Shown here one piece after another: positions 1 through 64,000 of a stretch of DNA of 64,000 bases (the first letter of the stretch is position 1; each line of letters starts with the position of its first letter). A program made the translations under genes and the position numbers. A model generated the notes under the pieces. The model was given only the letters and a program-made list of their open reading frames with translations. It was not told where the DNA came from and made no database searches. Source of the stretch: Bacillota bacterium (GTDB taxonomy: Bacteria > Bacillota > Sulfobacillia > RBS10-35 > Bu92); assembly GCA_014896375.1 (NCBI GenBank), contig JADBKN010000002.1, positions 1 through 64,000 of the forward strand, read 5' to 3'.

Positions 1-1775
1 CCAGGCGGCAGGAGATTGAGCACCTCATCCCGCCGCGCGCCGGCGCGGCGGGCCATCCACACGCCGTAGACGACGTGGTCGAGCTCCGCCACGCTGTGCG
101 CATCCGTGTTCACGGCCAGCACCAGCCCGCGTTGGAGCGCCTCGAAGGCCTGGTCGCCGTCGAGATCGAGGCGCGCCGGGTTGGCGTTGATCTCCATCGC
201 GGTGCCGTGGCGCTGCGCGGCCTCGAAGACGGCGTCGAGGTCGAGATCGTAGCCCTCCCGCCGCAGCAGCAGGCGGCCCGTCGGGTGGCCGAGCACGTCG
301 ACGCGGCCCGATTCCAGGGCGCGCACCACGCGCGCCGTCATGGCCTCGCGGGACAGGCCGAACTGGGAGTGCACGGAGGCGACGATCCATTCGAGCTCGA
401 TGCCTTCCGGGATGTCGAGCGAGCCGTCCGGGCGGATATCGGCCTCTGTACCGCGAAGGAGGCGCACGCCGGCCGTCTCGCGCTGCACCTCCGCGATCTC
501 CGCCGCCTGAAGGCGTAGGCGCGCGGCGTCGAGGCCGCGCGCGATGCGCAGGGCGAAGGAGTGGTCCGTGACGGCGAGCGCACGGTAGCCGCGTTCGAGA
601 GCGGCGCGCGCCATCTCCCGCAGCGAGGCGCGACCGTCGCTGGCGCTGGTGTGGGCGTGCAGCTCCGCCGCCCAGCCCTCGAGGCTCACGAGGTCCTCGA
701 GGCGGCCGAGGCGTGCCAGGCGCTCCGGAAAGGCGCGCAATTCCGGCGGGATCCACTCGCGCCCGAGCGCCCGGAAGACGGCGGCCTCGGCAGCGGGCGC
801 GCGGAAGCCGTAGGGGTCCGGGCGCAGTGCTCCGGCGTCCGCGCCCGCCTCACCCACGAGAAGCCCGCCCGCCGCGCCTACCCCGCGCGCGCTGGCGAGC
901 AGCCGCGTCACCGCCGCCGGCGGTCCCGTGAGCACGACGAGAGCCCAGCCCCACGCGTCCGGCGGCGACCACCAAAAGCGCACCGGCACTTCGCCGAGGG
1001 ACGCCTTCAGCCCTCTCGGCGCCCCGGCTCCCAGCGCGTGCAGCACGGCCGGCCAGGCGCCGGCGGTCGGGTCGTCCGCAGCCTCAAGCGGCCGCGCCGC
1101 GCCCAACTCCGCCGGGAGGCGCCCGCGAGCGGCCTCCTCCCACGCCTCCCAGGCAGCCGCTTCGCAGGCGACGGCGACGTCGATCGCGCCCACGACCGGC
1201 TCCCGGCGCCGCACCTCGCCCACCTCAAGCGCGGCGGCCGCGCCGGCCTCAAGCGCGATCCCGACGAGCACGCGCGCGGCCGGAAACGCCTCTCCCAAAA
1301 GCATGCGCCCGGCGCGCGCCGCAAAGGCTTCCGCCGCCTGCAGGAGCGCCTGCTCCTTCTTGGGTCCGAAACCCGGAAGCGCCCGCAGGCGCTGGGCGCG
1401 CGCCGCCGCCGCCAGCCCGCCGGGGCTGGCCACGCCGAGCTCCCGCCAGAGCACGCCCACCGTCTTGGGTCCGACGCCCGGAAGTCCCAGCAACGCGCGA
1501 ACGCCTTCGGGGACGCGGGCCCGAAGGCGTTCAAGCAGCGGGCAGGTGCCCGTGGCCAGGATGGCGTCGATCTTGGCGGCGATGGCGGGACCCACGTGGG
1601 GGATCTCCGTCAAGCGGCCGGCAGCGGCCAGCCGGGCCACGTCCGCCCCGGCCTCCTCCACGGCGCGCGCCGCACGACGGTACGCCGGCGCCTTTTGCGC
1701 GTCGTCGTCGAGCACCTCCGAGAGGTCGGCGATCTCCCGCAGGCAGCGCGCCACCCATTTGGCGTCGTAGCTCAC
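1..1775 (-). CDS. polX: DNA polymerase/3'-5' exonuclease PolX (family X polymerase + PHP domain), C-terminal end runs off the window
   Basis: Continuous minus-strand frame from GTG at 1775 (MSYDAKWVARCLREIADLSEVLDDDAQKAPAYRRAARAVEE...), HhH-like IPHVGPAIAAKI / LLGLPGVGPKTV, then PHP motifs ELHAHTSASDG, ALAVTDHS, VLGHPTGR, INANPARLDLDG, NTDAHS. Not in the supplied ORF track because it is open at the window edge. Confidence 0.93.
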   Translation of the reverse strand, partial: MSYDAKWVARCLREIADLSEVLDDDAQKAPAYRRAARAVEEAGADVARLAAAGRLTEIPHVGPAIAAKIDAILATGTCPLLERLRARVPEGVRALLGLPGVGPKTVGVLWRELGVASPGGLAAAARAQRLRALPGFGPKKEQALLQAAEAFAARAGRMLLGEAFPAARVLVGIALEAGAAAALEVGEVRRREPVVGAIDVAVACEAAAWEAWEEAARGRLPAELGAARPLEAADDPTAGAWPAVLHALGAGAPRGLKASLGEVPVRFWWSPPDAWGWALVVLTGPPAAVTRLLASARGVGAAGGLLVGEAGADAGALRPDPYGFRAPAAEAAVFRALGREWIPPELRAFPERLARLGRLEDLVSLEGWAAELHAHTSASDGRASLREMARAALERGYRALAVTDHSFALRIARGLDAARLRLQAAEIAEVQRETAGVRLLRGTEADIRPDGSLDIPEGIELEWIVASVHSQFGLSREAMTARVVRALESGRVDVLGHPTGRLLLRREGYDLDLDAVFEAAQRHGTAMEINANPARLDLDGDQAFEALQRGLVLAVNTDAHSVAELDHVVYGVWMARRAGARRDEVLNLLPP

Positions 1776-2116
1776 GCGCCCGTCCCGGCCGCCCCGCCCG
1801 CGCCGCGGGAGTCCGACTTCGTCTCCGCGCGCCCGCCGTCCCCGGCCGTGGCGCCGCGGCGCTCCCACTCCCGCTCCAGGAGGCCCACCACGCGCTCGTG
1901 CTGCTCCGTCAGCCGGACGAGCTCGTCGGCCAGGTTCAGCGCGGCGAGCACGGCGATGCGGCTGACGCTGAGATTCGGGCGCTGGGCCGCGATCTCCCGC
2001 ATTCGCTGGTCGACGCGCCGCGCGACGGCGCGGATGTGCTCCTCGCGGGCGTCGCCGCGGATGACGTACTCCTCGTTGAAGATCGTGACGGTCACGCGAT
2101 TGCGCAGCTCGTCCAA
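1772..2116 (-). CDS. zapA: Cell division protein ZapA
   Basis: LDELRNRVTVTIFNEEYVIRGDAREEHIRAVARRVDQRMREIAAQRPNLSVSRIAVLAALNLADEL; TTG start after GGGGGGC; 4-bp overlap (GTGA) with polX. Confidence 0.85.
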   Translation of the reverse strand: MDELRNRVTVTIFNEEYVIRGDAREEHIRAVARRVDQRMREIAAQRPNLSVSRIAVLAALNLADELVRLTEQHERVVGLLEREWERRGATAGDGGRAETKSDSRGAGGAAGTGA

Positions 2117-2144
2117 GGAACTGCCCCCCTGAGCCCGTTCATGC

Positions 2145-4160
2145 CTAACTTTGCCACGGCGCCGCCGAGTCCTGCGACTGGAGCGCCGCTGCGCGCCGCT
2201 CCCACTCCTCGTACAGGCGCTCCAGTTCCTCCTCGACGGCGCGGAAGCGCTGCACGGCGGCCTGGGCGCGCGCCTCGTCGCGGTAGAGGTCCGGGTCCGC
2301 GAGCTGCCCTTCAAGGGCGGCGCGCTCGGCCTCCAGCGCCTCGATGCGCTCCTCCGCGGCCCGCAGCGCCGCTTCCAGGCGGCGGCGCTCGTTCTTGCTG
2401 AGCGGCGCGCTCCCTGGCGCGGCGGACGCCTCCGAGCCACGCCCGGCCGCTGCCGCGGCGCCGGTGTCGGCCGCCGCCGGGCCGCCCGCGGCGGCCCCGC
2501 GCGGCGCGGGAGCATCCGCCCCACGCGCCCCCGGTCCGCCCTCCGAGGGCGTCCCCGCCGCCCCCGCAGCCGCGCGCCGCGCCGCCTCCCACTCGGCGTA
2601 CGTCCCGCGGAAGTCGCGCACCGCACCGCCCTCGAACACCCAGAGCCGCGTCGCCAGGCGGAGAAAGTAGCGATCATGCGTGACGAAGAACATCGTCCCC
2701 GGGAAGGCGTCGAGCGCTTCCTCCAGGGCCTCGCGCGCCGGAATGTCCAGGTGGTTCGTGGGTTCGTCGAGGATGAGCACGTTCGCACGGGAGAGGACGA
2801 GCTTCGCCAGGAGCAGGCGGTTCCGCTCGCCGCCCGAAAGGTGCTCGACGCGCCGGAAGACATCCTCGCCCCGGAAGAGGAAGCGGGCGAGAAGCGTGCG
2901 CGCCTCCTCCAGCGTGAAGTCGCCGGCCTCCATGATCTCGTCCAGCACGCTGCGGTCCTCGCGAAGCCCGCGCAGGTCCTGGGAGAAGTAGCCGATGTCC
3001 ACCCCCGCGCCCCACAGCACCTCGCCTTCACTCGGGGCCAACTCCCCGAGGAGCAGGCGCAGCATCGTCGTCTTGCCGGCGCCGTTCGGGCCGACGAGGC
3101 CCACGCGCTCGCCCCGCTCCACGCGCGCGCTGAAGCCACGGAAGAGTAGGCGGCCGTCAAAGCGGTGGCCGAGCCCCTCCACCTGCAGCACCTCCCGCCC
3201 GCCGCGCGCGGCCGGCTCGAACGCCAGGCGGAGGCGGCGCTCGTCCAACTTCGGGCGCTCCACGGAAGGGAGCCGGGCCAGCCGCTTCTCGCGGCTCTTC
3301 GCCTGCGTGGCGCGGTTGCCGGCGCGGTAGCGGCGGACGTACTCCTCCAGCCGCCGCCGCTCCTCCTCCACGCGCCGCCACTCCTCCTCCGCCGCCTCGA
3401 GCCTCCGGCGGCGCTGCTCCACATAGGCGGTGTAGTTGCCGCTGTACGCCTCCACCGTGCCGTCGTGCACGGCGAAGATGCGCGTGACCGTGCGGTCGAG
3501 AAAGACACGGTCGTGCGAGACCATCAGGACCGCGCCGCGGTGGACCTCCGCGAGGTACCGCTCCAGCCACTCGATGGCGTCGAGGTCCAGGTGGTTCGTC
3601 GGTTCGTCGAGGAGGAGCAGGTCCGGCTGCTCCAAGAGGAGCCTCGCCAGGCCCAGCCGCACGCGCTGGCCCCCGGAGAGGAGCTCCACCCGGACGTCCC
3701 ACGTCTCCGGCGGGAAGCCGAGTCCGGCCAGCACGCGGTCCGTGCGCGCCTCGCGCTCGTAGCCGCCGCGCGCCTCGAAGCGCTGCAGCGCTTCGCCGTA
3801 CTCCGCCAGAAGCGCCGCATCGCCCGGCCGCGCGCGCAGCTCCGCCTCCATCTCCCTCAGGCGGCGCTCCAGCCCATCGAGCTCCGCGAAGGCGGCGAGC
3901 GCCTCCTCCCGGAGGCTGCGCCCCGGCGTGAAGGCCGGGTCCTGCCGTAGGTAGCCGAGGCGCGCGCCGCGGCGAAGGTGGATGGCGCCGGCGTCCGGCT
4001 CCTCCTCGCCGGCGATGAGGCGGAGGAGTGTCGTCTTGCCCGCGCCGTTCGGGCCGACGAGCCCGGCGCGCTCGTTCTCCTCCAGGCGCAGGGAGACGTC
4101 CCGCAGGACGTCCCGGCCGCTGTAGGACTTGCTGCAACCTTCAACGCGCAGAAGGCTCAT
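2145..4160 (-). CDS. ABC-F family ATPase (two ABC domains, Uup/YdiF-like)
   Basis: MSLLRVEGCSKSYSGRDVLRDVSLRLEENERAGLVGPNGAGKTTLLRLIAG; two Walker A and two LSGGQ/LSGGE motifs, LLLDEPTNHLDLDAIEWLE linker signature, C-terminal coiled coil. Confidence 0.93.
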   Translation of the reverse strand: MSLLRVEGCSKSYSGRDVLRDVSLRLEENERAGLVGPNGAGKTTLLRLIAGEEEPDAGAIHLRRGARLGYLRQDPAFTPGRSLREEALAAFAELDGLERRLREMEAELRARPGDAALLAEYGEALQRFEARGGYEREARTDRVLAGLGFPPETWDVRVELLSGGQRVRLGLARLLLEQPDLLLLDEPTNHLDLDAIEWLERYLAEVHRGAVLMVSHDRVFLDRTVTRIFAVHDGTVEAYSGNYTAYVEQRRRRLEAAEEEWRRVEEERRRLEEYVRRYRAGNRATQAKSREKRLARLPSVERPKLDERRLRLAFEPAARGGREVLQVEGLGHRFDGRLLFRGFSARVERGERVGLVGPNGAGKTTMLRLLLGELAPSEGEVLWGAGVDIGYFSQDLRGLREDRSVLDEIMEAGDFTLEEARTLLARFLFRGEDVFRRVEHLSGGERNRLLLAKLVLSRANVLILDEPTNHLDIPAREALEEALDAFPGTMFFVTHDRYFLRLATRLWVFEGGAVRDFRGTYAEWEAARRAAAGAAGTPSEGGPGARGADAPAPRGAAAGGPAAADTGAAAAAGRGSEASAAPGSAPLSKNERRRLEAALRAAEERIEALEAERAALEGQLADPDLYRDEARAQAAVQRFRAVEEELERLYEEWERRAAALQSQDSAAPWQS

Positions 4161-4161
4161 T

Positions 4162-6609
4162 TCATGAACGTAGCACGGCCCCGAGCTCCCCGGCCAGGGC
4201 TTGGCGCACGCGACCGTGCACCGCTTCCACCTCGTCCTCGGTGAGGGTGCGGTCGTCCGCCTGGTAGACGAGGCGGTAGGCCAGGCTGCGCCGCCCGGCT
4301 CCCAGGCGCTCGCCGGCGTACACGTCAAAGAGCTCGATGCTCCGCAGGAGCTCCCCGCCCGCCTGCCGCATGACGCGCTCCACCTCCGCCGCCGGCGTGG
4401 CGAGATCGACGACCAGCGCCAGGTCGCGCGCGACGGCGGGGAACCGCGGCAGGGGCCGCAGCTCCGGGAGCGCCCGGCCGGCGGCGAGGAGCGCCTCCAC
4501 GTCCAGTTCCGCGGCCACCACGCGCCCCTCCAGGTCCCACGCGGCCGCGACGCGCGGGTGAAGCTCCCCCACCCAGCCCAGCGCCCGCCCGCCGGCGGCT
4601 GCGTAGGCGGCGCGGCCCGGGTGCAGGAAGGGCTCCCGCGCGCGCTCCCAGCGTGCGTCCTCGACGCGGAAGAGGCGCAGCACCGCCTCGACGACGCCCT
4701 TTGCGGTAAAGAAGTCGGCCGCGCGGCCCTCCCCCTCCCGCCAGTGGCGCGGCGCCAGCCGCCCGGAGGCCACAAAGGCGAGCCGCAGCGGCTCTTGGGG
4801 CAGCCGGCCGGCCGCCACCTCGTCCGCTCCCATGTAGACGCGCGCAATTTCGAACAGCGCCGCGTCCGTGCGCCGCACGCGGTGGTTGTGGGCCAGGACG
4901 TCGAGGAGGCTCGGCAGCATCGTCGTGCGCATCACCTCCTGCGCCTCCGAGAGGGGGTTGGCCACCGCGATGGGCCTCGAGCGCTCATCGTGCGGCGGTA
5001 GGCCGAGGCGCGCGAGCCGCTCCTCGGGGTGGAAGGTGAACGTCACCGCCTCCGTGAAGCCGGCGGCGCGCATCAACCGGGAGAGCTCGTCCAGGGCGCG
5101 GCGGCGGGCGGAGCGGCCCCCGCGACCGGGCGCGCCGTGGAGAGGCGCCGAGGGGATGCGGTTCAGCCCGTAGAGGCGTCCCACCTCTTCCACGAGGTCG
5201 ACGGGTTCGGTGACGTCCGGACGGAAGGTCGGCACGGTGACGACGAGCCGCCCGCCCTCGGCGCGCACGTCCATGTGCAGCCGGCGCAGGTAGGACGCGA
5301 TCTCCGCGTCCCCGAGGTCCACACCCAAGAGGCCGCGGATGCGCGCCGCTTCCACCTCCAGGCGGCGCGGCCGGGCCGGCCGGGGGTAGGCGTCCTCCAC
5401 CTCCTCGGGTACCGTCCCGCCCGCCAGCGCCTGGATGAGCGCCGCCGCCCGGTCCGCCACCCAGCGGCAGCCGCTGGGATCCACACCCTTCTCAAAGCGG
5501 CCGGAGGCCTCGCTGAGGAGGCCCAGGCGGCGCGCCGTGCGCCCTACGCGGGCAGGGTCGAACCAGGCGGACTCCAGGAGGATGGAGCGCGTCCGCTCCG
5601 TGACCTCCGTGGCCGCGCCGCCCATCACGCCCGCGAGCGCCACCGGCGCCTCCGCGTCGGCGATGACGAGGTCGCCCTCCTGAAGGCGCCGCTCCTCCCC
5701 GTCCAGCGTGCGCAGTGTCTCTCCGGGGCGGGCCGCGCGCGCGCCGATCAGCCCGCCGCGCAGCGTGTCGAGATCGAAGGCGTGGAGCGGCTGGCCCGTC
5801 TCCAGCATCACGTAGTTCGTCACGTCGACCACGTTCGAGATCGGGCGCATGCCCGCCGCCTGCAGGCGGCGCTGCAGCCAGAGCGGCGAGGGGCCCACGC
5901 GCACGTCCAGGATGAAGCGCGCCACGTAACGCGCGCAACCCTCGTCCTCGATGAAGACGCGCGGCGGGCGCGGCCGGTCCGCCGGCCAGGACGCCGGGGC
6001 CGGCTGCGAGGGGCCGCGGCGCCGCTCCGCGGGGAGGAGCGGCAGCTCCAGAAGCGCCGCCACCTCCCGCGCCACGCCCAGCACGCTCTGGCAGTGGGCG
6101 GCGTAGTTGGGCGTCAGCTCCACTTCCAGCACGGCGTCGTCCAGCTCCAGGGCGCGCGCCACATCCATGCCCGGCCGCCAGCCCTCCTGGGGGTCGAGCT
6201 CAAGGAGGCCGCGCGGCCCGGGCGGCTCGGGCAGCGCCAGCTCGTCGGCGCTGCAGCACATGCCTTCAGAGACGACGCCGCGGAAGTCGGCGGCGGCGAT
6301 GCGGCGCCCGTCGGCCAGCCGCGCCCCGGGAAGCGCCACCGGCACCAGCATCCCGGCGCGCGCGTTCGGCGCCCCCGTCACGATGGTGAGCGCCGCACCG
6401 CCCGTCTCCACGCGCACCACCTTCAGATGGTCGCTCGCCGGGTGGCGCTCCACCGCGGTCACGCGGCCCGCCACCACGCCCTCCACGTGCCGCCACGGCC
6501 GCTCCACGGCCTCCACGGCCAGGCCCACCAGGGTGAGCCGCTCCGCCAGCTCCTCCGGCGGCAGCTCCACCGGCACGAACTCTTGCAACCAGCGGTAGGA
6601 AACGCGCAT
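4162..6609 (-). CDS. pheT: Phenylalanyl-tRNA synthetase beta subunit
   Basis: MRVSYRWLQEFVPVELPPEELAERLTLVGLAVEAVERP...; tRNA-binding, B3/B4, B5 and C-terminal FDX-ACB regions recognisable; downstream of pheS. Confidence 0.97.
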   Translation of the reverse strand: MRVSYRWLQEFVPVELPPEELAERLTLVGLAVEAVERPWRHVEGVVAGRVTAVERHPASDHLKVVRVETGGAALTIVTGAPNARAGMLVPVALPGARLADGRRIAAADFRGVVSEGMCCSADELALPEPPGPRGLLELDPQEGWRPGMDVARALELDDAVLEVELTPNYAAHCQSVLGVAREVAALLELPLLPAERRRGPSQPAPASWPADRPRPPRVFIEDEGCARYVARFILDVRVGPSPLWLQRRLQAAGMRPISNVVDVTNYVMLETGQPLHAFDLDTLRGGLIGARAARPGETLRTLDGEERRLQEGDLVIADAEAPVALAGVMGGAATEVTERTRSILLESAWFDPARVGRTARRLGLLSEASGRFEKGVDPSGCRWVADRAAALIQALAGGTVPEEVEDAYPRPARPRRLEVEAARIRGLLGVDLGDAEIASYLRRLHMDVRAEGGRLVVTVPTFRPDVTEPVDLVEEVGRLYGLNRIPSAPLHGAPGRGGRSARRRALDELSRLMRAAGFTEAVTFTFHPEERLARLGLPPHDERSRPIAVANPLSEAQEVMRTTMLPSLLDVLAHNHRVRRTDAALFEIARVYMGADEVAAGRLPQEPLRLAFVASGRLAPRHWREGEGRAADFFTAKGVVEAVLRLFRVEDARWERAREPFLHPGRAAYAAAGGRALGWVGELHPRVAAAWDLEGRVVAAELDVEALLAAGRALPELRPLPRFPAVARDLALVVDLATPAAEVERVMRQAGGELLRSIELFDVYAGERLGAGRRSLAYRLVYQADDRTLTEDEVEAVHGRVRQALAGELGAVLRS

Positions 6610-6644
6610 CGTGCCACTCCTTGTCCGCGGTGTGGGAACGCCTT

Positions 6645-7694
6645 TCAGAACTGCTCAAGGAAGCGCAGGTCGTTCTGGAAGAAGAGGCGCAGGTCGTCGA
6701 TGCCGTATTTCAGCATGGCGATGCGCTCCGGCCCCATGCCGAAGGCGAAGCCGCTCACCTCGTCCGGGTCGTAGCCGCCGTTGCGGATGACGCGCGGGTG
6801 CACCATGCCGGCGCCGAGGATCTCAAGCCACCCCGTGCCCTTGCATGTGCGGCAGCCGCCGCCGCCGCAGATGGTGCAGGAGACGTCCACCTCCATGCTG
6901 GGCTCCGTGAACGGAAAGTACGACGGGCGCAGCCGGATGCGGGCGCCCTCACCGTAGACGCGCCGCGCAAACTCCTCCAGCGTCCACTTGAGGTGGCCCA
7001 GGTGGACGCCGCGGTCCACGAGGAGGCCCTCCACCTGCGTGAACATCGGCGAATGCGTGGCGTCGTCGTCGCGGCGGTAGACGCGGCCCACGGTGATCAT
7101 GCGCACGGGCAGATCGGGCGCGCGGCTCTGCATGAAGCGCACCTGCATGGGTGAGGTGTGCGTGCGCAGGAGGATGCCTTCGTTCATGTAAAACGAGTCC
7201 TGCATGTCGCGCGCGGGGTGCCCCTTGGGGATGTTGAGCGCCTCGAAGTTGTACGCGTCCGTCTCGATCTCCGGCCCCTCCGCCAGCTCGAAGCCCATGG
7301 AGAGGAAGATGTCCTCGATCTCGCGGATCACCGTGTTCAAGGGGTGGGCGTGGCCGGTCGCCACGGGTGTCCCGGGCAGGGTGACGTCGACCGTCTCCTC
7401 AAGCAGGCGGCGCGCCTCCTCCTCCTGTCCGATGCGCTCCGCCGCCGCGTCCAGCGCCGCCTCCACCTCGTCGCGCACGGCGTTGGCCACGCGCCCGATC
7501 TGCGGCCTCTCCTCCGGCGGGTACTGCGAAAGAGAGCGCAGGAACGCGGTGATCGCGCCCTTGCGCCCGAGGGCCGCGACGCGCACCTCCTCCAGCTCCG
7601 CCGTGCTCGTCGCGCGCGCGATGGCGGCCAGCGCCTCGCGGCGCGCCCTCTCCAGCTCCTCCCGCCAGCCGGTCCGGACTGTGGGCTCGTCCAC
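6645..7694 (-). CDS. pheS: Phenylalanyl-tRNA synthetase alpha subunit
   Basis: [67 protein letters not shown] start after GAGGAGG. The ORF-track N-terminal extension to 7760 runs into the T-box leader. Confidence 0.97.
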
Positions 7695-7712
7695 TGCCAA
7701 AACCTCCTCAAG

Positions 7713-7748
7713 CAAAAGAAAACGCCGCCGCCTCTGGGGCGGCGGCGG
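7713..7748 (-). terminator. Intrinsic terminator of the pheST T-box leader
   Basis: Minus strand CCGCCGCCGCCCCAGAGGCGGCGGCGTTTTCTTTTGCT. Confidence 0.88.
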
Positions 7749-8022
7749 CCGCGGTACCACCCAGCTTTGCGCCCGCCTTGCGGCCGGCGCCTCCTCGGCC
7801 CGCGCGCCGGGGCGCCGGGCCAGCCCCGTAACGGGGGGCGGGCGGGTCCGCCTACTGGGAGCGCCTCCGCTCCGTTCAGCGGCCGGCTTGCGAGGGAACT
7901 TCCCCCGGCCCCGCGCCGGGCAGTTCCAGCCGCGCCGCCCTCTCTGGAGGCGCGGGCTCCGGGGTACTTTCCTCGCGCATCGCCGTTCCGAGGGGCCGCG
8001 GCGGTGCCGCGGCCCGATGATC
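7715..8022 (-). promoter_or_regulatory. T-box riboswitch leader, predicted phenylalanine
   Basis: Minus strand contains AAAGCTGGGTGGTACCGCGG (T-box core, 7750-7768), AGAGAG element, AGTA motif and a plausible TTC specifier in GGGGGAAGTTCCC, immediately before pheS. Confidence 0.92.
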
Positions 8023-8026
8023 CTCG

Positions 8027-8035
8027 ATTATAACA
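8027..8035 (-). promoter_or_regulatory. Extended -10 promoter element (TGTTATAAT) for the pheST leader
   Basis: Minus strand TGTTATAAT just upstream of the T-box; overlaps the ypdA stop codon; no clear -35. Confidence 0.6.
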
Positions 8036-9020
8036 CGCCTTGGGCGGCGCGTCGCCCCAGAAGGTGGGCGACGATCCGCGCCCCGTGCTCCCGGCCGTTC
8101 TCGATGAAGATCTTGTTCGCGTCCCAGCCGGCGGCCGTCACGCCGGCGAGGTAGAGCCCCGGGACGCTCGTCTCCATCGTTTCGGGGTCGTGGTGCGGTA
8201 CGCCGGTGTCCGGCTCGCGCTCCACGCCGAGCGCCTCGAGGATCGGCGACTCCGCATGGTAGCCCGTCAACGCGAAGACGAAGTCATTCGGCAGGCGGCG
8301 CTCCCGCCCTGCCACTTTGACGACGACCGCCTCGGGCTCGATGCGTGTCACCTGAGCTTGGAAGAGCGCCGTGATCTCGCCCTTCTCCAGGCGGCTGCGG
8401 ATGTCCGGGAGCACCCAGGGTTTGACCTTCGGCGAAAGATCCTGCCCGCGGTGGATGAGCGTGACGCGCGCGCCGGCGCGCCACAGCTCCAACGCGGCCT
8501 CGACGGCCGAGTTCTGCCCGCCCACCACCGCCACGTCCAGGTCGTAATAGGGATGGCCGTGCGTGAAGTAGTGCGAGACCTTCGGCAGGTCCTCCCCCGG
8601 CACGCCCAGGCGGTTGGGCGTGTCGAAGTAGCCGGTGGCCACGACCACCGCGCGGGCCGTCACCGTCTCCCTTCTCCCGCGCAGCACGTGTCGCGTGTGG
8701 AGGAGGAAACCGCCGTCCTCCCGCTCCACGGAGAGCACCTCGGTGTAGAGGGCGAGACGCAGCTGCAAACGTCGCGCCACGGAGCGGTAGTAGGTGAGGA
8801 GCTCGGCGCGGGTGGGGCGCATGCCTTGGGTGATGAAAGGAACGCCGCCGATCTCCAGCCGGTCCGGCGTGCTGCTGAAGACGACGTTCAAGGGCATGCG
8901 CGTGAGCGCGTCGACGACGCCGCCCTTGTCGAAGGCGAGATACGTGAGGCCGGCCGCCTGCGCCGCCGCGGCCGTCGCCAGCCCGCAGGGGCCGGCCCCG
9001 ATGATGGCCAGGTCCAGCAT
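8028..9020 (-). CDS. ypdA: YpdA-family putative bacillithiol disulfide reductase (FAD/NAD(P)-binding)
   Basis: MLDLAIIGAGPCGLATAAAAQAAGLTYLAFDKGGVVDALTRMPLNVVFSSTPDRLEIGGVPF; VATGYFDTPNRLGVPGEDLPKVSHYFTHGHPYYDLDVAVVGGQNSAVEAALEL. Confidence 0.9.
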   Translation of the reverse strand: MLDLAIIGAGPCGLATAAAAQAAGLTYLAFDKGGVVDALTRMPLNVVFSSTPDRLEIGGVPFITQGMRPTRAELLTYYRSVARRLQLRLALYTEVLSVEREDGGFLLHTRHVLRGRRETVTARAVVVATGYFDTPNRLGVPGEDLPKVSHYFTHGHPYYDLDVAVVGGQNSAVEAALELWRAGARVTLIHRGQDLSPKVKPWVLPDIRSRLEKGEITALFQAQVTRIEPEAVVVKVAGRERRLPNDFVFALTGYHAESPILEALGVEREPDTGVPHHDPETMETSVPGLYLAGVTAAGWDANKIFIENGREHGARIVAHLLGRRAAQGVL

Positions 9021-9063
9021 CGTTGTCCACCCCGCTCCGCAACACCAGACATTCTAGCAAAGG

Positions 9064-9103
9064 ACCCCCGTCTCCGTTCCCGCCGCAGGCGGCGGGACGG
9101 GGG
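9064..9103 (-). terminator. Probable intrinsic terminator downstream of the PPIase gene
   Basis: Minus strand CCCCCGTCCCGCCGCCTGCGGCGGGAACGGAGACGGGGG followed by weak TCCTTTGC. Confidence 0.5.
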
Positions 9104-9120
9104 CCTCTTGCGCGAAGGCG

Positions 9121-10131
9121 TCAGCGGGAGAGCGCGCCTACGGCCGAGAGCCGGTTCACGATGCTCGCCTCCGCGCGCAGCTTCGCCAGCCAATCTCCGG
9201 AGGCCTGCGCCACCTGGTCGTCGATGTAGTCCGCCCGCACACGATCCCGCACGTCCGCGAACTTCGCCGGCATGGCCGGCTTGCGCTCCTCAAGGAGGAT
9301 GAGGTGCCAGCCGTATTCGGTCTGGACGGGGTCGCTGACCTGCCCGGGTTGCAGGGCGAAGGCCGCGTCCTCGAACGCGGCGGTCATCTTGCCGCGGCTG
9401 AACCAGCCGAGCTCCCCGCCCTGGTCTTTCGTCGATGGATCCAAGGAGTACTGCTTGGCGAGGTCGGCGAAGCTCGCGCCCTTGTCCAGCTGGGCGCGCA
9501 ACTCGGCCGCCTTCTCCTGCGAGTCGACGAGGATGTGGCGGGCCCGGATCTCTTCCGGCTGGTCGTAGCGCTCGTGGTTCGCCTGGAAGAAGGCCTGGAG
9601 ATCGGCGTCGCTCACCTGGATCGTGGGCGCGAGCACGCCGCGGATCTCAAGGTTCAGCCGCGCGGAGGAGCGCAGGTCGTCCTCGGTCATGCCGTTCATG
9701 GCCAAGGCCTGCTGGAATTCCGCGTCCGACCCGAACTGCGCGCGGATGCGCGCGATCTCCTTGTCCACGTCGGCGCTGGAGACCGTCACCCCTGCCTTCT
9801 TCGCCGCCTGGTCGATGAGCTTCTCCGTGATCATGCGGTCCAGCACCTGTGCGCCGCCCTGCTGCAGCATGCGCTGATAGAGCTCATCCTTCGTGATCGC
9901 CTCGCCGTTGACCGTCGCCACGACCTCCGGCCGGCGCACGCCCAGGGCGAGCACGACGGCCGCCGCCAGCACCGCCAGGGCCGCGCCGCCCAGAGCAACC
10001 GCCCACAGCGCGCGCCGTGGCGCCGGCCCTCCGGCCGGCAACGCGCCGCCCGTCCCGGATTCGCGGACATCCATCCCCGTGGCCCCCTCCGCCGCCGCGC
10101 GGGCGGCCTGCCGATTCGAGTACCGCTCCAT
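9121..10131 (-). CDS. Parvulin-type peptidylprolyl isomerase with N-terminal membrane anchor/signal (PrsA/SurA-like)
   Basis: TM segment ALWAVALGGAALAVLAAAVVLALGV, SurA_N-like region, parvulin core EEIRARHILVDSQEKAAELRAQLDKGASFADLAKQYSLDPSTKDQGGELGWFSRGKM. The start is ambiguous (10131 or an internal ATG). Confidence 0.9.
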   Translation of the reverse strand: MERYSNRQAARAAAEGATGMDVRESGTGGALPAGGPAPRRALWAVALGGAALAVLAAAVVLALGVRRPEVVATVNGEAITKDELYQRMLQQGGAQVLDRMITEKLIDQAAKKAGVTVSSADVDKEIARIRAQFGSDAEFQQALAMNGMTEDDLRSSARLNLEIRGVLAPTIQVSDADLQAFFQANHERYDQPEEIRARHILVDSQEKAAELRAQLDKGASFADLAKQYSLDPSTKDQGGELGWFSRGKMTAAFEDAAFALQPGQVSDPVQTEYGWHLILLEERKPAMPAKFADVRDRVRADYIDDQVAQASGDWLAKLRAEASIVNRLSAVGALSR

Positions 10132-10253
10132 CGTAAACGAGCGCCGCCCGCGGCGCAAAGGCGGATGCGGCCGGAGCGGGGCGGGCGCGCGTAGGACTCG
10201 GACGGGTCCTGTGGAACTGGAGGAGGCGTGGATCCAGGGAAGGAGTGTTCGGC

Positions 10254-11114
10254 GTGCAGAGGGTCGCGCTCGTCAGCGACACGGCCAGCGACATCCCGGA
10301 AGAGCTCTGCCGGGATCTCGACATCCACCTCGCCCCGGTGCGGGTCGTCATCGACGACCAGCAATACCGGGACCGCGAGGACATCGACATCGCCGCGGTG
10401 TACCGCGCGCTGCGCGAGGGCCGGCGCGTGACCACAGCCGGCTGCAACGCCCACGATTGGGCCTCCGTGTACCAGAGAGCCGCGAGCGTGGGCGAACGCA
10501 TCCTCGCCGTGAGTCTCAGCCGCGTGCTGAGCACCACCTACGGCGCGGCGCAGCTGGCCGTCGAGACGACGGAGCTGCCCGTGACACTCATCGACGCGCG
10601 GGCCATCCTGGTGCCGCAGGGCCTGGCCGTGGTGGAGGGCGCGCGCGCGGCGCGGCGCGGCGCCGACCTCGATGAGGTGCTGGGCATCGTGCAGCGCATC
10701 CTGGGCGCGGCGCGCATGGTGGCCGTGGCCGACACGATCGAGTTCATGCGCCGCGGCGGGCGCCTGGCCGCCATGGAGGCGGAGGTCGGACCTTTAGAGG
10801 GCTACCGGCCGGTGCTGCGCATCTTCGAGCGGGGCTGGCTGCCGCTCGACAAGGACGCCACGCGCGCGGGCTCCATCGAGAAGATGCTCGCCGTCATGCG
10901 CCGTGATCTTGAGGAGATGGGCTGCGACCGCGACACGCCGCTCGTCGTCGTCGTCGACCATGCGGAGGCGGACGACGAGGCGGCGGAGCTCCTGGAGCGC
11001 GTGAGGCGGGACTATCACGTCGTCGAGCACCACGTCTGGACGATCAGCCCGGCGGTCGGCGTGCACATCGGGCCCGGCATGCTGGGCGTGGGCTACTGCC
11101 CGGCGGTGCGGTAG
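10254..11114 (+). CDS. DegV family fatty-acid-binding protein
   Basis: VQRVALVSDTASDIPEELCRDLDIHLAPVRVVIDDQQYRD...; ILAVSLSRVLSTTYGAAQLA; GTG start after GGAAGGAG. Confidence 0.92.
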   Translation: MQRVALVSDTASDIPEELCRDLDIHLAPVRVVIDDQQYRDREDIDIAAVYRALREGRRVTTAGCNAHDWASVYQRAASVGERILAVSLSRVLSTTYGAAQLAVETTELPVTLIDARAILVPQGLAVVEGARAARRGADLDEVLGIVQRILGAARMVAVADTIEFMRRGGRLAAMEAEVGPLEGYRPVLRIFERGWLPLDKDATRAGSIEKMLAVMRRDLEEMGCDRDTPLVVVVDHAEADDEAAELLERVRRDYHVVEHHVWTISPAVGVHIGPGMLGVGYCPAVR

Positions 11115-11136
11115 GATGGCCCAGGAGGTGGGAGTC

Positions 11137-11913
11137 ATGTCCTTTTCAGCCCCCATGGCCGGCCGGCGGGGCGTCGTGCTGGGCGTCGCCAACCGGCACA
11201 GCATCGCCTGGGCCATCACCCAGCGCCTGCACGAGGCCGGCGCGCAGCTCGCCCTCACATATGAGTCGGAGCGCGTGGAGGAGCGCGTGCGGAAGCTGGC
11301 GGAATCCCTTGGGATCGAGCGCGTCCTTCCCTGTGACGTCACCGACGACGCGCAGATCGCGCAGCTCTTCGAGGAACTGGGGCGCGCCTTCGGCACGATC
11401 GACTTCCTTGTGCACAGCATCGCCTATGCGCCGCGGGAGGCGCTGGAGGGCGCGTACGTCGACACGTCGCGGGAGGCGTTCCGCGTGGCGCTCGAGGTGA
11501 GCGCCTATTCCCTTGTGGCGCTCGCGCGGGCGGCGCGGACGCTCATGCCGGCGGGTGGTTCCATCGTGACGATGAGCTACTACGGCGCCGAGAAAGTGAT
11601 GCCGAACTACAACGTCATGGGCGTGGCGAAGGCCGCGTTGGAAGCCTCCGTGCGGTACCTGGCGAACGACCTCGGCCCCGCGGGCATCCGCGTCAACGCC
11701 ATCTCCGCCGGGCCGATGAACACGCTCGCCGCCCGAGGCATCTCCGGCTTCACGGGGGCCCTGAAGATGCATGCGGAGAAGGCGCCCCTGCGGCGCAACA
11801 CGGAGGGCCGGGAGATCGGCGACGCGGCCGTGTTCCTCCTCAGCGACATGGGCAAGGGCATCACCGGCGAGGTTCTCTACGTGGACGCCGGTTACCACAT
11901 CATGGGCGCCTAG
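11137..11913 (+). CDS. fabI: Enoyl-[acyl-carrier-protein] reductase FabI
   Basis: GVANRHSIAWAITQRLHEAGAQLALTYESER..., VHSIAYAP, MSYYGAEKVMPNYNVMGVAKAALEASVRYLANDLGPAGIRVNAISAGPMNTLAARGISGF; RBS CAGGAGG. Confidence 0.95.
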   Translation: MSFSAPMAGRRGVVLGVANRHSIAWAITQRLHEAGAQLALTYESERVEERVRKLAESLGIERVLPCDVTDDAQIAQLFEELGRAFGTIDFLVHSIAYAPREALEGAYVDTSREAFRVALEVSAYSLVALARAARTLMPAGGSIVTMSYYGAEKVMPNYNVMGVAKAALEASVRYLANDLGPAGIRVNAISAGPMNTLAARGISGFTGALKMHAEKAPLRRNTEGREIGDAAVFLLSDMGKGITGEVLYVDAGYHIMGA

Positions 11914-11951
11914 ACAGGGCGGAGCCGGCGCCCGGGCGGCGCTGCGGGCGC

Positions 11952-13452
11952 TCAGCGGTCCCCGCAGGCCGCCTTCATGCGGTACATGGCTTGGTCGGCG
12001 CGCGTGAAGAGCGCCTGCTCATCGGCCGCATCGTCAGGAAAGACGGCCACGCCGGTGGAGAGGGTGAGGCGCAGGCCTTCCGGCAGTTCGAGGCCGCGCA
12101 CCGCCTGGCTGAGGCGCGCGGCCACAGCTTCGGCCTCCGGCCGGCCGGTCTCAGGGAGCAATACGACGAACTCGTCGCCCCCGTAACGGAAGACGACGTC
12201 ATTGGCGCGCAGCGCCGCGCGCAGGGTGCGCGCCACAGCGACCAGCACCTCGTCCCCGCGGCAGTGGCCGTAGCGGTCGTTGACGGCCTTGAAGCCGTCG
12301 AGGTCGGCGACCAGCATGGCGAGAGGCACACCGTGGCGCCGCGCCCGGGCAAGCTCCTCCTCCAGCCGGCGCGCGCGGGTAGAGGCCCGTGAGCGGGTCG
12401 GTGAGCGCGAGCGTGCGCGTGGCCTCGTACAGGCGGCGATTGCGCAGCACGATGGCCGCATGGTTCGAGAGCAGGCGCAGCGCGTCCGGGTGGACGTGGC
12501 CGGCGGCCGGGCGGTCGTGGCCGATCACAAAGGCGCCGAGGACCACATCCTGGCCCTCGATGGGAACACCCACAAGAGCCGGCCGGCCGTCTTTCGGGTC
12601 GAAGACGAGCGGCTCGCCCCCCGCGCCCACGGCTTCCGCCAGCGCCTGGACCGGGTCCTTGCGGTCACCGGCGGCCGGCGGGGGCGGGGCGCCGTCGGCC
12701 GTCTCGACGGCAAACGGTCGCATGGCGCCGTCCTCCGCCACGAACGTGGCCACGTAGCGCGCCCGCATGATGCGCGCCAGCCCGCGCGCGATGACGGCGA
12801 GCGTCTCTGAGAGGCCCGCGGAGGTGGAGAGCGTGCCCGCTTCCATGAGCACCGCCAGCAGACGGCGCTCCGCGCGCTGCCGCTGGAACTCCTCCGCCAG
12901 CACGCGGCCGTAGAGCGAGGCCAGGGTGAAGACCGGCACGAGCACGAGGTAGAAGCCGGCGTACCAGCGGTCGGGGCGCAGAAGGAGCGGCAGCGCCGCG
13001 GCCGCCAGCGCGGCCAGGTAGAGGAGCGTGCCGCGCAGGCCGCCGTAGAAGCCAAAGATCAGCACCTGCACGAAGAGCAGCGCGTAGAAGGACCCCACGG
13101 GCGCGCTGGCCGCGGTGGCGCCCGCCACCAGCAGCACGCCCACCGCGCCCACCAAGCCCGTCGGCAGCCGCGTGCCGCCCCGGTACGGCCCAAAGTAGAT
13201 CCAGAGGCCGGTGGCGAACGTCACGGTCTCCATGGCGATGACCAGCGCGTCTGCGCGCAGCCCGCCGTCGTGGACCAGAAGCGGGCGCACCTCCAGATAG
13301 CTGAGCGCGCCGAAGATGCCCGTGAGAAGGAACGCCAAGGAGGAGAGCAACGTCATGAGGCGGGCGAAGGGATTGCCCTGCCCGCCCCGCGCCGCTCCGA
13401 GAAGCCTGGCGTACGCGGATGCCGTCAACGGCTGGAACGCGTCCGGGGACAT
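11952..13452 (-). pseudogene. GGDEF diguanylate cyclase with N-terminal TM and GAF-like region; interrupted by an apparent +1 frameshift near 12366-12379
   Basis: ORF 12199..13452 runs in frame through LALTDPLTGLY and then goes out of frame; the other frame (ORF 11952..12461) continues RRLEEELARARRHGVPLAMLVADLDGFKAVNDRYGH...RYGGDEFVVLLPE. Confidence 0.85.
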
Positions 13453-13519
13453 GCCGCCCCCTCCGTCTCCTCAGGCGATCGGCCGGACGCGGAAACGTTC
13501 CCGATTCCGGCCGCAATTC

Positions 13520-14446
13520 CTACCGGGCCCGTCCGGAGAGCAAGAGGCGGCCGAAGCGCCAGGCGTCGCTGGGACGCTCCGCCAGGCGCCGCATGAAATA
13601 CGCGTACCAGTCGCGTCCGTACGGCAGGTAGATGCGCACCTCGTAGCCGCGGCGGAGCACGGACTGGGCCAGCTCCGGGCGGACGCCGTACAGCATCTGG
13701 AACTCGTAGCGGTCGTCGGGCACCTGCCGCCGGCGCGCCGCCTCCGCCGCGTAATCGATCAAGAGGTCGTCATGGGTGGCGATCGCCACGCGGGAGCACG
13801 CGCTCCAAGCCTCGTCGAGGAGGCGCCGGTACGCCTCGCGGATGGCCTCGCGGCCCTGGTAGGCGAGGTGCGGCGGCTCGTCGTAGGCGCCCTTGACGAT
13901 GCGCACGTTCGGGCGCAGGGGCGCGAGCGAGCGCAGGTCGTCGATGCTGCGGCGCAGGTAGGCCTGCAGCACGATGCCCACATTGTCGAAGCCCTCGGCG
14001 CGGAAGGAGCGGTAGAGCTCCAGCGTGACGTCGGTGTAGGCGGAGCTCTCCATATCGATGCGCACGAGGAGGCCGGCCGGACGCGCCGCCTCCAGAATGC
14101 GGCGGACGTTCTCCGCACAGAGGCCGCGGTCGATGTCGAGACCCATCTGCGTGAGCTTCAGGGACACGGTGGCGCGCAGGCCCGCCTCCACAAGCGCCCG
14201 CACGGCCTGGACGTACTCCGCGGCGGCCGCCTGCGCCGCGGCCGCGTCGCGCACGCTCTCCCCCAGATGGTCGAGCGTCACGGCGAAACCCTGCTCGTTG
14301 AGGCGGCGCGTCTCCTCCACCGCCTCCTCCAGCGTGTCCCCGGCGACGAAGCGCCGCGCCAGCCCGCCGCCCCAGCGCGACGCCCAGCGCGCCGCGCGCT
14401 CGCTGTGCGAGAGGCGCAAGAACACCCACCGGCCGAGACTTGCCAA
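13520..14446 (-). CDS. Proline dehydrogenase
   Basis: VSLKLTQMGLDIDRGLCAENVRRILEAARPAGLLVRIDMESSAYTDVTLELYRSFR...GIVLQAYLRRSIDDL...RIVKGAYDEP...ATHDDLLIDYA...FQMLYGVR. Confidence 0.93.
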   Translation of the reverse strand: MASLGRWVFLRLSHSERAARWASRWGGGLARRFVAGDTLEEAVEETRRLNEQGFAVTLDHLGESVRDAAAAQAAAAEYVQAVRALVEAGLRATVSLKLTQMGLDIDRGLCAENVRRILEAARPAGLLVRIDMESSAYTDVTLELYRSFRAEGFDNVGIVLQAYLRRSIDDLRSLAPLRPNVRIVKGAYDEPPHLAYQGREAIREAYRRLLDEAWSACSRVAIATHDDLLIDYAAEAARRRQVPDDRYEFQMLYGVRPELAQSVLRRGYEVRIYLPYGRDWYAYFMRRLAERPSDAWRFGRLLLSGRAR

Positions 14447-14470
14447 CGAGGATGCCTCCCCCAGGGCCCG

Positions 14471-15301
14471 TCAGGCGCGGGCGACGTCTTCCCCGCGCGC
14501 CCGGCGGGCCGCCTCATAGAGTGCGACGGCTGCGGCCGCCGCCACGTTCAACGACTCCATCCCTTCCGCGAACGGGATCCGTGCCACGGCATCGGCTGCC
14601 GCGGCCGCCTCCCCCAGCCCGCGCCCCTCGCTGCCCAAGAGCAGCACGGCGCGATCCAGCGGCAGGCGGTCGACGCGCTCGGACCCGCGCGCGTCCAGGG
14701 CCACGACGAGCCGCCCGGCGCGCCGCGCCTCTTCAAGCGCCGCGGCGAGGTCGGCGGCCTCGACCAGCGGAAGGCTGAAGGCCGCGCCCATGGCACCGCG
14801 CAGGGCCTTCGGGCCCCACGGGTCGGCGCAGCCCGGCCCCAGCACGGCGCCGGCCGCGCCGAACGCGGCCGCGGCGCGCAGCGCGGCGCCGACGTTACCC
14901 GGGTCCTGGACGGCGTCCAGGGCCAGGACCGCGCCTGGCGCGCCCCAGAGCGCGGCCGGCGCCGGGACCGGCCGCCGCACCAGCGCCAGCACCCCCTGCG
15001 GCGTGCGCGTGTCCGCCATGCGCCGGAACGCCTCCGCCGACACGATCACCCAGGGCACCGGGCAGCGCCGCACCCAGGCCGCGCCGTCGCCCTCCGCGAA
15101 CGCCTCGCTCACATAGAGCCGCTCCACCGACTGCGGGCCCAGCCGCGCCAGCGCCTCCTCCACGAGGCGCGGCCCCTCGGCCACGGCCAGGCCCTCCCGG
15201 CGGCGGAGGGCGGCGTCGCGCCCGAGCCGCACCACGCGCAACACCTCCGGGTTGCGCGGGCTCGTGATGCACGACCTCGCCCCCTTCACGGGACCCGTCA
15301 T
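14471..15301 (-). CDS. TrmH/SpoU family RNA methyltransferase
   Basis: ITSPRNPEVLRVVRLGRDAALRRREGLAVAEGPRLVEEAL...LALDAVQDPGNVGAALRAAAAFGAAGAVLG...LLLGSEGRGLGE...IPFAEGMESLNVAAAAAVALYEA. Confidence 0.93.
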   Translation of the reverse strand: MTGPVKGARSCITSPRNPEVLRVVRLGRDAALRRREGLAVAEGPRLVEEALARLGPQSVERLYVSEAFAEGDGAAWVRRCPVPWVIVSAEAFRRMADTRTPQGVLALVRRPVPAPAALWGAPGAVLALDAVQDPGNVGAALRAAAAFGAAGAVLGPGCADPWGPKALRGAMGAAFSLPLVEAADLAAALEEARRAGRLVVALDARGSERVDRLPLDRAVLLLGSEGRGLGEAAAAADAVARIPFAEGMESLNVAAAAAVALYEAARRARGEDVARA

Positions 15302-15308
15302 GCGCACG

Positions 15309-15977
15309 TCAGCCGCCCGCCTGATCCTGGAAATCCTGCAGGCGGGCGAGATCGTCGTTGCGCGCCACGGCCACGAGGATGTCGCCGGCCGCCAGTCTCT
15401 CGTCAGCCGGCACCGGCACCCGGATCGAGGTGCCGCGGCGCAGGGCCACCACGGTCACGCCGAAGCGGCGCGCCAGGTCAAGGTCGCGCAGGGACCGGCC
15501 GGCCAGCGCCCGCCCGGCCGTGATCTCCGCCACGCTCACATCCGGCGTCAGCTCGATCGCGTCGAGCAGGCTCGGCGTGACGAGGCTGTGCGCCAACCGC
15601 GCGCCGCTGTCGCGCTCCGGGAAGATCACGCGGTCCGCGCCGATGCGCGCCAGCACCTTGCCGTGGTGGTCGCTCGCCGCCTTGGCGACGACGTTGCGCG
15701 CGCCGAGCTCCTTGCACATCAGCGTGACGAGGATGCTCGCCTCCATGTCCCCCGAGATGCCGACCACGACCGTCTCGAAGTTGCGCAGGCCGAGCGACTT
15801 GAGCGTCGCCTCGTCCGTCAGGTCGGCCTGCAAGACGTGTGTGGCGTGGTCCACCATGGCCTGCACGCGCGCTTCGTCGGCGTCCACCGCCAGCACGTCG
15901 TGGCCGAGGTGGAAGAGGGTGTGCGCGACGCTGGAGCCGAACCGTCCCAACCCGAGAACGGCGAATTCCCGCTTCAT
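15309..15977 (-). CDS. ktrA: TrkA-N/TrkA-C potassium uptake regulatory subunit (KtrA/KtrC-like)
   Basis: MKREFAVLGLGRFGSSVAHTLFHLGHDVLAVDADEARVQAMVDHATHVLQADLTDEATLKSLGLRNFETVVVGI; adjacent to the KtrB-like gene. Confidence 0.9.
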   Translation of the reverse strand: MKREFAVLGLGRFGSSVAHTLFHLGHDVLAVDADEARVQAMVDHATHVLQADLTDEATLKSLGLRNFETVVVGISGDMEASILVTLMCKELGARNVVAKAASDHHGKVLARIGADRVIFPERDSGARLAHSLVTPSLLDAIELTPDVSVAEITAGRALAGRSLRDLDLARRFGVTVVALRRGTSIRVPVPADERLAAGDILVAVARNDDLARLQDFQDQAGG

Positions 15978-15999
15978 GCTGCCTTCCCCCCGATCCCGA

Positions 16000-17391
16000 T
16001 CAACCGACCATCACCCTGTCCACCGGCAGGCGGTAGAGCGGCCGGCGCCGTTGCCGGCGCGCGATGGCCACGGCGGCCGTGAGCGGTCCCACCCGCCCGA
16101 TGAACATCATGCCGATGATGAGGAGCCGCGCCCAGCTGTTCAGCGTGGGCGTGAGCGACCCCGTGCCCACGCCCGCCGAGAGCCCCACGGTGCCGAAGGC
16201 GGACGTCGTCTCAAACAGCAGGTTCAGGAACGGCGCCCCCTGGATGAAGAGCAGCGCGCCCGTCACGGCGACCACCAGCGTGAAGGCGATGACGGCGATG
16301 GCGATGGCGCGGTTGACGACGCTCCAGTGCAGCCGGCGCCCGGCGAAGGTGACGTCCTCGCGGCCGGCGATCGTCGCCCAGACCGTGAGCGCGACGACGC
16401 TGAAGGTGGTCGTCTTGATGCCGCCGCCCGTGGAGTTCGGCGAGGCGCCGATGAACATCAGCACGACCATGAAGAGCAGCGTGAACGGGCGCAGGGCCCC
16501 GATGTCCACGCTGAAGAAGCCCGCCGTGCGGGGCACGACGGCCTGGAAGAAGGCCGCCCAGAGGCGCGCACCGAGGGGCAGGCCGCCCAGAGTGCGCGGG
16601 TTCGACCACTCCGCCAGAAGCACCACGACGAAGCCGGCGGCGATCAGCGCGGCCGTCGTGAGCAGCACAAGGCGCGTGTGCAGCGTGAGCGGCCGCCCCA
16701 GGCGCCGGCTGTAGACGAGGTCCATGATGACGGTGAAGCCGATGCCGCCCGTGATGATGAGCCCGGGGATGACGAGGTTGACGACCGGGTCGCCGACATA
16801 CCCCATCATGCTCGGCCCGAAGATGTCGAAGCCGGCGTTGTTGAAGGCCGAGACGGCGTGGAAGACGCCGTACCAGAGCGCCTTCCGCCACGGGTAGTCG
16901 AACGACCAGCGCGCGGCGAGGACGAGCGCCCCGGCGGCCTCGATGGTGACCGTGGCGACGAGGATCGCGCGCACGAGGCGCACGAGGCCGGCGAGCGACT
17001 CCTGCCCCAGCGCCTCCTGGATGAGCAGCCGCTCCCGGAGCGTGATGCGACGGCCCAGGAGAAAGAAGAGCAGCGTGGACATCGTCATGATGCCGAGGCC
17101 GCCCACCTGGATGAGCAAAAGGATGATGGCCTGTCCCAGAGGCGTCCAATGTTTCGAGGTGTCGACGACCGTCAGTCCGGTCACGCACACGGCGGACGTG
17201 GCTGTGAAGAGCGCCGTGAGGACGTCCGTGTGCCGGCCAGGCGCGGTGGCCGCCGGGATGAGCAGGAGCAGCGTGCCCGCGGCGATCGCCCCCGCGAAGG
17301 AGAGGACGACGACGCGGGCCGGGTTGCGCTCCACCGCCGGCTCCCGGCGCCTGGGCGCCGGCTCCGCCTCCAGATCCGACACCAGCTGCAA
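16000..17391 (-). CDS. ktrB: KtrB/TrkH family potassium transporter
   Basis: TATSAVCVTGLTVVDTSKHWTPLGQAIILLLIQVGGLGIMTMSTLLFFLLGRRITLRERLLIQEALGQ...; TTG start after GAAGGAGG. The longer track ORF overlaps the rplT terminator. Confidence 0.9.
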   Translation of the reverse strand: MQLVSDLEAEPAPRRREPAVERNPARVVVLSFAGAIAAGTLLLLIPAATAPGRHTDVLTALFTATSAVCVTGLTVVDTSKHWTPLGQAIILLLIQVGGLGIMTMSTLLFFLLGRRITLRERLLIQEALGQESLAGLVRLVRAILVATVTIEAAGALVLAARWSFDYPWRKALWYGVFHAVSAFNNAGFDIFGPSMMGYVGDPVVNLVIPGLIITGGIGFTVIMDLVYSRRLGRPLTLHTRLVLLTTAALIAAGFVVVLLAEWSNPRTLGGLPLGARLWAAFFQAVVPRTAGFFSVDIGALRPFTLLFMVVLMFIGASPNSTGGGIKTTTFSVVALTVWATIAGREDVTFAGRRLHWSVVNRAIAIAVIAFTLVVAVTGALLFIQGAPFLNLLFETTSAFGTVGLSAGVGTGSLTPTLNSWARLLIIGMMFIGRVGPLTAAVAIARRQRRRPLYRLPVDRVMVG

Positions 17392-17441
17392 GGGCGCGCC
17401 TCCTTCGCCTCGATCACAGTCATGCCCAGCGCCGCGACCCA

Positions 17442-17483
17442 CAAAAAAAGCCCGAAGGACCCGGCCGCGCCAGGTCCTTCGCG
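17442..17483 (-). terminator. Intrinsic terminator of the infC-rpmI-rplT operon
   Basis: Minus strand CGCGAAGGACCTGGCGCGGCCGGGTCCTTCGGGCTTTTTTTGT. Confidence 0.92.
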
Positions 17484-17491
17484 CCCGAGCC

Positions 17492-17845
17492 TCAGAGGCT
17501 TTCCTTGGCCCTGGCCACCAGCTTCGAGAATGCGGCCGCGTCGCGCACGGCGAGGTCGGCAAGGATCTTGCGGTTGATCTCGATGCCCGCCCGCTTCAGC
17601 CCGCTGATGAAGCGGCTGTACGAGAGCCCGTTCATACGCGCCGCCGCGTTGATGCGCGCGATCCAAAGGCGGCGGAAATCCCGCTTCCGCGCGCGGCGGT
17701 CACGGTAGGCGTAATGCAGGGACTTGAGCACCTGCTCGTTGGCCGGGCGGAAGAGGCGGTGCTTGGCGCCCCAGTACCCCTTCGCCAGTTTCAGGATCTT
17801 CTTGTGACGGCGCCGCGCGGTGACGCCACGTTTCACGCGAGCCAT
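17492..17845 (-). CDS. rplT: Ribosomal protein L20
   Basis: [80 protein letters not shown]. Confidence 0.99.
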
Positions 17846-17893
17846 GCCGGCGTGACCTCCTTCAAGTGGTGCGGGTGCTCACTCGTCGGGTGC

Positions 17894-18088
17894 TCATTCG
17901 TAAGGGAGCAGCCGCTCGACGCGCTTTTGATCCGTCTTGTCGACGGCCAGCCACTTGCCCAGGGCCCGCTTGGCGGCCGCGTCCTTCGTGTGGCGGTGGA
18001 TGCGGTTCGCGCGGTTGCGCAAGATCCTGCCGGAGCCCGTCTTCTTGAAGCGCTTCGCGGCGCCCTTGTGCGTCTTCATCTTCGGCAT
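17894..18088 (-). CDS. rpmI: Ribosomal protein L35
   Basis: MPKMKTHKGAAKRFKKTGSGRILRNRANRIHRHTKDAAAKRALGKW. Confidence 0.98.
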   Translation of the reverse strand: MPKMKTHKGAAKRFKKTGSGRILRNRANRIHRHTKDAAAKRALGKWLAVDKTDQKRVERLLPYE

Positions 18089-18111
18089 CGCAGAACCCCC
18101 TTCGGCCGCCC

Positions 18112-18672
18112 CTACGCCGGGTCGGCGGCGTCGCCGGCCTGGCCGGCCCGCTCGCGGTCGCGTTGCGGCTTGGGCGCGAAGACCATCACCATGTTGCGGC
18201 CCTCCACCTTGGGGTGCTGCTCGATGGTGCCGTACCCCTCGACGTATTTGGCCAGGCGGTCGAGCACCTGGCGGCCGAGCTCCGCGTGCACGATCTCGCG
18301 CCCGCGGAACATGATGGTGGCCTTGACCTTGTCGCCGTCCTTCAGGAAGCGCAGCGCGTTCTTGGCCTTGACTTCGAAGTCGTGCTCATCGATGTTGACG
18401 CGCAGCTTGACCTCTTTGATGTCGACGATATGCTGGCGCCGGCGGGCTTCGCGCTCCCGTTTGGCCTGCTCGTACTTGAAACGGCCGTAGTCCATGATGC
18501 GGCACACGGGCGGGTTCGCCTGGGCGGCCACCTCGACGAGATCGAGACCGCGCTCCTGCGCGATCCGCAGCGCTTCCCGCGTGGGCATGACGCCGAGCTG
18601 GTTGCCGTGCTCATCGATGAGACGGACTTCGCGGACCCGGATGTTGTCGTTGACTCGCTGGTCCCGGCTGAT
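18112..18672 (-). CDS. infC: Translation initiation factor IF-3, predicted ATC start codon
   Basis: ISRDQRVNDNIRVREVRLIDEHGNQLGVMPTREALRIAQERGLDLVEVAAQANPPVCRIMDYGRFKYEQ...; SD AAGGAGGT (18681-18688) 8 nt before ATC; no in-frame ATG/GTG/TTG nearby. Confidence 0.95.
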   Translation of the reverse strand: MSRDQRVNDNIRVREVRLIDEHGNQLGVMPTREALRIAQERGLDLVEVAAQANPPVCRIMDYGRFKYEQAKREREARRRQHIVDIKEVKLRVNIDEHDFEVKAKNALRFLKDGDKVKATIMFRGREIVHAELGRQVLDRLAKYVEGYGTIEQHPKVEGRNMVMVFAPKPQRDRERAGQAGDAADPA

Positions 18673-18690
18673 GCGGCTGCACCTCCTTGT

Positions 18691-18727
18691 AAAGATAAAA
18701 GCGAGCGGGCCCAAGACCGCTCGCTTC
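18691..18727 (-). terminator. infC leader terminator/attenuator
   Basis: Minus strand AAGCGAGCGGTCTTGGGCCCGCTCGCTTTTATCTTT directly before the infC Shine-Dalgarno. Confidence 0.8.
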
Positions 18728-18956
18728 CCACCGCCGCCCAAGACGCCGGACACAATGAGCATCGAACGGACGCCGGCATCGGGCGGCTGACCCGGCGGAC
18801 AGCCCCGCCGCGCGGTTCACGGCGCGACGGCGTCGCCGGGTGAGAAGCGGCGCGCTTCTGCTTTTGGCCACACGTCGTAATGACGATAGCACAGATGCCG
18901 CCATTGCACAATTGGGCGATGAACGCGCGCGGCGGCGCGGGGCGGCCGCTGTCCAC

Positions 18957-20357
18957 CTAAGCCACGCGAGGACCGCCGCCGACCGCCGGCGCCAATCCGG
19001 CTTGCGCGAGCTCCGAAGCCGCCAGGTTCGCCACGTTGCACGCGGCGATGGCCTCCGTCTCCATCGTGGAGACGGCCGACTCCATCGCGTTCACGTAATA
19101 TAGGCCGTGCGACAAGCGGAAGGGCGGCCAGACCGAGGTCGGCTCGAGCATCGGGTAGGCCCGCCAGGCGAGGCGCACCGTCTCCGTCCGCCAGCTGAAG
19201 AGGCGGTCGAGGAGTTCGTCGTCCAGTGTATCCCGAGAAAAGAGCTTGTAAACGTCCTGGCGGCCGTCGGCCGCACGGCCGATCCAACCCAGGGCCGAGA
19301 AGGGAATCGCCGGGTGGTTCCGCGTGAGGACGAGATAGGGCGAAGGGTCGTCCCTCTCTGGTATGCCGAAGAACGCCGGCCTCAGGCGGCCGGCGACGAT
19401 CGTGGTGTGCGTGACACAGTACGTGCGCCGTACGTGGGCGGCCGCCGGCAGGTCCACGCCGCTCACCTCAAGGGCGGCGAACTCGAGTGGTGCCGCGACG
19501 ATGACGACGTCGAACACGTCCTCCCCGCCGTCCGCCGTCACCACCCGGTATCCTGTCCCGGACGCCCGCTCTGCGGCGACGCGGCGCACCTCCACACCAG
19601 TGCGCACGCGTGCGCGGGACGCCGAGAGGAGTCCCTCCACGACGCGCACGTTCCCCTCCGCCACGGAGACGAGGCGCCCTCCGCCCAGCCCTCCGCCGGC
19701 GAGGGAAACCAGTGTGACGAACGCGTTCATCCCCGTGGCCTGGTTGTAGTTGGCGCGCGCCACGCCGTCAGAGAACTCGCGGACGAATCGCAGTGAGACG
19801 CCGTGCCGCCGGAAGTAGGTGTCCGCATCCACCTGTGTGAGCTCGTACAGGCCGAGGCGGCGGAACATGGCCTCCGGCGTTTCGAAGGACGCACCCTGCG
19901 CCTGTTCCCCGTAGATGCTGTCCAGCTTGCGCACCATGTCCACGGTGAGCCGGCGGGCGCGCAGCAGCGACGCGCCGTACCGCCAGAGCGCGCGCAGCGC
20001 CAAAGCCAGCGTGCCGCCAGCCACGTGCAGGTCGAACGACGCGCCGTTCCAGATCGCCAGCCGCCTGGCGGGCACGCCCGAGCGGCGGCTCCCGGAAGCC
20101 GCGTGCAATCCCAGGCGCTCCACCGCGCCGACCATGTGGCGGTTGGCGGTGTGGATCAGCGTGGCGCCGGTCTCGATGCGGGTGCCGGCGATGCCCAGCT
20201 CGGCCACCCGTCCGCCCACGCGGGGCTCCCGCTCCAACACGGTGATCTCCGCCGCCAGGCCCAGCCTCTCTCGCAGGAAATAGGCGCTGAAAGCGCCCGC
20301 CACCCCGGCCCCGACAATCGCGATGCGAACCCTCGCCGGCCCGACTGCCTGCAACAT
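18957..20357 (-). CDS. FAD-dependent prenylcysteine oxidase-like protein (PCYOX/prenylcysteine lyase family)
   Basis: N-terminal RIAIVGAGVAGAFSAYFLRE Rossmann motif; VARANYNQATGMNAFVTLVSLAGGGLGGGRLVSVAEGNVRVVEGLLSAS and KLFSRDTLDDELLDRLFSW...WRAYPMLEPTSVWPPFRLSHGLYYVNAMESAVSTMETEAIAACNVANLA resemble recalled conserved blocks of eukaryotic PCYOX1. Confidence 0.75.
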   Translation of the reverse strand: MLQAVGPARVRIAIVGAGVAGAFSAYFLRERLGLAAEITVLEREPRVGGRVAELGIAGTRIETGATLIHTANRHMVGAVERLGLHAASGSRRSGVPARRLAIWNGASFDLHVAGGTLALALRALWRYGASLLRARRLTVDMVRKLDSIYGEQAQGASFETPEAMFRRLGLYELTQVDADTYFRRHGVSLRFVREFSDGVARANYNQATGMNAFVTLVSLAGGGLGGGRLVSVAEGNVRVVEGLLSASRARVRTGVEVRRVAAERASGTGYRVVTADGGEDVFDVVIVAAPLEFAALEVSGVDLPAAAHVRRTYCVTHTTIVAGRLRPAFFGIPERDDPSPYLVLTRNHPAIPFSALGWIGRAADGRQDVYKLFSRDTLDDELLDRLFSWRTETVRLAWRAYPMLEPTSVWPPFRLSHGLYYVNAMESAVSTMETEAIAACNVANLAASELAQAGLAPAVGGGPRVA

Positions 20358-20473
20358 CGGCCGTCACTCCTGATGCGACCCTCGGAAGGCCGCGCGTTTC
20401 GTTCGAGGCCAGCATAGCGACCGCTAGGCGCGGCGGCATCGGGAGAAATCCCCATCTCGGGCCGGAAGGGGAG

Positions 20474-23449
20474 CTAGGCCAGGCCGTTACGTGCAGCGTA
20501 GACGGCTAGAGCCGTCCGGTTACCCACGCCCAACTTATTGAACACGTTTCTCAGGTGACGGTCCACCGTGCGAGGGGAGATGCAGAGGCGGTCGGCGATC
20601 TCGCGGTCCGTGAGGCCATGCGCCACGAGTGCCACCACCTCCGCCTCGCGGCGCGTCAGCGCTGCGGGCAGGCCTGCTCCGGGCGCGACGCTGTGCGCCG
20701 CGCCTCTCACCGGGGCGAGCGCGGCGCGCGCCTCCGCGGCGAGGCGTCGGGACAGCCGGCCATCCCGCCCGCCGGCCTGCTCGAAGAAGGACGCAGCCGC
20801 TTCCAGGTCCGCCCGCGCGCCGGGCCAGCGCGGCAGCGCACGTCCCCGAGCCAGGCGGGTGAGCGCCGTCTCGACTGGGAACCCGCACCGTTCCGACAAC
20901 TCGACGGCCGCGTCGAAGTGATGGCGTGCACCGTCACCACGGCCGAGCGCCGCGGCGATTTCGCCCAGGAGGCGGTGCGCGCGCATGGCCGCCCATCGCG
21001 ACTCGCTGCGCTCGGCATCCTCAAGAGCCTCCAGCGCCGGGCGCCACGCGGCCGCGTCATCGCCCGCGGCGCGCTCACACACGGATCGCGCCAGGCGCAC
21101 ACCGGCTCGCATGAAGGGGGCCGCAGGGAGCAGCGGCCAACGCTCGGCCGCTTCCAGCCACATCCGCGCCGCGTCCAGATCACCCAGTGCCGCGTACAGC
21201 TCTGCACGCGCGGCGTGCGCCAGAACCATGAAGTGGTTGCTCATCGAGACCGGGTCGCAGGGCCGGTAAGGCGGCACGGATTCGAGGAAGGGACGGGCAG
21301 CGGCCGCGTGGCCCTGGTTCAGCAGCACGCGGCCGGCGTACCAGCGAAGCGTCCCGCCGAACGCCCCGGGAACACGTCGGGCGCAGACGATCACGTTGTG
21401 CCAGGCGCCGTCCAGGTCGCCACGGAAGTACTGGTAAACGCCCGTCATCGAGAAGCCGGGCGGGAGCCAGCCGAGGACGGCACGGTCGCCGCTGCCTGTC
21501 TCCAGTTGCCGGAGCTCTGCGGCGACCTCGTCAACCACATCCGCCGGGTCCGCCGGACCCGCCAGGAGCGTGAGAAGCTCGTTCGCTTTGTGCCGTAGCG
21601 CTTCACGGTGGTCACCCAGCGCCAGCGCCTCCCGGGCGGCGCGGGCGCACCGGTCGACGGCTCCGTGCGTGTCGCCTTCAAGGAGCGCCAGCCCCACGCC
21701 CGCGCTGAGCAGCTCCTGCGCGGCACCAGGACGCGCCCGTGCCAGCAAGTCGTCGAGCAGACGGCGGGCCGCGTTCAACTCACCGCGCCTGGCGAGCACG
21801 CGGATGAGATCGGCTGCGGCCCTCGGGAAGCCGCCCGCCAGGCCGAAGAGCGCCGCCTCAAGCTCCTCGCAGCGCCGGTCGCCAGCCAGGCCCTCCTGGG
21901 CCGCCACCACGGCGGCGACGGTCTCCGCGGCGCCGGGGGCGTCGCGGTTCACGGCGGCGTGCGCCAGGAAATGGCATCCCCAGACTTCGACCGCCCGGTC
22001 GCCGCAGCGCACGGCCCGTTCTACCGCCTCGCGCCAGAGCGCTTCCGCCCGATCCGGCTCCTCCCAACGGACAGCGAAGCCGAGCTTCAGCAAAAGCTCG
22101 GCACGAAGGTCCGCGCCCCCATCGCTCGCCGTCCGCGCTTCGCGCCGCTGGTCGCTCAGCGCTGCGAGCCGCGCCAGCGCCCGCTCATAGTGGCCCCGCG
22201 CCCCCACGAGCGCGCCGCAGCGCAGGGCGCGGTCGCCGGCCCGGTTCAGGTACGCCGCGGCCCGCGGCTCCCCAGCCCGGTCGAGGTGGAAGGCGATGTT
22301 CTCCAAACCGTCGCCGCCTTCCACCTCCTCCAACACGACCGCCACGCGGGCGTGCAGGCGCCGCCGGCCCGTCCTGGAGAGGCGCTGAAGCACCCGCTCG
22401 CGGACCAGGTCGTGGGTAAAGGCGAGCATGTCACCGGTCGCGTCAACCGGCGTGAAGACCCGCCGCGCCACTGCCTCCGCGAGGGGCACGGCCAGCCCCC
22501 TGTCCCCGAGGCCCACCGCGCGGCGCAGGAGCTCCGGACGGAAGCGGGAACCGAGTACGGCCGCGGTCTCCACAAGCCTCTGCGCCGCTGGCGACAGGCG
22601 CTCCACGAAGCCATCGACGAAGATCTGGAGAGTGGGCGGCAGATCCGCGCCGCCCGTGGCCGCCTCGGCCGCGGCGGCGGCTGGGCCGGAACGAGCGGCG
22701 GCCATTACCAGCTCCTTCACGAAGAGGGGAAGCCCGCCAGTGCGCCGGTGGAGCCGCGCAGCCGCGGCCGGAAGGTCGCCCACAGGCCAACCGCACGCGG
22801 CCGCGAGCTGCGCCACCTCCTCCTCGGAGAACCGGTTCAGGGAGAGGTCGACGGCCCCGAGCCGTCTGGCGGACAGGAGGCACGGCTGGAGCGGGTGTCT
22901 TGCATCGAGCTCGTCCGTGCGGTAGGTGACAGCGAGAACCACCGGCGCATCCGCCAGCTGGCCCGCCACGTGGCCGAGCATCTCGAGGCTCTCCGCATCG
23001 GCCCAGTGCAGGTCCTCAAGCACCATGAGAACGGGCTGGCCGAGTCCGGTGAGCCACTGAAGAAGGGCCTGGCTCCGTTCAAAGGCCGTCCATTCTCCCG
23101 GAGCGTGGCCCAAGGGCGGCGGAAGCGGCGCGGCCCCGTGGCCGCTGTGGCGCGCGACCGCCGCGACGGCTTCCCGCCATGGACCATAGGGCGGCGTCTC
23201 GCCGGGACCGGTGCAGTGCCCCCACGCGTCGAGTAGCGCGGGCGTCCTGGACTCCGCGCGGCGCGCCACCCGCACGCCGCCGAGGCGGTCGGCGTGATCC
23301 GCAACGCGACGCAACAGCGCCGTCTTCCCTACTCCGGCCTCGCCGCCGATGAGCACCAGGCGGCCCCGCCCCCGCCGCGCGGCGCGGAGGAGGCGGTGTA
23401 ACGCCGCCCGTTCCGCGGCGCGGCCGACAAACACGTCCGCGATGTCCAT
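20474..23449 (-). CDS. Large ATP-binding LuxR-family (LAL/MalT-like) transcriptional regulator
   Basis: FVGRAAERAALHRLLRAARRGRGRLVLIGGEAGVGKTALLRRVADHA (AAA_16) and C-terminal HTH LTRREAEVVALVAHGLTDREIADRLCISPRTVDRHLRNVFNKLGVGNRTALAVYAARNG. Confidence 0.93.
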   Translation of the reverse strand: MDIADVFVGRAAERAALHRLLRAARRGRGRLVLIGGEAGVGKTALLRRVADHADRLGGVRVARRAESRTPALLDAWGHCTGPGETPPYGPWREAVAAVARHSGHGAAPLPPPLGHAPGEWTAFERSQALLQWLTGLGQPVLMVLEDLHWADAESLEMLGHVAGQLADAPVVLAVTYRTDELDARHPLQPCLLSARRLGAVDLSLNRFSEEEVAQLAAACGWPVGDLPAAAARLHRRTGGLPLFVKELVMAAARSGPAAAAAEAATGGADLPPTLQIFVDGFVERLSPAAQRLVETAAVLGSRFRPELLRRAVGLGDRGLAVPLAEAVARRVFTPVDATGDMLAFTHDLVRERVLQRLSRTGRRRLHARVAVVLEEVEGGDGLENIAFHLDRAGEPRAAAYLNRAGDRALRCGALVGARGHYERALARLAALSDQRREARTASDGGADLRAELLLKLGFAVRWEEPDRAEALWREAVERAVRCGDRAVEVWGCHFLAHAAVNRDAPGAAETVAAVVAAQEGLAGDRRCEELEAALFGLAGGFPRAAADLIRVLARRGELNAARRLLDDLLARARPGAAQELLSAGVGLALLEGDTHGAVDRCARAAREALALGDHREALRHKANELLTLLAGPADPADVVDEVAAELRQLETGSGDRAVLGWLPPGFSMTGVYQYFRGDLDGAWHNVIVCARRVPGAFGGTLRWYAGRVLLNQGHAAAARPFLESVPPYRPCDPVSMSNHFMVLAHAARAELYAALGDLDAARMWLEAAERWPLLPAAPFMRAGVRLARSVCERAAGDDAAAWRPALEALEDAERSESRWAAMRAHRLLGEIAAALGRGDGARHHFDAAVELSERCGFPVETALTRLARGRALPRWPGARADLEAAASFFEQAGGRDGRLSRRLAAEARAALAPVRGAAHSVAPGAGLPAALTRREAEVVALVAHGLTDREIADRLCISPRTVDRHLRNVFNKLGVGNRTALAVYAARNGLA

Positions 23450-23494
23450 CCCGCCTCGCCCCCTGAGGCGCCCGGCAGCGCGGGGCGGCCGGCG

Positions 23495-24811
23495 TCAGCC
23501 CGACCGCACGAGGCCGGCGCGCTCAAAGATGAAGTCCACCCACCTCAGGTATCCCTCGACGTCGAAGGCCCGCGCCAGCTCCTCCGGACTGAGCCGCGCC
23601 CGCACCTCCGGATGGCGCTCGATGCGCTCCCTGAAACTGGGCCCGCCGCGCGGCAGCTCCTGCCACGCGGCCATGGCCTCCTCTTGCACCAAAGCGTACG
23701 CCGCCTCGCGGCTCATGCCGGCCTCGACAAGCGCCAGGAGGAGGCGCGGCGAGGCGAAGAGCCCGCCCGTGAGGGCGAGGTTCCGGTCCATGTTCTCCTC
23801 GTGGACATGCAGGCCTGAGACGATCTCCGTCATGAGGTTCAGCATGTAATCGAGGACGATGGTCGCGTCCGGCAGGACGACGCGCTCCACGGAGGAGTGG
23901 CTGATGTCCCGCTCGTGCCAGAGCGGCTGGTCCTCGAAGCCGGCCACGGCGTAGCCGCGAAGGAGGCGCGCCAGACCGGAGACGCGCTCGGCCTTCTCCG
24001 GGTTGCGCTTATGCGGCATGGCCGAAGAGCCCTTCTGCCCGGCGCGGAACGGCTCCTCCAGCTCGCGCACCTCGGTGCGCTGCAGGTGGCGGATCTCCGT
24101 CGCCAGGCGGTCGAGCGTGCCGCCGACGACGGCCAGGGTGGCGAGGAACTCGGCGTGGCGGTCGCGCGGCAGCACCTGCGTGCTGACCGTTTCGGGCCGC
24201 AACCCCAGCTTGCGGCACACGTACGCCTCCACACGCGGGTCGACGTCCGCGTAGGTGCCCACGGCGCCGCTCAGCTTGCCCACCGACACCGCCTCCCGCG
24301 CGCGCCGCAGGCGCTCCGCGTTGCGCACCATCTCCGCGTGGAACGAAGCGAACTTCAACCCCAGGGTGGTCGGCTCCGCGTGCACGCCGTGCGTGCGGCC
24401 CATGACCGGCCGGTGCTTCCACCGCAGCGCCTGCTCCCGCAGGGCCGCGCACAGGCGCTCCGCGCCCGCGACGAGCAGCCCCGCGGCCTCGCGCAGCTGC
24501 AGCGCCTGCGCCGTGTCGACGACGTCCGTGGAGGTGAGCCCGTAGTGGAACCAGCGCGCCTCCGGCCCCACCGCCTCCGCGATCGCGGTGGTGAAGGCGA
24601 TGACGTCGTGGTGGACCTCGCGTTCGATCTCCTGGATGCGCGCCACGTCCACGCGCGCCCGCGCGCGCACGGCCTCCACGGCCTCCCGGGGGACCACGCC
24701 GAGCTCCGCCCAGCCCTCCATGGCGGCGATCTCCACCTCGAGCCACAGGCGGTAGCGGCGTTCCGGATCCCAGACCGCCGCCATCTCCGGGCGCGTATAG
24801 CGCGCGATCAC
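23495..24811 (-). CDS. purB: Adenylosuccinate lyase
   Basis: MIARYTRPEMAAVWDPERRYRLWLEVEIAAMEGWAELG...GSSAMPHKRNPEKAERVSGLARLLRG...WHERDISHSSVERVVLPDA. Confidence 0.97.
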   Translation of the reverse strand: MIARYTRPEMAAVWDPERRYRLWLEVEIAAMEGWAELGVVPREAVEAVRARARVDVARIQEIEREVHHDVIAFTTAIAEAVGPEARWFHYGLTSTDVVDTAQALQLREAAGLLVAGAERLCAALREQALRWKHRPVMGRTHGVHAEPTTLGLKFASFHAEMVRNAERLRRAREAVSVGKLSGAVGTYADVDPRVEAYVCRKLGLRPETVSTQVLPRDRHAEFLATLAVVGGTLDRLATEIRHLQRTEVRELEEPFRAGQKGSSAMPHKRNPEKAERVSGLARLLRGYAVAGFEDQPLWHERDISHSSVERVVLPDATIVLDYMLNLMTEIVSGLHVHEENMDRNLALTGGLFASPRLLLALVEAGMSREAAYALVQEEAMAAWQELPRGGPSFRERIERHPEVRARLSPEELARAFDVEGYLRWVDFIFERAGLVRSG

Positions 24812-25920
24812 GCGCCTTCCCGGACGACGAACGCGTCCCGCGCGCAGCGGCTCAGCCGGCGCGCCCCCTCCGGGCCCACCACGGCGACCTCCTCCAGCCG
24901 CACGCCGAAGCGGCCGGGGAGATACACCCCAGGTTCGATGGTGAAGACCATGCCCTCCTGGATGAGGGCTTCGTTGCGGCCGTGGACGGAGGGCGGCTCG
25001 TGGCCCGAGAGTCCCAGCCCGTGGCCGGTGCGGTGGATGAAGTACGGCCCGTAGCCGGCCTCGGTGATGGCACGCCGCGCGGCCTCGTCCACCGCGCGCA
25101 GGGGAACGCCCGGCCGTGCCGCGGCGAAGGCGGCCTCGACGGCCGCCTCCACGGCGGCGTGGACGCGCCGGTATTCCTCGTCCGGCTCTCCCACATAGGC
25201 CATGCGCGTGATGTCGGAGCAGTAGCCGTCCTTGCGCGCGCCGATATCGAAGAGGACCGGCTCTCCGGCGGCCACCGCGCGGTCACTCGTATGGTGGTGT
25301 GGATAGGCGCTGTGGGGACCGGCGGCGACGATCGCGAAGAGCACCTCATCCACGCCCTCCTCGCCGAAGGCCTCCTCCACCACGCGCTGCAGCTGACGCT
25401 CCGTCACCCCCGGCCGCACGGCGGCCAGCGCGCGCTCCAGCGCGCGGTCGGTGATGTCCGCCACGCGCTCAAGCCGCGCGATCTCATCGGCGTCCTTCAC
25501 CATGCGCATGGGCCCGAGGACCTGACTCGCCGGCTCCCACGCAGCACCGGGCAGAGCACGTTGCAGGAGAAGGAGGAAGTCGGCGCGCATGTCGTCGTTC
25601 ACGGCCAGGGACGCCCCATTTCGCCCGGAAAGGCCGAGAGAGTCGAGGAGCCGGCGCAGGGCGCCATCGGGACCCTCCTCGTCCGCGTAGCTGAAGAAGG
25701 GCAGGTCGCTCTGCGCCGCCGCCTGCTCCCGGTTGAGGGAGGGCATGAGCCAGGCCGCGCCCTCGGGCGCGACGGCGAGGAACGCGGGCCGCTCGTCCGG
25801 CGTGGTGGTGAAGCCGGTAAGGTAGCGCAGATCGTCCCCCGGGGCGATGAACGCCGCCGCCCAGCCCTTCGCCCGCAACTGCGCCTGCAGGCGCGCGATG
25901 CGCGCTTCGGAAGTCTTCAC
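24808..25920 (-). CDS. M24 family Xaa-Pro aminopeptidase
   Basis: ARIARLQAQLRAKGWAAAFIAPGDDLRYLTGFTTTPDERPAFLAV...VLFDIGARKDGYCSDITRMAYVG...IHRTGHGLGLSGHEPPSV...VFTIEPGVYLPGRFGVRLEEVAVV; GTG start; overlaps purB by 4 bp. Confidence 0.92.
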   Translation of the reverse strand: MKTSEARIARLQAQLRAKGWAAAFIAPGDDLRYLTGFTTTPDERPAFLAVAPEGAAWLMPSLNREQAAAQSDLPFFSYADEEGPDGALRRLLDSLGLSGRNGASLAVNDDMRADFLLLLQRALPGAAWEPASQVLGPMRMVKDADEIARLERVADITDRALERALAAVRPGVTERQLQRVVEEAFGEEGVDEVLFAIVAAGPHSAYPHHHTSDRAVAAGEPVLFDIGARKDGYCSDITRMAYVGEPDEEYRRVHAAVEAAVEAAFAAARPGVPLRAVDEAARRAITEAGYGPYFIHRTGHGLGLSGHEPPSVHGRNEALIQEGMVFTIEPGVYLPGRFGVRLEEVAVVGPEGARRLSRCARDAFVVREGA

Positions 25921-26024
25921 CGTGATGGGCCTCCCTGGTCCCCTCCCGGTGTACACTCGGCCTGGGGCCGTCCGGCGGAGGAGCCCGCCGGCCCCGCGAA
26001 AGTGCACCGTGGGGAGTGTGTTCC

Positions 26025-28256
26025 GTGCTGAAAGCGATCGCCGAAGCCCTTCGTCCTCTGGTGGACGGCGCGCGCGCGCTGGACGACGTCGCCGCCGTCA
26101 GCCGCCTGCACCGCATCCAGAACAGCCCCGGCTACCGCGCGGCCGCCGATCACGTCGAGCGCCGCGCCCGGGAGTTGGGCCTGCGCGTGACGCGCCACCG
26201 CATCCCGGCCGGCTCCAGGCGGATGTGGTCGCAGGTGCTCTTCCCCGCCTGGCATTGCCGTTCGGCCCGCTTGGAGATCCTCCTGCCGGATGGCCGCACG
26301 GAGATCCTGGCCGAGTTTCCGCAGGATCCGCTTTCCATTGTGCAACGCAGCGCGCCCACGGCACCAGGCGGGGTCGAGGCGGAGGTCGTCGTGGTGGAGG
26401 ACGCCGAACGGCCGGAGTCCTGGGAGGGCGTGGAGGCCGCCGGGCGGATCGTGTTGGTGCGGGGCGACGCCATGCGCCTCCATCGCCTGGCCGTGCGCGA
26501 GCGCGGAGCCCTCGGCCTCCTCTTCGACAACATGAACGAGATCCCCGGGCTGCGCACACGCGCCGACCTCGCGGACCACCGCCAGTACACCTCCTTCTGG
26601 TGGGAGGGCCAGGAGCCGCGCGGCTTCGGCTTCGTACTCACGCCCGCCCAGGGCGAGCGCCTGCGGCAGGCGGCGGCGGAGGCGGCCGCGGCCGGCCGCC
26701 GGCTGCGGGCGCGCGCGGTGGTCGACGCCCACTTCGAAGACGGGGAGATCGAGGTCATCGACGCCTTCCTGCCGCCGGACGGGGTTGCCGCCCGCGCGGC
26801 GGTGGGCGATGGACGCGCGGCGGCACGCGATGGCGGCGTGGCGGCGGGCGATGGCGGTGCGGGGGCGCGCGAAGACGGCGCGGGGGCGGGCACCGAAGCG
26901 GAGGAGGTGTGGTGCGTGGCTCACCTCTGCCACCCGGCCCCCTTCGCCAACGACAATGCCTCTGGCGTGGCGGCGGCGCTTGCGGCGGCGGGGGCGCTCG
27001 CGCGCGCTTCCGCGGAGGGACGACTGGGACCGCGGCGGCGCGGGGTGCGCTTCCTCTGGATGCCGGAGATGACGGGGACCACCGCCTACCTCGCGCACGT
27101 GGGGGAGGCGGCCTACCGGCGCGCCGTGGCGGCGCTCAACCTCGACATGGTGGGCGAAGACGAGCACCAGACAGGCGGCGCGCTCACTGTGGAGCACCCG
27201 CCGCTCGCGCGGCCGTCCTTCGCCGGTTACCTTCTCGCGCAGGCGACGGCCGCCGTAGTGCACGAGCGGCCCTCGCTCGGGGGCGAGCGGCGCGTGCCCG
27301 CCGTGCGGTGGACGGAGACGCCCTTCTCCGGCGGCAGCGATCACATGATCCTCTCGGATCCACTGGTGGGCGTGCCGGCGCCCATGCTCATCCACTGGCC
27401 CGACCGCTTTTACCACACGAGCGCCGACACGCTGGACAAGGTCGATCCGCACATGCTGGTGCGCTCCGCGACGATCGCCGCCGCCTGGCTGCACTTTGCG
27501 GCCGCGGCCGGCGGGGCCGAGGCCGCCTGGCTGGCGGCGCAGATGGCGGGCGCCATGCCGGCCGAACTCCACCGCGACGCCGAGACGCGCTGGGCGCAGG
27601 GCTGGCGCGGCGGCAAGCTGCAGCGCTGGCTGCGCTACCGCAAGGACCGCCAGCTGGAGGCGCTGGACGATCTCGCCCGCCTTGTGCCGGAGGAGGAGCG
27701 CGGCGCCTTTGCCGAAGCGGCGGCGGCCGCGCGCGCGGCCGTCGAGGGCGCGTGGCAGGCGCAGGCCGCGCTCTGGCGCGCGCGGGAGGCGGCCGCCCCT
27801 GCGGCCGGCGGCGCGCCGGTGGGCGCGGGCGGCGCGGGCAGCCCGGTGGGCGCGGGCGGCGCTCCGGTGAGCGCGCGCGTCGCCGCGCCCGCCGGCGCGG
27901 GCGCGACGCTCCGCCGCCCGCACCCAGCCGCCACACTGGACGGACTGCTCCGCACCACCGGCTGGCCGTTCCCCGACTTCGCCGCCCGCATCCGCCGCAT
28001 CCACCCTGGCCCTGTCTGGCTGCGCGGCCACCTCTCAGCCCTGCCCGTCATTGAGCAGGACGCGTGGGACGCCTTCGCCGACGCCCACCCCACGTGGGCG
28101 CACGCGACGCACATCCTCGACTACTACATGGACGGCACGCGCATGGTGGCGGAGGTCAGCGAGGCGGCGGAATGGGACACCGGCGTCCGGGACGACGAGT
28201 TCGCCATGGGCTATGTGGCGCTGCTGGCGCGTCTCGGACTCGTCGAGTTCATGTGA
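26025..28256 (+). CDS. M28-type aminopeptidase-like protein with DUF4910-like architecture
   Basis: VWCVAHLCHPAPFANDNASGVAAALAAAGAL...RFLWMPEMTGTTAYLAH...AALNLDMVGEDEHQTGG...FSGGSDHMILSDPLVGVPAPMLIHWPDRFYHTSADTLDKVDPHML. Function inferred from metal-ligand-like motifs. Confidence 0.8.
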   Translation: MLKAIAEALRPLVDGARALDDVAAVSRLHRIQNSPGYRAAADHVERRARELGLRVTRHRIPAGSRRMWSQVLFPAWHCRSARLEILLPDGRTEILAEFPQDPLSIVQRSAPTAPGGVEAEVVVVEDAERPESWEGVEAAGRIVLVRGDAMRLHRLAVRERGALGLLFDNMNEIPGLRTRADLADHRQYTSFWWEGQEPRGFGFVLTPAQGERLRQAAAEAAAAGRRLRARAVVDAHFEDGEIEVIDAFLPPDGVAARAAVGDGRAAARDGGVAAGDGGAGAREDGAGAGTEAEEVWCVAHLCHPAPFANDNASGVAAALAAAGALARASAEGRLGPRRRGVRFLWMPEMTGTTAYLAHVGEAAYRRAVAALNLDMVGEDEHQTGGALTVEHPPLARPSFAGYLLAQATAAVVHERPSLGGERRVPAVRWTETPFSGGSDHMILSDPLVGVPAPMLIHWPDRFYHTSADTLDKVDPHMLVRSATIAAAWLHFAAAAGGAEAAWLAAQMAGAMPAELHRDAETRWAQGWRGGKLQRWLRYRKDRQLEALDDLARLVPEEERGAFAEAAAAARAAVEGAWQAQAALWRAREAAAPAAGGAPVGAGGAGSPVGAGGAPVSARVAAPAGAGATLRRPHPAATLDGLLRTTGWPFPDFAARIRRIHPGPVWLRGHLSALPVIEQDAWDAFADAHPTWAHATHILDYYMDGTRMVAEVSEAAEWDTGVRDDEFAMGYVALLARLGLVEFM
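26790..26873 (+). repeat. Degenerate 21-bp tandem repeat (about 4 copies) encoding a 7-aa repeat inside the peptidase gene
   Basis: Translation ARAAVGD/GRAAARD/GGVAAGD/GGAGARE in exact 21-bp register. Confidence 0.7.
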
Positions 28257-28358
28257 CGGTCATGCGAGGGCGTGGGACGCGCGCGTGCGCGTGAGGGCGC
28301 ATGACGGGCACCGGCGGGGACGCAGGTGGACGGCCCCGGAAGAGCGTACAATGAGCAT

Positions 28359-28565
28359 ATGAGCCAGGTGACGGACCTCCAGCGTTACCGTCGCGAGCGT
28401 GAGCGCCGCCGCCGCGAGCGGCAGCGCCAGATGGAGCGCTTCCGCCGGCTGAATGAAGCCGCGCGCCGCTCGACGCCCTCACCGCGCGCCTTCGCGCGCG
28501 GCCTTCTGCTGTGGGCCGTCCTCTTTGTCGTGCTGTTCATGTATAACCTTTTGACGTCCCGCTGA
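28359..28565 (+). CDS. Small basic single-TM protein of unknown function
   Basis: MSQVTDLQRYRRERERRRRERQRQMERFRRLNEAARRSTPSPRAFARGLLLWAVLFVVLFMYNLLTSR. Confidence 0.55.
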   Translation: MSQVTDLQRYRRERERRRRERQRQMERFRRLNEAARRSTPSPRAFARGLLLWAVLFVVLFMYNLLTSR

Positions 28566-28624
28566 CCTCTTGACGTCCCGCTCACCTCGCGTGGGGATGC
28601 GCCGCGGCGCGGCCGGCGCTCCGC

Positions 28625-29302
28625 TCACACGCCGAACCGCGCGCGGCTGCCCACAAAGGGATTGTCGCGCCGCTCGCGGCCGATCGTCGTCCACGGGCCG
28701 TGCCCGGGGCAGACGACGACGTCGTCCGGCAGCGAAAGGAGCTTCTCGCGGATCGAGCGCAGCAGCGTCGCCAGGTCGCCGCCGGGCAGGTCCGTGCGTC
28801 CGATCGACCCCGCGAACAGCGTGTCCCCCGCGATCACGCCGACCGGGTTCCCCCGCCCGTCCAGAAGCGCGTAGACCACGTGATGCGGCGTGTGGCCGGG
28901 CACGTGCCACACGCGCAACCGGCCGCCGCCGAGCTCCAGTTCCTCGCCGTCCGCGACCTCGCGATCAGGTGGATCGAACACCAGAGGCGCGCCGAAGAGC
29001 TCCGGCCAGCGCGCCGAACCGTTCAGCTCCGGGTCGCGGAGAAAATCGGCCTCGCCCCGGCCGGCCACGAGCGGCGCGCCGCTCGCCGCCTTCGCCGCCG
29101 GCAGGCCGGCGATGTGGTCGAGGTGCCCATGGGTGAGGAGAATGCAGTCCACGCCGCGCGCCAGCCGCGCAATGACCTCGTCCGGAGCCATGCCCGGGTC
29201 CACGACCGCCGCGCGCCCGCTGGGCACATGCGTGATCCGGTACGCGTTCTCCTGAAACGGGCCCAGCACGTGCACCTCCACGTCGAAGTCCCCGAGCCGC
29301 AT
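28625..29302 (-). CDS. MBL-fold metallo-hydrolase (glyoxalase II-like)
   Basis: CILLTHGHLDHIAGLPAAK...VWHVPGHTPHHVVY...VIAGDTLFAGSIGRTDLPGGD...VVCPGHGPWTTIGRERRDNPF. Confidence 0.93.
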   Translation of the reverse strand: MRLGDFDVEVHVLGPFQENAYRITHVPSGRAAVVDPGMAPDEVIARLARGVDCILLTHGHLDHIAGLPAAKAASGAPLVAGRGEADFLRDPELNGSARWPELFGAPLVFDPPDREVADGEELELGGGRLRVWHVPGHTPHHVVYALLDGRGNPVGVIAGDTLFAGSIGRTDLPGGDLATLLRSIREKLLSLPDDVVVCPGHGPWTTIGRERRDNPFVGSRARFGV

Positions 29303-29304
29303 CG

Positions 29305-29655
29305 TCACGCCTCCCCTTCCCCTCGGCTCGCACCCTCGCCGTCCTTCAGCGCCCAGCGGCCGCGGTCGCGGGTGCGGTACTTCTCCAGGGTGCGGCGGAA
29401 GGCGTCGTCCAGATCAATGCCCAGCTGGTTGGCGAGGCAGCCGACGACGAAGAGAATGTCCCCCAGCTCAAGGGCGACGGAGCCGTCCGCCTCGTCGCGC
29501 TTTTTCGTCTTGGGGCCGAAGCGGTGGTTCAATTCCCGCGCGAGTTCCCCCACCTCTTCGGTCAGCCGCGCCAGGTTGGCGAGCGGCGGCCAGTAGCCGT
29601 CGGCGAACGGGCGAATGTACTCGTCGATTTCGGCCTGCAGATCCTTCAGCGACAC
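29305..29655 (-). CDS. MazG-family nucleotide pyrophosphohydrolase
   Basis: MSLKDLQAEIDEYIRPFADGYWPPLANLARLTEEVGELARELNHRFGPKTKK...LELGDILFVVGCLANQLGIDLDDAF. Confidence 0.9.
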   Translation of the reverse strand: MSLKDLQAEIDEYIRPFADGYWPPLANLARLTEEVGELARELNHRFGPKTKKRDEADGSVALELGDILFVVGCLANQLGIDLDDAFRRTLEKYRTRDRGRWALKDGEGASRGEGEA

Positions 29656-29659
29656 CGTA

Positions 29660-30646
29660 TCAGCCCACCCGGAGCACGATCTTGCCGAAATTGCGATTCG
29701 CTTCCATGTACCGGTGGGCCTCTGCCGCTTCCTGCACCGGGAAGACGCGGTCCACGACCGGCCTCAGGACACCTTCGGCGAACAGCGGCAATGCGTGGAC
29801 CGCGAAATCCTGCGTCAGCGCGGCCTTCGCCTCCAACGGCCGGCTGCGCAGCGTGGTGCCCTGGATGCGGAGGCGCTTCGCCAGAAGCGGACCCAGCGGA
29901 ACCTGCGCGTGGCTGCCGCCCATGGTGCCGATCACGACGATGCGCCCGCCGACGGCGGCGACCTCGATGTCGCGGGCCAGATACGGCGCGCCGACGAACT
30001 CGAGGATGATGTCGGCGCCGCGCCCGCCGGTCTCTTCACGGAGAACCGCCACGAAGTCCTCCTGCCGGTAGACGATCGCCCGCTTCGCGCCCAGCGCCCG
30101 CGAGCGCTCGGCCTTCTCGGCGCTGCCGACCGTCGTCCAGACCGTCGCGCCGATCGCCCGCGCGAGCTGCGTGGCCGCCGTGCCGACGCCGCTTCCTCCG
30201 GCGTGGACCAGCACGCGGTCGCCCATCCGCGCGCCCGCCCACATGAACAGCGCGTCATAGGCCGTCAGCCAGGCCTCGGGGATGGCGGCGGCTTCCTCGA
30301 AGGATAGCCCGTCCGGGATCGGCATGAGCAGGCGGTGGTGGGTGGTGACGTATTCGGCGTAGCCGCCGCCGGCGAGGAGGCCCATGACCCGGTCTCCGGG
30401 CCGGAAGCCGTGGACGTCGCGGCCGACCGCGTCGATCTCGCCGGCGAACTCCAGCCCCGGAAGCTCCACTTCCGGCTTCGGTCCCGGTGGCGGGTAGCCT
30501 CCCATGCGCTGGAGGATGTCCGCCCGGTTGACAGCGGTGGCGTGCACCCGCACGCGCACTTCGTCCGCGGCGGGTTCCCGGTCCGGCACCTCGCGCCAGC
30601 GCAACACCTCCGGCCCGCCGTAGCCCTCGAGCACGATGGCCCTCAC
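29660..30646 (-). CDS. NAD(P)H:quinone oxidoreductase (zinc-type alcohol dehydrogenase-like)
   Basis: VRAIVLEGYGGPEVLRWREVPDREPAADEVRVRVHATAVNRADILQRMGGYPPPG...VLVHAGGSGVGTAATQLARAIGATVWTTVGS; GTG start after GGAGGGAA. Confidence 0.92.
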   Translation of the reverse strand: MRAIVLEGYGGPEVLRWREVPDREPAADEVRVRVHATAVNRADILQRMGGYPPPGPKPEVELPGLEFAGEIDAVGRDVHGFRPGDRVMGLLAGGGYAEYVTTHHRLLMPIPDGLSFEEAAAIPEAWLTAYDALFMWAGARMGDRVLVHAGGSGVGTAATQLARAIGATVWTTVGSAEKAERSRALGAKRAIVYRQEDFVAVLREETGGRGADIILEFVGAPYLARDIEVAAVGGRIVVIGTMGGSHAQVPLGPLLAKRLRIQGTTLRSRPLEAKAALTQDFAVHALPLFAEGVLRPVVDRVFPVQEAAEAHRYMEANRNFGKIVLRVG

Positions 30647-30701
30647 CTGCGTTCCCTCCTCGCCCACCATACCACGGGCTGGCGCGGCCGGGCCTGTGCC
30701 T

Positions 30702-31604
30702 CTACCGTGCGGGCGAGGCCGCCGCTCCGGGGCGGCCGACCGGCGCAGCGGGGGCGCGCGCGACGAGCGCGACGCTGCAGAGCACGAGGGCGAGGCCGGC
30801 GATCACGTTCCACGACAGCGGCTCTCCCAGGAACAGGGCTCCCCACGCGGTCCCGAACACCGGAACGAGAAGCGTCACGCTGAGCGCCCGCACCGGCCCG
30901 ACGTCCCGGATGAGCGCGAAGAAGAAGAGGTAGGCCAGCGCCGTGCACAGGACGGCCAGCGCGACCACGGCCGCGATCGCGACCGGCGGCCACGCGGCCC
31001 GCGGCAGGGCGGCGCAGGCGAACGGAAGCAGGATCACGGTGGCGGCAAGCTGCTGTCCGATGGCCATGTCCACGGGATGCTCCCCCTTGAACGCCCTGGA
31101 CGTGTACACCCCCGCGACGGCGTACGAGCACGCGGCCAAGAGCGACATCGCGGCCGAGACGAGAAGTTGACCATCAGAATGGTAAGGCTCCCACCCGACC
31201 AGCACCGCCACGCCGAGGATCCCCAGGACGAGACCGCCGGCCTTGCGCGGCGTGAGCGGGTCGCCCGTCCACACCCGCGCCACGAGCGCCGTAAAGAGCG
31301 GCGTGGTGGCGTTCAGGATGGCGGCCAGGGACGACGAAATGTGCAGTTCCGCCGCCGCGATCAGCGAAAAGGGCAGGGCGGCGTTCAGAAGTCCAAGGAG
31401 CAGGTAGGACTTCCACTTGCCCGCCACGGCCGGCCTGCGGCGGCTGAGCGCGGCGAACACGCCAAGCGCCGCGCTGGCGATCCCCACGCGCAACCACATC
31501 AGGACGACGGGCCCCAGGGCGGGCACACCCACTCGGATGAACAGGAACGACCCGCCCCACAGTGCGGCCAGGACAAAAAGAAAAACCCACTGCTTCGCGT
31601 TCAC
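30702..31604 (-). CDS. EamA/DMT family transporter
   Basis: Ten-TM type hydrophobicity; WVFLFVLAALWGGSFLFIRVGVPALGPVVLMWLRV...LNATTPLFTALVARVWTGDPLTPRKAGGLVLGILGVAVLVG. Confidence 0.88.
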   Translation of the reverse strand: MNAKQWVFLFVLAALWGGSFLFIRVGVPALGPVVLMWLRVGIASAALGVFAALSRRRPAVAGKWKSYLLLGLLNAALPFSLIAAAELHISSSLAAILNATTPLFTALVARVWTGDPLTPRKAGGLVLGILGVAVLVGWEPYHSDGQLLVSAAMSLLAACSYAVAGVYTSRAFKGEHPVDMAIGQQLAATVILLPFACAALPRAAWPPVAIAAVVALAVLCTALAYLFFFALIRDVGPVRALSVTLLVPVFGTAWGALFLGEPLSWNVIAGLALVLCSVALVARAPAAPVGRPGAAASPAR

Positions 31605-31755
31605 GTCGACGCCCCCATTTCGGTACTCCGCCGGCCGGTTCCCTTCCGTTCTATCACCGCCCCTCATCGGCAGCTTTCGAATTCTTGCCGTCTGATTGAC
31701 CACCCATGACGCCGGCAGCGGAAGGTCGTTATCCTGCACTCAGGGGGGCACTCTC

Positions 31756-32409
31756 ATGACCCCGGAACAATGGACGGCGATTCTGAATTGCGACCCGACC
31801 TTCGACGGCGCGTTCGTTTATGGTGTCCGGACCACGGGCATCTTCTGCCGGCCCTCCTGCCGGTCCAGGAAATCCCGCAGGGAAAACGTCCGCATCTTCG
31901 CCAGCGTCGAAGCGGCCCTCGCCGAGGGGTATCGTCCCTGCAAGCGCTGCCGGCCGGATTCCTGCCGCACGCCCGACGAAGACGTCGCCCAGGGCGCGGC
32001 GCGGCTTCTCCGCCAAGGGTTGCACGAACGCTGGACGCTCTCCAGGCTCGCCGGCATGATGCACATCAGCCCTCATCACCTGCACCGGGTGTTCAAGCGA
32101 GTGATCGGCGACTCGCCCGCGGAATTCGTCCGCACCCTGCGCCTGCAGGAGGCGGCGAGGCTTCTCGTCCACACCGACGCGACGGTGACGGACATCGCCG
32201 CCGCCCTGGGGTTCCCGACCGCAGCCCACTTCACAACGGTCTTCAAGAAACGGTACGGGATGACGCCCTCGGCGTACCGCGAGTGGCGGTGCTCCCGGCC
32301 GAGCAAGCCTCACACCGAGGCTCGGATATCGCAGGAAGAGCGCCTCCGTCGGGGTCTTCACCTCACAGCGACAACAACAGGGGAACGAGAAACGGCACAA
32401 GCGCCGTGA
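31756..32409 (+). CDS. AdaA-like bifunctional regulator (Ada Zn-binding domain + AraC HTH)
   Basis: GAFVYGVRTTGIFCRPSCRSRKSRRENVRIFASVEAALAEGYRPCKRCRPDS followed by AraC HTH; RBS GGGGGG. Confidence 0.9.
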   Translation: MTPEQWTAILNCDPTFDGAFVYGVRTTGIFCRPSCRSRKSRRENVRIFASVEAALAEGYRPCKRCRPDSCRTPDEDVAQGAARLLRQGLHERWTLSRLAGMMHISPHHLHRVFKRVIGDSPAEFVRTLRLQEAARLLVHTDATVTDIAAALGFPTAAHFTTVFKKRYGMTPSAYREWRCSRPSKPHTEARISQEERLRRGLHLTATTTGERETAQAP

Positions 32410-33361
32410 GCAGCAATCCGTGCGCGAACGCGAACGCGGCCGTGGGCGCGTCGGTCGCGGCGGCGAGGACGGGAAGGGTCGTGTCCATCGTCGTCGCCCC
32501 GCCCGGCAGAACCGCAAGCCAGCGCCTCGAGGGGTGAAGGAGGCTGCCGAGGGCGGGTGCGGCCAGCACGGTGATGGTCTCCCTGAGGACATTGGCCAGG
32601 AACGCCAGCGCGCCGGGCCCCGGTCCCACAAGGTGCGTCACGAGGACCCCTGTCAGGCTGTACCACCCGAACCCGCCACCGATGGCGAGGGAGAGTGAAG
32701 GCGGAAGGCCCATGAGCCGACCGGCCGCCCACGCGCCGGCGAGGCTGCCGGCCGCGCCGGCAAGCGGCCACACCAGGAGACGCCAGCCCTGCGCGAGGAT
32801 GAAGGTGCGCACGGCGCTCCACTCCGCCGCGAGGTCGCGGCCGATGGCGACCAGCAACAGTCCCAGGAGCGCGGTGATGGCCGGCTCGACCCGAGCACCG
32901 AGTCCCCCGAGGCGGCCCCCGGCTGCCGCACCGAAGGCAAACCCGGCCGCGACGGACGTCACGGCGAGCAACGTGAGGCGCAGGGCGGCGCGACGCGCCG
33001 TGCCGCGGTCACGAGGGACCGGCGCACCCGGCGAGGGCGCGGGCACTTCCAGAGACACGCCGACCGGGGCGCCGCCCGCGACGGCTCCGAGGAGCGTCGC
33101 GGCCGCGTACCCGAACACGAAAGCCATGCCGGCCGTGGCCGTCGCGAAGACGGCCGCCTGGCCGCCGAGGAGCGCGACGCTTCTCGCCACCTCCGGCGTC
33201 ATCCCCATGTGGAGCCCGATGGCGAGAAGCAAAAGAGAGAGCGTGACGCGCATCCACAGCGGCCAGATGGCCGCCGGCACGCGCCGGTCCGCTCCCGTGA
33301 CATGCACGGCGACGCCGGTGGCCAGCGAGACGATGACCGTGACGATCCTCGATCCGCCCAA
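32363..33361 (-). CDS. lysO: LysO-family (DUF340) transporter
   Basis: GGGFGWYSLTGVLVTHLVGPGPGALAFLANVLRETITVLAAPALGSLLHPSRRWLAVLPGGATTMDTTLPVLAAA; start uncertain (TTG 33361). Confidence 0.75.
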   Translation of the reverse strand: MGGSRIVTVIVSLATGVAVHVTGADRRVPAAIWPLWMRVTLSLLLLAIGLHMGMTPEVARSVALLGGQAAVFATATAGMAFVFGYAAATLLGAVAGGAPVGVSLEVPAPSPGAPVPRDRGTARRAALRLTLLAVTSVAAGFAFGAAAGGRLGGLGARVEPAITALLGLLLVAIGRDLAAEWSAVRTFILAQGWRLLVWPLAGAAGSLAGAWAAGRLMGLPPSLSLAIGGGFGWYSLTGVLVTHLVGPGPGALAFLANVLRETITVLAAPALGSLLHPSRRWLAVLPGGATTMDTTLPVLAAATDAPTAAFAFAHGLLLTALVPFLVPLLLSL

Positions 33362-33395
33362 CCGTGGGCGCGCGTTCCGCGGACGCGCGCCCGTG

Positions 33396-33797
33396 TTAAA
33401 GCGACCGCTTGCGCGCGCCGCGCGCCTCCTCCGCCGCCGCGACAACGGCGTCGAGCCCGGCGCCGGTCGATGCGATGACCGCCGCCGCGATCGCGCCCTC
33501 CACGAGCGGCGCGTCCGCGAACCGCACGCGGGCGCGCAGATCCTCGCGCACCAGCTCCAGCGCCGCGTCCGTGCCCATGACCGAGCTGCCGATGTCGGCG
33601 AGCACGCAGACGCCGCCGGCCTCGGCGAGTTCCTCCATGGTCGCGGCGATCCGCACCACATCGACGCCAAGCCCGCCGTCCACGGCGCCCGCGGCGGTAG
33701 CGATGCGGACGCCAGGCGCCATCTGGGCCGCGAGCTCGCGCACCCCCTCGGCCAGCGTGCGGCTGTGGCTCACCACAAGGAGCGCCACGGCGCTCAC
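33396..33797 (-). CDS. dhaM: PTS-dependent dihydroxyacetone kinase phosphotransferase subunit DhaM (EIIA-like domain only)
   Basis: MSAVALLVVSHSRTLAEGVRELAAQMA...GVCVLADIGSSVMGTDAALELV. Confidence 0.9.
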   Translation of the reverse strand: MSAVALLVVSHSRTLAEGVRELAAQMAPGVRIATAAGAVDGGLGVDVVRIAATMEELAEAGGVCVLADIGSSVMGTDAALELVREDLRARVRFADAPLVEGAIAAAVIASTGAGLDAVVAAAEEARGARKRSL

Positions 33798-34456
33798 GAC
33801 GCCGGCGCCTCCGCCGCGACCTCGCTCATCGCCCGCAGGATGATCGCGGACGACGTCGCCCCCGGATCCTGATGCCCAGCGCTCCGCTCCCCGAGGTACG
33901 ACGCCCGCCCGCGCCGCGCCACCATCGGCCGCGTCGCCTGCGCCCCCGCCTCCGCCGCGGCCGCGCCGGCCGCCAGCACCTCCGCCAGCCCGCCGCCGGC
34001 CGCGAGCCGCTCTCGCATGGCCGCGACGGCCGGGGTCCAGGCGTCGACCATCGTCTTGTCGCCGGGCTCGGCCTTGCCCCGCTCCTTCACGCCGGCGAGG
34101 CCGGCCTCGAACGCGCGGACGAGCCCGGCGGCGTCGAGGGACGGGGCATCGCCCGCCGCCGCCGCCATGCGCAGGAAGAACGTGCCGTAGAGCGGGCCGG
34201 ACGCCCCTCCCACGGTGGAGAGGAGCGTCATCGCCACGCCCTTGAGGATCGCCCCGGGCGCCTGCCCGGAAAGCGCCTCGCGCTTCGCCAGCACGGCCTG
34301 GAAGCCGCGGTGCAGGTTGATGCCGTGGTCACCGTCGCCGATCGGCTGGTCGAGCTCCGTGAGCTCCGCCCGCCGCTCGGCCACCCTCGCCGCCATGCGC
34401 TCCACCATGCGCCAGAGGCGCGCGCCGTCGAGCCGCTCCGCCGTGTCCACGTCCAC
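33794..34456 (-). CDS. dhaL: Dihydroxyacetone kinase ADP-binding subunit DhaL
   Basis: ELTELDQPIGDGDHGINLHRGFQAVL...GGASGPLYGTFFLRMA...GDKTMVDAWTPA...GRASYLGERSAGHQDPGATSSAII. Confidence 0.95.
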   Translation of the reverse strand: MDVDTAERLDGARLWRMVERMAARVAERRAELTELDQPIGDGDHGINLHRGFQAVLAKREALSGQAPGAILKGVAMTLLSTVGGASGPLYGTFFLRMAAAAGDAPSLDAAGLVRAFEAGLAGVKERGKAEPGDKTMVDAWTPAVAAMRERLAAGGGLAEVLAAGAAAAEAGAQATRPMVARRGRASYLGERSAGHQDPGATSSAIILRAMSEVAAEAPAS

Positions 34457-34464
34457 GCCCCTCT

Positions 34465-35460
<996 letters not shown>

Positions 35461-35482
35461 CGCGTCCCCCTCCATCCATCCT

Positions 35483-35842
35483 TCATCGGCTTCCCAGCCA
35501 ACCGCCGATCGACAGCGCCAACCCGACACCGTAAGCGGCCATGGCCGCCCCAAGGGCGAAAAGCGCCCAGTCCAGGCGACGCGCGCCCGCCGGAGAGAGG
35601 CCGGCGTCCAGGATCACGGCGCGCAGCCCGTTCAACCCGTGGTAGATCACGGCGAAGAGCAGCGCGAGCTGCAGCACGAGCCAGTACGGGTCCGCGAAGA
35701 GCGCCGCCACGTCGCGGTACGTGAGCAGCCCCCGCTTGGCGAAGTGGTTCGCCACCATGTGCAGCGCGACAAGCACCACGAGCAAGAGCCCCGTGAACGC
35801 CTGCAGGAGCCACGCCCAGACGGAATATCCCCGCTCGCCCAC
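35483..35842 (-). CDS. Succinate dehydrogenase membrane-anchor-like subunit (SdhD-like)
   Basis: GYSVWAWLLQAFTGLLLVVLVALHMVANHFAKRG...LALLFAVIYHGLNGLRAVILDAG; three TM segments; GTG start after GGAGGTGA. Confidence 0.82.
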   Translation of the reverse strand: MGERGYSVWAWLLQAFTGLLLVVLVALHMVANHFAKRGLLTYRDVAALFADPYWLVLQLALLFAVIYHGLNGLRAVILDAGLSPAGARRLDWALFALGAAMAAYGVGLALSIGGWLGSR

Positions 35843-35847
35843 CGCCC

Positions 35848-36246
35848 TCACCTCCAGGCCGGCGCCAGGATCAGGTACGTCGTGTACGCGAAGACGGCCG
35901 CGGCCGCGGCCATCGCCGCCCAGAACCACTCGCGCTGGCGATGGCTGCCGGCGCCGAGCCCCACGAACACCAGGCGCACGCCGTTCAGGCCGTGCACGAG
36001 GAGCACCGCGACCAGCGCCACATCGAAGAGCAGGAACGGCCAGGAGCTCATCCAGCGCACCAGGCGGTCGTAGCCGGCCGGCCCCTGGAAGAGGACCGAG
36101 AGCACGGCCAGGTGCACGAACACGTAAGCGAGCAGCAGGAGCCCCGTGATCCGGTTCAGCACGAAGGCCCACATGCCGGTGCGGCGCCCGCGGGGCGCAA
36201 ACCACGCGCGCCAGTCCGGCCGGCGGCGCGCTTCCCCCTCGCTCAC
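35848..36246 (-). CDS. Succinate dehydrogenase cytochrome b-like subunit (SdhC-like)
   Basis: GMWAFVLNRITGLLLLAYVFVHLAVLSVLF...LVAVLLVHGLNGVRLVFVGLG; overlaps the upstream Fe-S gene by 4 bp. Confidence 0.82.
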   Translation of the reverse strand: MSEGEARRRPDWRAWFAPRGRRTGMWAFVLNRITGLLLLAYVFVHLAVLSVLFQGPAGYDRLVRWMSSWPFLLFDVALVAVLLVHGLNGVRLVFVGLGAGSHRQREWFWAAMAAAAAVFAYTTYLILAPAWR

Positions 36247-37007
36247 CGGCGCGCCCCCTCTCTCCAGCCGAGGCGACGGCGCACCAGGCGCGCGCGCAGC
36301 TCCATGAGCGCCTGGCCCGGATCCACCCCAGCCGGGCAGGCGGCCGTGCACTCGAACACGTGGTGGCAGCGCCACACGCCGTGGGGCTGGTCGGCGGCCG
36401 CGAGGCGCCGCGCGTCGGAGCCTGTCTTCGTGGGATCCTGCAGCCCGCGCAGCGCCAGCGCGAGCGGCGCCGGGCCCAGATACTCTAGGTCGCTCGCCAC
36501 GATGGGACAGGCGGACATGCAGGCGCCGCAGGTGATGCAGTGCTCGAAGTGCGTCGCCTCCTCCCCGCGCGCCGCCACGAGATCCGCCTCGACGGCGTCG
36601 AGCTTGCCGAAGAACTCCGCGAAGTCCGCCGCGAGATCGCCGAGGACGGGGAAGCTGCGCAGGGGCTCCAGCGTGACCGCGGCGCGCGCGCCCCGCGGCA
36701 GGCGGTAGTCCTTGCCGTGCCCCGTGCGCTCCCCCAGGCGTCCGGCCGCGATCTGGCCGACGGTCGTCAGGCAGGCCAGCCGCTCCCGGCCGTCCACGCG
36801 CAGTGCGCACGTGCCGCAGGACGCGTGGTGGCAGGAGTGGCGGTACATGAGGTCTGGGGCGGGCCCCGCCTGCAGCGCCTCCAGCACGTCCAAGAGCGAC
36901 CAGCCGGCGTCGGCCCGCAACGTGTACGTCTCATAGCGGCCCCCGGCCGCCGAGGCCCGCGCCGGACCGCGCAGGACGCGGACGGTGAGCTCCACTTCCG
37001 CCATCAT
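36243..37007 (-). CDS. Succinate dehydrogenase/fumarate reductase iron-sulfur subunit-like protein (SdhB/FrdB family)
   Basis: [2Fe-2S] CHHASCGTCALRVDGRERLAC, [4Fe-4S] CITCGACMSACP, [3Fe-4S]-type CHHVFECTAACPAGVDPGQALMELR. Confidence 0.92.
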   Translation of the reverse strand: MMAEVELTVRVLRGPARASAAGGRYETYTLRADAGWSLLDVLEALQAGPAPDLMYRHSCHHASCGTCALRVDGRERLACLTTVGQIAAGRLGERTGHGKDYRLPRGARAAVTLEPLRSFPVLGDLAADFAEFFGKLDAVEADLVAARGEEATHFEHCITCGACMSACPIVASDLEYLGPAPLALALRGLQDPTKTGSDARRLAAADQPHGVWRCHHVFECTAACPAGVDPGQALMELRARLVRRRLGWREGARR

Positions 37008-38182
37008 CCTCCCTCCCGCCAGCGGAAACGGTGGAACGGCAGGAGCGCCAGCTCCCGCGTGCGGCACTCCTGCTGCACGCCCAGCTTCTCGCAGACGCGG
37101 TCGGCGACGATCTCCGCCATGAGGCGCGAGGTCGTCGTCTTGCCGCCGACGACGCTCATGAAGCCCTCCGCCCCATCCCGGCCGTGGTCGAAGACCTGAA
37201 AGCCGCGCGACAGCTCCCGCCCGTCGCTCTCCTTGTTCCCGGCCACGAGCGGCCGGGCGGCCGCGAACGCGGCGAGGACGGGCGCCTCCCGCACGGCCGG
37301 CAGGAGCTTCGCGCCCTCCTCGATCATGCGCCGGACGTGGTCCGGCGGGACCGGGATGCGGTCGCCGCTCTCCACGTTCCACGAGGTCGTGCCGATGATC
37401 GACGTCGCGCGCTGCGGGACGATGATGTCGCCGTCCCCGGGCGGCCGCATGCGGTTGATCACGCGCTGGTTGAGGCGCGCCGCCAGCGCCACCATCACGC
37501 CGGCGCTCGGCTGCACCGGCACCTCGACGCCGGCGAGCGCCGCCACGCGCCCCGCCCAGGGCCCCGCCGCGTTGATGACGACCGGCGCCTCCAGCCGCAG
37601 GCGCCTCCGGTGGACGAGATCGTGCGCCACCACGTGCGCCACGCGGCCGGCGCGCACCTCGACGGCTTCGACCGGCGTGAAGGGGAACACCTCCGCGCCG
37701 TTCGCCTGCGCCGTCGCGAGCCAGGACAGCACCAGGCGGTACGGGTCGATCACCGCGTCCGGCACGCGCACGGCCGCACGCACGGATTCCGTCAGCCCCG
37801 GCTCCAGGCGGCGCGCCAGATCGGGCGGGATCTCCTCAGCGGGCACGCCGGCCCGGCGGCACCCTTCGAGGAACGCCTCCCGGTACGCCAGGTCCTCGTC
37901 GTCGATCGCGACGAAGAGGCCGCCGGTCTCTTCGATCACGCCGGGCGCGGCGCGGCGGAGAAGAAGGTTCTCCTGGATGCACTCCACCGCCGACTCCGGA
38001 TCCTTCACGACGTACCGCCCGCCGCTGTGCAGGAGCGCGTGGTTTCTGCCCGTCGTGCCGGACGCCGGCTCGCCCCGTTCCACGACCGCCGTGCGGATGC
38101 CCCGCGAGGCGAGGTCGTGGGCGATGGCGGCGCCGGTCGAGCCGGCGCCGATCACGATGGCCTGGTACTCCGCGGCGTCCGT
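37004..38182 (-). CDS. glpA: Glycerol-3-phosphate dehydrogenase flavoprotein (GlpA-like, short form); predicted non-AUG start
   Basis: QAIVIGAGSTGAAIAHDLASRGIRTAVVERGEPASGTTGRNHALLHSGGRYVVKDPESAVECIQEN...VINAAGPWAGRVAALAG...VVGGKTTTSRLMAEIVAD; lies after glpK; ends near LGVQQECRTRE without the long C-terminal BFD-type extension of E. coli GlpA. Confidence 0.88.
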   Translation of the reverse strand, partial: TDAAEYQAIVIGAGSTGAAIAHDLASRGIRTAVVERGEPASGTTGRNHALLHSGGRYVVKDPESAVECIQENLLLRRAAPGVIEETGGLFVAIDDEDLAYREAFLEGCRRAGVPAEEIPPDLARRLEPGLTESVRAAVRVPDAVIDPYRLVLSWLATAQANGAEVFPFTPVEAVEVRAGRVAHVVAHDLVHRRRLRLEAPVVINAAGPWAGRVAALAGVEVPVQPSAGVMVALAARLNQRVINRMRPPGDGDIIVPQRATSIIGTTSWNVESGDRIPVPPDHVRRMIEEGAKLLPAVREAPVLAAFAAARPLVAGNKESDGRELSRGFQVFDHGRDGAEGFMSVVGGKTTTSRLMAEIVADRVCEKLGVQQECRTRELALLPFHRFRWREGG

Positions 38183-38203
38183 GGCCGCTCCGCCTCCTCC
38201 AGG

Positions 38204-39712
<1,509 letters not shown>

Positions 39713-39781
39713 TCATCCCTCCTTCAGTGCGCCGCCCGCGCCTTCAGGGGGCGGCCCGCCGCGCCCGCACGGTCGCGGCGG

Positions 39782-40495
39782 CTAGGACCACAGCCCAGCG
39801 TAGAAGAGGGCGCCCAGCACGCCGCCCACAAGCGGCGCGAGAACCGGGATCCAGGCGTACTCCCAGTCCGAGCCGCCCTTGCCCGCGATCGGCAGCACCG
39901 CATGCGCAAGGCGCGGGCCCAGGTCGCGCGCCGGGTTGATGGCGTAGCCGGTGGGCCCGCCCAGCGACAGGCCGATGGCCCAGACGAGGAAGCCCACGAG
40001 CAGCGGTCCGATGCCGGCGCCGAGGTTGTTGTGCGTATTCAGGATGTAGAGCACACCGGAGACGAGGAAGGCCGTGCCGATGACCTCCGTGAGGAAGTTC
40101 GCGCCCGGCCGGCGGATGGCCGGCGCGGTGCAGAACACGGCCAGCTTGGCCGCCTTGTCCTCTGTCGCCTCCCAGTGCGGCAGGTAGGCCAGCCACACCA
40201 CGACCGCGCCGAGGAAGGCGCCGGCGAGCTGCGCCAGGATGTACCCCGGAACCTCGCTCCACGGGAACTTGCCGATGGCCGCCAGCCCGACGGTGACCGC
40301 CGGGTTGAGGTGCGCTCCGCTGATCCACCCCACGGCGTAGACGGCCACGGCCACCGCCAGGCCCCACCCGGTGGTGATGACGATCCAGCCGGAGTTCTGC
40401 CCCTTCGACCGGTTCAGGACCACGTTGGCGACGACGCCGTCGCCCAGGATGATGAGGAGCATCGTACCGATGACTTCAGCCAGGTATGGCGACAC
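39782..40495 (-). CDS. glpF: Glycerol uptake facilitator (MIP/aquaglyceroporin)
   Basis: SGAHLNPAVTVGLAAIG and GYAINPARDLGPRLAHAVLP NPA boxes; GTG start after GGGGAGGGG. Confidence 0.95.
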   Translation of the reverse strand: MSPYLAEVIGTMLLIILGDGVVANVVLNRSKGQNSGWIVITTGWGLAVAVAVYAVGWISGAHLNPAVTVGLAAIGKFPWSEVPGYILAQLAGAFLGAVVVWLAYLPHWEATEDKAAKLAVFCTAPAIRRPGANFLTEVIGTAFLVSGVLYILNTHNNLGAGIGPLLVGFLVWAIGLSLGGPTGYAINPARDLGPRLAHAVLPIAGKGGSDWEYAWIPVLAPLVGGVLGALFYAGLWS

Positions 40496-40582
40496 GTCAA
40501 CCCCTCCCCCTTGCCGTTGACATTCTTCCACCGCCGTCTTGCCTGGATGCCCGAAACGCCGGCCGCCCATCCCCCCTTCCCG

Positions 40583-40632
40583 CATGAGAAAAGCCCGGAA
40601 CAAGGGGAAGCGGCTCCCCTTGGTTCCGGGCT
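40583..40632 (-). terminator. glpF leader terminator, predicted target of GlpP antitermination
   Basis: Minus strand AGCCCGGAACCAAGGGGAGCCGCTTCCCCTTGTTCCGGGCTTTTCTC between glpP and glpF. Confidence 0.85.
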
Positions 40633-40674
40633 CTCCAGCTCTCAGCCCATGCGTGGATTCCGTTGGCGCCTTCT

Positions 40675-41304
40675 CTATTCGCCCTCGGCGGGACGGTTCC
40701 TGCCGCCGCCGGCGGTTCCCGGCGGCGCGGACGTCGGGCGGTAGCGCCACACCTCGTGGCGGCTCACGGACACGGCGCGCGCTCCCGCGGCGAGCGCGGC
40801 CTCGACATCGGCGCCGGTCTCGATGAGACCCCCGGCGACAATGGGACAGGTCAGCGCCTCCCGAAGGCGCGCGATGGCGCGCGGGACCACGCCCGGCAAG
40901 ACCTCCACCGCGTCCGGCTGCACGGCCTCCGCCATCTGCACCGCCGTGTGGAAGCCCTTCGAGTCCAGCGCGAAGACCCGCTGGATGGCCAGGAGGCCGA
41001 ACTCCCTCGCCACCGGGATGAGGCGCGCCTTCGTCGTGATGAGCCCGTCCGGGCGCACCACGCGCGCGATGTACTCCACGGCCTCCGCCTCGGCGGCCAG
41101 CCCGCGGACGAGGTCGAGGTGCAGGAAGGCGGCCTTGCCGAGCGCCTTGCACTGGCCCACGATGCGCGGAAGCTGGAGCAGGTCGCCCCACAGGATGAAG
41201 GCTGTCGCCACCGCGCGGTGCCGCTCCAGCTCACGCAGATCGCGGTCCTCCCGCAGGGCCGCGATCACCGGCCAGCGCAGCACGGCATCCACACGCCCAT
41301 CCAC
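40675..41304 (-). CDS. glpP: Glycerol-3-phosphate-responsive antiterminator GlpP
   Basis: WPVIAALREDRDLRELERHRAVATAFILWGDLLQLPRIVGQCKALGKAAFLHLDLVRGLAAEAEAVEYIARVVRPDGLITTKARLIPVAREFGLLAIQRVFALDSKGFHTAV. Confidence 0.93.
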   Translation of the reverse strand: MDGRVDAVLRWPVIAALREDRDLRELERHRAVATAFILWGDLLQLPRIVGQCKALGKAAFLHLDLVRGLAAEAEAVEYIARVVRPDGLITTKARLIPVAREFGLLAIQRVFALDSKGFHTAVQMAEAVQPDAVEVLPGVVPRAIARLREALTCPIVAGGLIETGADVEAALAAGARAVSVSRHEVWRYRPTSAPPGTAGGGRNRPAEGE

Positions 41305-41385
41305 GCCCGATTCCCCCTTGACGGCTGCGGTATGATTCTGACTTGAGCGCACGGCTCCGACGGTACCGGAGGGGTGTCGCCCAGC

Positions 41386-42726
41386 ATGACCCAGCCGACC
41401 GCATCCCCGGACGAAGAGGCGCTCGCGACCGCCTCGGAGCGCCTCGCGACCCTCTCGCGCTTCGGCATCCGCCTTGGCCTTGAGCGCATGGCCTTCCTCC
41501 TCGACGCCCTGGGCCACCCGGAGCGCAGCTGCGCCGTCATCCATGTGGGCGGGACGAACGGCAAGGGCTCCGTCTCGGCCATGATCGCGGCCGTGCTGAC
41601 CGCCGCCGGGTACCGCACGGCGCTCTACACCTCGCCGCACCTGCACCGCGTCACGGAACGCTTCCGCCTCGACGGGCGCGAGCTGGACCCGCACACGTTC
41701 GCGGCCCTTCTGGACGATTGCTGGCCGCTTGTGGAACGGGCGCAGGCGGCCGGCCTGGACCCGCCCACGGAATTCGAGATGCTCACGGCGATCGCCTACC
41801 TCTGGGCCAGGGAATCCGGCGCGGAGATCCTCGTCCAGGAAGTGGGGCTCGGCGGGCGGCTCGACTCCACCAACCTCGTGGAAGAGCCGCTCCTCTGCGT
41901 GCTGACGAACATCGGCCTCGACCACACCGACCGGCTGGGCTCCACCATCGAAGCCATCGCTCGGGAGAAGGCGGGCATCGTCAAGCCGGGCCGGCCCGTG
42001 GTCACCGCCTTCCAGGGAGAGGCGCTCCAGGTCCTGCGGGAGCGCTGCGCCGCCTGCGGGTCGCCGCTCCTGCGGCTCGACGAACGCGCCCGCTATGAGG
42101 GACGTCCGGTGTGGGGAGCGGACGGCGCGGCCGAGTGGCGCCTGGATTACGAGGGCGAGGGCTGGCAGCTGCATGAGGTGCGGCTGGCGCTGCCCGGCCG
42201 GCACCAGCTGCGCAATGCGGCCCTTGCGCTCCTGGCGCTGGAGACCGCCGCGAGGGAGGGCGGCCTCCGTATCCCCGAACCGGCCGTGCGCCGGGGTCTG
42301 GTGGAAGTCCGCTGGCCCGGGCGCCTGGAACTCTTCACGCCGGCCGGCGGGCCGCGCCTGCTCTTTGACGGCGCGCACAACGCACACGCGGCCGCGGAGC
42401 TCGCCGCCACGCTGCCGGAGTCCTTCCGCTGGCGGCGCCTGCACGCCGTGTTGGGCATGCTGGCGGACAAGGACGTGGAGGGGGCGCTGCCTCTCCTCGC
42501 GCGCCACGCCGACCGCGCCTTCCTCGCGCCGCCGCCCGGTGCGCGCGCCGCCGCCCCGGAGCGGCTGGCCGCCGCGCTGCGCGCCGCAGCGCACCCGTCC
42601 TTCGCCGTCTTCGACGACGCGCGCGCCGCCTTCGCCGCCGCCATGGAGGGACTCGGCCCCCAGGACCTCGTGCTCGTCGCCGGCTCGCTCTACCTTGTCG
42701 GCGCGCTGCGGCCGTGGGAGGTCTGA
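41386..42726 (+). CDS. folC: Folylpolyglutamate synthase/dihydrofolate synthase
   Basis: VIHVGGTNGKGSVSAMIAAVLTAAGYRTALYTSPHLHRVTERFRLDG...VQEVGLGGRLDSTNLVE...FDGAHNAHAAAELAATL. Confidence 0.95.
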   Translation: MTQPTASPDEEALATASERLATLSRFGIRLGLERMAFLLDALGHPERSCAVIHVGGTNGKGSVSAMIAAVLTAAGYRTALYTSPHLHRVTERFRLDGRELDPHTFAALLDDCWPLVERAQAAGLDPPTEFEMLTAIAYLWARESGAEILVQEVGLGGRLDSTNLVEEPLLCVLTNIGLDHTDRLGSTIEAIAREKAGIVKPGRPVVTAFQGEALQVLRERCAACGSPLLRLDERARYEGRPVWGADGAAEWRLDYEGEGWQLHEVRLALPGRHQLRNAALALLALETAAREGGLRIPEPAVRRGLVEVRWPGRLELFTPAGGPRLLFDGAHNAHAAAELAATLPESFRWRRLHAVLGMLADKDVEGALPLLARHADRAFLAPPPGARAAAPERLAAALRAAAHPSFAVFDDARAAFAAAMEGLGPQDLVLVAGSLYLVGALRPWEV

Positions 42727-42792
42727 CGGCCGCCGCGGTTCATAGCCGCTCCCGGCCTTGGGCAACCCTTACCGGGGGACGGATCGCTCGAC

Positions 42793-44439
42793 ATGCCACC
42801 AACTGCACGTCAATGGCGCCGGCTGCGGAAGGATGCCGAGGTCGCGCGACGGCTCGTCGGTAACCTCCTGGCCGAAGTCAGCGCGCCGCCGACCGACCGC
42901 CTCGACGCCAGCCTGAGCCGCACGCTGAAGCGCCTCAAAGCCGCATTCGGCCTCGCGGGCGATCTCGTCGTGCGCCCGTTCCGGCTGGGCGGGCCCGGCG
43001 AGCGCAAGGCGGCCGTCATCTACCTCGACGGTATGGTGGATGCCCGCGTGGTGCACGAGGACATTCTGAACAGCCTGCAGAAGGCCGGCGCTGAGCCGGG
43101 CTTCGTGCAGACGGGCGTGGAGCGGCCCAGCGGCGGCCTCTCCCAGAGCGGCCCCCTCGCCCTGCCGTCCCCCCTCGCCGCGGGCCAGGTCACGTCGACG
43201 TCGAAGCTCTCGAAGACCGTGGACGCCGTCCTCGGCGGCAAGGTGGCGCTGCTCCTCGACGGTCACCCGCGCGCCTGGTTCATCGACGCCAAGGGTTTCA
43301 AGACGCGCAACCCGGAGGCCCCCACCACGGAGCAGGACATCCTCGGGTCAAAGGAGGGTTTTGTCGAGGACCTGCGCGCCAACACGAGCATGATCCGGCG
43401 GCGCATCAAGGACCGGAACCTGCAGCTTGTGGAGATGACGGTCGGCCGCAAGAGCCGCACGCGCGTGACCGTGATCTACCTGGCCGACGTGGCCAATCCG
43501 GCGCTCGTAACGGCCGTGCTGTCCCGCCTGCACGCGATCGACGCTGAAACGGTCGCGTCCGCCAACGCGCTGGCGGCGTACGTCAAGGATCACAACTGGT
43601 CGCCGTTCCCCGTGGCGGAGCTCACGGAGCGCCCGGACGTCGTGGCGATGGAGGTGCTCGACGGCCGCGTCGGCATCCTTGTAGAGAACGACCCGTTCGC
43701 CGTTCTTGTGCCGGCGACGTTCTGGGACTTCTTCCAGGCGGCGGACGACTACAACCAAGGGGCGTTGGGCGCGACGCTCGGACGTCTCGTCCGCTTTCTG
43801 GCGTTTTTCCTGAGCACGTTCCTGCCGGGCCTGTACACGGCGTTCGTGATGATCCACCTGGACCTCGTCCCCTTCGATCTCGCCCTTTCGGTGGCCGGCA
43901 GCCGGCAGGGCGTGCCGTTCCCCGCGCCGCTGGAGTACTTCTTCCTCATCATCATGTTCGAGGTGATGCGCGAGGTGTCGATCCGCATCCCGAAGACGAT
44001 GGGCGCGACGATCGGCGTCGTCGGCGGTATCGTGCTCGGCCAGGCCGTCGTCCAGGCAGGCGTCGTCAGCGCCCCGCTGATCGTCGTCGTGGCGCTGGTC
44101 GCGCTCGCGCTCTTCACCACGCCGCACTACCAGATGACGGTCATGGCGCGCATGCTCTCCCTCATCAGCCTCGCCGTCGGCTCCGCGCTGGGTGTCTACG
44201 GCATACTCCTCGCGGCCATGGCGGTGATCGTCCACCTGGCTTCGCTGACGTCCTTTGACGTTCCCTACCTCGCGCCGGCCGCGCCGGCCTCGCGCGGTTT
44301 CGCCGTCGACACGCTCACGCGCGCGCCCCTCTGGTCGCTGCGGCGACGGCCTTACCAATACCAGCCCACCGATGTGCGCAAGCGGGATGACTACCGTACG
44401 CCCATGCCGTACCCCGACCTTGAGGAGGCGCGCTCATGA
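42793..44439 (+). CDS. Spore germination protein, GerA (A-subunit) family
   Basis: VAILVENDPFAVLVPATFWDFFQAADDYNQGALGATLGRLVRFLAFFLSTFLPGLYTAF-type core; EVSIRIPKTMGATIGVVGGIVLGQAVVQAGVVSAPLIVVVALVALALFTTP. Confidence 0.95.
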   Translation: MPPTARQWRRLRKDAEVARRLVGNLLAEVSAPPTDRLDASLSRTLKRLKAAFGLAGDLVVRPFRLGGPGERKAAVIYLDGMVDARVVHEDILNSLQKAGAEPGFVQTGVERPSGGLSQSGPLALPSPLAAGQVTSTSKLSKTVDAVLGGKVALLLDGHPRAWFIDAKGFKTRNPEAPTTEQDILGSKEGFVEDLRANTSMIRRRIKDRNLQLVEMTVGRKSRTRVTVIYLADVANPALVTAVLSRLHAIDAETVASANALAAYVKDHNWSPFPVAELTERPDVVAMEVLDGRVGILVENDPFAVLVPATFWDFFQAADDYNQGALGATLGRLVRFLAFFLSTFLPGLYTAFVMIHLDLVPFDLALSVAGSRQGVPFPAPLEYFFLIIMFEVMREVSIRIPKTMGATIGVVGGIVLGQAVVQAGVVSAPLIVVVALVALALFTTPHYQMTVMARMLSLISLAVGSALGVYGILLAAMAVIVHLASLTSFDVPYLAPAAPASRGFAVDTLTRAPLWSLRRRPYQYQPTDVRKRDDYRTPMPYPDLEEARS

Positions 44440-45581
44440 CGCGCCGCGCCGCGCGCGCGGGCGCCCTCATGCTGGCCTGCACGCTGCTCGCGGGCTGCTG
44501 GGACTCTCGCGACCCCAAGTCGCAGGACATCGCGATCGGTCTCGGCTTCGACCTGGCTCCGGACGGCCGGCAGCTCATGGCCGTGGCGCAGATCGCCACG
44601 GCATCGTTCCTTGCCCAGACGTCCACGGGCCCCGGAGCCCGGGGCGGCCCGTCCGGCGGGCCGCAGTTCGTGCTGGCACAGGGAAAGGGCATGGACCTTC
44701 CGCTGGCGCTTCAGGACATGGACCTGGCCGTGGGGAAGAACCTGTTCTGGGGGCAGGTGCGGATTTTCTTCATCGGCGGCGCCCTCGCGAGACGGGGCGT
44801 GGGATCGATCGTCGACCAGCTCGTCCGCAATCCGTTTCTACTCAGCAGCGTGGACATCGTGATGATCGACGGGCCGCTTCTGCCGGCCATGCAGGCGCCG
44901 CCGCTCGACAGCAACATCAGTTCGATCTTCGTGCTGAACCAGCTTCAGTCGCTCGGCCACAACACGGTCTATCCGGTCTCGACCTGGTCCTTCTTCGTGG
45001 CCGAGCACACCCCGGGGTGGGCACCGGTGATGCCGATTTTCCGTCTTGAAACGCAACCGGGCGGCGCGGTGCTGCGGCCGGTCGGCCTCGGCGCGTTCCA
45101 CCGCAACCGCCTCTCGACGAAGCTTCTCGGTACGGACGCCGTCGGTTACTTAGCCCTCAAGAACCAGCTCCGCGAGACCGCATTGGGCATCCCCACCCCC
45201 GCAGGAATGGTCGGCCTGGGCAATGTGTCGGTGAAGACCGTCTTCCGCCTGTCCAGATGGGAGAACGGGCTGCCGGTGTTCACCGTGACCACGGCCGTCG
45301 AAGGCGAAATCCGGGACGCGCCGGGAACTCAGCCGCGCCTGACGGAGGCCGACGTAAGGCGCATGGCCGAACTCACCTCGGACACGCTGAAGAGGTATAT
45401 GGAATCGAGTGTCGCCAAGCTTCAACAGGCGGGGACCGATGCCGTGGGATTCGGGACGTGGCTCTACTACCACGACCCGGCGGCGTTCCGGCGCCTAGCG
45501 CCATGGGACCGGACGTTCCGTCGCGTCCGCATTGAGTTCCATGTGGAGACGAACCTCCGCTATCGGGGGTGGCGCACATGA
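44436..45581 (+). CDS. Spore germination lipoprotein, Ger(x)C family
   Basis: Lipobox LLAGCWDSRDPKSQDIAIGLGFDL; 4-bp overlap with the preceding gene. Confidence 0.92.
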   Translation: MTRRAARAGALMLACTLLAGCWDSRDPKSQDIAIGLGFDLAPDGRQLMAVAQIATASFLAQTSTGPGARGGPSGGPQFVLAQGKGMDLPLALQDMDLAVGKNLFWGQVRIFFIGGALARRGVGSIVDQLVRNPFLLSSVDIVMIDGPLLPAMQAPPLDSNISSIFVLNQLQSLGHNTVYPVSTWSFFVAEHTPGWAPVMPIFRLETQPGGAVLRPVGLGAFHRNRLSTKLLGTDAVGYLALKNQLRETALGIPTPAGMVGLGNVSVKTVFRLSRWENGLPVFTVTTAVEGEIRDAPGTQPRLTEADVRRMAELTSDTLKRYMESSVAKLQQAGTDAVGFGTWLYYHDPAAFRRLAPWDRTFRRVRIEFHVETNLRYRGWRT

Positions 45582-46726
45582 CCCGCCCGGCGGCCCGCAC
45601 CCCGATCACCGGGCGGGATGTCGTCTGGTGGACGTCGACGAGCTTCACGGCCCTGGGCCTCTTCACGTTTCCGAGGGACATGATCGCCTCGGCGGGCTTC
45701 GGCTGGCCCTTCGCACTCGCGCTGCAGCTCGGGGTGGCGGCCTTCTCAGCCTGGCTGATCCTGCGCCAGCAGGAACGCTTCCGCGGCATGACGCCGATCG
45801 AGGCCGCCATGCGCACCATGGGGCGCGCTGGCCAGGCTTTCGAAATGATCATGGCCGGTATCATGCTCGTCACGCTGACCTACGCCTACGCCAGCTTCGG
45901 CAGCCTCTTCCACGAGACGACGCTGCAGCTGACGCCGCAGTGGGCCATCACCGGCGCCATGGCCCTCTTCGTGTGGTACGCCTCCTCCACGGGGATCCGC
46001 GCCGTGACCCGCATGCTTCAGATCATGACGCCCCTCATGGTCGCGTTGGGCGTGTCGATCTTTTCCTTCGCCATCTGGGGCGTGAGGCCGACCTTCCTCA
46101 TGCCCCACTGGACCGGCCTCGGGTCGATCGTCGCGGGGGCGTACAGGGGCATCTTCGTCCTGGCCGGGTTGCAGAACCTGTTCATCTACTCCGCCTACTC
46201 GGACCAGTGGCCGATCGGACGCCACGTCATGCTGGCGCTTCTCCTGAACGCCGGAGTGCTGCTGCTCGTCCTCGTCACGACGCTCGGCAACTTCGGCCTC
46301 GACGCGCTGACGTGGATCACCTGGCCCGGCGCCTTCCTCGCCAAGTCGATCGAGGTGCGCGGCTTCTATGTGGAACGCATCGGCTTTCTCGTCATCCTCG
46401 CCTGGGTGGGCTGGGTGGCGCTATTCCTCGTCAACACCACCCTCACGGCGGCTATGGCCACGGCGCAGATCTTCGGGAAGTCCGCCGAAGACTTCCGTCG
46501 CGTTGTCCCCTTGTTGACACTCGCGCCGTATGCCTTGAGCCTCGTCATCCCCGATCAGAACACCACCGAGTGGGTCGCCAAGGCGATCATCGCCCCGGGG
46601 ACGCTGGTGATGCTCATCCTTAAACCGCTCCTCCTGCTCCTGGCCGCTAAGCTCCGCGGCATCGGGCGGCAAGGAGTCCCACCGGGCGTCTCGCCCCCGG
46701 TGAAGCTCATCCCGAAACAGGATTGA
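45578..46726 (+). CDS. Spore germination permease, GerAB family
   Basis: ITGRDVVWWTSTSFTALGLFTFPRDMIASAGFGWPFALALQLGVAAFSAW; ten-TM APC-like profile; ATGA overlap with the GerC gene. Confidence 0.9.
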   Translation: MTRPAARTPITGRDVVWWTSTSFTALGLFTFPRDMIASAGFGWPFALALQLGVAAFSAWLILRQQERFRGMTPIEAAMRTMGRAGQAFEMIMAGIMLVTLTYAYASFGSLFHETTLQLTPQWAITGAMALFVWYASSTGIRAVTRMLQIMTPLMVALGVSIFSFAIWGVRPTFLMPHWTGLGSIVAGAYRGIFVLAGLQNLFIYSAYSDQWPIGRHVMLALLLNAGVLLLVLVTTLGNFGLDALTWITWPGAFLAKSIEVRGFYVERIGFLVILAWVGWVALFLVNTTLTAAMATAQIFGKSAEDFRRVVPLLTLAPYALSLVIPDQNTTEWVAKAIIAPGTLVMLILKPLLLLLAAKLRGIGRQGVPPGVSPPVKLIPKQD

Positions 46727-48646
46727 TCACAGCGCCCGGCTTCGCACGCGCTCGAGGGCCGTGGCGGCGAAGGCCTCGACCGGCATGGCGCCCTCATCGC
46801 CCCCGCGCCGAGAGCGCACGGCTAAAAGGCCCGCCTCCGCCTCACGCCGCCCGACGACGAGCATGTACGGCACCTTCTCCAACTCCGCCTGGCGGATCTT
46901 GTAGCCGATCTTCTCGCTGCGGTCGTCGAGCTCCACGCGCAGCCCGGCCGCCTTGAGCCGGTCGCGCACCCCGGCGCCGTAGCCCTTCACCTCGTCCGTG
47001 ACCGTCAGCACGCGGGCCTGCACGGGAGCGAGCCACAGCGGGAAGTCCCCGGCGAAGTGCTCCACGAGAATCCCCGCAAATCGCTCGATGGAGCCCAAGA
47101 TCGCGCGGTGGATCATCACCGGGCGGCGTTCCTGCCCGTCGCGGTCGACATAGTGAAGGTCGAACCGGACCGGCAGTTGGAAGTCGAGCTGCACGGTGGC
47201 CGTCTGCCACTCGCGCCCGAGGGCGTCGGTGACATAGAAGTCGAGCTTCGGCCCGTAGAAGGCGCCGTCGCCCGGGTTGAGGCGGAAGTCGCGGCCCAGG
47301 CTTTGCAGCGCCTGCGCGAGCTGCGCCTCGGCCTTCTCCCAGAGCGCCAGCTCACCCATGTAGTCCTCCGGCCGCGTGGAGAGCACGATGCGGTAGCGCA
47401 TCCCGAAGGTGCTATAGATCTCGTCGACGATCTCGATCACATCGCGGATCTCGTCCTCGATCTGGTCCTCCCGGACGAAGAGGTGCGCATCGTCCTGGTG
47501 GAAGCCGCGCACGCGCAGGAGCCCGTGCAGCGCCCCCGAGCGCTCGCAACGGGCGAGCGGCCCGTACTCGCTGATGCGCAGCGGCAGGTCCCGGTACGAG
47601 CGGATCTTCTCCTTGTAGAGGATGCAGTGGCCGGGGCAGTTCATCGGCTTGAAGCCGAAGACCTCGTCCTCGCGCTCGGTGAGGAACATGTTGTCCCGGT
47701 AGTGCTCCCAGTGGCCGGACGTCTTCCAAAGCTCCGCGCGGTAGATGTAGGGGGTGCGCACCTCCTGGTACCCGTGCCGCTCCTGCACCTCCCGGGAGAG
47801 CCTCTCCAGCTCCCGGTAGAAGATCCAGCCCTTGGGGTGCCAGAAGGCGAAGCCGGGCGCCTCCTCGTGGAAGGTGAAGAGGTCGAGCTCCGGACCGAGC
47901 CGGCGGTGATCGCGCTTCTTCGCCTCCTCGCGCGCCCAGAGGAAGTGCTCCAGATCCTCTTTGCGCTCAAAGGAGGTGCCGTAGATGCGCTGCAGCACCG
48001 GGTTGCCCTCTTTGGCACGCCAATACGCGCCGGACACGCTGAGAAGCTTGAAGTGGCGGATGCGGCCGGTCGAGGGCACATGCGGGCCGCGGCAGAGGTC
48101 GACGAACTCGCCCTGCCGGTAGACGGAGATCGTCGCGTCCGGCGGCAGGTCGTCGACGATCTCCACCTTGTAGGGCTCGTTCCGCTCCAGGAAGAAGGCG
48201 CGGGCCTTCTCGCGCGGCCATTCCTCGCGCACGATGGGGTAGTCGGCCTCCACGATGCGCCGCATCTCCTCCTCGATGCGCGCGAGGTCCTCCTCCGACG
48301 GCGCGTGAGGGAGGTCGATGTCATAGTAGAAGCCGTCCTCCAAGGCGGGCCCCGTCCCGAGCTTGGCCTCGGGCCAAAGGCGCTTGACGGCCTGGGCCAG
48401 CACATGCGTGGAGGAGTGGCGGAAGACGGCCCGGCCCTCCTCGTCTTCGAAGGTGAGGATGCGGATCTCGGCGTCCTCCTGCAGCGGCCGGTCGAGATCG
48501 ACGACCTCGCCGTTCACCTTCGCCGCCAGAGCCGCCTTCGCGAGGCGGGCGCCGATCGATTGCGCCACCTCCCTCGCCGTCGTGCCGGCGGGGACGCGTC
48601 GCTCGCTGCCGTCGGGCAGCCGTAGGCGGATCTCTCGTTCGGACAT
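46727..48646 (-). CDS. thrS: Threonyl-tRNA synthetase
   Basis: TGS domain MSEREIRLRLPDGSERRVPAGTTAREVAQSIG; HSSTHVLAQAVKRLWP; FKPMNCPGHCILY; anticodon-binding C terminus. Confidence 0.98.
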   Translation of the reverse strand: MSEREIRLRLPDGSERRVPAGTTAREVAQSIGARLAKAALAAKVNGEVVDLDRPLQEDAEIRILTFEDEEGRAVFRHSSTHVLAQAVKRLWPEAKLGTGPALEDGFYYDIDLPHAPSEEDLARIEEEMRRIVEADYPIVREEWPREKARAFFLERNEPYKVEIVDDLPPDATISVYRQGEFVDLCRGPHVPSTGRIRHFKLLSVSGAYWRAKEGNPVLQRIYGTSFERKEDLEHFLWAREEAKKRDHRRLGPELDLFTFHEEAPGFAFWHPKGWIFYRELERLSREVQERHGYQEVRTPYIYRAELWKTSGHWEHYRDNMFLTEREDEVFGFKPMNCPGHCILYKEKIRSYRDLPLRISEYGPLARCERSGALHGLLRVRGFHQDDAHLFVREDQIEDEIRDVIEIVDEIYSTFGMRYRIVLSTRPEDYMGELALWEKAEAQLAQALQSLGRDFRLNPGDGAFYGPKLDFYVTDALGREWQTATVQLDFQLPVRFDLHYVDRDGQERRPVMIHRAILGSIERFAGILVEHFAGDFPLWLAPVQARVLTVTDEVKGYGAGVRDRLKAAGLRVELDDRSEKIGYKIRQAELEKVPYMLVVGRREAEAGLLAVRSRRGGDEGAMPVEAFAATALERVRSRAL

Positions 48647-48662
48647 GATCCCTTCCCCTTTC

Positions 48663-49006
48663 CTCAAAAACGAAGGCCGCCCGTCCCGCAAGGGACGGAC
48701 GGCCGGTCCGCGGTTCCACCCTCGTTGGCCCACCCCGCCGGCTCCGGCGCCAAGCACCTCGCCGGACGGCGCCGCGCGCGCGGCGCGGGCGGGCCCACTC
48801 TCTCCGGCGGTATCGGGCCGGTACCGGCCGGGCTAGTACGCCGGCGGCGCCACGGGGCGCCGGGCGATTCGCCGCGGCGGCTGGCAGGCCGTGCCCGCGC
48901 GGGCGTTCCGGGAGGCGGCTTGCAGCCGGCGGCCGCCTCTCTCTGGCGCCGACCTCCCGCGGGGCGTGTCCTGCGTCATCGCCGTGAGGTCTCGCTGGAC
49001 TGCTTT
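48663..49006 (-). promoter_or_regulatory. T-box riboswitch leader of thrS, predicted threonine
   Basis: Minus strand AACGAGGGTGGAACCGCGG (T-box core 48710-48727), AGAGAG element; terminator GGCCGTCCGTCCCTTGCGGGACGGGCGGCCTTCGTTTTTG. Confidence 0.92.
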
Positions 49007-49011
49007 TCCGT

Positions 49012-49040
49012 ATTGTACCCACGCCGCAGTGTGCGGGCAA
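49012..49040 (-). promoter_or_regulatory. Sigma-A-like promoter of thrS leader
   Basis: TTGCCC - 17 bp - TACAAT on the minus strand, just before the T-box leader. Confidence 0.7.
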
Positions 49041-49060
49041 GCCACTGCACGGGTGGGCCC

Positions 49061-49588
49061 TCAGCCTGCCAGCAACCGGATGATCTCGCGGCAGAAGGCC
49101 GGCAGGTCGGCCGGCGTGCGCGAGGTGACGAGGCGGCCGTCGACGACGACCTCCCGGTCCACGTACGTGGCGCCCGCGTTGACGACGTCCGTGCGGATGG
49201 CGGTCACGCACGTCACCGTGCGTCCGTGCAGGATGCCGGCTTCCGCCAGCATCCAGCCGGCGTGGCAGATGGCCGCGACCACCTTGCCCTGCTCGTGCGC
49301 CTCCCGCACGAGGCGCACCATCGCATCGTTACGGCGCATTCGGTCGGGCGCGTAGCCGCCCGGCACCACGACGGCGTCGAACTGCGCCGCGGACACGTCC
49401 GCGGCGGCGGCGTCCGCCTTCGCCGGGTAGCCCTCCTTGCTGGTGTACGTCTGGCCGGCCTGCGGCCCCACGATCACGACCTCCGCGCCGGCCTCACGAA
49501 GGCGGAGCACCGGGTACCAGAGCTCGAGGTTCTCGTAGAGGTTCTCCGCCAGCACAGCCACACGCTTTCCTTGAAGCGTCTCGGCCAT
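49061..49588 (-). CDS. DJ-1/PfpI family protein
   Basis: KRVAVLAENLYENLELWYPVLRLREAGAEVVIVGP...DAVVVPGGYAPDRMRRNDAMVRLVREAHEQGKVVAAICHAGWMLAEAGILHGRTVTC. Confidence 0.93.
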   Translation of the reverse strand: MAETLQGKRVAVLAENLYENLELWYPVLRLREAGAEVVIVGPQAGQTYTSKEGYPAKADAAAADVSAAQFDAVVVPGGYAPDRMRRNDAMVRLVREAHEQGKVVAAICHAGWMLAEAGILHGRTVTCVTAIRTDVVNAGATYVDREVVVDGRLVTSRTPADLPAFCREIIRLLAG

Positions 49589-49663
49589 CGCGATCCCTCC
49601 CACGAAATTCATGGTATCCGCGCCAGGCGTCCGCCCTCAACCGGCGGCGGTGGGGGCGGCGCC

Positions 49664-51895
49664 CTAGCCGGAGACCGATCCGGGGGCCCGCGTGTCGCCG
49701 GCGCCGTCCCCCTCGCCGGCGCCGGCCGCTGCATCCTCCGGCGGCACGGGGATGCCGCCGTACCGCGCGAACCACTCGCTGAGGCGCCGGATGCGGTCGA
49801 TCGCCCGCTTGGGCCGCGTGATGGCGTGGTGCTCATCCCGGTAGATGATGAGCTGCGTCGGCACGCCGCGCTTCTTCAGCGCCACGTAGAGCATCTCCGC
49901 CTGGTCGAGGGGGCAGCGCCAGTCGTGCTCGCCGGCTGTGATGAGGAGCGGCGTGCGGATGTTCGTGAGCCCGGACTTCGGGGAGATGCGCGCGTACGCG
50001 TCCGGGTTCTGCCAGGGCACGCCGAGGTCGTCCTGCCACCAGAGATGGCAGTCGTCCGTCCCGTAAGCGGCCGCGTAATCCCACATGCCGTGCTCGCTCG
50101 CGGCGGCGCGGAAGCGGTCGGTGTGACCCACGGCCCAGTTCGTCATGATGCCTCCCTGGGAGAAGCCGGTGCAGAAGAGCCGGTCCGGGTCGGCCCAGCC
50201 CCTGTCGACGAGGTATTGCACGCCGGACATCACATCGTCGTGTTCCCGCGGGCCCCAGTCCCCCTGGATGACGCGGCAGAAGTCCTCGCCGTAGGAGATC
50301 GACCCGCGGTAGTTCACCATGAGGACGAGGTAGCCGAGGCCCGCCCAGTACTGGCGGTCGAAGCGGAAGCCGGGGCTGTCGTAGGCCATGGGCCCGCCGT
50401 GAATCGTCACGAGGAGCGGCGCCGGCCCGCGCCCCGGCTCCCAGCCGGGCGGCACGGCGACGAGGCCCTCGATCTCGACGCCGTCGGAGTTGCGGAAGGC
50501 GATGCGCTCATACCGCGCGAGCTCCCGCTCCCGCAGCCAGGCGTGGACGTCCGTGAGCCGGCGCGGCTCCGCGCCGGCATCTGCCAGGGAGCCGGCCGGC
50601 AGGGCGTACAGCTCCGCCCCTGTCTCCGGCCGGTCGAGCCCGAAGGCGACGGTCCCGCCGGCGGCGTCGAGGCCCGTGAGCGTGCAGCCGCGGTCCTGCG
50701 GGAAGACGATGGCCGCGCTCCCGCCGAGCTCCACGCGCAGCACGCGCGTCTGGCCGCGGTCGCCGGTGAGCACGAGGAGCGTGCGCTCGTCGAGCCAGAC
50801 GGGATCCCCCACCACCGGCCGGTCGAGCCCCTCGGTGAGGCAGAGGGCCGGCGTTCGCCGCTCCGGCACCGGGTAGACACGCGCGTGCGTGACGGGATCG
50901 CCGCCCACCTCGTCCGGCACGATGCCGCCGATGCGGCTCCAGCCCACACCCACACAGCGGGCGAGGTCCTCCACCGGCTCCGCCGCCTCCACCGGTACGA
51001 CGTAGAGGTGGTCCAGGGTGTATGCGTTCTCCGGTTCCTTCGATGAGACGAACGCCACGTGGCGGCCGTCCGGCGACCAGCGAGGGGCCGCGGCGCCGAC
51101 ATCGCCGAAGGTGAGGCGCGCCGCCCTCTCGCCGTCCGGCGACACGAGCCACACATCCGTGCGCCGGTTGTTGTCGGCGTCTCCCGTGCGGTTCGAAAGG
51201 AAGGCGATCCACCGGCCGTCGGGCGACCAGCGCGGCGCCGTCTCGTCGCACGGCCCGTCCGTCAGCTGACGCACCTCGCGCCGCTCGATATCGACGACAT
51301 GCAGGTGGGTGCGGACGTCGTCGAGGAAGCCGCGTCCGTCATACTTGTGCTGGACGCGGTCGATGACGAGCGGTCCCTTCTCCTCTCGAAGGGACTTCAG
51401 GTAGCGGCGCTGCTTCTCCGTGGGCGTGCGGGCGGCGAAGACGATGAACCGGCCGTCGGGCGACCAGGAGAACTCGTTCACACCCTCCTCGTGCCACGTG
51501 ATCTGCCGCGGCTCGCCGCCCATCCGCATGTCCAGGACCCAGATCTGCGGCTTCGGCTTGTCCGTCGACTCCTGTGCGGGTCGGCCCGTACCCTCCACGC
51601 TCCCGCGCTCGGCCGCGAGCCGCTCGGCGACCTCGATCTCGTGTGGCCGCGTCGACAGGAAGGCGAGGTAGCGGCCCTCGGGCGACCAGGCGGGCGCGAC
51701 ATCGCTCGTGTGAGCGCGCGTCAGACGGTGGGCGGGCGCCGAACCGTCCGCCGGCGCAACCCACAGGTGCGTGTACCGGTCGTCGTCCTTTTTGCGAAAC
51801 CCTTCCACGGTGAACGCCACCCAGCGTCCGTCCGGGGACACCGCCGGCCGACCGACGTTGCGGACCGCGTACAGGTCTTCCAGTCGCAAGCGCAA
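49664..51895 (-). CDS. S9 family peptidase (prolyl oligopeptidase/acylaminoacyl-peptidase type)
   Basis: WD40-like SPDGRWVAF repeats; catalytic VTIHGGPMAYDSPGF, FCTGFSQGGIMTNW, ITAGEHDWRCP, RDEHHAITRP; start uncertain (TTG). Confidence 0.93.
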   Translation of the reverse strand: MRLRLEDLYAVRNVGRPAVSPDGRWVAFTVEGFRKKDDDRYTHLWVAPADGSAPAHRLTRAHTSDVAPAWSPEGRYLAFLSTRPHEIEVAERLAAERGSVEGTGRPAQESTDKPKPQIWVLDMRMGGEPRQITWHEEGVNEFSWSPDGRFIVFAARTPTEKQRRYLKSLREEKGPLVIDRVQHKYDGRGFLDDVRTHLHVVDIERREVRQLTDGPCDETAPRWSPDGRWIAFLSNRTGDADNNRRTDVWLVSPDGERAARLTFGDVGAAAPRWSPDGRHVAFVSSKEPENAYTLDHLYVVPVEAAEPVEDLARCVGVGWSRIGGIVPDEVGGDPVTHARVYPVPERRTPALCLTEGLDRPVVGDPVWLDERTLLVLTGDRGQTRVLRVELGGSAAIVFPQDRGCTLTGLDAAGGTVAFGLDRPETGAELYALPAGSLADAGAEPRRLTDVHAWLRERELARYERIAFRNSDGVEIEGLVAVPPGWEPGRGPAPLLVTIHGGPMAYDSPGFRFDRQYWAGLGYLVLMVNYRGSISYGEDFCRVIQGDWGPREHDDVMSGVQYLVDRGWADPDRLFCTGFSQGGIMTNWAVGHTDRFRAAASEHGMWDYAAAYGTDDCHLWWQDDLGVPWQNPDAYARISPKSGLTNIRTPLLITAGEHDWRCPLDQAEMLYVALKKRGVPTQLIIYRDEHHAITRPKRAIDRIRRLSEWFARYGGIPVPPEDAAAGAGEGDGAGDTRAPGSVSG

Positions 51896-52041
51896 TCCAA
51901 CGTCCCTCCGCCACGGGTCTTCGGCGCGCACGTCCGGGCCCCTGCCGCGGCCGCGGCGCCCTCCATTGCGGCCTGCGCACTCGCTCGCACGCATGGACGC
52001 GCCGCGCGCACGGTACCCTAACGACCGAGGGCGTGCAATTC

Positions 52042-53640
52042 GTGAGCCGTGATCGACAAACTCTTGTGCAACTCCAGCTGGCCGCGCACGACCTTCTCGA
52101 CAAGCTTACGGCGGTCGTCGACCTCGTCGCCGCACTGCGCGCCGGGTTGCTCGATCCGCGGTGGCTGCGCCGCAAGCCCCTGGGTGGCAACCTGGACGAG
52201 ACCCTGGCCCTGGTTTCGATGGCCTACGAGAACACGGACGACTTCACGACCCGTTCCGTGTCCTGCCGCGACGGCCGGCGGGCGGTGCTCGCCTTTCTCA
52301 GCGGGACCGTGAACGAAAAGGTTCTCGACCGCTCCGTGATCCAGCCTCTCAAGTCCGGCGGCGACGTCCAGGCGCTGTTCGCCCGCCTTCACCGCGCCCA
52401 GCCGACCGAAACCCTGCTTACCATGGGCGACGTGGTGGAACGGATCGCGGCCGGCAAGGCCGTCTTCTGGGTCGAGGACGAGCCTCGGGCGCTCGCCGTG
52501 AAGGTGGCGCGCTTCAGCAAGCGGTCCGTGAACCGCGCCGGAAACGAGCGCGTGATCCGCGGCCCGAAGGACGGCTTCACGGAGGACCTGGACACGAACA
52601 TCAGCCTGGTCCGCCGCAGAATCCGCAGCCCGCACTTGAAGTTCGTCGCCCTTAAGGTGGGCGACTTCTCGAGGACGGAGGTCCGCGTCGCCTACATTGA
52701 GGGCATTGCGCGGGCGAGCCTCGTGGAGGAGATCGTTCGCCGCATCCGGCGCATCCGCATCGACGGGGTTCTGGACAGCGCCCAGATCGAGGAGTTCGTC
52801 GAGGACAACCCCTGGTCCATCTTCCGGCAATCCGTCTGGACCGAGCGCCCGGACACGGCGGTGGGAGGGCTGCTCGAGGGGAGGGTGGCGATCCTCGTGG
52901 ACAACACGCCCACCGCACTGGTTGTTCCATCCACGTTCTGGCAGATCATCCAGTCCGCGGAGGACTACTACGAAAGCTGGTTCGCCGCGAGCGCGTTGCG
53001 GTACCTGCGCTTCTTCTTTCTATTCGCTGCGCTCCTCCTGCCTGCGACATACGTGGCCGTGACGACGTTCCACCAGAGCATGCTGCCGCCAACGCTGCTC
53101 CTCACGCTGGCCAACGCGCGGGAACGCGTGCCTTTCCCGGCGATGATCGAGGCGCTGATCATCGAGCTGTCGTTCGAGATCCTGCGGGAAGCCGCCATTC
53201 GCGTGCCACAGTACCTCACGCAGGCCGTCAGCATCGTCGGCGCGCTGGTCATCGGCTCCGCCGCCATCCAGGCATCGATCGCGTCGGCGCCGATGGTCAT
53301 CGTCGTCGCCATGACGGGCATCGCCAACTTTGCCCTGCCGCACTTCAACCAGGCGCTGGCAGTGCGCGTTCTGCGCTTTCCATTGGTGGTCCTGGCGGGA
53401 ATCCTCGGCTTTTACGGCCTCATCCTCGGCCTGTTGGTCATCCTCGTGCACGCGGCTGGCTTGAGATCGTTCGGCACCCCGTTCCTCCAGCCCGCCGCCC
53501 CTCTACGGTGGCGCAATGTGGGCGATTTCATGGGGCGGCTGCCTTGGTTCGCCCAGCCATACCGGACGCCCTCCGCCGAGACGAATCCCGTCCGCGAGGC
53601 CCCCGGACAGCAGCCGCAGCCGCCTCGGGTGGCTCCATGA
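52042..53640 (+). CDS. Spore germination protein, GerA (A-subunit) family, second copy
   Basis: GRVAILVDNTPTALVVPSTFWQIIQSAEDYYESW...ERVPFPAMIEALIIELSFEILREAAIRVPQYLTQAVSIVGALVIGSAAIQASIASAPMVIVVAMTGIANFALP; GTG start. Confidence 0.95.
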   Translation: MSRDRQTLVQLQLAAHDLLDKLTAVVDLVAALRAGLLDPRWLRRKPLGGNLDETLALVSMAYENTDDFTTRSVSCRDGRRAVLAFLSGTVNEKVLDRSVIQPLKSGGDVQALFARLHRAQPTETLLTMGDVVERIAAGKAVFWVEDEPRALAVKVARFSKRSVNRAGNERVIRGPKDGFTEDLDTNISLVRRRIRSPHLKFVALKVGDFSRTEVRVAYIEGIARASLVEEIVRRIRRIRIDGVLDSAQIEEFVEDNPWSIFRQSVWTERPDTAVGGLLEGRVAILVDNTPTALVVPSTFWQIIQSAEDYYESWFAASALRYLRFFFLFAALLLPATYVAVTTFHQSMLPPTLLLTLANARERVPFPAMIEALIIELSFEILREAAIRVPQYLTQAVSIVGALVIGSAAIQASIASAPMVIVVAMTGIANFALPHFNQALAVRVLRFPLVVLAGILGFYGLILGLLVILVHAAGLRSFGTPFLQPAAPLRWRNVGDFMGRLPWFAQPYRTPSAETNPVREAPGQQPQPPRVAP

Positions 53641-54845
53641 TCACCTTGAGCCGGCGCCGGAGGCTGGTGTGGGCCACCGTCGTCGCGACTTCCCTGGTCG
53701 CCTCGGGATGCTGGGACCGCGTCGAGGTCAACGACCTGGCCATCGTGCTGGCCGCCGCGGTGGACGTCCCTGAGGAAGGGTCGGGATATGAGATCACCGT
53801 CGAGCTTGCGCAGCCCGCCGCCCTGAACGCCGGCGGCGGAGGGGGACTTGGCGGCAGTTCCGGCGGCATGTCCACGACGCAGTCGCCCGGGGCCATCCTT
53901 CTCACGGCCCGCGGCGCTTCCTGGGGGCAGGTCCTGGCCCTGCTGCAGGAGCGCGCGTCGCGCCGACTCGAGTGGTCCCACTTGCGCGCGATCGTCTTCA
54001 GCGTGGAGGTTGCGCGCCGAACCAGCGTGCTGCCGCTTCTGGACTTCCTGTCCCGATTCCGCCAGATCCACCCGCACGTGCCCGTGCTGGTGGCCGACGG
54101 CAGGGCGGAGGACGTGCTGGCCGCCACGCCTCCCCTGGAAACCGGCGTCGGTGACTTCTTGCGCAGGCTGACGCGCCAGCGGCCCTTCATGCGCGTGCCG
54201 CTGTACGAGTTCTTCCGCGACGCTTACGAGCCCGGCATCGACCCGGTGGCTCCGCTCGTGAAGGTCGTCCAGGCCGCGCCTGTTGCTTCGCGCACGATTC
54301 CCAGCGATGTCCGCCTCGACGGCGCGGCTCTCTTCGACCAGCGTGGGCGTTTGGCGGCGACCCTTTCAGACCACGTGACGCGGGGACTGCTGTGGCTGCG
54401 CGACATGATCACACAGAGCACGGTGACCGTGCGCCTGCCGCAGGGCGAGATGGACCTGGAGCTGCTCAATGCGGCGACGCGCCTGCACGCGGAGCGCACC
54501 CCAGGCGGCCCGCGGATCCGTGCCGAGTTCTGGGCCGAGGACGACATCGTCGACAACCGCGCCAGCGTGGACCTCAAGGATCCCACGACCTACGCGCAGA
54601 TCAGCCGCGTGGCGGCAGAGGAGGTCATCGCTCGAGCCGAAGAGGCGATCCGAGAGGCACAGCGTGCGGGCGTGGACCCCTTCGGCTTCGGTCAGGCCAT
54701 CCATCGGGATGATCCGGAGGACTGGCGGACGTGGCAAGCGGATTGGCCGGCGCGTATGCGCGAGGTGCCCGTGGACCTCACAGCAAGGATCGACGTGCGC
54801 CGCACCGGGATCACCGCGAACGCCACGTTGAGAGAAGGGCGATGA
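53637..54845 (+). CDS. Spore germination lipoprotein, Ger(x)C family, second copy
   Basis: Lipobox SLVASGCWDRVEVNDLAIVLAAAVD; ATGA overlap with the upstream GerA gene. Confidence 0.92.
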   Translation: MITLSRRRRLVWATVVATSLVASGCWDRVEVNDLAIVLAAAVDVPEEGSGYEITVELAQPAALNAGGGGGLGGSSGGMSTTQSPGAILLTARGASWGQVLALLQERASRRLEWSHLRAIVFSVEVARRTSVLPLLDFLSRFRQIHPHVPVLVADGRAEDVLAATPPLETGVGDFLRRLTRQRPFMRVPLYEFFRDAYEPGIDPVAPLVKVVQAAPVASRTIPSDVRLDGAALFDQRGRLAATLSDHVTRGLLWLRDMITQSTVTVRLPQGEMDLELLNAATRLHAERTPGGPRIRAEFWAEDDIVDNRASVDLKDPTTYAQISRVAAEEVIARAEEAIREAQRAGVDPFGFGQAIHRDDPEDWRTWQADWPARMREVPVDLTARIDVRRTGITANATLREGR

Positions 54846-54846
54846 C

Positions 54847-55032
54847 GTGATCCTCCTGCTGGTGACGCTGGTGTTCGCGGTGTTGGCGATCGTCCAGGCA
54901 CCGGAACTGACAGGTCCCGGCAATGCGGGGGAACGCTGGACGTTCGCAGTACTCGTGATTCTCGCCTACGCGCTGACCATCCTGAACGTGCAGAAGATCC
55001 TGCCGCCGATCATGCAATGGTTCGGGCCATGA
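54847..55032 (+). CDS. Small two-TM protein, candidate germinant-receptor D subunit
   Basis: MILLLVTLVFAVLAIVQAPELTGPGNAGERWTFAVLVILAYALTILNVQKILPPIMQWFGP; starts 1 bp after the gerC stop; two hydrophobic segments. Confidence 0.65.
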   Translation: MILLLVTLVFAVLAIVQAPELTGPGNAGERWTFAVLVILAYALTILNVQKILPPIMQWFGP

Positions 55033-55041
55033 CCGCCCGGC

Positions 55042-56193
55042 TCAGCCGCGGTACAACGGGTAGCCCTCCGCGGCCTCCGTCACCGTCTCCTCCCACATTG
55101 ACCCGGGGCGGAGACCCCGGAGGGCGGCGACCGCCCAGGTGAGGAGCGGCAGGCCCAGATCATTGTACGACAGGGCGGCAGGGGCCCAAACATTGCCGAG
55201 AAAGGTCAAGAGCTCACTCACGTTGCTCCACGCCCAGATGCTGAAGGCGCACAGGAAGGCGCCCATCGCGGACGCCACCGGACGGTAGGAGCGCAGACCC
55301 AGGAGGCCCGCGAGCATCAGGGTGGCGGACAGGTATCCCTGGGCCACGCGGACAAAGTTTTCCAGGGTCCAGAACACGACGAACACGGGGTCCGCGTTCG
55401 TGATGAAGTCGCTGACGTTGATCGCCTGCACCACGGAGTACACCGGAAGGAGCAGCTGCTTCGTAAACTGCGGGCCGAACAGGGCGACGGGCAACGCGGT
55501 CAAGACGGTCGTCGCCAGTCCCGCGACGATGGTGCCGCCGACGATCCACCTGCGTGCCCGCACCGGGTGACTGCTGTACGGCATCCAAAGGACCATCGCG
55601 ATGATGGCCTCGCCCATCCACGCCAGGTGGTACAACGCTCCATGGATGACCGGCCTCACACCGTTTTCGAGGATGGGCAGGACGTAGCGCAGATCGAGCT
55701 GCTGCGAGATGAAGATCACGATCCCGAGCGTGGCGACCGCAGAAAACGGAAAGATCAGTGTCTCCAGGCGCGCGATGACTTCCAATCCGGCACGGACGGC
55801 GTACCAGGCGACGACGAGGAAGCTCGCGTCGATCACCACAATGGGCGTGAAGCGCAGGGCGGCGCTGAGCTGGAACTCCACGAACTCGCGGATGATCAGC
55901 GCGAGGCTCACGGTCCACCAGGCGAAAAAGAGCCAGCCGAGCATGTCGCCGAGCCAGCGGCCGAACGTCAGGCGCAGGATCTCGATGAGGTTGCGCCCCG
56001 GAAACCGCAGGGCCAGAGTGCAGTAGAACCATGCGAGACCCGCGCCCACGAGCGTTGCCAGGAGCCCGGCGATCCAGGCGTCCTGGCGGGCGCTCGCGAC
56101 CACGAAGTCCGGCAGGAAGAGGACGGCGGTGCCGAACACCTGATTAAACGCCAAAAGCCCGGCTTGCACCGGTCCGATCTTCTCGCGGAGCAA
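55042..56193 (-). CDS. Spore germination permease, GerAB family, second copy (convergent)
   Basis: EKIGPVQAGLLAFNQVFGTAVLFLPDFVVASARQDAWIAGLLATLVGAGLAWFYCTLALRFPGRNLIEILRLTFGRWLG; ten-TM profile; TTG start. Confidence 0.9.
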   Translation of the reverse strand: MLREKIGPVQAGLLAFNQVFGTAVLFLPDFVVASARQDAWIAGLLATLVGAGLAWFYCTLALRFPGRNLIEILRLTFGRWLGDMLGWLFFAWWTVSLALIIREFVEFQLSAALRFTPIVVIDASFLVVAWYAVRAGLEVIARLETLIFPFSAVATLGIVIFISQQLDLRYVLPILENGVRPVIHGALYHLAWMGEAIIAMVLWMPYSSHPVRARRWIVGGTIVAGLATTVLTALPVALFGPQFTKQLLLPVYSVVQAINVSDFITNADPVFVVFWTLENFVRVAQGYLSATLMLAGLLGLRSYRPVASAMGAFLCAFSIWAWSNVSELLTFLGNVWAPAALSYNDLGLPLLTWAVAALRGLRPGSMWEETVTEAAEGYPLYRG

Positions 56194-56301
56194 TGCAGAT
56201 CCCCCGCCCTTGGGGTAACCATGCCCAAGAGCGGGGCCGGCCATCCGGGAATGCGGCACACGGCCGGATGCTGGCCGTTCGGGCCGGGCTCTGCGCGCAC
56301 A

Positions 56302-57336
56302 TCACGTCGCCGTCTGCGGCCGATCGTGAAGGACCGGGTCGCGCGCCGCCAGCAGGTGGCCGTCCTCGATCGACGCGACGAATGAAGCCTCCTCGAACCA
56401 TGTCGCCGGTGCCGCGTGGCCCCAGAACGTCTGGCGGCGCGGATCGTGGATGCTCCAGCGGATCGGCCGCAGGTCGGGGTCGGCCGTCAGGTAGTCCCCC
56501 GTATACAGCTCGATGCGGTGACCGTCTGGATCGCGCAGGTACAGGAAAAAAGCGTTGGAGATGCCGTGCCGTCCGGGGCCGCGCTCGATGGCGGCGTGCC
56601 ACCCGGCACCCGCGAGCACGTCGCACGCACGCAGCACGCTCAGCGTGTCCAGCACCCAGAAGCCCACGTGGTGCAGCCGGGGTCCGGCTCCGTTCATGAG
56701 CGCGACATCGTGGACGTTCTGCTTGCGGTGGACCCACGAGGCCCAGACGCGGGGCGGGTCGGTTTCGGTCTCCGTGTACTCGGCGCAGCGGAAACCCAGC
56801 TGGCGCGTGTACCAGTCGTGCGCGGCCTGCACATCCGGAACGAACAGGTTGACGTGGTCGATGCGCATAGGAAACGCGCCGCGGTACAGGTCGAAACGCT
56901 GCAGCAGGCGCTCCGCGGGCTCCATCTCGCAGACCAGCTCGACCGGGAAACCCAAGGGGTCCTGGACGCGCAGTGCCCGTCCCTGCCCCCGTTCCGCATC
57001 AGGCGGGACCCAGCGGCGCGGGCAACCAACACGGGCGAAGAATGCCTCCGCGCGGTCCAGGTCTGCCTCCGACTCGACGCGGAATGCGATGTGGCCCACA
57101 CCCGGCTCGCCGTCCTGGCGCAGCACGAGGCTGTGGTGCACGCGCTCCTCGAGACCCCGAAGGTAGAGCGCGCCACCGTGGGTCTCCGTTTCGACGAACC
57201 CGAGCAGGTCGACGTAAAACCGGCGCGCACGGTCCAGGTCGCGCACGCGCAGTTCCACGTGTGCAGTCCGCACGATCCGGAACGGCGGGTCGGGGTTGTA
57301 CCCGGCGAGGTCGAGGCGTTCCGTCGCAGCATCCAT
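56302..57336 (-). CDS. hpaD: 3,4-dihydroxyphenylacetate 2,3-dioxygenase (extradiol, VOC fold)
   Basis: VRTAHVELRVRDLDRARRFYVDLLGFVETE...MRIDHVNLFVPDVQAAHDWYTRQLGFRCAEYTETE...GPRLHHVGFWV...NAFFLYLRDPDGHRIELYTGDYLTADPDL. Confidence 0.9.
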   Translation of the reverse strand: MDAATERLDLAGYNPDPPFRIVRTAHVELRVRDLDRARRFYVDLLGFVETETHGGALYLRGLEERVHHSLVLRQDGEPGVGHIAFRVESEADLDRAEAFFARVGCPRRWVPPDAERGQGRALRVQDPLGFPVELVCEMEPAERLLQRFDLYRGAFPMRIDHVNLFVPDVQAAHDWYTRQLGFRCAEYTETETDPPRVWASWVHRKQNVHDVALMNGAGPRLHHVGFWVLDTLSVLRACDVLAGAGWHAAIERGPGRHGISNAFFLYLRDPDGHRIELYTGDYLTADPDLRPIRWSIHDPRRQTFWGHAAPATWFEEASFVASIEDGHLLAARDPVLHDRPQTAT

Positions 57337-57378
57337 CGCCATACCTCCCGAACCTGTTGATCCTCGCGCCAGCGTGCC

Positions 57379-57924
57379 TCAAGCCTCGTAGTAGATGCGC
57401 GCGGACGCGCGATCGAACGTGCCCGCCGCCTCGACGGGAACCGGCCTCGACTCCTGGAGGCGCCTGTAACGGCCGCCCCAGAAGACGAGCGGCGCACGGC
57501 CCGGCTCGCCTTCGTGCAGCGCCCGGACGCGCCCTACGACGATCGCGTGGTCTCCGGCGTCCACGACCCGCTCAACCGTGCAGCCGGCGGCGCCGAGACA
57601 GCCGACAAGCAGCGGGCCCCCTTCCCACGGAACGAAGCGGAACTCGGGCGCGGCCCCGTCGCCCGCGCCGGAGAAGTGGCGCGACACGGCCTCCTGGTCC
57701 GCGCTGAGGACGTTCACCGCGAATGCCCCCGCGCCGCGAATGTGTTCCAGCATGCGCGCCTCTCGATGGATGCAGACGAGGAGCAGAAGGGGCTCCAGCG
57801 ACACGGAGCAGAACGCGTTGGCCGTCATGCCGCGCGTCTCCCCGCCGTACTGCGCCGTGATCACCGTCACGCCCGTGGCGAAGAGCCCCATCACCCGCCG
57901 GAAGCGCTGCGCGTCCGCCCCCAC
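57379..57924 (-). CDS. hpaC: Flavin reductase, HpaC-like
   Basis: FRRVMGLFATGVTVITAQYGGETRGMTANAFCSVSLEPLLLLVCIHREARMLEHIRGAGAFAVNVLSADQE. Confidence 0.88.
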   Translation of the reverse strand: MGADAQRFRRVMGLFATGVTVITAQYGGETRGMTANAFCSVSLEPLLLLVCIHREARMLEHIRGAGAFAVNVLSADQEAVSRHFSGAGDGAAPEFRFVPWEGGPLLVGCLGAAGCTVERVVDAGDHAIVVGRVRALHEGEPGRAPLVFWGGRYRRLQESRPVPVEAAGTFDRASARIYYEA

Positions 57925-57927
57925 GGC

Positions 57928-59427
57928 CTACGCCTCGCCGCTCGCGCGTGGCGCGGCCGCCTCCTCCGGCGCGGGGCCGGCCTCCTCAAGGAACGCCCGC
58001 ACGCGCTCCACGTACGGCCGCTTGTCGTAGCTCTGGAAGAGGGCGCCCGCCATGCGCACCGGGTCGCCGAAGAAGAAACGCTCGTACAGGACCTGGCGCG
58101 ACCCGAACGCGCTCGCCGCCACGTCCCACGCGAGGCGGAAGAGGCGCACACGTTCCCAGGCGTTGAGGCTGCGGGCCTCCAGGTACCGCTCGACGACCGG
58201 CCCCACGGGGCTTTGGAAGTCGGCCTCCGTGGGCAGGGCCATGAGCCCGCTGGCGCTCAGCTGCTGGATGATCTCCACAAGCCGCGGGTACAGGCGAGGG
58301 TAGAGGTTGCGCGCGGCGTTGAGCGGCGCCCAGGCCGGCGTCATGACACCCCAGGCGTCGGGGGCGGCGTCGGCCTCGGCCGCCCGTAGGAAAGCGCGCA
58401 TCGACTCCAGCGCGAGGATCACCTCGGCCGCCTTCTCCTGAACGTGTTGGAAGCCCTCGATGCCGATGGCGTCGATGATGGAGCAGACGATGCCGAGGAT
58501 GAACTCCGTCTTCGCCACATTCTTGACGACGACCTGATGCGCCATGTGGACCACCGCCCCCGTGGCGGCGAAGACCTCGTTGCACTTCTGAGTGTCCTGG
58601 TAGAGGAAGACGCGCTCCCAGGGCACGAGCACGTCCTCGAAGACGACGACCGCGTCCATCTCCTCGAAGCGCGAGCCGAGGGGATGGTCGAAGCGGCTGC
58701 GGCCGTAGTCGAACGTCTCACGGCAGATGTACTTCAAGCCGGGGGTGCTCGAGGGGATCGCGAAGGCGAAGGCGTAGGGCGCGTCCTCCGGGGCGCCCTT
58801 CAGCACCGTGGAGGGGAAGACCATGATCTCGTCCGAGATGGGGCCCAGCGTGGCCAGCATGCGCGCCCCGCGGATGACGACGCCGCGCTCCGTCTCCTTC
58901 ACCACCCGCGCCGTCAGGTACGGGTCACGCTGCCGCGCCGGACCCGCGGCGCGGTTCGCCTGGGGGTTGATGAGCGTGTGCGTGAGGCAGAGGTCGTTCT
59001 CCCTCACGTACTCGTAGTAATCGCGGATGTTCGCGCCGAAGCGCGGGTCGGCTTCGGCGAAGTACCCGGCGGCGGCGGCCATGGCCATGAGGCTTGAGTT
59101 CAGGTAGTCCGGCGTGCGCCCCAGCATGCCGCCGGAGGCGTCGGCCCAGCGCTTCATCATGCGCCGGCGCCGCGCCACGTCCTCGTGCGTGCGCGGCTGC
59201 AGGAAGCTCATGCCCACACGCTCGCCCGTCGTGGGCGAAACGTAGGTCATCTCCTCCCTCAGATCCGGCTCATGCTGCATGTCGTACAGACGCGCGATGC
59301 TGCGCGTGACGTTGCGGAAGGCCGGGTGCCGGGTGATGCCGGTCACCACGCGCTCCCCCTGGATCCACACCTCCCGCGGTTCTGCGTCGAGCCGCTCAAG
59401 ATAGTCGCGGCCGGTCCTCGCTCCCAC
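57928..59427 (-). CDS. hpaB: 4-hydroxyphenylacetate 3-monooxygenase oxygenase component
   Basis: RTGRDYLERLDAEPREVWIQGERVVTGITRHPAFRNVTRSIARLYDMQHEP...THTLINPQANRAAGPARQRDPYLTARVVKETERGVVIRGARMLATLGPISDEIMVFPS; GTG start after GGAGGGA. Confidence 0.93.
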   Translation of the reverse strand: MGARTGRDYLERLDAEPREVWIQGERVVTGITRHPAFRNVTRSIARLYDMQHEPDLREEMTYVSPTTGERVGMSFLQPRTHEDVARRRRMMKRWADASGGMLGRTPDYLNSSLMAMAAAAGYFAEADPRFGANIRDYYEYVRENDLCLTHTLINPQANRAAGPARQRDPYLTARVVKETERGVVIRGARMLATLGPISDEIMVFPSTVLKGAPEDAPYAFAFAIPSSTPGLKYICRETFDYGRSRFDHPLGSRFEEMDAVVVFEDVLVPWERVFLYQDTQKCNEVFAATGAVVHMAHQVVVKNVAKTEFILGIVCSIIDAIGIEGFQHVQEKAAEVILALESMRAFLRAAEADAAPDAWGVMTPAWAPLNAARNLYPRLYPRLVEIIQQLSASGLMALPTEADFQSPVGPVVERYLEARSLNAWERVRLFRLAWDVAASAFGSRQVLYERFFFGDPVRMAGALFQSYDKRPYVERVRAFLEEAGPAPEEAAAPRASGEA

Positions 59428-59447
59428 GATCCGTCCCTCCTCGCTTT

Positions 59448-60914
59448 TCACTCCACGCCGAAACGGGGAATCGGGTGCTCGCCGAGGGCCACGTGGATCG
59501 TGGAGAGCTCGGTGTAGAACTCGAAGCTGTAGTGGCCGCCCTCGCGTCCGATGCCGCTCTCCTTGGCCCCGCCGAACGGCGTGCGCAGGTCCCGCACGTT
59601 CTGGGAGTTCACCCACACCATGCCCGCCTCCAGGGACTGCGCCACGCGGTGCGCGCGCTGCACGTCCCGCGTCCAGACGTACGCGGCGAGGCCGTATTTC
59701 ACGTCGTTCGCGAGCCGCACCGCCTCCCCCTCCCCCTCGAAGCGCAGCACGGCCAGGACGGGGCCGAAGATCTCCTCCTGGGCCACGCGCATCTCGTTGC
59801 GCACGCCGGTGAGAAGCGTGGGCTCCAGGTAATTGCCCCTGGGCAGGCCCGCCGGCCGCCCGCCGCCCACGGCCACGCGGGCGCCCTCCTCACGGGCCAG
59901 CTCAATGTACGCGTGCACGCGTCGCCAGTGGTCGGGGTGGATGAGGGGCCCGACCTCCGTCCGCTCGTCGAGCGGGTCGCCCACGCGGATGCGGCGCACG
60001 CGCTCTTCCAGCCGCGCGATGAACTCGTCGTACACGGGCGCCTCCACAAAGAGGCGCGAGCCGGCCGTGCAGCGCTCGCCGTTGAGGGAGAAGACGCCGA
60101 AGACGGCCGCGTCCAGGGCCCGGTCGAGGTCGGCGTCGCCGAAGACGAGCACGGGCGACTTGCCGCCGAGCTCCATGGAGAAGCGTTTGAGCGTGGCGGC
60201 GCCGTTGCGCAGGATCTCCTTGCCGGTCGTCGTCTCCCCCGTGAAGGAGATCAGCTGCACGCCGGGATGGGCGACGAGCGGCGCGCCCGCCGTCTCCCCG
60301 AAGCCGTGCACCACGTTGACGACGCCTGGCGGCACGCCGGCCTCCGCCACGGCCTCCGCCAAGAGGCCGGCCGTGAGCGGCGACCACTCCGCCGGCTTGA
60401 GGACGCAGGTGTTGCCCGCCGCGAGGCAGGGCGCGAGCTTCCACGTCTCCAGCATCAGCGGCGTGTTCCAGGGAGTGATCAGCCCCGCCACGCCGACCGG
60501 CTTGCGCACGGTGTAGTTGATGAAGGCGCCCTCCACGAGGTAGCTCTCGCCCGTCATGCGCGTCGCCATCTCCGCGAAGAAGCGGAAGTTCTGCGCCGCG
60601 CGCGCCGCCTGGCCGCGCGCCTGGCGGATGGGCAGGCCCGTGTCCAGCACCTCGAGGCGCGCGAACTCCTCCTCCCGCGCCTCCAGTGCCTCCGCCAGCC
60701 GCCGCAGCGCGGCCGCCCGCTCCGCCGGCTTGTGGCGCCACCAGGACTCCTCGAAAGCGCGCCGCGCGGAGCGCACGGCGCGGTCCACATCCTCCGCGAG
60801 GCCCTCCGCCACCTGGGCGAGCGGCTCGTTGGTGGCGGGGTTGAGCGTCGTGAACCAGCGGCCCGCCGCCCCTTCTACGAACCGTCCGTCGATGAAGTGC
60901 AGCACGGGCTTCAT
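59448..60914 (-). CDS. hpaE: 5-carboxymethyl-2-hydroxymuconate semialdehyde dehydrogenase
   Basis: ALDH family: PWNTPLMLETWKLAPCLAAGNTCVLKPAEWSPLTA...FTGETTTGKEI...MELGGKSPVLVFGDADLDRALDAAVFGVFSLNGERCTAGSRLFV; hpa context. Confidence 0.9.
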   Translation of the reverse strand: MKPVLHFIDGRFVEGAAGRWFTTLNPATNEPLAQVAEGLAEDVDRAVRSARRAFEESWWRHKPAERAAALRRLAEALEAREEEFARLEVLDTGLPIRQARGQAARAAQNFRFFAEMATRMTGESYLVEGAFINYTVRKPVGVAGLITPWNTPLMLETWKLAPCLAAGNTCVLKPAEWSPLTAGLLAEAVAEAGVPPGVVNVVHGFGETAGAPLVAHPGVQLISFTGETTTGKEILRNGAATLKRFSMELGGKSPVLVFGDADLDRALDAAVFGVFSLNGERCTAGSRLFVEAPVYDEFIARLEERVRRIRVGDPLDERTEVGPLIHPDHWRRVHAYIELAREEGARVAVGGGRPAGLPRGNYLEPTLLTGVRNEMRVAQEEIFGPVLAVLRFEGEGEAVRLANDVKYGLAAYVWTRDVQRAHRVAQSLEAGMVWVNSQNVRDLRTPFGGAKESGIGREGGHYSFEFYTELSTIHVALGEHPIPRFGVE

Positions 60915-61660
60915 GGCTCCTCCACCACCGGGTTCTCCAACGCGCCCAAGCCGTCGATCTCGAGCCGCATCACGTCCCCGGGACGCACGCGGGAGATGCC
61001 CTCCGGGGTGCCCGTGAGGAGCACGTCACCAGGGTGGAGCGTCATGAAGGAGCTGACGAACTCGATGATCGCCGGCACGTCGTGGATGAGCTGCGAGGTG
61101 CGGCCGCGCTGCCGCAGCTCCCCGTTCACGTAGGCGCGCAGTTCCAGGTCGTGCACGTCGGCGACGTCGTCGCGGTCCACGAGCCACGGGCCGAGCGGGC
61201 CGAAGGTGTCCCAGCCCTTGGCGCGCACGGGTGGGCGGTACATGTTGCGGATGAAGTCGCGCACGGTGACATCGTTCGCGATGGTGTAGCCGGCCACGTG
61301 GTCCATGGCGCGCGCCGCCGGTACGCGCCGGCCGGCGCGGCCGATGACGACGGCGAGCTCGACCTCGTAGTGCATGTGCTCCACGCCGCGCGGGTAGACG
61401 ACGGGCGCCCGGTGACCCACGAGGGACGTGACCGGCTTGAAGAAGAGCACCGGCTCCGGGGGCGCCTCGAGCCCCAGTTCCTTCGCGTGCTCCGAATAGT
61501 TCAGCGCGAGGCCGATCACCTGGCGCGGCTCCACCGGCGGCAGCCAGACGACGGCCTCCGGCGCGTGGGGGCGGCCGGCCTCATCCAGGAGCACGCCCTC
61601 GTCCTCCCGCCACTCCCCGTGGTGGAGGCGGCCGTCCGAGAGGAAACGCGCGCGCTTCAT
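60911..61660 (-). CDS. hpaG: Fumarylacetoacetate hydrolase family, HpaG-like decarboxylase/isomerase
   Basis: QVIGLALNYSEHAKELGLEAPPEPVLFFKPVTSLVGHRAPVVYPRGVEHMHYEVELAVVIGRAGRRVPAARAMDHVAGYTIANDVTVRD. Confidence 0.88.
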   Translation of the reverse strand: MKRARFLSDGRLHHGEWREDEGVLLDEAGRPHAPEAVVWLPPVEPRQVIGLALNYSEHAKELGLEAPPEPVLFFKPVTSLVGHRAPVVYPRGVEHMHYEVELAVVIGRAGRRVPAARAMDHVAGYTIANDVTVRDFIRNMYRPPVRAKGWDTFGPLGPWLVDRDDVADVHDLELRAYVNGELRQRGRTSQLIHDVPAIIEFVSSFMTLHPGDVLLTGTPEGISRVRPGDVMRLEIDGLGALENPVVEEP

Positions 61661-62580
61661 ACGGCCTCCCCCGGCGCTGCGGCGAGGAGGCCGAGGTCCT
61701 GCATGACGCGCCGCAGCTTCGCCCGGTTGCCTTCCGCGGGCGGGACGAGCGGCGGGCGCAGGGCCGGGTGGATGAGGCCCATCCAGCCCAGCGCCGTCTT
61801 CACCGGCCCCGGGTTCGTCTCCAGGAACAGCGCCTCGTTCAGCGGCAGGAGGCGGTAGTGCAGGGCGCGTGCCTCCTCCCAGCGGCCGGCGGCGCAGAGG
61901 TCATAGAGCTCCGCGACCTCGCGGGGCATGACGTTCGCCGTAGCGGACACGTGGCCCGCCCCGCCGAGCGCCAGCATGGGGAAGCAGAGCGCCTCGATCC
62001 CCGAGTAGACGAGGATGCCCGGGCAGGCGGCGATCTCGTCGCTCACCTGCTGCAGGTTCGTGTTCGCCTCCTTCACGCCCACCACGTTCGGGCAGTCCTC
62101 GTAGAGGCGCGCAAGCGTCTCCACCTCGAGGTTGACGGCCGTGCGGCCGGGGATGTTGTAGATGATCACGGGCAGGTCGACGCTCTCGCAGACCGCGCGG
62201 AAATACTCGTAGAGGCCGCGCTGCGAGGGGCGGTTGTAGTACGGCACGATGACGAGCGCGGCGTCCGCCCCCAGCTCCTGCGCGCGACGCGTCAGGCGCA
62301 GCGTCTCCTTGAGATTGTTCGTGCCCGTGCCGGCCACCACGGGCGCCCGCCCGTTCACGGCCTCCACCGCAAGTGCCACCATGCGCTCCCGTTCCTCAAG
62401 GGAGAGGGCGCTGGGCTCGCCTGTGGTGCCCGTCACGGAGATGCCGTGCGTGCCGCTCCGCAGTTGCCAGTCCACCAGGCGGCGGAGGGCGGCCGCGTCG
62501 ATCTCGTCCTCCGGGGTGAAGGGCGTCACGAGCGGCACGATGGAGCCCCGCAGCCGCCGCTGCGCCTCCGCGCGATCCAC
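61657..62580 (-). CDS. DapA-family class I lyase (dihydrodipicolinate synthase/N-acetylneuraminate lyase superfamily)
   Basis: GSIVPLVTPFTPEDEIDAAALRRLVDWQLRSGTHGISVTGTTGEPSALSLEER...IVPYYNRPSQRGLYEYFRAVCESVDLPVIIYNIPGRTAVNLEVETLARL...VVGVKEANTNL. Embedded in the hpa operon. Confidence 0.92.
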   Translation of the reverse strand: MDRAEAQRRLRGSIVPLVTPFTPEDEIDAAALRRLVDWQLRSGTHGISVTGTTGEPSALSLEERERMVALAVEAVNGRAPVVAGTGTNNLKETLRLTRRAQELGADAALVIVPYYNRPSQRGLYEYFRAVCESVDLPVIIYNIPGRTAVNLEVETLARLYEDCPNVVGVKEANTNLQQVSDEIAACPGILVYSGIEALCFPMLALGGAGHVSATANVMPREVAELYDLCAAGRWEEARALHYRLLPLNEALFLETNPGPVKTALGWMGLIHPALRPPLVPPAEGNRAKLRRVMQDLGLLAAAPGEAV

Positions 62581-62586
62581 GCCGCA

Positions 62587-63333
62587 TCAACTCCTCTCGC
62601 GCAACCTCGTCTCCCGCTCCCAGGCCTCGAAGGCCCGCAGCGTGCGCATCTTATGCTCGCGGGCGAAGGCCTCCACCGCCTCCGGAGGCGCCCCGCCGGC
62701 GAGGAGCTCCAGAAGCTCCTCGTGCTCCTCCAGGGACTCCGCCGAGCGGTTGGGCACGAAGGCGAAAACGGTGCGCCGCATCGCGTCGAGCTGCCGCATG
62801 AGGTGGTCGATCGCCTCCCTGAGGTAGGCATTGGGGCAGCGCGCGCGAATGAGCGCGTGGAACGCGCGGTTGAGGCGACTGTAGGTGAGGACGTCGAGCG
62901 CCGCGATGGCCGCGCGCATCTCCCGGTTCAGACCCCGCAGCTCCTCGCGGTCCGCCTCCGTCACGTGCGGCGCCGCCATTGCCGTCGCGTAGCCTTCCAG
63001 CACCGCGAGGGTGCTGAAGGCGTCGCGGTACGCAGTCTCATCAGGCAAGGCCACGCGCGCCCCGCTGAAGGGCTGGTACTCCACGAGGCCCTCCGCCTCC
63101 AGACGGCGCACGGCTTCCCTCACGGGGATGGGGCTCGTGCCGAGCTCCTTCGCCAGCGCGTCGATGATCAGCCGGTAGCCGGGACCGTACGTGCCGTCGA
63201 GGATGCGCTGCCGCAGGATGCTGTACGCCAGCTCCTGCTTGCTGGGCTGCGGGGCGGTGCGCGGCCCCTCCGCGCCCTCCACGGCCGCCGGCGGGATGTC
63301 GGTGCGGGTCGGTTCACTCATATGCGAATTCAT
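62587..63333 (-). CDS. GntR family (FadR/FCD subfamily) transcriptional regulator
   Basis: KQELAYSILRQRILDGTYGPGYRLIIDALAKELGTSPIPVREAVRRLEAEGLVEYQPFSGARV + FCD helical domain. Alternative start ATG at 63321. Confidence 0.92.
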   Translation of the reverse strand: MNSHMSEPTRTDIPPAAVEGAEGPRTAPQPSKQELAYSILRQRILDGTYGPGYRLIIDALAKELGTSPIPVREAVRRLEAEGLVEYQPFSGARVALPDETAYRDAFSTLAVLEGYATAMAAPHVTEADREELRGLNREMRAAIAALDVLTYSRLNRAFHALIRARCPNAYLREAIDHLMRQLDAMRRTVFAFVPNRSAESLEEHEELLELLAGGAPPEAVEAFAREHKMRTLRAFEAWERETRLRERS

Positions 63334-63382
63334 ATACGATCAGTGCCCGGCGGAATCCTCCCGCCGGGCATGCGCCGTCCCG

Positions 63383-64000
63383 TCAGCCCTCGACGATCTC
63401 GCGGATCGCCTGGAGGCCGCGGCGGATATCGTCTTCTGAGGCGGCTAGGGAGATGCGCAGCTCGTGCTGCGCCTGGCGGCCGAAGGCCGTGCCGGGCACG
63501 GCCACGACGCCCTTCTCCACGACGAGGCGCCGCGCCACATCCTCGGCCGGGCCGGCCTTCGAGACGTCGACCATCAGATAGAAGGCTCCTTCCGGCGTGT
63601 AGCGGTAGAGCCCCCAGTCGCGGCAGAGCGAGACGGCCAGGTCGCGGCGGCGCCGGTACGTGGCCACCATCTCCGGCACGTGCGGGCCGGCTTCCGCCAG
63701 CGCCGCCTCGGCGGCGCGCTGCGCCACCATGGAGGTCGAGCTGAAGACGGCTTCCGCCACCTTCTGGAGAGGCTCCACCACCTCCGCCGGCGCGACCAGG
63801 TACCCCAGCCGCCAGCCCGTCATGGCGTAGGTCTTGGAGAAGCTGTAAACGGCCATGGAGCGCTCCGCCCGCACCTGGAAGATCGAGGTGGGCGCGCGGT
63901 CGAAGTAGATCTCGTCGTACACCTCGTCCGAGATCACCCAGAGGCCGTGGCGGTCGGCCACTTGCGCGATGCGCTCGACCACCTCTCGCGGGAAGACGGC
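63383..64000 (-). CDS. PLP-dependent class I aminotransferase, C-terminal part (truncated by window end)
   Basis: HGLWVISDEVYDEIYFDRAPTSIFQ...YSFSKTYAMTGWRLGYLVAPAEVV...GAFYLMVDVSKAG...VVAVPGTAFG...ELRISLAASEDDIRRGL; frame open to 64000. Confidence 0.93.
   Translation of the reverse strand, partial: AVFPREVVERIAQVADRHGLWVISDEVYDEIYFDRAPTSIFQVRAERSMAVYSFSKTYAMTGWRLGYLVAPAEVVEPLQKVAEAVFSSTSMVAQRAAEAALAEAGPHVPEMVATYRRRRDLAVSLCRDWGLYRYTPEGAFYLMVDVSKAGPAEDVARRLVVEKGVVAVPGTAFGRQAQHELRISLAASEDDIRRGLQAIREIVEG

Follow-up and report, generated by a model that had tools for sequence, protein, structure and literature searches.

Textbook accounts of glycerol-3-phosphate (G3P) respiration recognise two routes, GlpD and GlpABC. 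The locus described here, which lies within a 64,000-nucleotide stretch of a Bacillota genome (hereafter the window), raises the question of whether the iron-sulfur and membrane subunits of complex II can serve a G3P dehydrogenase as well. An earlier note on this DNA had proposed exactly such a recruitment of the complex II electron relay and anchor, and gene order, phylogenetic clades, gene fusions and conserved ligands all support the proposal. Taken together, these data indicate that glpA, sdhB, sdhC and sdhD very probably encode one membrane-bound sn-glycerol-3-phosphate:quinone oxidoreductase.

The four genes are tightly packed on the minus strand. Specifically, glpA (37004..38182) overlaps sdhB (36243..37007) by 4 bp (ATGA), sdhB overlaps sdhC (35848..36246) by 4 bp (GTGA), and sdhD (35483..35842) begins 5 bp past the end of sdhC. 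The block sits between glpF-glpK and dhaKLM in an operon context, likewise on the minus strand, whose members were identified by Pfam matches: glpP, encoding a G3P-responsive antiterminator (40675..41340; PF04309), and glpF, encoding the glycerol facilitator (39782..40549; PF00230), both with provisional start codons; glpK, encoding the glycerol kinase that makes the G3P substrate (38204..39709); and, after sdhD, dhaK-dhaL-dhaM, encoding dihydroxyacetone kinase (33396..35460). Both the close packing and the glycerol operon context had been described in the earlier note and are borne out, as is its statement that the window contains no SdhA-like flavoprotein: matches for SdhA, GlpB and GlpC within the window are confined to the GlpA and SdhB described here.

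The flavoprotein, of 392 amino acids, is a GlpA-type FAD-dependent G3P dehydrogenase with a DAO fold. It matches the GlpA profile TIGR03377 with 463 bits, over profile positions 2-377 of 530 only, and a match ending at that position indicates that the BFD-like C-terminus is missing, as had been noted. This shortness is a family trait, given that the long C-terminal tail, the site of the BFD domain in classical GlpA, is present in 43/43 GlpBC-linked GlpAs and missing in 56/57 SdhB-linked GlpAs; in the 57th (G027) the tail is SdhB itself. R56, Y57, R310 and K348, to which we assign G3P-site roles by alignment with GlpD, are kept in all 57 SdhB-linked and all 43 GlpBC-linked proteins. H52 is invariant in both groups and R258 in the SdhB-linked group only. 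An AF2 model of the single chain (pLDDT 92.8) has GlpD and GlpO as its nearest folds; it supports the fold and is silent on the interface. At the start of the gene (38155-38182, minus strand) there is no ATG, GTG or TTG ahead of residue 10, and the gene has ACG at 38182, preceded by GGAGGAGG, where the sister species has ATC (L219). Translation likely starts at this ACG or ATC, since the model has its first strand starting at residue 8.

SdhB is an SdhB/FrdB-type protein composed of Fer2_3 and Fer4_8 domains (TIGR00384, 147.8 bits against a cut-off of 88), and the three cluster motifs reported previously are all present: the 11 cysteine ligands of the [2Fe-2S], [4Fe-4S] and [3Fe-4S] clusters are found in the window protein and conserved among GlpA-linked SdhBs. 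Its single-chain model (pLDDT 86.3) is closest to FrdB and SdhB, and again supports the fold while being silent on the interface. In known complex II structures the [2Fe-2S] loop of SdhB faces the flavin, and it is near this loop, HSCHHASCGTC in the window, that GlpA-linked SdhBs carry a signature, CHH. Specifically, H57, H60 and H61 occur in 54, 55 and 55 of 55 GlpA-linked SdhBs, respectively, whereas SdhA-linked SdhBs have R, A or L at position 60; H61 is also found in 12/43 of the latter. The CHH loop offers a simple sequence test for re-annotating SdhBs of this type, which automated pipelines are prone to label succinate dehydrogenase.

Similarly, SdhC and SdhD are recognisable as complex II anchors. 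Both match PF01127 (Sdh_cyt) above cut-off and each contains three hydrophobic helices, with the motifs HGLNGVR and HGLNGLR, in agreement with the earlier description. Alignment shows the heme-ligand His85 and Arg32 of SdhC to be invariant (29/29), and the heme-ligand His68 and Asp79 of SdhD to be present in 28/28 and 27/28 sequences. At the quinone site as defined in E. coli, Ser27 of SdhC is replaced by F or Y and Tyr83 of SdhD mostly by L or A, which counts against the proposed reading.

These features suggest a route for the electrons. GlpK would make G3P, which GlpA would oxidise to DHAP on its FAD; having no BFD-like Fe-S domain, GlpA would deliver the electrons to SdhB, where they would enter at [2Fe-2S], move on to [4Fe-4S] and [3Fe-4S], and reach quinone where SdhB, SdhC and SdhD meet. 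One b heme would be held between SdhC His85 and SdhD His68, and the two subunits would also anchor the predicted complex in the membrane. Some relatives consist of GlpA and SdhB without SdhC or SdhD, so that for the family as a whole quinone is a putative acceptor.

The earlier note had allowed that the arrangement might be restricted to its own genome, and this was refuted. The nearest genomes with glpA-sdhB-sdhC-sdhD are one of the same genus (G001) and two of the same class (G023 and G027), and dhaK follows the block in G023 and G027 as it does in the window. A scan of the GlpA alignment against one genome per species, covering 85,462 species, gave 80 loci, which were annotated with the proteins of the window and of E. 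coli. A few of these are truncated or lack a recognised partner; the others are mainly of three kinds, namely a short GlpA with SdhB, SdhC and SdhD (Chloroflexota, including Thermoflexus and Anaerolineae; Bacillota; Thermofilum), a short GlpA with SdhB alone (relatives of Desulfovibrio; Spirochaetota), and a long GlpA with GlpB and GlpC. About 30 further loci, from Bacillota, Chloroflexota and Thermofilum, have the order glpA-sdhBCD, and the recurrence of this order across phyla argues that the arrangement is not due to chance. Of 399 genomes drawn evenly from the window's phylum, GlpA was detected at E <= 1e-60 in 43, only three of which stand out as being of the window type, so that the type is rare in this sample. 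The GlpA and SdhB searches are both headed by these three genomes, which a gap in score sets off from the rest; for SdhB, where gene neighbourhood was not used, the three score 248.7, 243.2 and 229.3 bits and the next one 202.2. Among the best 30 SdhBs of the 399 genomes, a CHH loop and an adjacent GlpA occur in exactly these three, while 26 of the remaining 27 adjoin SdhA.

Phylogenetic analyses place the GlpA-linked proteins apart. The SdhBs form a clade distinct from true complex II, a point that the earlier note had wished to see checked: a single branch with support of 100/100 separates 41 GlpA-linked from 34 SdhA-linked sequences, a larger quick tree (55 against 43) is likewise split, and SdhA-linked SdhBs from the same genomes also fall outside the GlpA-linked clade. 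In the GlpA tree one branch (SH-aLRT 100) divides 39 SdhB-linked from 36 GlpBC-linked proteins. GlpA and its SdhB are co-inherited. The Thermofilum locus (L078) lies inside both clades and has the CHH loop, but on long branches, so that its exact place is unsure and the trees do not fix the direction of any transfer.

In two genomes the partners are joined in a single frame. In G027 one open frame runs through GlpA and SdhB, although an internal GTG start in the linker is possible, and SdhB, SdhC and SdhD form one 599-residue open frame in G144 (L221, 4520-6316, reverse strand). That such frames are artefacts of high GC content was considered and rejected; each spans two or three recognisable domains complete with ligands, and they are therefore regarded as real.

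The window's own genome (2.19 Mb, 65 contigs, 93.5% complete) does hold separate succinate dehydrogenase genes, a point that the earlier note had left to be checked. Contig C55 carries sdhA-sdhB followed by a CCG-domain protein (an SdhE-like anchor), without SdhC or SdhD (L005, 1023-4544), and contig C4 carries an sdhC(b558)-sdhA pair whose sdhB is missing in the present assembly (L047, 4705-7110). Synteny of C4 with the sister species ends at the end of sdhA, the loss of sdhB being either a deletion or a misassembly. The window's GlpA is the only GlpA-type protein in this genome, with no second GlpA or GlpD-type protein and only weak DAO relatives found. A heme-copper oxidase is present; a search limited to the MqnA/D route to menaquinone did not find MqnA/D in the genome.

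Several other readings of the locus merit consideration. One is that SdhB, SdhC and SdhD are spare complex II subunits for an SdhA encoded elsewhere, the adjacency of glpA being merely transcriptional. The incomplete C4 pair lends itself to this reading, since its orphan SdhA could use the window's SdhB, but that possibility was set aside because in the sister species the corresponding locus runs on into an sdhB of its own and glpA-sdhBCD is nevertheless retained. The separate clade of the GlpA-linked SdhBs and the fusion of one of them to GlpA also weigh against it, as does their presence in genomes without detectable SdhA. Specifically, no SdhA-type flavoprotein (PF02910) was found in members of Anaerolineae (G063), Thermofilum (G070), Gracilinema (G074) and Treponema (G076), each of which has a GlpA-linked protein as its sole strong SdhB; the four were reached by way of their loci, with no figure given for completeness, so that the absence is suggestive only. 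In the complete chromosome of Breznakiella, the only SdhB is again the GlpA-linked one, and one distant SdhA-like protein is encoded far off, scoring below the curated cut-offs of the models shown. Within the limit just given, the four genomes speak against subunits that bind SdhA alone, a possibility considered in the earlier note, and the spare-subunit reading as a whole appears highly improbable.

It might also be supposed that GlpA acts alone with quinone or another acceptor, and that SdhBCD is a membrane tether carrying no electrons. Such a division of labour has a parallel in Sulfolobus, whose short GlpA-type enzymes reduce quinone without an Fe-S partner and without CoxG, the component of S. 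acidocaldarius GlpA-CoxG that serves as an anchor outside electron transfer (PMC11962113). A mere tether, however, needs neither the 11 cysteines that ligate the clusters and the pair of heme histidines, all kept family-wide, nor a clade-specific change in the [2Fe-2S] loop, and SdhB is retained even where SdhC and SdhD are missing, all of which makes this reading quite unlikely. That the flavoprotein is another DAO-family enzyme, with a substrate other than G3P, could be argued from its score, which is below the NCBIfam GlpA cut-off of 552.8 bits; the deficit fits the missing C-terminus, however, and the invariance of R56, Y57, R310, K348 and H52 as in classical GlpA, the adjoining glpK, glpF and dhaK, and nearest folds that include GlpD and GlpO leave this reading with very little probability.

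The predicted G3P:quinone oxidoreductase is not without precedent. In archaea related to Thermofilum, glpA is followed by counterparts of sdhB, sdhC and sdhD, and in 2025 a GlpA-SdhBCD complex was drawn for Thermofilum pendens as a proposal from synteny only (PMC11962113, Fig. 9b). The window system therefore belongs to a known kind, sharing with that of T. pendens the four genes, their order and a neighbouring glycerol kinase gene, and with the Thermofilum locus L078 the GlpA and SdhB clades and the CHH loop; it differs in being bacterial. The same study, which covers archaea, states that in bacteria glpA is consistently accompanied by glpB and glpC (PMC11962113), and no relevant report of a bacterial GlpA-SdhB complex was found in the openly licensed literature. 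As far as these searches go, what is new is a bacterial family spread over several phyla, its CHH signature, the fusions, and the variants with SdhB only or with a CCG-domain protein.

Comparison with better known enzymes helps to define the system. The GlpA of E. coli GlpABC is homologous and has identical substrate residues, but the window GlpA lacks the BFD tail, has no GlpB, and has SdhB rather than GlpC as its Fe-S partner. With complex II (SdhABCD) the window system shares a three-cluster SdhB and two three-helix anchors with heme histidines, whereas its flavoprotein is of the DAO superfamily rather than SdhA, and its SdhB belongs to a separate clade with H where SdhA-linked SdhBs have R, A or L. 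S. acidocaldarius GlpA-CoxG is similar in its short GlpA and replaced membrane module; unlike it, SdhBCD has a full set of ligands for redox centres. If the prediction holds, it marks the SdhB-SdhCD relay as a portable module, with the wiring of complex II serving an unrelated flavoprotein in a third G3P route. It would also explain how organisms such as the present one, in which searches turned up no second protein of the GlpA or GlpD type, can respire glycerol, and would correct the view that bacterial glpA always pairs with glpBC.

Variation among the relatives points to GlpA-SdhB as the probable constant core. We lean slightly towards the broader proposal that this is an old and exclusive two-protein core which swaps its exit module as complex II does (heme-b SdhC/D, a CCG-domain GlpC/SdhE-like subunit, or none), giving several bacterial phyla a third way, besides GlpD and GlpABC, of respiring G3P, and that anchorless variants may feed a non-quinone acceptor. 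Among relatives of Desulfovibrio and Spirochaetota, several loci (L070, L073, L084, L095, L096, L104 and others) consist of a glpA-sdhB pair with no SdhC, SdhD or CCG gene adjoining, and no heme-copper oxidase was found in the two spirochaetes searched. In another genome (G242; L222, 3438-6482, reverse strand) the order dhaK-dhaL-glpK-glpA-sdhB is followed by a gene for a CCG-domain protein, which would give the GlpA-SdhB core a third type of exit module.
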